NCBI GenBank assembly: GCA_900128395.1
Contig: LT649298.1
Coordinates: 1-42,844, forward strand
DNA length: 42,844 nucleotides
Reading direction: 5' to 3'
DNA from: Stramenopiles sp. TOSAG23-2
Lineage: Eukaryota > Sar
In this document: positions 1 to 42,844 of the stretch, one piece after another
Layout of the letters: each line of letters begins with the position of its first letter
How positions within the stretch are numbered: position 1 is the first letter of the stretch
Notes under the pieces: generated by a model
Database searches by the model: none
What the model saw: only the letters and a program-made list of their open reading frames with translations
Told to the model about the DNA's origin: nothing
Position numbers and translations under genes: made by a program

Positions 1-668
1 TCGTCGCTTCGCTCCTCAAGAGTGAAGTGCACGAAATAGACGAGGGCACCGTGTAACGCTATACGAGGCCATCATCACTTTTACACACCATTTACCTTAA
101 ATGGATGGAATTTGGTTGTTCGACGTCTGTTTGTTCTCTGATTTCAATCCTGTCTTCATGCTGTGGCCTCTTAAAAAAATATTAAAGAAATCAATTGAAT
201 ATTAACCTTATCATTTATTCGTAGTTTCTACTGAATTGATTATTTGCTGAGAGTGTTCATAACTTTGAGAGTAATAATTAAATTTTTTATATCCTAAAAT
301 ATAAGTAAGAGAATATTATATATATAAATGTATTTTGTAATTTTAACCATCTTATTATGAATTATATTGTTTGAATGTTTTGATAGGAATTTGTAATTTT
401 TGTACTTAAATACGGAGAGAATAGATTGATTTTTGTTAAAATTCTTATAAATATTATTTATTTATAAGAATATTCTTATCGAATACTGATGGACATGTTG
501 TGTTCCTGCTAAAATAACCTATTAATGGTGTGTGTATGTATCCTTACAATTCTCTTACAATTTGAAGAAAATAAATATAGCTTCTTCTTAAAATAATAAT
601 AATAATAAAATAATAAACATTTTTTTTAGTAATAATTATTTTATAAAATTACAAACACATATGAATGT
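1..668. other. Gene-poor AT-rich stretch at window edge
   Basis: No convincing complete gene is visible. The first ~56 bases are clearly richer in G+C than what follows and are open in frame 3 on the plus strand, ending with TAA at 54-56. They could be the last 17 codons of a gene outside the window, but this is too short to judge. The rest is AT-rich and contains a strong dyad at 441-479. Confidence 0.4.
441..479. repeat. Strong inverted repeat overlapping a 16-bp palindrome
   Basis: ATTCTTATAAAT at 441-452 is perfectly complementary to ATTTATAAGAAT at 460-471 across a 7-nt loop. The right arm overlaps a second perfect palindrome, ATAAGAAT/ATTCTTAT, at 464-479. The three arms could form alternative hairpins. 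It lies about 190 bp beyond the stop codon of the minus-strand gene ending at 669, so a 3'-end role is possible but unproven. Confidence 0.6.
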
Positions 669-959
669 TTAATCACCTGGACTTGGTGGTATTTTAACTC
701 TTTGTTTTTTCTTCTTTGGCGTTTGAAATACCTTTGGTTTTTGTTTTTTTTGGCGTTCAGGTGTTAACAACTCGCCAGGTGAAGGAGGAATGCCCACACG
801 TCGTGGATTTCTCGCTGGCGTCTTTACCTCTTTTACCGAAGGTTGGCCATCATCGTCAGAAGATGAACTTACATATGAATCCACTTTCTTGTCGGCATAA
901 AAATCGTCTTCATCGTCTATATCTACCACATCTTTTTTATTATGTTTTTTTGTTATCAT
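669..959 (-). CDS. Small charged, proline-motif protein of unknown function
   Basis: A 96-residue frame from ATG at 957-959 to TAA at 669-671. I do not recognise a family. The N-terminus is acidic (Asp/Glu clusters around residues 12-20, then a Ser/Asp run), and the C-terminal half is basic with Lys/Arg runs. A short motif is repeated: VGIPPSPGEL near residues 54-63 and VKIPPSPGD at the extreme C-terminus. The composition suggests an intrinsically disordered, possibly nuclear protein, and the SP dipeptides are possible proline-directed kinase sites. It is divergent from the S10 peptidase gene and separated from it by 318 bp. The internal motif duplication and codon-like composition argue for a real gene, but a chance frame cannot be excluded. 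Confidence 0.5.
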   Translation of the reverse strand: MITKKHNKKDVVDIDDEDDFYADKKVDSYVSSSSDDDGQPSVKEVKTPARNPRRVGIPPSPGELLTPERQKKQKPKVFQTPKKKKQRVKIPPSPGD

Positions 960-1277
960 GTCTATTACCGATTGAAGGGTTTCTTGCTTTGATAGTGATA
1001 AACCGTGTTAGTATGGAGTTTTATGTCAATTTCCATAGTAAACAATTATAAATGACGGACAACGGCGTTTTCCATTTTGCCAAAAAAATTCACAACCGGC
1101 GACGGATTCCAGAAAATCCACGGATTGTAGCCGTCGGTGATGTCCGTGGCCATCACTAAGCATCCTTTCTGGCCACAGTTTGTATATAGATACATACAGA
1201 AATAGAAATGCAATAATATAATATTCTTTTGCTTACATAAAAAGTAAAAAAAACAGATACAAACAGAATAAACAAAT
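960..1277. promoter_or_regulatory. Divergent 5' region with a GC-rich structured block
   Basis: This 318-bp gap separates two divergently transcribed genes and must hold both promoters. About 1054-1176 is much richer in G+C than the flanks and has nested dyads, listed separately. From 1177 to the ATG at 1278 the DNA is A/T-rich, with A-rich sequence immediately before the start codon. Confidence 0.45.
1054..1176. repeat. Nested inverted repeats in GC-rich block
   Basis: Visible arms are ACGGACA (1055-1061) with TGTCCGT (1141-1147), CGACGG (about 1101-1106) with CCGTCG (about 1131-1136), an inner GGATT/AATCC hairpin, and GTGGCCA (1146-1152) with TGGCCAC (1170-1176). The block could be a structured RNA, a degenerate short mobile element or a complex operator. 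I cannot assign it to a known RNA family. Confidence 0.4.
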
Positions 1278-2924
1278 ATGGTAAAAAATTTATGTATAAA
1301 TATGCTAGCAATAGCAATGCTATTTCAACTAATAGCAGCTGCTACACCACCATCCAAGTTCGCAGTAAAATCGTTACCTGGCTGGACCGACGAGTCTGGT
1401 AATCCAAAACCTTTACCTTCTGCATGGTATACAGGTTATATTCCAGCAGGTACTCCACCTAGTGGCGAAGGAACAATGTATTTTCATTACATTATGATTG
1501 AAAGTGAACGCGATCCTGCAAATGATCCAGTTTTGTTTTGGTATAATGGTGGACCAGGTGCTTCATCATTATTTGGCATGTTGCAAGAATGGGGTCCATT
1601 ACATCTAAACCAATTAAGCTATGATGAAAAATATAATATAACAGGTATACCATCCCCAGTATATAATATGTATCGCTGGACGGAGACGCACACGTTAGTA
1701 GCAATAGACTCGCCCCCACCAATGGGATTGTCCTTTTGCTCGACAGATGGCCCAGCTGGCTCACCTACATCATGTGGTCCATGGACCGATACTACAGTAT
1801 TTGCTGCAAACCATGCTGCTCACATGAGTTTTTTCAATCATATCTTTCCAGAGTTGAAAAAAAATCCAATATTTTTTACGGGCGAATCATATGCCGGTGT
1901 TTATGTACCAGGGTTTGCAATGGAAATGTTGAAAGATAAAAATGCAAAGGACATTAATTTTCAAGGTATTGCTGTCGGTGATGGATGGACTGGTTGCAAA
2001 CCTAAACATGGTGAGCCAGCTGATTGGTGCATCGATTTAGATAATGTTGGCGTTTTTAAATATCCAAATGTGCACCCTGGGCCATGGTACGATATTGAAT
2101 TTTTTCATGGACACTCTCAATTTTCAAATGAATTATATAACGAGATTCAAAGCACATGTACGGAGGAAGAATTGAAAGGCACTGTGACAATGGGCCCAGC
2201 ATGTTTAGCGTTGATTGGAGAGATGAGTGATGAAATTGGGTATTGGTTTCCTTATAATTTGTACAATGCATGTCCAGCTGGTGCAATGTTAAATAGCAAA
2301 AATATTAATAAACATGGAATGAATCGTGCATTAAAAGCTAGGCGTGAATTTGGCAAAGCGATGAAATACAACAAACATCTTGCAAGTGACATACCATCAG
2401 CAGGTAATGGGGATTCTGGTCTTGGTAGCCCTTGTCTTGGACATGCGATGTCAACATGGTTTACATTAAATGAAACATTGGAAGCGATAGGTGCACCGCT
2501 TGATTCAAAATTTATCAACCTTGACAATGGCCATGGCTTCAATTACACTAGCAATCAACCATTTGTTGGTCCTATTTATGAAGCATTGATAAAAGCTGGC
2601 AAACGGGTTTTAATATATGAGGGTGATATGGATGCATGTGGTCTTCAAACTTCACCAGTAGAAGACATTTTTGTGCCGTTTTTTAAATCTATTGGGATGA
2701 ATAAAACTGAAAAATGGCGCCCGTGGACATTGGACGGGGCGACACAAATGGGTGGATATACAATTGATTGGAATAATGGCGCTGCAAGGTTTGTATCTAT
2801 TCGTGGTAGTGGACATTTAGCACCGTTAAATAGACCGCGTGTGACACAAAAGATGATGTTGGATTTTATTAATGATAAAGATTTACCACGGTACAATCCA
2901 CCATCGTTATCATCAGATTTGTAA
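1278..2924 (+). CDS. Secreted serine carboxypeptidase, S10 family
   Basis: The 548-residue product is a serine carboxypeptidase, an alpha/beta-hydrolase that removes C-terminal residues from peptides, normally in a lysosome/vacuole or outside the cell. Residues 1-21 form a hydrophobic signal peptide. The substrate-binding WYNGGPGASS block lies near residues 88-97. The nucleophile is Ser204 in GESYAG (202-207). The acid lies in GDMD (449-452), and the catalytic His is His513 in GSGH. All triad blocks are present in family order, and the length is typical. Several N-glycosylation sequons (for example NITG, NETL, NYTS) fit passage through the secretory pathway. Some S10-like plant enzymes are acyltransferases, which sequence alone does not rule out. 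The gene converges on the prominin-like gene with a gap of only 103 bp. Confidence 0.93.
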   Translation: MVKNLCINMLAIAMLFQLIAAATPPSKFAVKSLPGWTDESGNPKPLPSAWYTGYIPAGTPPSGEGTMYFHYIMIESERDPANDPVLFWYNGGPGASSLFGMLQEWGPLHLNQLSYDEKYNITGIPSPVYNMYRWTETHTLVAIDSPPPMGLSFCSTDGPAGSPTSCGPWTDTTVFAANHAAHMSFFNHIFPELKKNPIFFTGESYAGVYVPGFAMEMLKDKNAKDINFQGIAVGDGWTGCKPKHGEPADWCIDLDNVGVFKYPNVHPGPWYDIEFFHGHSQFSNELYNEIQSTCTEEELKGTVTMGPACLALIGEMSDEIGYWFPYNLYNACPAGAMLNSKNINKHGMNRALKARREFGKAMKYNKHLASDIPSAGNGDSGLGSPCLGHAMSTWFTLNETLEAIGAPLDSKFINLDNGHGFNYTSNQPFVGPIYEALIKAGKRVLIYEGDMDACGLQTSPVEDIFVPFFKSIGMNKTEKWRPWTLDGATQMGGYTIDWNNGAARFVSIRGSGHLAPLNRPRVTQKMMLDFINDKDLPRYNPPSLSSDL

Positions 2925-2945
2925 AAATTTTGGGCCCAAATATTT

Positions 2946-2957
2946 AATACGAGTATT
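2946..2957. terminator. Candidate 3'-end hairpin, convergent gap 1
   Basis: AATAC and GTATT flank GA in the middle of the 103-bp gap between the S10 peptidase and the prominin-like gene. It has the TACGAGTA core shared by the other convergent gaps. The function is inferred from position only. Confidence 0.3.
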
Positions 2958-3027
2958 TTTAAAATAAATAATATGCATATATATACACATTTTATAAAAA
3001 TGGAAATAATTTTTCCAATATCTTTTT

Positions 3028-5190
3028 CTAAACAAAATCTTCGTCTTGCTGTTCCGCATTTTCACCCATGCCTGTTTCATCTGCAACCACATATTTTTCC
3101 GATGATTCCTGTGGTTGGTCCTCATCAACAGGAACTGTTGAAGCACCTTTGCCACCACCAAAGATATTCGTTTTCATTTTTTGAAAAGTCAATCCACGTA
3201 CAGGGCCATACTCTTCGCCATCTTCCTCTTCACCTTCTTTGAATTCACCATGGCCACCAAATCGTTGGTTAATTTTTAAATTTGCAAATATCATCGGAAA
3301 TCCAAATATACCTGCTAAAAATGAATAAAGTGCTAATTGTAACACGGACACTAGAAAGTCTCCACACAAAGCCTCGCCAACATTATAATATTGAGTTTTA
3401 ATAAAAACACAATTTCCTCCCTCGGATATTAACATAGCAGAATCTACAATTGCATTTGCATATGGTTTACTACCGGCTAGATCCGTTTGAAATTTTACAG
3501 TTAAATTTTGCAATAAATTCATTTTATATTGAATATGATCAATGTCTTCTTTCATCCAAGCAACTGTTTTTATACTGTTGTTTTTTACTGTCTTCAATTC
3601 ATTTGCAACTTGCGTTTGACCGAGAGCCTCAGCATTTGCTATGTCATCATCGATTGAGGTACCAGGAGCAGAGAAATTTTTATAGGTTAAACTATGTACT
3701 GTAGCATGCATTGCATCAAACTTGGAAAAAGAAAAAGAATCAGTACTGTTGAAATTATCTGATCCGCCAAAACTAAGTGAATCTTTAAAAGAAAATGCAC
3801 TTGTCATATTTAATATGTCAAATAACGAACCATTCTTGAAACATCCATCAAGAATACCAGCTGGTGTCGTGCCAGCTAATTTCATATTCCCCATATGAGG
3901 GCCTAAAGTTCCTTCAAAACTTGGATGTGGCATATCTTGTATTAAAACACATGCATCAGAAACAACGACGCCAAGCGGCAATAAAATAGCACAGATGACA
4001 AATAGAAATATTATAAATATAAACGAAAAGCACCATGCAAAATATATAAACCATGCACCTAATTTATCATCTAAAGTATCGATACATTTTATTTTGGTAC
4101 AATTTGTATATTTTCCACATAGTTCAAAGAATATGCCAATCGCAGTGAATGCCATAACAATAAATGCTACACCGAAAAACATAGAACCCATTGTAATAAT
4201 TTGGCCACGTATCGGATCTGCATTTGTCATTGTTCCTTTAACCATTTCTTTCCATGGCCCCTTAATAAAGTCAAACAAAAAGGTAGTTGATTGCGTAGCT
4301 GCATTTACAACGCCTATAATAGTTAAATTTGCCCCAACAAGTTGTACGTTTAATGTCGTTGCTGTCCCTTCCATCTCTGCAACACCTGGCTTTACATTTG
4401 CTTTCATTTCCTTTACGGTTTGATTACTATCAGATGCAACACCTTGACAAAAAGCACAAGTATAATTTGGATGAACATTTATATTTCCAACGTCACTTGA
4501 ATAATTTTGAAACAGCCCGATCACTTCGTCAGCATCATTGCCAACAACATCTGCTGGGCCTAGATTTGAATCAATGTAATTGATATTTGTTACACCTGTA
4601 GTTTTCAAATTGTTTAGCGGTTGTAGCATTGTGTTGAAAAAAAGCAAAGAAGCTATACGAAACTCTTCAAATACACATAAAATATCAGAGAGCCCGTTTA
4701 CAAATCCCGTCAAAGCTACTATTCCAAGAATACAACAAATACCGCAAGCAATTGCAAATACTGTATATACGACAACGCATGTCAATTTTTCTTTCTTTGT
4801 ATATACTTTCGAAGGTTTAAAACAGCATTTGCATCGGCACAAACGACCAAGGTTTGTACATACACAGCATAAAAAGGTGACCACAGCAAAGAAAATACCC
4901 CAAGCTGCATATGAACCAATGCCTGCACCATATGTCTGCATGTTTTCCTCTTTTTTCAACACCTTCATCAATCTATTTTCACCCCTCCATTCTTGCATAG
5001 ATTGAACAACGTCTGTATTAGTATTCGCAGTACTGGCCAATTTATTTGTGTTTGTTCCTCCCAGTTGATTTCCTGTATTCGCTGCAAGCGATACATCTTT
5101 ACAAAATTCCTCAACCTCCACTGCTTTTATTGTTAGTAAAAGAAGAATTTGTAAAAAACATAATGATTGTATTAGGTTTAGTAATTTCAT
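3028..5190 (-). CDS. Prominin-like pentaspan membrane protein
   Basis: The 720-residue product has the prominin (CD133) layout: a signal peptide (about 1-24) and a lumenal/extracellular N-terminus; TM1 (about 93-114); a short cytosolic loop packed with cysteines (about 109-123); TM2 (about 136-164); a first large extracellular loop (about 165-330) with sequons; TM3 (about 331-357); a small loop; TM4 (about 380-410); a second large loop; TM5 (about 612-636); and an acidic cytosolic tail of about 84 residues. Prominins bind sterols and mark highly curved membrane such as microvilli and cilia. That role is family knowledge and has not been shown here. The protein is somewhat shorter than animal prominins (roughly 850 residues). 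The assignment rests on topology and the Cys-rich TM1-TM2 loop, so a tweety-like or other pentaspan family is the alternative. Confidence 0.65.
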   Translation of the reverse strand: MKLLNLIQSLCFLQILLLLTIKAVEVEEFCKDVSLAANTGNQLGGTNTNKLASTANTNTDVVQSMQEWRGENRLMKVLKKEENMQTYGAGIGSYAAWGIFFAVVTFLCCVCTNLGRLCRCKCCFKPSKVYTKKEKLTCVVVYTVFAIACGICCILGIVALTGFVNGLSDILCVFEEFRIASLLFFNTMLQPLNNLKTTGVTNINYIDSNLGPADVVGNDADEVIGLFQNYSSDVGNINVHPNYTCAFCQGVASDSNQTVKEMKANVKPGVAEMEGTATTLNVQLVGANLTIIGVVNAATQSTTFLFDFIKGPWKEMVKGTMTNADPIRGQIITMGSMFFGVAFIVMAFTAIGIFFELCGKYTNCTKIKCIDTLDDKLGAWFIYFAWCFSFIFIIFLFVICAILLPLGVVVSDACVLIQDMPHPSFEGTLGPHMGNMKLAGTTPAGILDGCFKNGSLFDILNMTSAFSFKDSLSFGGSDNFNSTDSFSFSKFDAMHATVHSLTYKNFSAPGTSIDDDIANAEALGQTQVANELKTVKNNSIKTVAWMKEDIDHIQYKMNLLQNLTVKFQTDLAGSKPYANAIVDSAMLISEGGNCVFIKTQYYNVGEALCGDFLVSVLQLALYSFLAGIFGFPMIFANLKINQRFGGHGEFKEGEEEDGEEYGPVRGLTFQKMKTNIFGGGKGASTVPVDEDQPQESSEKYVVADETGMGENAEQQDEDFV

Positions 5191-5818
5191 GATAATACGT
5201 AATAATACGACCAGAGATTTGTGAAAGTCGACGACGTATGTAATAATGTTTAATTTAATGATATCGCTTAGATATGTCTATTTTGTTATAGTTTTTTTCA
5301 TAAATATTTTGACAACAGTCTTTTTATTAGTCATATTTACGTTTATATATCTATTGCAATATGTGTAGTAAGTATTATTATATGTTGTTATAATAGATGA
5401 TTATTATTGGTTATTTTTTCCAGCAGCTAAATACCTGGTACTATAAGAGAAAAACCTGTTGAATAATGTACATTGATTGAATAATAATATTATAACGGTG
5501 TTGGGCAAGCCAGGCAAGCCAGGCACGCAAAATAGCAACAACTGATACACAGTATTAAAAATATACTGGTATAGCTATAGTTACTATTAATACCTTAAAC
5601 ATAAAAAACTACTATAAAAGCTAAAGTGCTAAAGCTTCTAGAAAAATAACTTTGGTTTGCACCTTTCTGCTTTTTTTCCATATCACATGATTCATCATTA
5701 ATACTAGCTACTACCTTAAAAATAAAAAACAAGAGTCTGACGACGCAGACTAGAGAAGCTATATATAAAATAACTTTGCGCCTTTTCTTCTGCTTTTCCA
5801 TATCATCACATGATTATA
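5191..5818. other. Spacer with duplicated segment and short motifs
   Basis: This gap holds the 5' region of the prominin-like gene and the 3' flank of the ASH gene. It contains a TACCTGGTACTATA-type motif at 5432, two and a half copies of a GGCAAGCCA unit at 5504-5530, a TACTGGTA motif at 5564-5571, an imperfect ~120-bp tandem duplication from 5591, and a hairpin at 5734-5751. The small frame at 5595-5801 (minus) merely spans the duplication and is not called. Confidence 0.5.
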
Positions 5819-5830
5819 TTATATAGCTTC
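5591..5830. repeat. Diverged ~120-bp tandem duplication
   Basis: Copy A begins with TACCTTAAACATAAAAAACT at 5591 and copy B with TACCTTAAAAATAAAAAACA at 5712. Both continue through AAAATAACTTT, a T/C-rich stretch with CTGCTTTT, and CCATATCA...CACATGATT. The period is about 121 bp. Copy B runs into the last codons of the ASH-domain gene (stop at 5819-5821), so the unit appears to duplicate that gene's 3' end and flank. Confidence 0.6.
5734..5751. terminator. AGTCTG/CAGACT hairpin at the ASH gene 3' flank
   Basis: AGTCTG (5734-5739) and CAGACT (5746-5751) enclose ACGACG. The same loop and a longer version of the same arms occur at 32508-32531. It lies 68 bp beyond the ASH-protein stop codon. 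A 3'-end function is inference. Confidence 0.35.
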
Positions 5831-6853
5831 ATCATTGTTATCTTCTGCTTCTATTATTATTTTTTCATTTACATCTATGTTTTTTTTTTCACCATCATCA
5901 TCTACATTTTCTACTATACCTTCCCCATCAACTTCTTTAATAGCAGCATCTGGTCCTCCATCGTGATCTACGCCAACTTGTGTTTGTTTTACTTTACTAA
6001 ACATAGTCTTAGCCGATTTACCTGCTTTAAATTTATCTTTAAAAGAAGTCCATTTGGACTTTGCAGATTTAAATGTTTTTGCATATTTTTGTTCTAATTC
6101 TTTCCTATTTAAAGATGGATTCGCCGTGACATCCCATTTGTCTCTCTTATCAATTGTTAGACGCTTTGAGAAACCATCCCATTTTGAATTTATATATGCG
6201 TTTGATATTCCGTTTGCAAATGAATCTCCCTCATATAAAACTCCAACGCCTTCATCATCATGAGCAATTAATTCAACTTCATCATTTCTATTTGATCTTT
6301 GCATTGTAACTTTGGATTTTTTTAATTTTTCATTTAATGTATTCCATTCTACCCTTTCTTCATGCTCCGTCGCTTCCATGACTTCGCATGTGATTGGTAT
6401 TTTGTATAAACTTCGTTCAGTAATGATCTCAAGTACATTTGTAAACTTTCCAATTGTTTGACCGTAGATACCGATTGTAACAAATTGGCTACAACCTGGT
6501 GCTAATGTGAGTGCCTCTTTCGATATAACATATATACATTCCTCGTCAGAACATAAATGTTTTGGTTTAAATGCTTTGAGACGAGCTCTTGCTGTGAAAT
6601 TACTTTTATTCATTAATTTAACTTTTAATCGATATGTATGTTCTGCCAATATTGGCCCAAAATTTAATTTACCAGGACTTATACGAAAAACTGCCTCATC
6701 AGCAACATTTTCCCAACTTGGGTTATTACTGTAACGTTTTGTTTTATCCCATCCACTAGCAGTAGTCAATAGACGAGGTTCATAGCCTAATGACTTCTGA
6801 AATTTATATGATTCATTTTGTTTATATGGTTTTGCCGTTGTGCGATGGTGCAT
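5819..6853 (-). CDS. ASH/MSP-domain protein, Hydin/SPAG17-like, probably ciliary
   Basis: The 344-residue protein has an N-terminal ASH (ASPM-SPD2-Hydin)/MSP-like immunoglobulin fold at about residues 55-160. Evidence is the order FRISPGKLNFGPI, TYRLKVKLMNKSN, LAPGCSQFVTIGIYG, then ITERSLYKIPITCEV, which reproduces the strand pattern of ASH repeats, most like those near the C-terminus of SPAG17. Such domains occur in ciliary, centrosomal and central-apparatus proteins. After the domain come a Lys/Trp/Phe-rich basic segment and a strongly acidic C-terminal tail (about the last 45 residues). No membrane segment is seen. The TTC12 gene nearby supports a ciliated cell but no direct link. A generic MSP-domain VAP-like role is the alternative, though no C-terminal anchor is present. 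Confidence 0.6.
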   Translation of the reverse strand: MHHRTTAKPYKQNESYKFQKSLGYEPRLLTTASGWDKTKRYSNNPSWENVADEAVFRISPGKLNFGPILAEHTYRLKVKLMNKSNFTARARLKAFKPKHLCSDEECIYVISKEALTLAPGCSQFVTIGIYGQTIGKFTNVLEIITERSLYKIPITCEVMEATEHEERVEWNTLNEKLKKSKVTMQRSNRNDEVELIAHDDEGVGVLYEGDSFANGISNAYINSKWDGFSKRLTIDKRDKWDVTANPSLNRKELEQKYAKTFKSAKSKWTSFKDKFKAGKSAKTMFSKVKQTQVGVDHDGGPDAAIKEVDGEGIVENVDDDGEKKNIDVNEKIIIEAEDNNDEAI

Positions 6854-7353
6854 GTTGATCTTTTTTTGTTTTGTTTTTTTGGAATAGCTTTCGTATATAT
6901 ATATATATATATATATATAGGAGTGGAGAGATACAAACTTTTTGAAATGTGATTGTTATTTTTATTATTATAATTGTGGTTGTTTTAATGTGGTATACAT
7001 TATGTTTTGACAGCATTTTTTTTGGTTATTTTGTGATATATACTAATTTGGTTAATACTGGTATATATAACTGATATAACGTGTTGTTGTATAGTTGTGC
7101 TCACTATATTATAATACTGCAAGCTCTAGCTATTTATTTCTTATTTGTACTGTGCTACTGTCCTCCTCTGCTAGTTTCTTTTTTCTACCTGCTATTCCCT
7201 TGCTCTATGTTAAGGCTATGCTGGAGAATCATTGTGCTGTATGCCTGCTATGTGCTATTTCCATGTTAATTTATTAAAGACTACTTATATCAAGAAATTA
7301 CAACTTTTTGTAACAATCAATAGCTTGCAAAGGTCAAACTTTGCATCTGATGC
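6854..7353. promoter_or_regulatory. 5' region of the ASH gene
   Basis: The gap holds a (TA)n microsatellite at about 6894-6919 close to the ASH-protein ATG, and a TACTGGTA motif at 7056-7063. The rest is T-rich. Short plus-strand frames at 7081-7277 are pyrimidine-rich and not gene-like. Confidence 0.4.
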
Positions 7354-7360
7354 GTCAACT

Positions 7361-7371
7361 TGGCCGAGTGG
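7361..7371 (+). promoter_or_regulatory. Internal Pol III A box of tRNA-Leu
   Basis: TGGCCGAGTGG matches the A-box consensus. The intron begins just after it, so the box is whole but is separated from the B box by about 120 bp. Confidence 0.75.
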
Positions 7372-7372
7372 T

Positions 7373-7449
7373 GTACGTGTAATCTAACAAATATAAAAAT
7401 TGTAGATCGGTTCTCTAACAACAAAACACCTTAATTTAAAAAAATGCAG
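7373..7449 (+). other. 77-nt D-loop intron in tRNA-Leu, GT...AG ends
   Basis: Removing exactly 7373-7449 restores the standard D-loop GAGTGGTCTAA. The boundaries cannot slide by even one base without changing the product. The insert begins GTACGT and ends TGCAG. It contains CTAAC at 7415-7419, about 30 nt before the 3' end, plus another CTAAC at 7384-7388. These look like a spliceosomal 5' site, branch point and 3' site. I see no clear bulge-helix-bulge structure, though ggtgt (7370-7374) could pair with acacc (7426-7430). Which enzyme removes it is unknown. Confidence 0.75.
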
Positions 7450-7490
7450 CTAAGGCGCCAGTTTCAAGCACTGGTATTTTCGAATGCGTG

Positions 7491-7501
7491 GGTTCGAACC
7501 C
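7491..7501 (+). promoter_or_regulatory. Internal Pol III B box of tRNA-Leu
   Basis: GGTTCGAACCC in the T-arm matches the B-box consensus. Confidence 0.8.
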
Positions 7502-7512
7502 CACAGTTGACA

Positions 7513-7521
7513 TTTCTTTTT
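7513..7521 (+). terminator. Pol III oligo-T terminator
   Basis: TTTCTTTTT follows the discriminator base directly, with a run of five T at 7517-7521. This is the expected Pol III stop for the tRNA-Leu transcript. Confidence 0.75.
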
Positions 7522-7869
7522 GCTTTTGCGGACACTGTTTTATCACTTCTTCTTGTTCTGCTGGTATCAGTGTTTTTTTTTTTGCCCTGGTTGTTGTTTT
7601 TTTGGCCTGTGTATTTTCTTTTGCCTGGTTTTGTTTCATTTCATTTTGTTTGCCATTCTGCTTCCCCTTTCTTCTGATAGTTGTCTCTTTCTTCTGCTCT
7701 TCCTTTTCTTCTCCCTACGAAACAAAAAACAAATAGAAACAAATAGCTATTATAGTTGTGAAATTTAACTCTCTCTCTCTGATCTATCAAAAAGAAAGGA
7801 CGGCCCCTTTTCGTCGCCTCCTTGGTACAACCCTATAATCTAACCTTCTCTAGTTTCTATTTTATATGT

Positions 7870-8056
7870 ATTCTTATAGTAATTATATGTTCCTAGTTAA
7901 TATTATTTCTATGTATTATTATATGTATTATTAAGTATTTATATGTTGTCTGTACCTTAATATTTATATTGTATTGTTATATGATTATATGTTAATGTTT
8001 CCTATTTTTAAGTTATTTGTCTGTTTTTCAGTACGAACCTATTCGTAAGAATGTTT
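7870..8056 (+). repeat. Dispersed 5' element, copy 1
   Basis: This ~187-bp segment matches 17351-17517. Shared blocks include TAATTATATGTTCCTA and TGTACCTTAATATTTATATT. The final ~60 bp, from TGTTTCCTATTTTTAAG through GTCTGTTTTTCAGTA to CCTATTCGTAAGAATGTTT, is almost identical in both copies. Here the end contains TACGAA/TTCGTA arms. It ends 237 bp before the ATG of the next plus-strand gene. Confidence 0.75.
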
Positions 8057-8292
8057 TGGGATCAAAAAAAAAGCTCACATCTTCTCATCATCACATCAAA
8101 ATAATTGATAATTGTATGGATACACGTACACATTATTCCAATACACAATCAAACACACATAAACATTATGTGTAAATATACCAGATATATCACATACAAA
8201 AGATAATATAATAAACACAAAAGTAGACTTTATATTGACATTATTAAAAATATCCCTTATAAAGTAATCGCCCTCACAAACAAGTGTTATAT

Positions 8293-8652
8293 ATGAATGA
8301 TAATCAAAACATATATGCCACACCTGCTGGATCTAATGCAGTCAATAATAATAATAATAATAATGATATTATTAACATTACAAATAATGGGGTTTCACCC
8401 TCTCCACGCACACCACAAAGTACAAATATGAACTCTTTCTCCAATAGTAACTTTCCATTCCCAACACCACCTCCTAATTTAGGACAACGAACATATGATT
8501 TTGATGGGAAACCGGAAGAATGGAAAAAATATCAACCAAATGGTAAAGGAGTCTTGCTGCGTAGAAGATTGACAGATGGATTTCACGAAGTGGAATTAAA
8601 TAATTGGAAAGGAATTTTATACATCAAAACACTTTCAATTGATTTACCATAA
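8293..8652 (+). CDS. Small Asn-rich protein of unknown function
   Basis: A 119-residue frame. The frame is open from 8284, but that codon is GTG, so I take the ATG at 8293. The N-terminal ~45 residues are low complexity (a poly-Asn run coded by AAT repeats, then Ser/Pro-rich). The C-terminal ~50 residues look ordered, with DFDGKPEEWKKYQP, a basic LLRRRL patch, and a hydrophobic end around NWKGILYIKTLSIDL. I do not recognise a family. The 5' flank carries one of the two dispersed element copies, as does REV1's. A TG microsatellite follows 28 bp after the stop. The well-formed C-terminus and clean ATG argue for a real gene. Confidence 0.55.
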   Translation: MNDNQNIYATPAGSNAVNNNNNNNDIINITNNGVSPSPRTPQSTNMNSFSNSNFPFPTPPPNLGQRTYDFDGKPEEWKKYQPNGKGVLLRRRLTDGFHEVELNNWKGILYIKTLSIDLP

Positions 8653-8912
8653 AAGTAAAAAAATAGAAAAAAAAGAGAAGTGTGTGTGTGTGTGGTTGTG
8701 AAAAAAAAATGAACACGGGTATAAAAAATGTGGCACCACGTGTAATTTATAAATTTTTAATATATTAGTATAATTAATAACCATCATTATTATAAAAAAA
8801 TTAATTTAAAAATATCATATTAATATTACACGAAGTATCATACGAGTAATTATCTTTATTAATACATAGAGTACGAGTCGTACTGACATTAGTTTAAAAC
8901 TCTCTCAGAAAG

Positions 8913-8947
<35 letters not shown>

Positions 8948-8964
8948 CTCTTGCCACTCTCCTC
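8653..8964. other. Convergent gap with TG and AC microsatellites
   Basis: This gap lies between the 3' ends of the Asn-rich protein gene and TTC12. It has (TG)n at 8681-8694 and (AC)n at 8917-8944. Read on its own strand, each gene therefore has a UG repeat about 20-30 nt after its stop. It also carries the hairpin at 8871-8883. The rest is A/T-rich. Confidence 0.5.
8871..8883. terminator. Candidate 3'-end hairpin, convergent gap 2
   Basis: GTACGA-G-TCGTAC is a perfect 6-bp inverted repeat around one base, between two convergent genes. It belongs to the TACGA/TCGTA set seen in every convergent gap here. Confidence 0.35.
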
Positions 8965-11727
8965 TTACAATCCTAATTCTTTGCCAAGTGTCATTAATAT
9001 TTCAACTCCCCTTAATTGACGTATTTTTTCATTCAGTTTTGGATGCCGACATAATCTTGCTAAAACAATAGCAGTATTTTTTCGTGTTGGCCCATCTCCA
9101 CAACCTTTTAATACTTCAATAACATTTTCTATTAATCCCATGTCGGCCATTTCTTCTATAATAGGATCCTTTACATCCTGTACACATGGTATCAACGTCT
9201 TCATGGCGTTACCTACTAAATTAGACATTTCTTTATTTTTTTTCAATTTTCTGTTTTTAGCTAAATCACCAGCAGCTTTAATAATCTCGACTAATTTATT
9301 TCCTCCTTTCTTTTTACGTAAAATTTCCCGCAAAGATTTTTCTCCATCTTTCATGCATACGGCAACTACACGAATCAAATGACCTAATGTATCTCCTTCT
9401 GACATCACAACGACATCGACTAATAATTCAAATGCATGTGGTTCGCAAAGTTTCTGGCGTCCTTCAAGATCCAAAGAACACCGTGCAAGCAAACCTGCAG
9501 AACGAACATATACATCTTGTCCATGTGTCAGCCCTTTCATACCGAGGAGCAGAAGCAATAATGGTACTGCTCCTTGTTTTACAAGAAGTGAGCGTACTCC
9601 TTGATAAACAGTAGCTGGAGTATCCTCTTGTTGGACTGCACCATTCATCAACGCTGCAAGTGCGTTTGATTGTGTTATTTCACCATCTACTTTCCCGCCA
9701 GCACCGCCAAGGACGGTCAGTAAGCCACGGATAATATCAGCTTTCGCTAAATGTTTCCTAAATTTAGCATTTATCATTAAATTAGCTAATAGCCGTGTAA
9801 GCGCTTCTCGTGCCGTCGGTGTCAACGATGTATTTTTTGAATCAGTAGTTGATTTCAACAACAATGTCCCACTTATTTCTACAAGATCCCGTTTGAAAGA
9901 TGAAGTCGCGTCGTAAAAAAAATCCCTATCGACTGACGTCAAAGCCAATGTACTTAATGCACCTGCGCAAGCGGCAATTACTTTCGAATTTTCCGTCCCA
10001 ACTAAAAGTTCAACTAAGCAAGGGATAATATCCTTATATTTCGGTTTATGAAGTTGCTTTTGTGTAAAGGTGTGTTCAACAGTAGTTTCAAAAAATAAGC
10101 CAATGGCAAGTGCAGCGTCAACATCAATTTTACCATCTTCGGTTGATATAACAGCTACACAACGTGAATTGCATGCTGCCAACGCTTGCTTTTTAATAAA
10201 CAATTGCTGGTTTTTTCGATTGATGCAACTTGATGTTAATACTTTCAACAAGGCAATATCAAATTTTCTGCGTTTGCTTTTGACAAATGAAGCATCTTCC
10301 AACAAGAAGAGTTCCAACAATTTCTCAAAATTACCAGATGATCTAAAATATATTCGTGAATTTTCTTTATCCGACAATACATCAGCCAATGCATTAAAGC
10401 TGGTTTTTATGGCCGTTGCATCTTTACTATTTAACTTCTCCATCAATTTATCAATTAAACCAAATTCAGTTGGTCGTTTTGGAAGCGCTTGTGAGCTCGT
10501 TGTTGTTGTTGCTGCTGCTGCTGGAGGTGGTGGCGCTGTTGTTGAAGCCGTAGTGTTTACTTCAACAGGTTCTTCTTTTTTCTCATCATCTTTTATCTGT
10601 TTATTGCCCATATTATTATTATTATTATTATCATTATTATTATTACTTTTAGTTTCCATCGTTGTACTAGTTGCAGTTTTTCCCGTCATCTTTGTATCTT
10701 TTAAATTTTTAGATTTCTCAAGGGAATTGCTATTTGCTTTCTTTGCATCCTCACTGACCTGAATTGCATTTTGTACAAACAATTCACCTTTCACTTCTTC
10801 CCATTCTTCCATTAATTTGACTCGTTCTTTTTGCAACGATTCATTTTCTGGTTCAAATTTCAAACCTTCATCCAAATCATCTAATGCTTCCTGATACATT
10901 TTTTTTCGTCGTTTGGCTAATGCGCGTCTTGAATATGCTTTTACCCATGTTGGTTTTAAAAATAATGCACGCGTACAGTATTCGATCGCATCATCATAAT
11001 TTTTCAATTTGAGATGGCATTGTGCCATATTTGACAATACAGGTACTAAATATGGTATCTCATCCAGGGCTTCTTGATACCGTCTTAATGCCTTTTCATA
11101 ATCGCGCTTTTTAAACGCTTTATTGCCTTTTTGTTTTTGAACCTCTGCCGTTGTTGCTTTTCTGGTCTTCGTTTTTTCCCTTTTTTTCATATCGTCAATA
11201 AAATTATTACAAAACTCAGGATTATTTTTTTCAAATAAAGCATCTTTTCCTTTATTAATTTCTTTCTCCTTTGCTCTTAGTTCTTCCAATGACACTGGAT
11301 CATCCGGGATCCATTTTTCCCACATGGAATAATCAAGGCAATCTTTGCCTTTTTGCTTTGGTTGTGGGAATTTATAACCTTCGATTTCAACTGGCTCTAC
11401 AACTTCTCGTTGATTTTTTTTTTCCTCAAGGTCTTCCATTCTATATCGTGCACCTTTCCACCATTTTTCATGTTCTTCCTTTTTCTCCTTAGCTTTACGC
11501 TCAGCCTTTTCTTTCGCTCTTCGAGCTTTTTCCTCAGCTTCTTCTTGCAATTCCTCAGGTGTTTTTTCGCCAGGAACCCTAACATCTTCCGGCTTCAATT
11601 CCCCACTTTGCAACATATCTAGTTGCCTTTGCACATCGTTTACTTTGGATAAAAACGCATTAATATCACCATCTTTCACACCAGTACGTTTTTCCAAATC
11701 TAATAAATTATCAACATTTAATGACAT
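8965..11727 (-). CDS. TTC12-like TPR/armadillo protein, axonemal dynein assembly
   Basis: The 920-residue protein combines a charged N-terminal region, three TPR units at about residues 194-299 (from EVQKQKGNKAFKKRDYEKAL to the helix ending before ESLQKE), a low-complexity Asn/Thr/Pro/Ala linker (about 330-410), and a long alpha-helical armadillo-type C-terminus (about 430-920). This order is that of TTC12, a cytosolic factor needed to pre-assemble axonemal dynein arms in animals. It is longer than the ~705-residue human protein, mostly through the linker and N-terminal inserts. The ciliary role is family knowledge. UNC45-type chaperones have the same TPR-ARM architecture and are the main alternative, but the long charged N-terminus before the TPRs fits TTC12 better. 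A UG-type microsatellite follows the stop. Confidence 0.7.
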   Translation of the reverse strand: MSLNVDNLLDLEKRTGVKDGDINAFLSKVNDVQRQLDMLQSGELKPEDVRVPGEKTPEELQEEAEEKARRAKEKAERKAKEKKEEHEKWWKGARYRMEDLEEKKNQREVVEPVEIEGYKFPQPKQKGKDCLDYSMWEKWIPDDPVSLEELRAKEKEINKGKDALFEKNNPEFCNNFIDDMKKREKTKTRKATTAEVQKQKGNKAFKKRDYEKALRRYQEALDEIPYLVPVLSNMAQCHLKLKNYDDAIEYCTRALFLKPTWVKAYSRRALAKRRKKMYQEALDDLDEGLKFEPENESLQKERVKLMEEWEEVKGELFVQNAIQVSEDAKKANSNSLEKSKNLKDTKMTGKTATSTTMETKSNNNNDNNNNNNMGNKQIKDDEKKEEPVEVNTTASTTAPPPPAAAATTTTSSQALPKRPTEFGLIDKLMEKLNSKDATAIKTSFNALADVLSDKENSRIYFRSSGNFEKLLELFLLEDASFVKSKRRKFDIALLKVLTSSCINRKNQQLFIKKQALAACNSRCVAVISTEDGKIDVDAALAIGLFFETTVEHTFTQKQLHKPKYKDIIPCLVELLVGTENSKVIAACAGALSTLALTSVDRDFFYDATSSFKRDLVEISGTLLLKSTTDSKNTSLTPTAREALTRLLANLMINAKFRKHLAKADIIRGLLTVLGGAGGKVDGEITQSNALAALMNGAVQQEDTPATVYQGVRSLLVKQGAVPLLLLLLGMKGLTHGQDVYVRSAGLLARCSLDLEGRQKLCEPHAFELLVDVVVMSEGDTLGHLIRVVAVCMKDGEKSLREILRKKKGGNKLVEIIKAAGDLAKNRKLKKNKEMSNLVGNAMKTLIPCVQDVKDPIIEEMADMGLIENVIEVLKGCGDGPTRKNTAIVLARLCRHPKLNEKIRQLRGVEILMTLGKELGL

Positions 11728-12553
11728 ATTATCAAAAGCACCAATTTATTTATATGAGTATTCAATATGGTTCTCTCTGTCTGTGTGTGTGTTTGTGTGT
11801 ATATGTCGTACGTTACTTCAATTATTCTTTTATTCAATAATGTACATACATATATATATATATATATATATGAATCAGTTGTGATTTCGTGTTTGTTATC
11901 TGATATTATATGTTATCATATCTATTTAACCGATGATTTTTTTTTGAATTGCTGTGCTAATTTAATTTGCATGCAATTATCATTTTTTGTCATCATAATA
12001 ATATCGCCTTGTAATCCCCTGGTATTTTTGAAATCAAAAAATGTTTCCAGAAGGAATACAGTATAGTACCAAAGTAGAATGTAGATCCAGCAACTATTGT
12101 GTAAAATACAGTATGACTTTTAAATCCTCTCTCTACCTTAAACTATCATCAAAAGAATGGAGAGAAATGGTGGAAGAGGAGGGCCAGGTTAAGGTACAGA
12201 GGAGTGAACAAAATAATGGATCACAATTATCATTTCTACTACTATCGGATTCAAAATAAAACCACATACTGGGCATACCAGCATACCAGTACTGTAATGT
12301 AATATTCTTCTTCGCTCTAATATGCCTATACAGGTACTATATTGCCACACGCCATGTGGATTGTTGCGCTACTATTATTCTTCTTCATTATTAATATTCA
12401 ATATTTTTTTTTCTAAATATATATATATTTTAAAATTAATTTATAGACAAAACAACACATGAACAAAAACAATACAATACGATATCATCAAGTATAATAT
12501 TTACAAAATACAAGAGACAAACAAACAAAAATTCTAAACAAAAGAAAATCAAT
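11728..12553. promoter_or_regulatory. Divergent 5' region of TTC12 and VPS20
   Basis: This gap holds a TG-rich run at about 11780-11800, an (AT)n microsatellite at about 11850-11871, and a TACCAGTA motif at 12284-12291 with CAGGTACTATA near 12330. The A-rich stretch of ~80 bp before the VPS20 ATG resembles a 5' UTR. A frame at 12041-12259 has an ATG but no recognisable features and is not called. Confidence 0.4.
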
Positions 12554-13225
12554 ATGGGAATTTTTGCATCAAAAGATAAGAAAGGAGATAATCGAAAGCG
12601 TCCAGTAGATCAATCGAACCAAATGACACAACTTGACAAGTCAAAGTTAGAAGTGAAACGTGGTAAAAATAGGATATCAAAATTTAGTAAAAAGTTAGAA
12701 CAACAGATTGTTAAATTGGATCAAGATGCAAGGAACTATGTGAAGAGCGGTAATAAGAAGAAAGCGCTGTACACTCTCCGTTTGAAAAAATTGAAAATTA
12801 AGTCTCTAGATGATGTTGAACAGAAAATTTTATCACTAGAGAAAATATTATTGGAAATTGAATCGACGGAAATGACGCAAGAGTCTTTAAACGCTGTACA
12901 AAATGGCACAAACGCATTAAATGAAATGCATCGTATTATGTCTGTGGAAGATGTTGAACAAATTATGGCTGATAATGAAGAAGCTCTTGATGAGGCAAAC
13001 GAAATTGCATCATTGCTCTCTGGTGAAAGTTTTGATCTTACTGATGAAGAGGAGCTTGAAGCAGAACTGAATGCTCTTAGTGGAAATGTAAATAATAAAA
13101 ATGATACCAAGGTAGAAATACCTAATATGCCAAATGTACCAACAAGTAAAATTCAACTTAAAAATGATGAGGATGCAAATACGGAAGCAACAACAGAAAA
13201 GAAGAGAGTATTACTAACATCATAA
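12554..13225 (+). CDS. ESCRT-III subunit VPS20/CHMP6
   Basis: This 223-residue SNF7-family protein is assigned to VPS20/CHMP6. It begins Met-Gly-Ile-Phe, so Gly2 is a likely N-myristoylation site, a hallmark of this subunit. The basic helical hairpin follows (about residues 25-110, with ARNYVKSGNKKKALYTLRLK corresponding to the family's ALLLLRKK region). Then come the conserved SLNAVQNGTNALNEMHRIMS and VEQIMADNEEAL segments and an acidic C-terminus. Near the end, EIPNMPNVP resembles a MIM2 motif that binds the VPS4 MIT domain. VPS20 links ESCRT-II to SNF7 and seeds filaments on endosomal membranes; its partner SNF7 is encoded at 34366-35052. It converges on the UFD2 gene. Confidence 0.85.
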   Translation: MGIFASKDKKGDNRKRPVDQSNQMTQLDKSKLEVKRGKNRISKFSKKLEQQIVKLDQDARNYVKSGNKKKALYTLRLKKLKIKSLDDVEQKILSLEKILLEIESTEMTQESLNAVQNGTNALNEMHRIMSVEDVEQIMADNEEALDEANEIASLLSGESFDLTDEEELEAELNALSGNVNNKNDTKVEIPNMPNVPTSKIQLKNDEDANTEATTEKKRVLLTS

Positions 13226-13588
13226 ATAAAAATTGTTTTTAATATTATGCTATTACTTTTCATATTATATTATATGTGTACGATTTCGTACGCTTCGTAT
13301 ATTTTATGTCCCGTATTTTTTTACCGAACGTGTCTAATATGTATGATATGTGTCTGCTCTGTGTATTCATATATATATGCATATATAAAAAATTCTCTTA
13401 TTTATAAGTCATATATATATATATGATATACCTCTATTTGTTTTTATTTTTATGCCTATTAATAATATGATATGACTAGATGATATATAAAATGTTCTCT
13501 TACTCATATATATATATATATATATATATACGTGTGTCACAAAATATCATCACTGCACACCACAAAATTTCCAGCATTTCAATATAGT
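13226..13588. other. Convergent gap between VPS20 and UFD2
   Basis: This A/T-rich gap has the perfect hairpin at 13278-13291 and (AT)n runs near 13400-13420 and at 13506-13530. No gene is visible. Confidence 0.45.
13278..13291. terminator. Candidate 3'-end hairpin, convergent gap 3
   Basis: GTACGA-TT-TCGTAC is a perfect 6-bp dyad 53 bp after the VPS20 stop. It has the same arms as the element at 8871-8883. Confidence 0.38.
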
Positions 13589-16500
13589 TTACGCACTTGT
13601 ATCACGATTCATACTAGCAGCAGTTTTAGCTCGTTGTTCTTTTATCCAATTATCAATTTTTTCTTTCACATCTGTTGCTGGTACCAAATCATCAACAGTT
13701 AACTTTTCTCGTGTAAATGGATTTAATTCATCATTTAATAAATGTTGCTTAATACTATTTCGATCCATCACATGTCCACTTGGCAAGCGAACAGGATCTG
13801 TCATTATATCACACAAAATAGGATCCAAAAATTCATCAGGGGCATCATCCATAAATGCATCTTCACCTCGCATTTCATCAATTAAAGCACATAAAGTAGC
13901 GCTCATTGCTGCCCATTTATTTATATCAGCTGTTGTCAATAAATTCATCCTTGTCAATAATTTATTTGTCTTACTAAAGATGGCAACATCATAAAAATCT
14001 TGCGAAAACTCTTTTGAAACTTCATTTAAAAATGCAGCTTCTGTACTCATATTTAAATATACACTTGCTATTTGTTTCAACATAATCTTTGGTTTAAAAT
14101 GATATTTCTCAGGGTCATCAACTTTCAATTGCAATCCACCCCTTCCAGCCAATTTGACAAGGACACTATTCAACGTAGATGCTAATCTACCAAGTAATTC
14201 AGATGATAGAAAAGGCGCTTTAATTTCAACAGTTAAATATGTCAACATATCTAGTGTCTCATTGGACATCATTAATGCTGATTTTACATGTTGTTCGTCT
14301 TCATCTAATTTTTCTTTTATATGCTTTCGTTCCTCCTCTGATTTACGAAACCATGCTTCTTGATCTTTCATTTCATCTTGAACTTGTTTAATGCTTTGTA
14401 ATTTCCCCATACTATCACTAATCAATGAGTTGATTTGATTTAAAATTCCATTTGCAAATGTTATAAATGAAAACCCAGAAAACGCGGAGGAGGAGGATAC
14501 ATTTGTAGCATCATCCACATCCATCATCATCGCCGCTTTTCGGATAGAAGTTTTATGTACATCAAAGGTCCATAAATATTTCAATACATAACTGATTTTC
14601 AAACGATGCGTAGTTTTATCGTAAAATCCAGTATTCTCTACATCGCCATACAGTGCAAGTAACGATGGTGCCAATGACTGCAATGCCAATGTGTTTGTGC
14701 ATAGTAAATTAGACGTCCCTACAGCATTAAACACTTGATTGTTAATCATGACATTTGAATGCTCGAATACGCCTCTCGATTTAGGAGGTACGAACGCGTA
14801 TAACATCAAATCGCCAAATTTAGCTCTTAAATGGGGCGATGGGAAATATGTCGCTCCCGTTTTCAAGACAACTGTTACAAAACTCAACAAAATATCTAAT
14901 TTATCAATAGCACTACTTAGCATAGCATTGTCTGTCTGCGCAATAAATGCTAAAACATCTGCGATATTTTCAACTAATGAAATTGGTATATTTGAACATA
15001 GTTGATTCGGCGTTGCAGATGCTGGAAATTGATCAAACGTTGTCATTGCATCATTGGCATCCATGCCGATCATGCAGCGATATATCCACCCAGCCATGAA
15101 TGTAATGAAATCTAATGATTTTAACATTAGATTTGGATCGCATAGTTGAACATCACGAGAAAATTTCAAAGAAAGCATGGATTCAAACATCCCTTGATTT
15201 CCTTGATTTCGTACGTGCGACATATGACGTTCGAACAATCCAGCTTTTCGTACACCGACGATTAAACCAACATGCTGCGCTTTCACGGTGAAGAAAAAAC
15301 ATCTGGTAACAAAATTGAAATTACTAGCTTCCTCATCATCACTATTGCTCTTTTTCCCATCGCACGTAATCGTTTTGCCACCAATACCTTGGTATTTACC
15401 ATCATCACCAAACAGGGTACCAATTTCATTTGATGATAAATACTTTAAATTGATTAATTTCATTTTTGGCCATGTCATAGTACCATCATTATTATTCTGT
15501 ACTTTCTTCATTTTTGTAAATGGTTCACTCAACCGTAGTAATACGTGATTAAAATTTAATGCAAACGAATCATGGATTTCTACCATTGGATTTGGACGAT
15601 CTTTCATACGCCCATTTGACAAAACTAAAGCCCTGCAAATCCATTTTTGAATATTTTTCTTCGTTATAGCAGCACCAGTGCCCTTGACAACTAACATACT
15701 TTTGATTAAATCATGTCCACATTTCACAACTGTTTCCACCTGTCTTCTCAATGTTAAAGATGCATGTTGTATCTCAGATAATGAGCGACGGCCAGGATTG
15801 CTGAAATATTGATTGGCAACTGCACTTTCAATGTTCCCGCCATATGCTCCCATCCTCTGTACCCCTCCGCATGTTCCAATGCGTAAAATATTGCCTATCA
15901 ATGTACTTTGCTCCACTTGTTGTCCCGTTGCATTCGGATTGAATATATCGAACGAAGAAAATGCTTGCAGTTTTATCAATACTCGTGCTGCATGGGGTAA
16001 CCGTAACATTTGTTTTAACATGTTGACTGCATGGGCAAATGGCTCTAAAATTACTGGAGTTGGCATATTATTATTGCTGTTGTTGTTACCCATAAGGAAC
16101 GCAAATGGATTTTGCTGTTGCTGTTGTGATTGTTGTTGCTGCCCACTTTTTTTACCATTGAAACTTGCTCCTATTTGTTGAAACAATGGTTGTAGTATGT
16201 TCACACGTTCTTCATCATCATCTAGTCGGAACAAATCATCAGCATCATCATCATCATCATCATCATCGTCTCCTTTTAATACAGCACTTAGTAACCATGT
16301 TGTTGCTTCTGACAACTTTGCTGAATGGAACAAAAGCCCGAATAATTCTGATGGTTGTTTGTTATTATTACCTTTTTGTAAACTTGGAAAAATTTCAGGA
16401 TTTTTTACTGTCGTATTGAAAAAATTGGATACAAACGTTTTTAAACTCTTTATAAATGCCAAAGCTTTTTCATCCTTACTTCCATTGAGTTTTTTCTCTT

Positions 16501-17041
16501 CCACTAATATACGTGAGTAACAATGAACTAAATATGGCAATGGATTCATCGTAACATTTTCCTCGGATAAACGTGAGTATAATATTGAATCAATCATATC
16601 AAGACTGAATTCAGTCGTAGAATCAGCTAAATCTTTCAAGTAATAAAAGCCATTATTGTCGCTTTCATTTAATGTGACTTGAAAAACTCGCTTTATTATA
16701 GCATTTGGTAAAAATATCTTCTTAGAATTGTCTTTTTTCTTTTTTGTCGTTGGTTTTACTTCTTTTGTTGGTGTTTTTGATTTTTTTGCAGCAGATGAAG
16801 TAGAAAGGCTATTTGCTTGTGGATCTCGCTTTTTTAGATTAAGATCCTTCGAAGCACCATCTACCTTCGTTGGCACTGTAGATTCGCTAATAGCATTGTC
16901 GCTCGCATTATCTTTTGTTGTAGTTTTACTTTCTAAAAGTTTTAGTCTTTTTTCGCGTATAGTTTGTGCATTGTCCTCCGCATCAACATTCATCGCTTGG
17001 TCATCTTCGGTGTTTTCAAAGAACGAATTGAGAAAATTCAT
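13589..17041 (-). CDS. Ubiquitin chain-elongation factor E4, UFD2/UBE4 family
   Basis: The 1150-residue protein has the UFD2/UBE4 plan: a disordered charged N-terminus (about 1-110), a long helical core (about 120-1060), and a C-terminal U-box (about 1069-1140) read from DEFLDPILCDIMTDPVRLPSG through NPFTREKL to IDNWI. The U-box is a RING-like fold without zinc. UFD2 extends ubiquitin chains on pre-ubiquitylated substrates and works with the CDC48/p97 segregase. An acidic run of ten or more Asp (near residue 260, coded by a GAT repeat) and a Gln/Asn-rich tract interrupt the N-terminal half of the core and are probably loops. Length is close to human UBE4A/B. Assignment is firm from the U-box and overall length. 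Confidence 0.88.
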   Translation of the reverse strand: MNFLNSFFENTEDDQAMNVDAEDNAQTIREKRLKLLESKTTTKDNASDNAISESTVPTKVDGASKDLNLKKRDPQANSLSTSSAAKKSKTPTKEVKPTTKKKKDNSKKIFLPNAIIKRVFQVTLNESDNNGFYYLKDLADSTTEFSLDMIDSILYSRLSEENVTMNPLPYLVHCYSRILVEEKKLNGSKDEKALAFIKSLKTFVSNFFNTTVKNPEIFPSLQKGNNNKQPSELFGLLFHSAKLSEATTWLLSAVLKGDDDDDDDDDADDLFRLDDDEERVNILQPLFQQIGASFNGKKSGQQQQSQQQQQNPFAFLMGNNNSNNNMPTPVILEPFAHAVNMLKQMLRLPHAARVLIKLQAFSSFDIFNPNATGQQVEQSTLIGNILRIGTCGGVQRMGAYGGNIESAVANQYFSNPGRRSLSEIQHASLTLRRQVETVVKCGHDLIKSMLVVKGTGAAITKKNIQKWICRALVLSNGRMKDRPNPMVEIHDSFALNFNHVLLRLSEPFTKMKKVQNNNDGTMTWPKMKLINLKYLSSNEIGTLFGDDGKYQGIGGKTITCDGKKSNSDDEEASNFNFVTRCFFFTVKAQHVGLIVGVRKAGLFERHMSHVRNQGNQGMFESMLSLKFSRDVQLCDPNLMLKSLDFITFMAGWIYRCMIGMDANDAMTTFDQFPASATPNQLCSNIPISLVENIADVLAFIAQTDNAMLSSAIDKLDILLSFVTVVLKTGATYFPSPHLRAKFGDLMLYAFVPPKSRGVFEHSNVMINNQVFNAVGTSNLLCTNTLALQSLAPSLLALYGDVENTGFYDKTTHRLKISYVLKYLWTFDVHKTSIRKAAMMMDVDDATNVSSSSAFSGFSFITFANGILNQINSLISDSMGKLQSIKQVQDEMKDQEAWFRKSEEERKHIKEKLDEDEQHVKSALMMSNETLDMLTYLTVEIKAPFLSSELLGRLASTLNSVLVKLAGRGGLQLKVDDPEKYHFKPKIMLKQIASVYLNMSTEAAFLNEVSKEFSQDFYDVAIFSKTNKLLTRMNLLTTADINKWAAMSATLCALIDEMRGEDAFMDDAPDEFLDPILCDIMTDPVRLPSGHVMDRNSIKQHLLNDELNPFTREKLTVDDLVPATDVKEKIDNWIKEQRAKTAASMNRDTSA

Positions 17042-17749
17042 GATATATCCTTGCTTGTATATTCTAAATTTGTTTCTCTGTCTCTCTTTACTATATACTA
17101 CTAACTTTCTAATTTTTCTGAAAGTCTTCCTTGTGTTCTAAGAATTTTAATTAGACTATATCTTCTTCTTCTATAAATAAATATTATTAAATATAAAGTG
17201 TTTTGTGCTTTTCTAATTCAATATATTTTTTAGTTGTTCCCAGTGTGGCACAGTGCTGCTCCGCGACGAATAATTCTTCGCTCACATCTCCACACACGAG
17301 TTTTCGGATATTTGGTTTTGATGCAAAAAAACGTCAAAATGGATATACCTATTCTTAGAGTAATTATATGTTCCTATTTCTATGTATTATTAAATGTATT
17401 ATTATGTTGTATGTACCTTAATATTTATATTGTATTGTATTATTATTATGTGTAAATGTTTCCTATTTTTAAGTTATTTGTCTGTTTTTCAGTAAGAACC
17501 TATTCGTAAGAATGTTTAGGGAAAGTGATTAAACAAATGAATTATTATTGATGACATGAAAAAAACCCGCGAAAGGATGAATGCTGGAATGGATAAAGAA
17601 AAAAAAATACTATAAGATGAATCAGAATAAAATTTAAAAATAAAAAATATAATAACAAAAGAACAAGAAAGAAAATTTCCAACACCTTGTGTTTATTCAC
17701 GACATTTATTAATCAATTCTTTGATTGCTTATTTAGCCCATTTGTGACA
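17042..17749. promoter_or_regulatory. Divergent 5' region of UFD2 and REV1
   Basis: A GC-richer patch at about 17230-17290 includes the near-perfect dyad GCGA-GAAT/ATTC-TCGC (17263-17281). The dispersed element copy at 17351-17517 lies 233 bp before the REV1 ATG. The remaining ~230 bp is A-rich leader-like sequence. Confidence 0.45.
17351..17517 (+). repeat. Dispersed 5' element, copy 2
   Basis: This ~167-bp segment matches 7870-8056, with the last ~60 bp nearly identical. It differs from copy 1 by small indels in A/T runs and by TAAGAACC where copy 1 has TACGAACC. Orientation relative to the downstream gene and distance to its ATG (233 versus 237 bp) are the same in both copies. Confidence 0.75.
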
Positions 17750-20245
17750 ATGGCTACGCGCCATGGTACGTTCAAATTAGCGAATGAATTGTATCAACGG
17801 AAAGGAGATATTGATACTTCGCAAAAAAAATCATCCGTACAAACGACTTTAATTTCAAAAAATAATCATGCAGCTACTAGTGCTTTATTTGGCACTGAAC
17901 ATGAGGGTAGCCACTCAAATTATATGAATGCAAAAGTTGCAAAATTACGCCAAGTACAAGATAAACATGTAGAATTTCTTAATCAAAATAATACTCTTGC
18001 CAAAATTTTTAAAGGGTTGTTTTTTTATATTAATGGAAGACAACATTTACAACTCGTAGCATTAAAGCAACTAATATTACAACGTGGTGGAATGGTAGAG
18101 ACATATCATACAGATATTGTAACACATATGGTTTGTCAAGAATTGTCCGAGTCAAAAGCACAGAAATTAAGAGAGCAATATTTGAAAAAGAATTTCCCCG
18201 TCCAAGTCATACGTAGTGAATGGATCACAGATTCCATTGATGCAGGGAAATGTTTACCAATAGAAATGTACAAACCAACATGTGTTGATGAAACTGGTAC
18301 CGATCAACAGAAAATAACTTCCTTCGTAAAAAAAAGTATCATCAATAATAATAACAATAAGAAACACGATGTAAATAACAATTGTAATAACAATAATAGC
18401 AGTAGTAATAGTAAGAAGAGCAATAATAATAATAGAAATAATAGTGGGAAAAAAAACAATGGCGATGTATGCATATTGCCAACAACAATGCCAAACATAT
18501 CTTCCACTGCGACTACGACTACTACCACCACCACCACTTCAGAAATTCTTAAAACAAATGTCAATAAAAATAAAAAAATGCAAAAAACAAGTGAATCAGA
18601 TTTAAATTTTGTGAATAATTTTTTCGCAAATTCACGTCTTCATCATATTGGTAGATATAGAGCTCATTTAAAACCTCTGATTTTGCAATTGCAAAAAAGT
18701 AAAATATTGTCTCTAAGTGGACAAGGTTTTCATAATAGTTCTGGATTAGAAAAGGATCATCGTAGAATTATTGCCCATGTCGATATGGATTGTTATTTTG
18801 CATCTGTAGCGCTTTTGAAAAGACCAGAGTTGCGAACAAAGCCTGTATGTGTAGCCCATGGAAACGGTAATACTAGTGAGATATCTTCTGCTAATTACGT
18901 TGCTAGGGAATTTGGTTTACGAGCTGGGATGTTTATGCGTAAAGCAAAAGAATTATGTCATGAATTAATCATATTGCCATATGAGTTTGATGAATATGCA
19001 AGAATATCGGAACTTGTTTATTGTACATTATACAAATATGCTGATAAAGTCGAAGTTGTATCTTGCGATGAAGCTTACATTGATATTACCAATTCAGTAT
19101 TTACAGTGTCCTACGGGGGTAGCAACGATAGCAATGGCAGTAATAACATTAGTGTAAATATACAACGTCGGGTCACAGCATATTTACAAGATATACAAAA
19201 AAGTATTTCAGAAACAACAGGATGTACTGCATCGTTCGGAGTTGGTCGCAATAAATTAGTTGCAAAATTGGCAACGTCCTATGCAAAGAAAAAAGACGGG
19301 CCAAATAGCCATTGTGCTCTTATTCACAATGATATAGAAATAGAAAATAAAAATGTCGAAGACTTTATTTCCACTTTATCGATTACTACAATGCCATCAA
19401 TTGGTTGGAAAAGGAGACAAGTAATGGAAGAAAAAGGTATTGAAAAGTGTGGTGATATAAAAAACTGGTCGGAAAAAGATTTGGCAAAATTATTCAATGG
19501 AGATCAAATAGGTAAAAATTTATATGAAGGCATACGAGGTATCGGATCGAATCAACTTGAATCGTTTTTTCAAATGCAAAAATCTGTAAGTGCGGTGATT
19601 AATTATGCCGTACGTTTTATAACAGAGAGAAGATTTTTGGAAGTAATGAAAGATTTATCCGACAATGTAACGTTACGCTTGAAACAATGTGGCGAGAACG
19701 GTGGGATGACGGAAAGTGTCACCGTAAAATTAAAAATTGCAATACAAGGATGGAAGGAACCAGGAAAATTTCTAGGTCATGGTCATTGTCGTGATGTAAC
19801 AAAGAGTCAAAAAGTTCAAACGCCAATATGTACAAAAGAAGATATATTTAAAGTTGTCAATAATATATGCCATGGGATATTAAATACGTATTGTTATACT
19901 AAAGTAAAACGGGCTAAAGATAATGGATTTACAATATCAGATATTCGTGGTATAGGAATACAATTAAATCATTTAATTTCATACGATTCTCAAGAAAATG
20001 CAAAGACTACCACATTATCTCAAATGTGGCAAGGAAATGCAAATAATAATAATAATAATAATAATAATGGTGATGATGATGATGTAATTGATATAACTGA
20101 TAATATTATTACCAAATTGAATAACGATTTGCACAATTCCAACAATGAAATTATTGCCATGAAAATATATAAATCACCTGCTAGACCTTTGAAAAGAAAA
20201 AAAGAGAAAAAGACAACACCAATAAGAAACTTTATGATTATGCAT

Positions 20246-20278
<33 letters not shown>

Positions 20279-21163
20279 ACGACAACTAGTGAGAACGGTG
20301 GTGGTAGTAGAAAACGAAGGAAAAAATGCCCCAAAAAGAAACAAGTTAATATTCGTTCTTTTATTCCAAACAAACGATTATTGGAAAAAATTCAACAGAT
20401 TCAAGGTCATTCTCAAGCTATAGATGAAGAAACATTCAATCAATTGCCAATGAATATAAGGTCTGAATTGACACGAGCTGCTCAACGAGATAATCATAAA
20501 AATAAAAGTAATGGTAATAGTGTCAATAGAATTGGAAGAGCTACGAACAATAATAATAATAATAACAACAATAATATAGTACATGCTAATAAGAGAAGTA
20601 GGAAAAATTATCCAACAATAAATACAAACAACAATGTACTTAATACCAATACAAGAACAAGAACAAGTACCACTACTACAACTGCTAATGAAAGCAATCA
20701 TACAAGATCATCAAATATTAATATAGGTAATCAAAATTTAATGCTTTCATTGCCGGTTGAAGAGACAAAAATAACCAATGGAGAAGAAATAAATTTGTTA
20801 AATAGTCTTGGTTATAATGATTTAGCATCAATTGTCAACACAAAAAAATGGAATTTAAATTGTCGTATGAAAATAAAAGAATTTTTATCTCACTTTAAGA
20901 ATCAAGTTAATAGCCAAGGCACAGAAGGAATATGTTTATGTAGTTTAGTTTTTATATGTCAACGGAAGTTAAAAGTTTTACAATCTATGGTAAATTATTT
21001 TCTAAGTCTATGCAAAAATGAAGTATACATGGATACATGGGGACGTAAAAGTTTATTTATCATATCATGTATTCAGGATATGATGGAAAAAAAATGTGGT
21101 GGAAGATTGAATTTGGAGAACGATCATATATTTTTAAAAAGTACGAACCGTATTTCGTATTGA
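17750..21163 (+). CDS. REV1: DNA repair polymerase REV1 (Y family)
   Basis: This translesion polymerase inserts dCMP opposite damage and scaffolds other Y-family polymerases. The frame extends to a TTG at 17687, but the ATG at 17750 is the first real start, giving 1137 residues. Order of domains: BRCT at about 83-169; an Asn/Ser-rich linker; catalytic Y-family core with HVDMDCYFASV (Asp345) and SCDEAYID (Asp440, Glu441) supplying the metal ligands; little-finger region to about 740; poly-Asn linkers; a ubiquitin-binding UBM-like segment at about 891-907 (FNQLPMNIRSEL); and a C-terminal helical region that could be the REV7/polymerase-binding domain. BRCT plus Y-polymerase plus UBM is diagnostic. 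Long Asn runs are coded by AAT or AAC repeats. It converges on a membrane-protein gene with a 117-bp gap. Confidence 0.92.
20041..20278 (+). repeat. Trinucleotide repeats within REV1
   Basis: AAT repeats at about 20041-20068 and AAC repeats at about 20248-20277 encode poly-Asn linkers. Different codons are used in each, so the tracts arose or were maintained independently. Confidence 0.8.
21142..21159. terminator. TACGAA/TTCGTA dyad in the last REV1 codons
   Basis: TACGAA (21142-21147) and TTCGTA (21154-21159) lie just before the TGA at 21161-21163. A second perfect dyad follows at 21199-21212. Confidence 0.3.
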
Positions 21164-21198
21164 AAAAAGAAAAGAAGTGTGTTTTTTTTACTAAAATC

Positions 21199-21212
21199 AT
21201 ACGAAGTCGTAT
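21199..21212. terminator. Candidate 3'-end hairpin, convergent gap 4
   Basis: ATACGA-AG-TCGTAT is a perfect 6-bp dyad in the 117-bp gap between REV1 and the membrane-protein gene. Confidence 0.38.
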
Positions 21213-21280
21213 ATTTTTATATTTTTTATTTAACGTGCCATATAATATCACGTGTGTGGTTTCTCTCCCCCCTAACGAAT

Positions 21281-22714
21281 TTATACGATATTAAACATAT
21301 GCATATGTTTTCTATGATGTTGATTATAATAAGTTTTATGATGATCGTTATGTTTTGATAACATCATTGATGAACGTTTATGAATTAATCTGATCTCAGA
21401 TCCATATTTTGATAGATTTTTTTCACCTCTTTCTTCTATCTCTACAACTTTTAATCCTCGATCAACTAGTTTTCCCATTGCATAAAACCGAAATATCATT
21501 GCCGGTGTATAAAAAACAAAACTGGCCAATAAACAAACCGTATTAAAATGCTCCGGGCCTCTAAATTTTGGTGATATTTCAACTGTAGTTAACACAACTT
21601 CCATTACTAAACAAATTAAGGTTACAACAGCTAATCCTAATTCTAAAATGCTTGTACGGGCATTTAAAATGTCATAAACAGATAATCGGCATACTCTTAA
21701 CAAAATTTGTGATGTTAATACAAGGATCACTGGTTCTACTGCTTGCAACATTGTATATAGAGCATGAAATTTTAATGGTACTTCCGCTTCAATTGAAGCT
21801 TGCAATTTCATATCAGCCCCGGTAACAACGATGCGTGGGTAATAGTATTCTGTTTTACTAATCAATTTTCCATCAATCTCAATATCATTTGTACAATTGC
21901 CGTACATCCACGTATATTGGCGATCTTTACTAGTTTTATCATCAGTAGGCAATGTTGCCCCAGGCATGTAAGTGCAAGTTTGTACATGTAGTTCAGGGTA
22001 ATTGAATGCCATGCTAAATGTTTCAAAAGATAATATTGCTATTACTGGTACTATAGATACTAGTTTTCCGACTAACTGTGTTGATAATAAATTTAAATCT
22101 TCTTGATGCGTGTATTGTAAAATTTTTGCAAATTTTGTTAATACATGTGCTATATAATAAAATAGAGGGATTGTTATTATGTTAATAAACCAAAAATAGC
22201 CTCCATATCGTTTATCAACTAGTTGTTGGCGAATACAGGCCACGATAATAAAAAAGATGTATAAAACTCCAATGCTTATGTATGTGTATTGCCTAAGAAG
22301 TTTCAATTCAAGTATTAAAGTCCTAGCCCATATTAATATAATAACATATATACTAAATGGAATTACAAACCAAGTCAATTCATAACGAAATTCTGTATGA
22401 AATGTAATTACCCAGCTTACTATAATGACCAACGTATTAAAAATCAAACAGGTATGAGCAAATTTTATTACTTGTAATTCTTGTTCCTCTTTAACAATTT
22501 TAAGTAACTTATTTCTTATATCATTATGAAGATGATTTTTATAATGCCACCATTTTTGTATTGTTTCAGCCGCTTCTTTTCTACGTATACGTTCATCAGC
22601 TGTACCAACAAATGCAAATTCAGACAGCTCCTTTTCCTTTTTGTCTGCAGTCAATTTTACACTTATTTTTACTTCGTTTGTGGTTGTTGTTGTAGCCATA
22701 TTATTTTCTGTCAT
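21281..22714 (-). CDS. Eight-span membrane protein of unknown function
   Basis: The 477-residue product is not recognised. The N-terminal ~80 residues are cytosolic and charged. They include AAETIQKWWHYKNHLHN (about 48-64), which resembles an IQ-type calmodulin-binding helix and is followed by a basic amphipathic stretch. About eight hydrophobic segments follow, the first near 85-105. A loop with two cysteines and an NCTND sequon between the fifth and sixth segments is probably lumenal or extracellular. The C-terminal tail is rich in Lys and His (NDHHKTYYNQHHRKHMHM). The plan, an N-terminal IQ-like helix then a multi-span body, could suit a channel or a receptor, but no pore or ligand motif is visible. 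It converges on REV1 and is divergent from the GHKL ATPase gene. Confidence 0.8.
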   Translation of the reverse strand: MTENNMATTTTTNEVKISVKLTADKKEKELSEFAFVGTADERIRRKEAAETIQKWWHYKNHLHNDIRNKLLKIVKEEQELQVIKFAHTCLIFNTLVIIVSWVITFHTEFRYELTWFVIPFSIYVIILIWARTLILELKLLRQYTYISIGVLYIFFIIVACIRQQLVDKRYGGYFWFINIITIPLFYYIAHVLTKFAKILQYTHQEDLNLLSTQLVGKLVSIVPVIAILSFETFSMAFNYPELHVQTCTYMPGATLPTDDKTSKDRQYTWMYGNCTNDIEIDGKLISKTEYYYPRIVVTGADMKLQASIEAEVPLKFHALYTMLQAVEPVILVLTSQILLRVCRLSVYDILNARTSILELGLAVVTLICLVMEVVLTTVEISPKFRGPEHFNTVCLLASFVFYTPAMIFRFYAMGKLVDRGLKVVEIEERGEKNLSKYGSEIRLIHKRSSMMLSKHNDHHKTYYNQHHRKHMHMFNIV

Positions 22715-23236
22715 TTCCTTTATGTCACTGTATATATATATATATCTCTCTCTTTCTCTCTGTTTGTATTTATATTATTCTATTTCTAATAATAAATCAA
22801 ATTTCAAAAAAAAAAAAATTCGGAATCAGGTGTTACCTGGTGGCCAAGGTGTAAGTCCAGGTGTTAGTGTTGTATCCTTAAAAAAAGAGTCGTCTACGAG
22901 ACTAGTTGTATCCTATGCTAAATAGCAAATCCAGAGAGATAACGCAAATCGATGAAAAAAACCCTTAAATTTAGCGTAAAATATCATAATAGAAGAAGAA
23001 AGAAGAAACTCACTATCATCATATATTCTTTTTTAAAAACGTGTACATTTGTTAGTGGAGAGAGTAAAAGTGAATCATCATATACATAATAATTTCAATA
23101 ATACATTGTTCTTCGATAAAAAAAACATCATTATCATTATCAAGTTAAGTGGCAACCCTTATCAAATAAATTACATTCGATTAATATTTTTATATATTTT
23201 ATATAATTTTATTTATTTTGTATCTTTCTATCATTT
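22715..23236. promoter_or_regulatory. Divergent 5' region with a GC-richer patch
   Basis: A (TA)n/(TC)n run lies near 22730-22760. At about 22825-22880 a G+C-richer patch has CAGGTGTTA twice, with related GGTG-led units between. AGTCGTCTACGAGACT at 22889-22904 resembles the AGTC-arm hairpins elsewhere. The ~150 bp before the ATG at 23237 is T/A-rich. Confidence 0.4.
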
Positions 23237-24081
23237 ATGTCTCTTCCTTTACGATTGTGGGCACCTCCACATTTAGAAAGACAATTAAATAAATTAGGTT
23301 CATCATTTAGAAATCATGTATTAGATATTAATCTTCAACAAAATAATAAAACAGTAACAATTGTTTTAGATGATTATGGAATATTAGGGATAGTTGTTGA
23401 TTCAAACGACCAGACTTTAAATAAATACGTCAAATTCTCAGGGAATAACAAGGTTTTATCTAATAACTTAACGCAAAGCATTGTAAATGAGCATTTTTTA
23501 TTGACAGCGTCTGAAATTTCAGAAATTAGTTTTATTTTGGTGAGAGCAAATAGTAATAGTTCAATATTTGTACCAATTGGTAGTGGACAAATTAATTTTA
23601 ATGAATCAATTGCACGTAATCATCTTGAAGAAAGAAAGAAAAAGACTTTACACTCACCGGTTGCTAAGAAGATTGTCAACGGTATTTATGAATATTACAA
23701 AACACAGATTTTAGAACCCTCTGTTCGTGGGTTTTTATTTATCCTGGAAAAACAATTTCCAAGAAATGATTTATATTTATTTGAATTGCTGCAAAATGCT
23801 GTTGATGATGGGGCATCTTTTGTCAGCTTTAAGTGCATGCACAATTTAAATGGTGGGACTGTTCGCGTTACGCACAATGGGCGTAGATTCACACCTTTAG
23901 ATGTAATAGGCTTATCTAGTGTTGGTTTATCAACGAAGACATCTAATCGTACTGTTGGTTTTATGGGAATTGGATTTAAAGCTGTATATAAGCGTTTTCA
24001 TCGTGTGCATATATCCGATGGAACTTTTAGTTTTCAATTTGAAAATCCACAAAGTAAAAACAACAATAATAATAATAATAA

Positions 24082-24114
<33 letters not shown>

Positions 24115-27100
24115 CAGCGGCAGCGATAACAACACTGGCCGTAAAGGGAAATCGAATCATGGCTGGGTAATGTTGCCACATTGGATTGAAAATAAACATG
24201 TTAAAAGAGATATTGCTGACAGAGCTTTATGGTGTCAATTTGATTTATCTAGATGTGTTGGTGGCATCAGCGCAGCTGAAAAAGATTTGCAATATATTCC
24301 ATTTACTTGTCCACCGCTACTTGGACGTACAGCATTGAAAAATAGTAATGATACGAATGTAAATACATGGACACTTGATTGGAATGGAAAACAATTCCAA
24401 GTTACAAATTCGACTATGGCCAATAATATTGATAATGGTGGGAAACAAGCCGTTTCATATTCAGATACATCAGAAAAATATATAGTTCATGAATTAAATA
24501 ATAATGGGGGGAAAATTAAGACATCGGAATGGATATTTATAAAAACAAAATTTAAACCAGGTAATAGCGCGATTAACGCATTTGCTACTCACACCAAAAA
24601 ACAATATGGATCAAATGGGGAAGAGGTATGTATATTTTTTAAATTGAGCTCAAAGTCTGGGGCTCCTCTTCGCCCGAAATACAATAGTAATAGCAGTAAA
24701 AAATCTGTTAGCAAGAAATATAATAATAGTAGCAAGAATAATGTGAATAATAATACTAGAAATTATATCAATGGCGGAGGCCTTTTACATTCCGTCCTTC
24801 CAACAAAGATTAAATTGCCATTTGGATTTCATTTACAAGCCAGTTGGCTATTATCTGTTGATCGGCAAGACATACAAGATTCTTTTGAAAATGATTGGAA
24901 TCGTGAACTTATACAACAAATTCCTGATTTATTATTATATTACTTGAATTGGATTAAACAAAATGTAGAAACAAATGATCCAAGAGTATTGTTACAAACT
25001 TACGAAATGTTTCCGTGTGATAATATTGAAAGAAGTCGAAAAAATCAACCATGTATTTTGAAATTAATTGGTGTACCAACTAATTTAAATTTAATAGAAA
25101 AGGCACTATTGACTACAAAATTATTGCCAGTACGTAAAAATATCGATGACAACGGTGAGGATAAGAAACATAAATTAACAATAGATTCGTACGAATTTGT
25201 GGAAGGGAGTAATTGTATACTATTGCCTGAAAGTTTTATCAAAAGTTTGAATGTCAACTTTTTAAAGTCATGGCTTGTTTTTCATCCGGTTGATACAGTA
25301 GCGTTAGGTCAGTCATTCAGTTCATGCGCACTATTTGATAAAATTAGAGTATTGACACCTGAAATCTTTAAATCTAGAGCTCAATCATTGTCTATGTTGT
25401 TTGTAAAATATGGTGTAAGTCACTTTATTGATTTATATGTAGCGTTTGGAGAAGCAATAGCTACTGTAAATGGTGGTGATGGTGGAGGAGGTATTAAGAA
25501 CAATAGTTCAATCGTGAAAAATATGGTGATGGATGATGATATTGACAAAAATGAAAGTAATAGTAGTAGTGCAAGCAATATCGGAAGTTTTCTAGAGAAT
25601 ATAGAACAATGGTATATATTTCCATCCATTGGAAATAACGTTGTCAGTTGTAACGATCTTCGATTTCCAGATGACGAATACCATAAACTATCAATTGAAC
25701 AACAACAAATTTTGCAAAAGTATATCACAAGGCCAAAGGATTATGTCGAAAAACTTGAAAAGTATAACCAAGACCTTCGTCGTTATAACAACGAAGAGGA
25801 GGAGCGGAACAGGCGCAATAATAACAATAATAGAAGAAATTATTACAATAAGAAAGGAAAAAGGCGTGGTGGATACAATCCAAATAATAGAAGCAATAGA
25901 GCACAAATAGGTACTAAACCAAAGAAGCCTAGAGAGCCTACTATGGTGCATCAAGAATTGTGGACTGAAATGAATAAGATTGTATCTGATTCAGTATCAT
26001 CTTCTTATACGAACTTCCATGTAAAGAAATACATGTCAATTTTCTTAAATGTAATTACTGAAAACTCTAAATCGGAAGTTCAAACCATTGATTTAATTGA
26101 TTCTTTATTTGAACACATTGCTTCATCCAGAGATATGACAATTGATGCGTCATTGGCAAAAACTCTAATTGAATTTACTATATTTAAATATAAACGTAAT
26201 TCGACAATAAAATATGTCTTATGCAATATTGATACAACAAAGGAAACGTACAAACTAGTGCATGGTCATAAAGCGTTTTTATCGCCAATTTATGGCACAA
26301 AATCTAGTAAAGATTTGAAAATTTTTTGGGATAATATTAAAGATATTCCATCCCGCTCGTCTACAATTGCTATAAATTTTGTCAGTGATGTGTATTTTAC
26401 ATATAGCTCAAGTGTTGATTGGTTGTTATTATTTAAGCATATACATGTTAATGATGGTTTGCAATTAATTCCAATAAAACAAAGTTACAGCAAGCGTCAA
26501 TTGACGGAAACAAAACGAGCTGCAAAGGAAAAAATTGAGATTAGAAAATCAAAAAAAGAAGTCACTTTACCTTATGGTCTTGGAAATTTATCACATAAAA
26601 CGGGAAGGGTTGATATTGATATTGATTTTGCTGATATATTCATTTGGTTTTTAGAACAAACTTCTACCCAACTAGTAATAAATCGAAAAAGGAAGAAAGT
26701 GAGTGCAGACAGCAAGGATAGAAAACATAATAACAGTAGCAGTAGCACTAACAAAGATGAATATGGGCTTGGACAACTTCTTGTAGCAGCTAATGCTTTT
26801 GCATCTTTACTTGGATATCTTGAATTAGATTTGGATATATTTGAGTTTGAGGGGTTTTTAAATGAAAATAGAAAGCAAATACGCATACGCCGTGAATTAA
26901 GACCATGTGTTGATGGAATATTAGATACTGGAACAGATGGGAGTGTTCCAATACCTTTGATAGTAAATACAAAAAGCATACCTACTAGAAAGCGAATATT
27001 TTACTTACCACCGAAGAAACCTGGTGTTTCGATACTTGATTCAGGAGATAATGCAAAATGGATTGATAGGCTAATTCATAATTCATGGGTACCAGTTAAA

Positions 27101-29638
27101 GAAGAGAATCAAAAAATTACGCTTGTCTCACCACCTGCTGCTCAATTTGTTAAACCTCGGGAAAAACTGATATCACACTTGAAGGAAATAGATTTACCTT
27201 TCAATATTTTACACTCTTTATTAAAAAGCAAATTGTATGAAATTGTGGAATTCCAATCTAAAAATCCACCTAGTCCTATGGAATCATTTTTGACATTTGC
27301 TAAAAGGGTAGAAGCAGTTGGATCTACAACTTTAAGTGTTGAAGAAATTACATCAATTTGGTTAAATTTATTTAAAGAAGATGACACCCATATTTTATCT
27401 GCACAAGACAAGTTACTTATCAAAATAAAAAGTAAAAAAACTGCGTTACTACCATATTTATATTCTGCACCATCGGTTGAGGAAAAAAAAGATAACAGTG
27501 AACTCGTGCTTTTGTCAACCCTTCGATGTTGTAGTGGTAGGAAAAATTCCTTGGGACAAAATGTTGGAGGAACAGAGAAGCAAATTGAACTAAGAAATGC
27601 GTTGATTGAGTCAAAATGGTTAGTAGATTTAAGCGAGACGCCATTAAGTTCCATTGCACATAAAATATCCCCAATCCTAGACTTAAAATGTTGGACAACA
27701 AGTGATCAATGTGAATCATATTTAAATTGGATGTTTGAAACGATGCCTTTGCCAGATAAAGTTCCTGGCATATCAATTGGCTATTCCATGGCATTAGAAA
27801 AATTGCTTTATAATGATAATAATGCTAGACTTCGAAAACCGCCAACAAAAATTTTTAGAAATTTGAAAGTTTGTTTGTATTCAAAGAAAGAAAGAAATTA
27901 TAAATGGGTTGATTTTGAAGAAATTAAATCAAAAGCGGTTAGAGTCTATGTAAATAATAATTGGAAGGTCGAGTTGTTGCTAAAGGACGTGTTGAAAGAG
28001 AAAAAAATCATGAAAGTTGTTTTACCAAGCATTGATAATAAATTTATTAATAATATGAACAACAACAACAATAGTTCAAAACTTAGCATTGATAGTGCTT
28101 GGAGTATTATTCGTGTCTTAGATTTACCATGTTTGAATGATAAAAAATATTTTTCTGTCGGCATTAAGAGTGAAGGTCAAACAATGGAGCTCCCGAATGA
28201 GTTGTATCATTTAAAAAAAGTCGTTGATATTTACATGAATAATCAAGACCAACAATTGGTAGGTAATCAATCATCATCGGCTATTGGTGTGAAAATTCCC
28301 TTGAAATTCATTCGATGTGAAAACTTGTTTAGAATTTATCGTATATATAACGATTTACCAATACGAAAACCATGTTGGTGTGCATGGTTAGGTAGTACAG
28401 CTATTAAAGTACAAGGTGACGCAGAAGATTATGTTGCTGAATTAACTGAAGAATTACTGAGAAGATTGCCTCGTAAATTGGTACCACCAACACCAAAATT
28501 ACTGAATTTATTGTACTATGTAAATGATAAGCATAAATTTAATAAGTTTGCACGACGATATTTTAATTACGTAGACCCAAATGATGTCATGGGAGAAGAA
28601 GAAGAAAGCACCGGAGGAGACAAAAAGCGGAAAAGGGATGATGAAGTATTGGATAATGAAACAAAAGATGAAGAACAACAAAGTAAAAAAATACGTGCTG
28701 ATGGGGGTGGGAATTCCATTCCAGTTTGGATACAGGACAAGATGGCAGGTGTACCAATAGGTGTAAAGCCAGAGGAAATTCCTTCAAGTAGTGTTGGTAG
28801 AGGAAGAGGTGTAAACAATAGACCTGCTTGGATGCTTAGTGATGGAAGTAGTGATGCTGCTACTAGGGTCTCTGGGATCACAACAAAAGGCACTACTAGT
28901 ATTGATAGTAATGACAATACTAATGACAGTAATTCTCCTACTATTACGAATGTTGATACGACTATAAATGATATTGGTGTTATGCCACACGGTGTTTCAA
29001 CAAGCAATGTCATCGGTAGAGGAAGAGGTGTAAGCAACAAACCGGCTTGGATGGTGGATGGTGGTATTGTTCTGGGAAAAGTGCCATCTGCTGAAGAAGA
29101 AATACAAAATGACACTAAAAACGTTTCAAATAATAATAATGGTAGTAATAATGATAAAATGGACATTGAAGAAGATGATGGACAGAAAACTTCGACTGAA
29201 ACAACTGCACGTGAGATCGCCATGTTCCTGAATAGTGTTGAATGTGATCAGTCTGCGCTATCTACATCACTGAATCAGAAAGAAGAAGAAGAATTTTCTC
29301 CCCCAACTTCCACATCATCAGTTGGCAGAGGAAGAGGGAGAGGTTTGACTATTCCAGCATGGATGAATGGCAATAATATGGATGTTCAAGAATCAGAAAT
29401 GATGACAAACACCACTACAACAATCGTGACGGGAGGTCAAATAATTGGGCGAGAGGCAAGTCCAGCAGTCGCTCTATTACCAGCATTAGCATTGTTACAA
29501 GATGGTAAAATGCATCGTGTACACATATCTAATGAATCAATTGATTATGACATTAAATTAATTGTTGAAAAAAGTATTGTGTCTATTGGAAATGGAATGA
29601 GTGTGGCAGTGCTTTTACAAGATAAAAAGAAGAATTAA
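23237..29638 (+). CDS. Giant GHKL ATPase, sacsin/NO VEIN-like, with GRGRG-PAWM tail
   Basis: The 2133-residue protein carries a Bergerat-fold ATPase domain of the sacsin/NO VEIN type at about residues 150-290. Visible boxes are ELLQNAVDDG (183-192, Asn187 as the metal ligand), the DVIGLSSVGLSTKT loop, and VGFMGIGFKAVY (240-251, ATP-lid glycines). A Ser/Asn homopolymer follows inside the domain. The long middle region is predicted mixed helix with no repeat I recognise. A Lys/Arg/Asn-rich segment lies near 855-895. The C-terminal ~310 residues are disordered, with three GRGRG-x3/4-PAWM units near 1853, 1925 and 2029, preceded by a related SIPVWI. Sacsin acts as a Hsp90-like chaperone regulator and plant NO VEIN in development; the role here is unknown. 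The final ~60 residues look ordered again. Confidence 0.78.
24055..24125 (+). repeat. Asn/Ser-coding trinucleotide run in the ATPase
   Basis: AAC/AAT then AGT repeats encode about eight Asn and a dozen Ser within or at the edge of the ATPase domain. Likely a surface loop that tolerates length changes. Confidence 0.8.
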
Positions 29639-29700
29639 TTGAAAAAATATTTTTCAATAAAATATAATAATTTCAGATTACTCGCGCTTTAAAAAAATAT

Positions 29701-29712
29701 ATACGGTCGTAT
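29701..29712. terminator. Candidate 3'-end hairpin, convergent gap 5a
   Basis: ATACG-GT-CGTAT, a perfect 5-bp dyad 63 bp after the ATPase stop. Confidence 0.33.
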
Positions 29713-29797
29713 TAAATGTATATCCTCCCCTCAGTAAGATTCTGTGTATATATCAAATTTCTTTTCATTACCAAAAGGCTTATAATATCCGAGAGGT

Positions 29798-29810
29798 ATA
29801 CGACTCGTAT
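29798..29810. terminator. Candidate 3'-end hairpin, convergent gap 5b
   Basis: ATACGA-C-TCGTAT, a perfect 6-bp dyad nearer the dehalogenase 3' end. Two dyads in one convergent gap could serve one gene each. Confidence 0.36.
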
Positions 29811-29993
29811 TAGTTTTTTAAAAAAATATACGTATACACACAACAAAATATTGGTGTGTGCCGAGATTTATTTAAATATATATAATGTATTGATTTGAGA
29901 TGTTAATTTCCGGGAGTAAAAGAAATTTATATAATATATGAGTAAGAGAAAAATAATATATATACGTCGTGCAAATGCCAATTATATTGCATA

Positions 29994-31022
29994 TTATAAA
30001 CGACTGTTAAATTCTGCAAATGGAGGATTGTATTCAACTGGATTATCATTTACAAATTCAATCAATAATTCACACATCAATTCTGGTGCATCTTCTTGAA
30101 CAAAATGACCTGCATCAATAATTTTATGCTTTTGGCCTTTCGCCCCTGGGCAATTTGCTATCCATATTTTTTCTCCACCAGTTGATACGTTGTCATGTTT
30201 GCCAAATATTGTAATTAATGGTTTTGTAAATCGTGAAAATACACGTCTCCATGCACCTTTATTTTCTTCTACTGACATATGTTCATCTGTTTGTGGAACC
30301 AGCTGCGGGTATATTCTTGTTGCTGGTTTATATGATTCATCTGGATATGGTGCATTATAAACTTTTTTCTCATAATCAGTAAGTTTCCTTCCTGACACAG
30401 CTCCTGCCATCATTTCTCCCCAGTCAGGCATTTGCTGTGATACAACCGATGCCCAAAATTTAAATGGTTTTGTTGCTACTCCACCACCAATTGGCATTCC
30501 AGTATTTGACACAACAACCCTCAAGAAACGTTCGGGTAAACGTGCTGTTACACGCAAGCCAACCAATCCACCCCAGTCTTGGCAAAAGATGTTAACATTG
30601 TTTAATTTCAAACCAACTACAAGATCCGTCATCCAATTTACTTGTCTTTCGTATGAATAATCGTTTCTATCCGCAGGTTTATCGGACCTGCCAAAACCAA
30701 CTAAATCCGGGCAAATGCAACGAAAACCTTTTGCTGTTAAAATAGGAATCATATGCCGATATAAAAATGACCATGATGGCTCACCATGCATTAAAAGCCA
30801 TGTTTCTTTTGCATCTTTTGGACCCTCATCCAGATAATGGATTCGTACAGTACCATGTGTGTGTGAATGGATATAATTTGGTTGATATGGTAAATTTAAC
30901 CCTTCAAATCGTTCTTCTGGAGTTCGCAATATTTTTTTTATTGGATTTAGTGGCTCTTGAGGTATTACAAACGGTATTGCATCACCATTTAACATATCTT
31001 TCATATTGCTATTATTAGACAT
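29994..31022 (-). CDS. Haloalkane dehalogenase, DhlA-like alpha/beta hydrolase
   Basis: The 342-residue protein matches the haloalkane dehalogenase I group, which hydrolyses carbon-halogen bonds to give an alcohol and halide. Visible elements are the oxyanion block HGEPSW (79-84), CPDLVGFGRSDKP (104-116), the nucleophile Asp149 with the halide-binding Trp150 in QDWGG, the acid Asp277 in GKHDN, and the base His306 in DAGHF. A second halide-binding aromatic may be Trp190 in the cap. No signal peptide is obvious. The N-terminal ~45 residues match the usual lead-in (IPFVIPQEP...). All catalytic positions are present. The family is mainly bacterial, so transfer is possible, but codon and base use look like the neighbours. 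A related epoxide hydrolase is less likely because Trp follows the nucleophile. Confidence 0.85.
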   Translation of the reverse strand: MSNNSNMKDMLNGDAIPFVIPQEPLNPIKKILRTPEERFEGLNLPYQPNYIHSHTHGTVRIHYLDEGPKDAKETWLLMHGEPSWSFLYRHMIPILTAKGFRCICPDLVGFGRSDKPADRNDYSYERQVNWMTDLVVGLKLNNVNIFCQDWGGLVGLRVTARLPERFLRVVVSNTGMPIGGGVATKPFKFWASVVSQQMPDWGEMMAGAVSGRKLTDYEKKVYNAPYPDESYKPATRIYPQLVPQTDEHMSVEENKGAWRRVFSRFTKPLITIFGKHDNVSTGGEKIWIANCPGAKGQKHKIIDAGHFVQEDAPELMCELLIEFVNDNPVEYNPPFAEFNSRL

Positions 31023-31598
31023 TGTGTTGTGTGTGTGTGGTTTAACTTTAATATTTTGTTTGGAGTTGTATATGTGATCCTAAAGGATGAAGAATGTATA
31101 GATATTGTATATATCTCTTTGTACCTTTATATACATAGAAAAGATATTTTTATTTACACATAAGACTTTTCTGGTTTTTGTCTAACCAGATGTGCAGCTG
31201 TAAAGAATTAATCGCCTCAAATATATATATCTTTTACACTTTTTCCGATTTTTGATATCATCTTAGAAGAAATAATATTTAATATTGGTATAGGACTGGA
31301 ATAATATTAATAGGAGAAGGCCAGGAAGGACACTAGCGAGCTACTGTACCTACTGTACCACCTGGTAATACTATGGTACTATAAATAAATCAGTTATACA
31401 CATTCTTCTTCAACTACTTTACCAGGTATTATTTTTTTATATGTTAATGTGTACTATTATATTATAATACATTAATTCAATTATTCAATTAATAACATCC
31501 ATAAATAAAAACCATACTAGACGACTATATCCAAACATATAAATACTGACACCCCACAAAACAAAACAAAACAATATCCATACAAGAATATAAAAACA
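31023..31598. promoter_or_regulatory. Divergent 5' region of dehalogenase and CNB-fold gene
   Basis: This gap contains a TG run beside the dehalogenase ATG, TACCACCTGGTA (31356-31367) followed by GGTACTATA (near 31375), and TTTACCAGGTATT near 31427. The last ~40 bases before the ATG at 31599 are A/C-rich with an ACAAAACAAAACAA run. No gene is visible. Confidence 0.42.
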
Positions 31599-32120
31599 AT
31601 GAAACAAAATACTTCCCCAAAGGAACAAAAAATATCCAAGCAAAAACCTATAATAATAGATGAAATAAACAACCATGATGGAAATGAAAGTGATAGTGAT
31701 ATTTCAGAACATTATATGGATGTACGTCAATCCATGTCAGTTGATGAAGTACTTGATGAAATGCCCCCAAAAATATTTGACATAAAACATGTTATGAAAA
31801 AAAAAAGGAACCAACGTACCATAGAAGAAAACAATGCCATTAAAGATTTTGTTGTATCTGTTAAATTTTTTCGACAAGCTATTCATACTGGACAAGTATC
31901 AATAGATGCAATGGATGATATCTGTGCTAACATTCGAATGAAAGTCTATGAAAAAAACTCAATTGTATTTCGTCAAGGAGATCCAGGAGATGCATTTTAT
32001 ATAGTCGTTGAAGGTTTAACACATGTATTGATAAATCCCGAGGGTGGTTTTAGTAAAACTGATGATGAAAAATTTGCAGAGGAAGTCATGAAAGATTTTG
32101 AAGAGGAGTTGTTGTCGTAG
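31599..32120 (+). CDS. Protein with half a cyclic-nucleotide-binding domain
   Basis: The 173-residue protein starts acidic and disordered. From about residue 80 it carries the beginning of a cNMP-binding fold: a helix with VKFFRQAI, the IDAMDDICANIRMKVYEKN turn, then VFRQGDPGDAFYIVVEG (about 126-142), the signature of the first beta-roll strands. The frame ends at a TAG about 30 residues after this block, after an acidic helix (EKFAEEVMKDFEEEL). The phosphate-binding cassette (GE..L....RAA) that holds the cyclic nucleotide is absent, and I find no continuation in any frame downstream. Either this is a genuine degenerate family member that cannot bind ligand, or a truncated gene. It lies upstream of TFIIH p44 on the same strand with a 648-bp spacer. 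Confidence 0.68.
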   Translation: MKQNTSPKEQKISKQKPIIIDEINNHDGNESDSDISEHYMDVRQSMSVDEVLDEMPPKIFDIKHVMKKKRNQRTIEENNAIKDFVVSVKFFRQAIHTGQVSIDAMDDICANIRMKVYEKNSIVFRQGDPGDAFYIVVEGLTHVLINPEGGFSKTDDEKFAEEVMKDFEEELLS

Positions 32121-32768
32121 TATTGTTTCCGTACATTTCTTGATTCATTATTATTGATAATTGCCTGATAGTGACGATGTTTTATGATATGATTGTTGTC
32201 GTCTATTTAGAGAACATACATAATCTATCTTTTTTCCATTGTTTAACAACCTATCTATATTTTCAATCTATTTTGGACACATTTTTTCAGTACTTTTTTC
32301 ATATTATTACACATCACACGTGCACACACACGCGGTGCTTTTCAAAAAACAAAACTAAATACGTATTTATTGGATTAACACAGTACTACTACCAGTGGTA
32401 TACTACACAGTACAAATTAGCACCAAATATTTCTCCCTTAAAATGAAGGTCTATATTCTATTATAAAAAGTACATCAAAGGAAATACGATTGTTGAATTC
32501 GAGAAAGAGTCGTCTGACGACGCAGACGACTAAAATGTTGAATTAAAATGATTAAAAATGATGTGCCAAAAAAAAGAGACGAAAAGCGAGTGCAAAAAAA
32601 CAAAAAAAATGAATTTTAGCTCGTTTTTTAGGGACATTGACATCCATAATAATCCAGGGAAAAAAATAATATCAACATAGTCGATGTATATATATACTGT
32701 ATATATATTTGAAAAACTTTGAGAACAAAACTTGGACAATCATCGCGATTGGTATATATAATGCAAAG
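32121..32768. other. Spacer before TFIIH p44
   Basis: Contains TACCAGTGGTA at 32390-32400, the strong hairpin at 32508-32531, and TA-rich leader DNA. No gene is visible; the frame at 32171-32446 is low complexity. Confidence 0.42.
32508..32531. terminator. AGTCGTCTG/CAGACGACT hairpin
   Basis: Nine-base arms AGTCGTCTG (32508-32516) and CAGACGACT (32523-32531) pair perfectly around ACGACG, the same loop as at 5740-5745. Both copies lie in gaps between same-strand genes. The role is unknown; a 3'-end signal for the upstream gene is one guess. Confidence 0.4.
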
Positions 32769-33971
32769 ATGAATACTAACAACACTAACAATATGATACG
32801 AAAAAAGACAAAGAAAAAATCAGACCATGCATGGGAAAATGTGGAAGATGTAAATGGCATGTTGCAAGCAGTCACATCGCAGGAAAGTCTTTATCAAAAT
32901 GAACGGTTGAAAAGGAAAAGAACTTTAGAAAAAGCAAATGTTCCACAAAATATTAGACGTGGTATCATACGTTATTTGCAAATTATTGTAGATCTGTCGG
33001 AAAGTGTCGTTAGTAACGATTTGAAGCCAACACGATTGCAGGTTTTAAAAGAAGAGTTAGATGGTTTCGTAACGAATTATTTTGATCAAAATCCATTATC
33101 TGAAGTTGGTTTAATTACAACGAAAAATCAAACAGCAGAAGTTAAAGTAAGTTTTGAGCAAGCAAAGTCTTTGAGAGGAAATTTTTTTAAAAATCAATTG
33201 GGAACAACTGGTGAAGGACGCCCATCATTACAAAATGCTTTAGAGCTAGCAATAGAAGAACATAAACGTGTACCACCATATGGCACAAGAGAAATCTTAA
33301 TCATACAAAATGCATTATGTACAAATGATCCAGGTGATATAAAGGAAACAATTCAAAAATTAATTAATAATAAAATACGTGTGAATATAATAGGTTTAGG
33401 TGCCGAGATGTACATATGTCGTAAAATAGCCATGGATAGCGATGGCACTTATGAAGTTGCATTAAATCGACAACATTTAAGAATGTTAATAAGTAATTTA
33501 CAAGTTCCGCCACCAATAATGGATGATCATGGTGGTAAATATGCACGTCGAATTCCAGTGGGCTTTCCAACTATAACTAATAACAGTATTGTCTTGTCAT
33601 CAACAAATAGTAATAACAATGCAAATCTAACAAAAGTGATCTGTCAACCTAACGAAGAATATTGTAATGATGGATTTAAATGTCCAAAATGTGAAACTCA
33701 TATTAAGACTGAATTGCCATACAAATGCAATGTATGTAATTTATTTTTGCTAAGTTCACCGCATTTATGTAGAAGTTATCATCATTTATTTGGAATTGAA
33801 CCATTTGAAGAAGTTACAACTTCAGAATTAGGAAGAAAATGTTATTGTTGTGGAATGTCATTAGATAATAAATTACAAATGCAATGCATGAAATGTAAAA
33901 AAATATTTTCCTCGGAATGTGAAATCTATATTCGAAAATCATTGCATAATTGTCCTGGATGTTGTCAATAA
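32769..33971 (+). CDS. TFIIH core subunit p44 (SSL1/GTF2H2)
   Basis: The frame is open from a TTG at 32709, but the first ATG is at 32769, giving 400 residues, close to human p44 (395). TFIIH opens DNA in transcription initiation and nucleotide excision repair; p44 stimulates the XPD helicase. The von Willebrand A domain begins near residue 67, with DLSES (75-79) as a MIDAS-like motif, and runs to about 250. The C-terminal ~100 residues carry two zinc-binding cysteine clusters: CPKC...CNVC with the following Cys/His, and CYCC...CMKC...CPGC, matching the p44 C4 finger and RING-like fold. The short basic N-terminus is normal. It converges on SNF7. Confidence 0.9.
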   Translation: MNTNNTNNMIRKKTKKKSDHAWENVEDVNGMLQAVTSQESLYQNERLKRKRTLEKANVPQNIRRGIIRYLQIIVDLSESVVSNDLKPTRLQVLKEELDGFVTNYFDQNPLSEVGLITTKNQTAEVKVSFEQAKSLRGNFFKNQLGTTGEGRPSLQNALELAIEEHKRVPPYGTREILIIQNALCTNDPGDIKETIQKLINNKIRVNIIGLGAEMYICRKIAMDSDGTYEVALNRQHLRMLISNLQVPPPIMDDHGGKYARRIPVGFPTITNNSIVLSSTNSNNNANLTKVICQPNEEYCNDGFKCPKCETHIKTELPYKCNVCNLFLLSSPHLCRSYHHLFGIEPFEEVTTSELGRKCYCCGMSLDNKLQMQCMKCKKIFSSECEIYIRKSLHNCPGCCQ

Positions 33972-34365
33972 ATCAAAAAGGAGACTGTGTGATTATATAT
34001 ATATACATAATATATGCATATACCAGAAGATACAAAGATTCTGTGTGTGTGTGTCTGTGTTTAAATATGATGGTTAAAATCTAATAAAGTTATATATATA
34101 TATACACATACGAACGTAGAAGGGTATGATAGTGTAAAATTATATACCTTCGTACTCGTATATTTAATACATAACTCTATGAGGAAAGAAAAATTTTCAT
34201 GAGAATATTAAAAATTTAAAAATTTTATATATATATATATATATACGAAGTATAATTTTTTTGAATAAATTATTATGGTGAATATAAACACAAAAAAGAA
34301 ATTTTTAGATTTATTAAGTGTGTGTGTGGTCTAATTATCATAGATTCCACACAATATTTATTCCA
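33972..34365. other. Convergent gap between p44 and SNF7
   Basis: Contains a UG-rich run at about 34043-34062, a long imperfect hairpin at 34109-34160, an (AT)n run at about 34228-34245, ATAC-GAA-GTAT at 34243-34253, and a TG run at about 34319-34328. No gene is visible. Confidence 0.45.
34109..34160. terminator. Candidate 3'-end hairpin, convergent gap 6
   Basis: The left arm TACGA-ac-GTA-GAAGG-g-TAT pairs with the right arm ATA-CCTTC-g-TAC-TCGTA across about 18 nt, with three small bulges. It begins and ends with the same TACGA/TCGTA pair as the other convergent gaps, but is longer. Confidence 0.36.
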
Positions 34366-35052
34366 TTACTGCATTTCTGCCATCAAATTATTAAATGCTG
34401 CTTCCTCATCTTCATCAAGATTATTGTCTTGAACTTTTGGTTTCTCGTTAGGTACATTTGGCATATTAATTTGATCGACGACATTATTCTCTTCTACTAC
34501 ACCAGGCTTCATCATTTCCTCTTCCATTAATTCTTTCTCCATGTCATCTAATTCACCTAATAACTCATCATCATCCACCGTATCTCCCATTTGTTGTCCT
34601 AGCGCATTAGAAATCTCTTCTCCCATATCCATATTCTCTTGAAGATCATCCATTAATTCTGTGACATTATCGACATCCATACTAGCGGTAATTGATTGCA
34701 ATCCAGCTTTCGATTCTTGCATGGCGCCAACTACGACAGCATTAGTAGCTGCATTTTCCAATGTGAATTTCTGTTGTTCCAAAGTAGCTAATATATTGTT
34801 GATTTTATCAACTTCAGCTTGATACATTTTTTTACGTTTTAAACATAAAATTGCACCACGTTTATCACCCTTTGCACTTTTAGCTTTTGCTAATTTTAAT
34901 TGTTGCATAATTTTCGTATTTAAATGTGCTTCACGCTTTTCATTTGATTTAATTGTATCATCAATTACTTTCATGGATTCTGCCATACTTTTTGGCTTTT
35001 CTGCTTTGGTTACTTTCTTTGGTGCACGACCAAATATATTAAAAGACGCCAT
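34366..35052 (-). CDS. ESCRT-III subunit SNF7/CHMP4 (VPS32)
   Basis: This 228-residue SNF7-family protein matches CHMP4/SNF7, the main filament-forming ESCRT-III subunit, which drives membrane scission in multivesicular bodies, cytokinesis and membrane repair. Evidence is the basic N-terminal helix, the helical hairpin with SAKGDKRGAILCLKRKKMYQAEVDKI (about residues 57-82; the family's ALLALKRKK region), LATLEQQKFTLENA, then SMDVDNVTELMDDLQENMD and the acidic ELLGELDDMEKELMEE helix. Near the end INMPNVPNEKP resembles a VPS4-binding MIM2, and EAAFNNLMAEM could form the amphipathic C-terminal helix that binds Bro1/ALIX proteins. Its nucleator VPS20 is encoded at 12554-13225. Converges on p44. 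Confidence 0.87.
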   Translation of the reverse strand: MASFNIFGRAPKKVTKAEKPKSMAESMKVIDDTIKSNEKREAHLNTKIMQQLKLAKAKSAKGDKRGAILCLKRKKMYQAEVDKINNILATLEQQKFTLENAATNAVVVGAMQESKAGLQSITASMDVDNVTELMDDLQENMDMGEEISNALGQQMGDTVDDDELLGELDDMEKELMEEEMMKPGVVEENNVVDQINMPNVPNEKPKVQDNNLDEDEEAAFNNLMAEMQ

Positions 35053-36110
35053 TTTTTATTTTATTTTTTTTTTTATATACTACAAATACTAAATTTATTA
35101 TTTTACTGTGCTTATATACCTGATATTTAAATATATATATATATATGAATATACGTAACAAGGTAATTGTATACTGTTTTTATTTCTTACTTTAACAAAT
35201 AATAACGATAATATCAAACTTCTTTTTCTCTATAAACGTTTGACTGATTTGTATATTTCTATTTACTTTGCACCATTGTGTGTTTTTAGTTCATGATTTT
35301 ATTCACACATAAAATATATAAGAAAATATATTGAAGATGAATGTTGTAGTGTGTTGGTCTAGTTGTCGAGTTTTGTCGATTGATAGGTGGTTTTGACAAC
35401 TAACCACTTATTCAACTAGTATAAAAAATAATAGAATATAGTACTTCGTCGTATCCTTAAATATTATTTCATTTTTATAGGTGTCTATACTAATTACAAT
35501 AAGAACAAAATAATCATTTGTAGACTTGCAAGACTAAGATCCTATTTAAAAGTGGAAAAACACTAAAAAATATGAAAAAAATAACACTATTCAAATGGAT
35601 GTGTTGGCGTTCTGGACCAGAGCATTGTTCGACTCACCAAATGCACATTTTAAAGCAAAACGATTATTTCAATTATTATAAGCGCAAGTTTTAATAATCG
35701 CAGTTTGTATATCTCTACATGTAGTAGAAATCCAATTAGAAGATATTATATATATCATATAATTTATATATATAATATATATAATGTAGGAAACAGATCT
35801 ACAACTTTATACATTAAGAATGAAAAAGAAGTGGTTTGTCTAAACGAGAAGAATTGTCAATCTAATTCATCAAATTCGGACGAGGATTTATCTATAGAAT
35901 ATTAAAGTATACTAAATAAATACATATTACTAGTGACCCTGTAAAAAAAACTTTATTATTAAATTATATGTAAGAGAAAATTTTTATATTTAAATGTTAT
36001 TGTCTATGAATAAGGACGTTAACTAAATTAATAAAAATACAAAGAGTAACTAATTAAATTTAAATACAGAGAGTACGTCGTATTTTATAAATATTACGTT
36101 CGTATATTTA
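35053..36110. other. Long spacer with dyads and gene-like fragments
   Basis: Just upstream of SNF7 lies an (AT)n run (35131-35146). At about 35361-35405 TAGTTGTC pairs with GACAACTA, and CTAGTTG also pairs with CAACTAG. A short frame at 35595-35666 reads like protein (ends AHFKAKRLFQLL). Another open stretch to 35905 ends in an acidic Ser-rich tail but has no ATG. These could be remnants or exons of an unrecognised gene. TACG-T-CGTA (36074-36082) and TACG-TT-CGTA (36095-36104) lie just beyond the receptor stop. Confidence 0.4.
36074..36104. terminator. Two TACG/CGTA dyads at the receptor gene 3' flank
   Basis: TACG-T-CGTA at 36074-36082 and TACG-TT-CGTA at 36095-36104 lie within 40 bp of the stop of the minus-strand receptor gene. 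Confidence 0.3.
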
Positions 36111-38063
36111 CTACTTTAGCATTGGATTTTTTACTATCATCATTGACTCCCTGGTAAGACTACTATCTTCCCATTCTTCTTCTAACCTTTGTTTGGTTAG
36201 TCTTTTTCGTAGGATTTGCATATCTTTTGCTTGGCTTTTGTTATCATCCCGTAGATCTTTAATATCATCCCGTAGCTCTTTAATATCATCCAGTAGCTTA
36301 CTGTTTTCATCTCGCAGCTTGTTATTTTCATCCTTTAGCACGGAAATATATTCTTTTTCACCACCAACCATACTGGAACGGACAATTTCATTCAACTCAA
36401 CACTTTTATCCAATGGATTGGTAACCCATTCAACCTGCGAAGCTCGTAACCATATTCCAATTCCTTTACTGCAACAAGGGCGGCAAATGCGCCAAGAAGC
36501 GATGGTAGCACACACATTTTTTGCCGAACCAGTGAGCCTGCCGCGATTCTCCATCCACGAAAGCCATACATATGTACCCAATCCTACAAACGAACAGATA
36601 ATGTTCATTGCCAGAACAACTGCCTCCCCGACGAGACAGATATAGTGCGCCAACGACTCTTCTGACCGGCATTGCGGATAAACGACGAAAATTCCACCAA
36701 TCCACAAGGTCAGAAAGCAGCAAGTCAGTAACAATATCTCTAACCGCGACAGCATTTTTGTCTGAAAAGGTTGTGCCAGCACCGTGTGCACCAACAACAT
36801 ACCCACCACACCTATAGACAGCAAGACTTGTAGCTTTCCAACGAAGATGCCAATGACAATAACAGATACCTTTCTGACGACCACCCACACTTCGTGCATG
36901 TAATTTTCACGCTTAAACCCATCATAGAGCAATCCTAGACGTATGCGCGTCCTCGGCTCGTTTAGCTTGTTACGAAATTTGTAGAGCAATGCTACGGAAG
37001 CCAATGGCAGCCCTATGACGTAGCCCAGAATACCGGGTACGCCGACTCCCCATACCCATGCTTGATGGGTTGGATCATCGCACAAGGTTTCTGGGTCAAC
37101 AATGAAGATGGAGCCAACCCCCTTCACCTCTTGACATCTCCACAAGGACAACACACTGGAGCAAATGGATGGATAGACCAAATATAACAAGAGTACAATG
37201 GTGCCTGTTAGCATTGCTCGCCGTTTTGATGCGTGAATCACTCTACCGCAAGTGCACCAACCTATCACAGACAGGCATGCCAACACAGGGGGAAGAAGTA
37301 CATAAGCAAGTGTCTTGTAATATTCTACAGCTGCAATGGAGATAGGCTCGTCCATTGCACAACGAACATCAATAAACTCTTTTCCCACTGAAGAAAGCAT
37401 GCTTTGAACTTTAAAGACCGCTAAATAGTTGCCAGGCCATGGAATCTGCATGGTTGTAGACAGCGCAGCCAGCTGGAGGAAGGAAATAAAGATTTTCTTC
37501 GCACCATCAGAGTTTTTAAATGCCCCACCACGTTTTACCACCGTCGTCCATACCAAAAATAGAAGACATAGGAGCAACATAAACCCAAACACAAAAGGAA
37601 GCGTTTTGTTCAGTCCACGCTCGCCGCATTGTTTACATTTTCCCGTCCCATCTCGGCTGTATCCAGGCAAGCAATCAGCACATAGAGTAGAATTAGCACG
37701 GTATCCAGAGCTTTCATGACAACCTTCTGGATGATTTTCATTTTTCACCACTGGGTCTTGGCATTTTCCGTGCGGGTTGACAGCCCCTAAACAGGCACAT
37801 GCATACAAACAGGGTATAAAGTCAATCGAATTTGGAACGCGCCAGTACCCTGTCAAAGCCAAGATACCGGAAGCATCCGTGCCTCCTGGGCAGAATGCCC
37901 CCACCGGGCAGGTAATGCATTGTCTGTTTTCCAGATACTGGTTTGGAGGACATGTATTGGGGCAATAATTTTCCACCGTTCCCGTTGCATTCGACATCCC
38001 ACCGGGCAGGTAATGCATTGTCTGTTTTCCAGATACTGGTTTGGAGGACATGTATTGGGGCAA
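36111..38063 (-). CDS. Multi-span C-terminal part of the split beta-helix receptor
   Basis: This 650-codon open frame is the C-terminal part of the gene beginning at 42229. Its true coding part runs from the second duplicate copy (below 37998) to the TAG-region stop at 36111; the first ~20 codons read the other duplicate out of frame. Order: the end of the cysteine-rich region (CITCPVG, then CPGGTDASG); a second Cys-rich block (SGYRANSTLCADCLPGYSRD, CKQCGERG); about eight membrane segments; and a C-terminal coiled coil of perfect heptads. This architecture recurs in protist receptor-like proteins with GCC2/GCC3-type repeats; the ligand is unknown. No ATG of its own fits. With one 98-bp copy removed, the two frames join exactly into 2006 codons plus stop. 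Confidence 0.75.
   Translation of the reverse strand: MPQYMSSKPVSGKQTMHYLPGGMSNATGTVENYCPNTCPPNQYLENRQCITCPVGAFCPGGTDASGILALTGYWRVPNSIDFIPCLYACACLGAVNPHGKCQDPVVKNENHPEGCHESSGYRANSTLCADCLPGYSRDGTGKCKQCGERGLNKTLPFVFGFMLLLCLLFLVWTTVVKRGGAFKNSDGAKKIFISFLQLAALSTTMQIPWPGNYLAVFKVQSMLSSVGKEFIDVRCAMDEPISIAAVEYYKTLAYVLLPPVLACLSVIGWCTCGRVIHASKRRAMLTGTIVLLLYLVYPSICSSVLSLWRCQEVKGVGSIFIVDPETLCDDPTHQAWVWGVGVPGILGYVIGLPLASVALLYKFRNKLNEPRTRIRLGLLYDGFKRENYMHEVWVVVRKVSVIVIGIFVGKLQVLLSIGVVGMLLVHTVLAQPFQTKMLSRLEILLLTCCFLTLWIGGIFVVYPQCRSEESLAHYICLVGEAVVLAMNIICSFVGLGTYVWLSWMENRGRLTGSAKNVCATIASWRICRPCCSKGIGIWLRASQVEWVTNPLDKSVELNEIVRSSMVGGEKEYISVLKDENNKLRDENSKLLDDIKELRDDIKDLRDDNKSQAKDMQILRKRLTKQRLEEEWEDSSLTRESMMIVKNPMLK
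36243..36347 (-). repeat. 21-bp repeats coding a perfect heptad coiled coil
   Basis: Five units with a 21-bp period start at 36243, 36264, 36285, 36306 and 36327. They encode heptads of the form DENNKLR, DENSKLL, DDIKELR, DDIKDLR, DDNKS. The period matches one coiled-coil heptad exactly, so the coil probably grew by tandem duplication. Confidence 0.8.
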
Positions 38064-41000
38064 TAATTTTCCACCGTTCCCGTTGCATTCGACATGCCAG
38101 GTTCGTTACCATATCTTCCTGCTGGGCAGGCGAGACAGGCAGAACCCATTACCGATTGACCCGTGAACGCTCCAAATCTAGCCACTGGACAGTCTACGCA
38201 AGCGCTAGATTCAAGACTTTTTTCAACTAAATTGGATATTTTTTTGCCATATTTGCCTGATGGACATGGGGTTTTCAAACCGTTGCTGCAATAAAAACCA
38301 TCCGGACAGACCAAACAGTCACTTTCAGAGGTCTGACCAATGTGGGAGCCATACTTTCCACGTTCGCATATAAATTCACAAACTTCTTCAAGGGTGGTTT
38401 TACCTGTTGCATCTCCGTACCGACCCAACGGGCATGTGTTCAGACATCCTTTGTCTACAGAAGAAGCTCCTGTGACATTTCCATACCTTCCACCAGGACA
38501 TTTCAGCAAGCAGGAGGTTTGACCTGTGGAAGGGTTGTATCGCCCTACAGCACAGCTTACACATGCTTTTGACTCCAGAATTTTGCCCGCCTTGGTTCCA
38601 TAGGTACCTGTTGGACAGTCGTGACAGGCGGATACGTTGGCTCCATACTTTCCTGGCTGACATCCGACAAAGCATATGACGCCTTCATTCGGGTTGGGTT
38701 TGTTGACGCAGATGGGGTTTGTGTACCCATTGGAGACGCACAGGGTCGGGGTGCATCTGGTGGGAGGGATGAACAAAGATGCACTTTGATGGTCACTTAT
38801 GTTTTCCCCCAAAAACTGTTTTCCCGTTGCATTTACATATGAAAATTCAGCGTTAATCAGTGTAATCGATGGGGTCCCCTGATTTGGTCCTTTAGTCATC
38901 ATCTGATGTCCACGCCCGTTACTTGCCTCATTTAGTAGAAAGAAAGAATCATAAGCTGTCAAAACCGCCGAACGCATAAGGTATATTCCTCCTCCTCCGT
39001 ACAGACTAGTTGCATCCGTCTGCATGTTTTGGGTTAAATTGACGTTTCCTAAGATTACATTTCCATTGCTTATAAAGATACCGCCACCACGACCGGTGGC
39101 TTGATTGTTCCTAATTGTTGAGTTAAAGATTTGCCCTACAGCATTTTCTACTACAGAAATTGCCCCGCCAGTAGCTTGCATTGCTTGATTATTAAAGAAA
39201 AGGCATTTGTTCGCGTAAAGTCTGGAACTAGTGCCGCTGATGAGCACAGCACCACCACTCCCCACTCCACCCGTCAGGTTCAAACTCTTCAACACCAGTT
39301 CCCCACCGCTCTCGAGTTTAAAGAGACGGTTGTGACCCGCACCTATCAATTTTGGCAGCACCCCTTCAGCATTTGGCACTCCCGTCACATTCAATTTTTC
39401 CGTCACGACAATTTCATAGTACATGACGCAATCGCTGGTGATGGTAAAATTTCCCGCTCGTAGAATGGAACACGGCGGGGGTAGATTCTCACAGACCACA
39501 CCTTCGTCTTTGTTTGGCTTGTCTACACAGTATTGGGTGTACAAAGGGTTGTCGGCGTTGACGTTTTGGAGGGCTGCTCCGTTGGTGAATGAAATGTCGG
39601 ATAAGTCCTCGAAAGTATTGTCATTTATATTTATAAGATGCAGTTTGGACTTAGAACAGCACAACGATATTGCCTCGCCAGATTTTGTTTCGCTTTCACT
39701 AACTACTAATTTGTTGCCAGTGAATGAAGAACCTTGTCCCAGAATGTAAATGTAATTTTCGAAAGCTCCGTCTTCCCAACTTTTAATTGCCCCACCAGTT
39801 CCTGGGGGATAATATGTATAATTCGACCTCGCAACATTATTTGAGTATATTGTATCCACGCTCACCAATGTACAGCTTCCTATAAGCAAAGCTCCACCCT
39901 GACCAGCAACATTTTTATCTAAAACACATTTGTCTAATTTCAACACACCATCACATTGAATTGCCCCGCCACTGTGACTGTTGATACCCCCAGTCAACTC
40001 CAAACTCTCTAGCACCAATTCACCCCCGTTTACATAAAAAAGACGATTCGACCCACCTCCATGCACTTTGGGCAATCTTCCATCCGCGCTGGGAATCCCA
40101 ACCACTTCTAAAAAATCAACCACGGTGATTTGCGTTGCCTGAATACAATCTTGCGAGATAGTGAATCGTCCAGAGGTGGGAATGTTGCAGGGCGGTTTAC
40201 ATAATACTCCTTCGTTTTGGTTGGGTTTGTCTGCACACACGTAGGAAGCTGGGTAGTCATTGTCTTCGCACTGGGTTGGGGTGGCGGAGCAATCAGAAGG
40301 CTTTTGTCCTTCGAACGAACCGTCATAGTAGCTATTGATGAAATAAACGTCTGCTGTGTCAGCGACAATTCCCCCCCCAAAAGATAATGTTACGTCTTTT
40401 AATTGTCCAATATATTTTCGAGTACCTTCAGACCAATCGCCAACTAAAATATTTCCTGGTGCATCTGCAATTGTTATTGGGGCATCCTTTGTGCCCATGT
40501 GTACTCCATCTACATACAATGAAAACGTTCCGCCATTACCGGTATGGTTGCATACAACTTCATGCCAGGCATCAAGTGATACATTGCCAGAGGCAATAGA
40601 ATCACCCGAAAGACTTCCCATTAAATAACATCTTATTTTTTGTTGTAACAACAATACTTCAAAACCATAATTGGTCTTAGATTTAGCAACAATTTCCCTG
40701 AAATGCGTACTCGCATGGTTGCTAGAAATTTTCATGGAGAACGATATTGACCTCAGTTTATTGGCATGAAAATGTATGCCTGTGTCTATGTAACCATTTC
40801 CGTCGAACGTTAAAACACCATTTGCATCGGTTTGTACACTATTGGTACCCCCTTCGACACTCATACTACTTTTCACAGCGTCGTTTGCAATATAATAATT
40901 TTCTGCAGTTCGCACTGCTGCACTTGTATGCTCCCCCCCCGTCAAGTTCAAATACTTCACCACCAGTTCCCCGCCACTCTCGACTTTGAAAAATCGGTTG

Positions 41001-42229
41001 GACCCTCCGCCGATGATTTTTGGCAAGTTTCCTTGGGCATCTGGGATACCCGTGACGTTTAATTTGCCCGTAACATGGATTTGGTTGTAGAGGATGCAAT
41101 CGCCGGTGATAGTGGCGGAACCGCTGGTGGGAATGGGGCATGTGGGCTTGGGACATGCATCGGTCTCGGAGGTCTTTCCTTCTACTGCTCCATATTTACC
41201 GATAGGGCAAGTTGATGGGCAACCTTCGGCTTCCGTTGTTTTATTAATTAAATTGCCAAACTTTCCAGCTGGGCAGGAGGTACACGTGCCTGTGGATGAG
41301 GGTTGAGTATGTCGATTGCTCGCTGTCATGATAGTAGTTGGCAATTTTGTTCCATATGTTCCCGGTAGACATGGAAGCGTTATGTATGAAGTACCATCGG
41401 TTGAAATTACACTTTCTGCGGTCGACAGTGCTCCTGGATAACTAACACCTTGGTTATTTGCGACAACAGACCTTTCATTGACATAGCATTTCGATTTGTC
41501 ATAACAATGAAATCCACCACCCGAATTTGCTTTTGTTGCTTCATTCTTTGTAATAATAGTCGCATTAAAAACGCATTCTGCGCTAGAACGACAGTCTAAA
41601 CCACCACCTTGGCCAGCGCTTACATTATTTTCAGAAACAACCGAGTTTACCATGGTCAATTTGGCACCAGAAATAGCAAGCCCACCACCACAGTGCTCTG
41701 CCCAATTTTTTTCTACGATTGAAGATTCTATATTAAGAGTAGCAGAACCGCGTCCGTAAATCGCACCCCCACATCGCCCAGCTTTATGATTATCAAAAAT
41801 ACTATTGTAAGCCAATAAAACACTTGTGGGTCCGGCAATATAAACGGCACTACCCATCCAACAATATCCACACGACGAGAGACTAGTTGTATCACCCCCT
41901 GTAAGCCTTAAATTTCTTAAAATTAGCTTTCCAGTTTCAAAAACGGTAAAAAAGCGATGCTTGGTGGAGGTATCCGCTCTTGATATTGTTGCTAAGTCTT
42001 TTCCTAACTTTGTGCCATTGATTTCTAGTCTACTACTGTTGATACATACTGAACTTTGGTGAGTGTAACGCCCAACAACGCAATCCCCAACACTTAGCGC
42101 ACAATCTGAACTCAGGAAAAAAGCACCAGATATTTGAGGGCTGGAACAGTCCCACTCCGTTTGCGCACCCACCGTGCCTACGCATATCGTGACCATAAAA
42201 AATAATATGTTGTATGTTGGTAATTTCAT
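37853..42229 (-). CDS. Beta-helix, LamG and Cys-rich ectodomain of a giant receptor, frame-broken
   Basis: The 1458-codon frame starts at the ATG at 42227-42229 with a signal peptide (about 1-22). The ectodomain holds four related modules that each begin with Cys-x-I-x-x-(S/A)G and run to a LNLTGG-type strand (around residues 28, 360, 680 and 925). They are followed by Pmp-like beta-helix rungs rich in GGA(I/V) and N-x-A. A laminin-G-like domain (about 470-625; FDGNGYIDTG ... FSLYVDGV ... GQLKDVTLSFGG) is inserted in module 2. CVDKPNxxEGV(V/I)C linkers separate modules. From about 1170, GCC2/GCC3 ephrin-receptor-like cysteine repeats (CPxGxYG...G.T...C..C) follow. The frame then runs into the 98-bp duplication, shifts, and stops 47 codons later. 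It is richer in G+C than neighbouring genes. Confidence 0.78.
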   Translation of the reverse strand: MKLPTYNILFFMVTICVGTVGAQTEWDCSSPQISGAFFLSSDCALSVGDCVVGRYTHQSSVCINSSRLEINGTKLGKDLATISRADTSTKHRFFTVFETGKLILRNLRLTGGDTTSLSSCGYCWMGSAVYIAGPTSVLLAYNSIFDNHKAGRCGGAIYGRGSATLNIESSIVEKNWAEHCGGGLAISGAKLTMVNSVVSENNVSAGQGGGLDCRSSAECVFNATIITKNEATKANSGGGFHCYDKSKCYVNERSVVANNQGVSYPGALSTAESVISTDGTSYITLPCLPGTYGTKLPTTIMTASNRHTQPSSTGTCTSCPAGKFGNLINKTTEAEGCPSTCPIGKYGAVEGKTSETDACPKPTCPIPTSGSATITGDCILYNQIHVTGKLNVTGIPDAQGNLPKIIGGGSNRFFKVESGGELVVKYLNLTGGEHTSAAVRTAENYYIANDAVKSSMSVEGGTNSVQTDANGVLTFDGNGYIDTGIHFHANKLRSISFSMKISSNHASTHFREIVAKSKTNYGFEVLLLQQKIRCYLMGSLSGDSIASGNVSLDAWHEVVCNHTGNGGTFSLYVDGVHMGTKDAPITIADAPGNILVGDWSEGTRKYIGQLKDVTLSFGGGIVADTADVYFINSYYDGSFEGQKPSDCSATPTQCEDNDYPASYVCADKPNQNEGVLCKPPCNIPTSGRFTISQDCIQATQITVVDFLEVVGIPSADGRLPKVHGGGSNRLFYVNGGELVLESLELTGGINSHSGGAIQCDGVLKLDKCVLDKNVAGQGGALLIGSCTLVSVDTIYSNNVARSNYTYYPPGTGGAIKSWEDGAFENYIYILGQGSSFTGNKLVVSESETKSGEAISLCCSKSKLHLININDNTFEDLSDISFTNGAALQNVNADNPLYTQYCVDKPNKDEGVVCENLPPPCSILRAGNFTITSDCVMYYEIVVTEKLNVTGVPNAEGVLPKLIGAGHNRLFKLESGGELVLKSLNLTGGVGSGGAVLISGTSSRLYANKCLFFNNQAMQATGGAISVVENAVGQIFNSTIRNNQATGRGGGIFISNGNVILGNVNLTQNMQTDATSLYGGGGIYLMRSAVLTAYDSFFLLNEASNGRGHQMMTKGPNQGTPSITLINAEFSYVNATGKQFLGENISDHQSASLFIPPTRCTPTLCVSNGYTNPICVNKPNPNEGVICFVGCQPGKYGANVSACHDCPTGTYGTKAGKILESKACVSCAVGRYNPSTGQTSCLLKCPGGRYGNVTGASSVDKGCLNTCPLGRYGDATGKTTLEEVCEFICERGKYGSHIGQTSESDCLVCPDGFYCSNGLKTPCPSGKYGKKISNLVEKSLESSACVDCPVARFGAFTGQSVMGSACLACPAGRYGNEPGMSNATGTVENYCPNTCPPNQYLENRQCITCPVGCRMQRERWKIIAPIHVLQTSIWKTDNALPARWGHSAQEARMLPVSWL
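37900..38095. repeat. Exact 98-bp tandem duplication that breaks the receptor frame
   Basis: 37900-37997 and 37998-38095 are identical as far as I can read, from CCCACCGGGCAGG to CATTCGACAT. Because 98 is not a multiple of three, the second copy shifts the frame. Subtracting 98 from the 6119-bp span gives 6021 = 3 x 2007. No mutations between copies means the event is recent, or an assembly or cloning artefact. Confidence 0.95.
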
Positions 42230-42538
42230 ATTTTTTTTCTTTTATTTTAAATGGTTCAAAGGTTTTTTTCTCGCGTCAATACTCTTACATTCTGCTCAAA
42301 AAACAATCCGCAACTCTGCGTATTCTTCCACGCTCAAGAGATGTGTATATAAATATTTATGTTTATGTAATGGTTATCGATTATGAATTATTATTTATTA
42401 CTTATTATTAATTAATAAATTATAACACATGCATCATTATATTACATGCATGCGTAATATATATATATATTAAATATTAAATAATGATTAATTATTAACT
42501 AATAATTATATTTAATACTGGACACCCATTGCCCCATT
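42230..42538. promoter_or_regulatory. 5' region of the receptor gene
   Basis: A T-rich run sits before the receptor ATG (minus strand: A-rich leader). Farther away is A/T-rich DNA with ATTAC-ATGCAT-GCGTAAT (near 42450) and several TTAATTAT-like dyads at 42480-42515. No TACGA-type dyad is seen here. No gene is visible. Confidence 0.4.
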
Positions 42539-42805
42539 CTATGCATCGGTATATCGTTCAACAACATTTACATTTTTCACCATTCTTTTAACAACAACAT
42601 CGATATCATCCTCATCCTCAGGATCATCGCTAACTTCAATATTGGAGAGACTAAAAAACTTTACCACATTACGACGTTTTTTGTAAATAAAAACATATCC
42701 AGCAAATACAATTAATTCGACACAAATGGATAAAAAAATTGTTGTAATTACAATAACAGTAATCGGATTTTTTCCCTTCAAGATCATTTTCTGTACCTTT
42801 ATCAT
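42539..42805 (-). CDS. Small single-pass membrane protein of unknown function
   Basis: An 88-residue frame from ATG at 42803-42805, with an in-frame TAA 15 bases upstream. After a short basic N-terminus it has one hydrophobic segment (about 15-40; ITVIVITTIFLSICVELIVFAGYVFIY), a positively charged KKRRN border that favours a cytosolic C-terminus, and an acidic tail with DDPEDEDDID. I do not recognise it. It could be a complete small membrane protein or the last exon of a gene extending beyond the window; the upstream stop favours the former unless an intron intervenes. Confidence 0.5.
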   Translation of the reverse strand: MIKVQKMILKGKNPITVIVITTIFLSICVELIVFAGYVFIYKKRRNVVKFFSLSNIEVSDDPEDEDDIDVVVKRMVKNVNVVERYTDA

Positions 42806-42844
42806 TATTTTTGTTTTTTACCATTGTCTTGCAAGGTATACGCC

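Follow-up and report, generated by a model that had tools for sequence, protein, structure and literature searches.

An Interrupted tRNA-Leu(CAA) Gene

The tRNA-Leu(CAA) gene at positions 7354-7512 of the window, as the whole 42,844-nt stretch of DNA that was analyzed is called here (contig 65 of a 17.45-Mb, 793-contig assembly), is very probably a working gene split by a spliceosomal intron, and belongs to a set of at least six tRNA genes of this kind in the genome. This reading rests on sequence comparisons. The parts of the gene are listed below.

7354..7372 (+): exon 1, acceptor 5' strand and D-arm up to the D-loop (sequence)
7361..7371 (+): A-box region by its consensus, intact (sequence)
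7373..7449 (+): 77-nt GT-AG intron in the D-loop (sequence, splice scan, boundary-slide test)
7373..7378 (+): 5' splice site GTACGT (sequence)
7415..7419 (+): branch-point motif CTAAC (sequence)
7448..7449 (+): 3' splice site AG (sequence)
7450..7512 (+): exon 2, remaining D-arm, anticodon arm, long variable arm, T-arm, acceptor 3' strand and discriminator A
7465..7467 (+): anticodon CAA, with the 37/38 site uninterrupted (sequence)
7491..7501 (+): B box/T-loop GGTTCGAACCC, intact (T-arm pattern)

A sequence-only reading of this DNA had proposed a tRNA-Leu(CAA) gene with an insert in its D-loop, and when the exon and intron coordinates were re-derived they held exactly. It had also stated that the two halves form a class II tRNA. 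Splicing in silico produced an 82-nt molecule with 7/7 acceptor pairs and an intact anticodon loop. The insert boundaries, described as unambiguous, could not slide even one base, and the GTACGT start, the CTAAC at 7415-7419 and the TGCAG end that had been pointed out were all present, with 31 nt separating the branch A from the intron end. The Leu-TAA paralogue on contig 7 has an uninterrupted D-arm that is identical to that of Leu-CAA over the same part. A second, intact Leu-CAA gene, which had been suggested as a target for searching, was not found in the assembly, which may be incomplete, among the 63 of 786 tRNA candidates that were scored.

The tRNA in the window was detected neither by plain ARAGORN nor by the Rfam scan at gathering threshold. 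When introns were allowed, ARAGORN read the same locus as a tRNA-Val(AAC) whose anticodon loop holds a 70-nt intron. This parse was rejected because its D-stem is broken, its anticodon stem contains a T.T and its variable region is too large. The predicted fold of the Leu-CAA precursor was no more stable than that of shuffled sequences (z -0.52), a result that counts against the preferred explanation.

Six Split tRNA Genes

The search of the genome for other split tRNAs, also recommended at the outset, located five further interrupted tRNA genes, making six in the assembly with 10 introns in all. They are given by contig (C) and position, and the intron sites by the exon nucleotide that they follow.

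C7:1588-1805 (-): Leu-TAA, 2 introns, after exon nt 6 and 39
C27:19960-20100 (-): Thr-CGT, 1 intron, after nt 55, inside the T-loop and B box
C268:6689-6908 (+): Arg-TCT, 2 introns, after nt 8 and 49
C314:18187-18327 (+): Arg-ACG, 1 intron, after nt 42
C197:8841-9120 (-): elongator Met-CAT, 3 introns, after nt 11, 31 and 47

The nine introns of like kind in these five genes support the earlier proposal that the Leu-CAA insert is an intron of the mRNA type, which would imply maturation by the spliceosome or transcription by two polymerases. All ten introns occupy different positions; none lies at 37/38 and one lies at 38/39. Splicing in silico gave complete canonical cloverleaves in ARAGORN for six of six genes, with 7, 6, 7, 7, 7 and 7 of 7 acceptor pairs. 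The exons that flank the introns are 6-63 nt long. The only acceptor mismatch, C4-T69, is in Leu-TAA, whose first exon is just 6 nt; both features count against the preferred explanation.

Four of the six split genes surfaced in an Rfam tRNA scan of the genome, which requires no splice motif and gave 16 matches; the tRNA counts are lower bounds because only 63 of 786 Rfam candidates were scored. The other two came from a T-arm pattern (118 matches versus 120 in the control; the analysis covered the 100 listed and 2 of the other 18), and the lead to the Met-CAT gene came from the model R1 run on candidate loci. Uninterrupted complete genes were found for Thr-AGT, Phe, Ile, Arg-TCG, Val, Arg-CCT, Ser-GCT, Ala, Pro and two SeC, so that at least 6 of the 17 complete tRNA genes seen are split. 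The two tRNA-SeC(TCA) genes are in tandem, 179 nt apart and without introns (C227:11215-11476). A tRNA-Cys fragment (C426:4624-4728) has the upstream element described below, but a T-rich stretch truncates its T-arm; what comes next is similar, by eye, to the region downstream of tRNA-Arg(ACG).

Additional searches yielded no further split gene among the sequences that were read. Of two D-arm patterns, one matched 15 times (control 16) and the other once (control 3). Three other patterns returned 15 matches (control 15) with no new gene, 5 matches (control 2) that comprised three known tRNAs and two sequences without a tRNA, and 13 matches (control 111), of which the 3 examined were not tRNAs. 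In viral contigs, a scan for a D-loop plus splice site marked 30 stretches; one lay in a tRNA-like stretch without such an intron, and the others had no split tRNA in the 115 nt following each. A GT-AG scan over the same 30 stretches gave 5 matches in three loci.

At the Arg-ACG locus (C314:17600-18600), a tandem duplication covers exon 1 together with parts of the leader and of the intron. The copies of exon 1 are at C314:18065 and 18187, and the upstream element, at 18012, stands before the first copy only. Use of either 5' splice site generated the same mature tRNA in silico, a behavior that a spliceosome would permit. The codons read by the split tRNAs are regularly used, with frequencies per 1000 among 11029 window codons of 24.8 for ATG, 24.8 for TTG, 35.9 for TTA, 12.0 for AGA, 10.0 for CGT and 10.2 for ACG.

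It is highly improbable that the split genes are dead copies and that intact isoacceptor genes lie in unassembled DNA. The possible incompleteness of the assembly, the many isotypes not found in it by partial searches, and the existence of a truncated tRNA-Cys would be compatible with that idea. Nonetheless, the six cloverleaves are complete and keep their conserved bases with the single mismatch in Leu-TAA, all six genes have the upstream element (weak in Met-CAT) and a T-run, and ten inserts with perfect splice signals would hardly be expected in dead copies.

Splice Signals of the tRNA Introns

All ten tRNA introns have the form GTAMGT...YTAAC...AG and are 59-80 nt long. The 5' splice site is GTAAGT in seven and GTACGT in three, and YTAAC occurs in 10/10, with its A located 13-34 nt from the intron end. 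At seven of the ten introns the boundaries cannot slide and are fixed by the tRNA alone. On base composition alone, the chance of AMGT following GT ten times is about 5e-21, and that of GT..AG at the seven non-sliding boundaries is about 3e-18. For comparison, YTAAC was found at a matching distance upstream of 31 of 532 intergenic AGs in the window.

The specificity of these signals was evaluated in scans where control dinucleotide pairs replaced GT-AG. The strict scan covered 274 kb, removed one to three candidate introns and demanded an ARAGORN tRNA across every junction. GT-AG gave 36 matches, all in the six split genes (several genes counted twice), while the four control pairs gave 0, 0, 6 (all Arg-TCT, counted twice) and 0. 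A first looser scan produced 6 matches, with controls of 0, 1 and 3; the control matches were all at intact tRNA genes. A second one produced 51, with controls of 28, 36 and 14; these 78 control matches comprised 52 at intact tRNA genes, 24 at Arg-ACG and 2 at Leu-CAA. Those at intact genes appear because rejoining leaves the tRNA whole, and those at Arg-ACG and Leu-CAA are near-boundary alternatives.

Intron 1 of Met-CAT and the Leu-CAA intron were the most similar of the 45 intron pairs, with a score equalled in 0 of 100 shuffles, a hint that introns may have been copied. None of the ten introns has a run of five or more T (P about 0.011 versus intergenic DNA). However, this absence is weak evidence for RNA polymerase III because the A-rich composition alone suffices to explain it (shuffle P 0.74).

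Endonuclease and Self-Splicing Introns

Group I and group II introns usually are well over 200 nt and include a catalytic core. Self-splicing of either kind was rejected, as the tRNA introns are 59-80 nt and there was no Rfam match in the window. Introns of the bulge-helix-bulge type, the substrate of the tRNA endonuclease, were rejected as well; no junction fits and none is at 37/38. The test sought a 4-bp helix with 3-nt bulges and recognized a synthetic control. It identified the motif at 0/10 junctions with strict or relaxed bulges, and the 4-bp central helix was lacking at all of them. The Leu-CAA junction, for which this search had been proposed, was among the ten. In a search of 17.45 Mb that had no eukaryotic positive control, 0 candidates were found for PF01974, the domain in which the tRNA endonuclease has its catalytic site; this absence is no more than suggestive, as the assembly may be incomplete.

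These results bear on the possibility that the introns are ectopic tRNA introns, cut and rejoined by the tRNA splicing endonuclease and a ligase as in Cyanidioschyzon and archaea, and that their GT-AG appearance is incidental. Ectopic and multiple tRNA introns are indeed known from those organisms, and the portion of PMC3978253 available describes many in the Guillardia nucleomorph, at ectopic sites, that have no defined bulge-helix-bulge. We nevertheless consider this mechanism very unlikely here, given the missing central helix at every junction, the GTAMGT and YTAAC found in 10/10 introns and the lack of a PF01974 domain in an assembly that may be incomplete.

Comparison with Protein-Gene Introns

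A strict scan of protein genes identified a small set of five candidate introns of 74-101 nt with GTAMGT, CTAAC and AG. In two of the five a domain match spans the junction: the intron in the acetyl-CoA synthetase gene lies within the PF00501 (AMP-binding) match and that in the palmitoyl-protein thioesterase gene within the PF02089 match, both with the same signals as the tRNA introns. The intron in a sulfatase gene is outside the main domain match. These two domain-spanning introns carry the weight of the comparison, because an AC-end control of the strict scan gave 6 matches versus the 5 candidate introns, and looser searches without the 5' splice site constraint did no better than their controls (23 versus 14 to 33 in one of them). 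GTAMGT, CTAAC and AG are common to the tRNA introns and the ordinary U2-type protein-gene introns of the host. Their compositions differ, with 51% A and 23% T in the tRNA introns versus 32% A and 36% T in the five protein-gene introns. A U6 snRNA gene is present in the assembly (82.5 bits).

The agreement with host mRNA introns also speaks against the notion that the inserts are internal eliminated sequences removed from the DNA, or assembly artefacts. No support for it was seen, the assembly being one of 793 contigs, and it is barely credible for inserts that lie on six contigs, at ten positions, with one consensus.

The host is probably an uncultured, heterotrophic stramenopile, perhaps a MAST. 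For the Ufd2-like protein of the window, oomycetes were the best named matches, at 32-34% over most of the query, and other relatives reached 52-72% identity, both among the 29 proteins listed. The introns of MAST-4 are few but long (mean 260-332 bp) according to the part of PMC5269757 that was available; the host agrees with that description in number and not in length. The available part of PMC8163842, on 15 MAST genomes, held nothing on tRNAs. The window also has two Snf7 (ESCRT-III) genes, at 12440-13225 and 34366-35055, and a cyclic-nucleotide-binding domain at 31521-32120 that matches only profile positions 2-37 of 89; the gene may continue beyond an intron.

Upstream Element and Transcription

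When the flanks of the tRNA genes were lined up and read, a 34-nt element was recognized that consists of TATATATA followed by an AT-rich dyad and stands 53-97 nt upstream of split and intact tRNA genes and of tRNA-SeC. A k-mer enrichment analysis upstream of tRNA genes showed nothing above shuffles. Around the Leu-CAA gene the features are the following.

7282..7315 (+): putative upstream promoter element, TATA-like part and AT-rich dyad (matrix match, 30.3 bits)
7316..7353 (+): inferred 5' leader of pre-tRNA-Leu(CAA), for removal by RNase P (from the element and the tRNA start)
7517..7521 (+): T-run, probable Pol III terminator (sequence)

The matrix was built from 15 rows, which did not include Pro-AGG (weak, 19 of 34 positions), the Cys fragment or the second SeC copy. 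The element at 7282-7315 scored 30.3 bits (20.5 when left out of the training set) and the next best site in the window 15.6, so in a window with more than a dozen protein genes the best match belongs to the tRNA gene. In 340 kb of partly redundant sequence the 14 best scores were tRNA genes, although 15 of these genes had trained the matrix. The match is weak at Met-CAT, where the leave-one-out score was 7.3 bits and the full-matrix score, 19.5, fell under two non-tRNA sites at 21.2. At Arg-ACG the element precedes the first copy of exon 1 and is 175 nt from the copy adjoining the intron used. These weak or displaced matches count against the preferred explanation. Two element matches on contig 62 (C62:34213-34244 and C62:34692-34723, each with 2 mismatches to the pattern) are 479 nt apart with no tRNA listed; they could perhaps mark additional genes for Pol III or tRNAs with several introns. 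Downstream of all six split genes, a run of at least five T begins within 25 nt, and such a run is present within 45 nt downstream of 8 of the 10 intact genes looked at.

The element is likely an external Pol III promoter for the tRNA genes. Judged by the box consensus, an intron splits the B box in Thr-CGT and the A box in Met-CAT, and an ordinary internal Pol III promoter could hardly serve those two genes. An external promoter would explain how the boxes can be broken. The same observation could be taken to favor a different view, in which the introns are spliceosomal but RNA polymerase II, alone or together with RNA polymerase III, makes the precursors from the TATA promoter, with the T-runs being incidental. 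In other organisms the spliceosome is coupled to RNA polymerase II, which also speaks for this version. We regard it as unlikely, as intact tRNA genes and tRNA-SeC also have the element, the window's best match to it belongs to a tRNA gene, a T-run follows six of six split genes, and the combination of an upstream TATA-like sequence and a downstream T-stretch is known for Pol III tRNA genes of Cyanidioschyzon (PMC3978253, as far as the part available goes).

Discussion

tRNA splicing has been described as a route that uses protein enzymes and is separate from the spliceosome. The ten introns reported here resemble the canonical eukaryotic ones in that they are intervening sequences in nuclear tRNA genes. 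They differ in that none is at 37/38 and no endonuclease substrate structure is present. No report of spliceosomal introns in nuclear tRNA genes was found in the open-licence papers searched.

Some tRNA introns of the Guillardia theta nucleomorph are only a few nucleotides long. The nearest precedent is the fission yeast U6 snRNA gene, which has an mRNA-type GT-AG intron thought to derive from reverse splicing (PMC10484740, available in part). In both cases a GT-AG intron interrupts the gene for a short structured RNA, made by Pol III in the yeast and probably so here. Unlike U6, which is part of the spliceosome itself, the genes concerned here are six tRNA genes with up to three introns each. 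The other close comparison is Cyanidioschyzon merolae, for which the accessible part of PMC3978253 describes permuted tRNA genes as well as tRNA introns that are ectopic or multiple. In both organisms the breaks in tRNA genes are scattered, with the D-loop and T-loop among the sites, and the genes have an upstream TATA-like element and a downstream T-stretch; the internal boxes of the alga are thought to be dispensable. However, its junctions are described as bulge-helix-bulge motifs for the tRNA endonuclease, while the ten junctions found here are not and have spliceosomal signals instead. The Guillardia theta introns, compared by description only, are similar in their odd positions and often lack a defined bulge-helix-bulge in the same partly available source. 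For diplonemids the converse idea, tRNA-type machinery acting on odd introns, is raised in the part of PMC12621601 available.

In the pathway that we propose, the upstream TATA-type promoter common to the tRNA genes would drive transcription, most likely by RNA polymerase III and ending in the T-run. The spliceosome would then excise one to three short GT-AG introns per precursor and ligate the exons, some of which have no more than 6-20 nt, after which the remaining tRNA processing would give tRNAs that are presumably used. Introns could sit anywhere, even in the A or B box, because the promoter is outside the gene. Recognition of exons of 6-20 nt is demanding and counts against this explanation.

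Taken together, the sequences suggest that the machinery for mRNA splicing also matures six tRNAs; the open-licence literature searched held no report of such a route. More tentatively, and with somewhat less than even confidence, we propose that in this lineage the spliceosome took over tRNA splicing: the endonuclease would have been lost and the promoter would be external, leaving tRNA genes free to gain introns anywhere and several per gene. The tRNA finders used here missed or misread the split genes, which would explain missing tRNAs in such genomes. If the reading is correct, the spliceosome is able to mature tRNAs on what appears to be a Pol III transcript, even when an exon has no more than 6 nt and the usual coupling to RNA polymerase II is missing, and the freedom to gain introns would be linked to the lost dependence on internal promoters. 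As the elongator Met gene is split, and so are the genes of the tRNAs that read the commonest Leu and Arg codons, translation in this organism would be directly dependent on the spliceosome.
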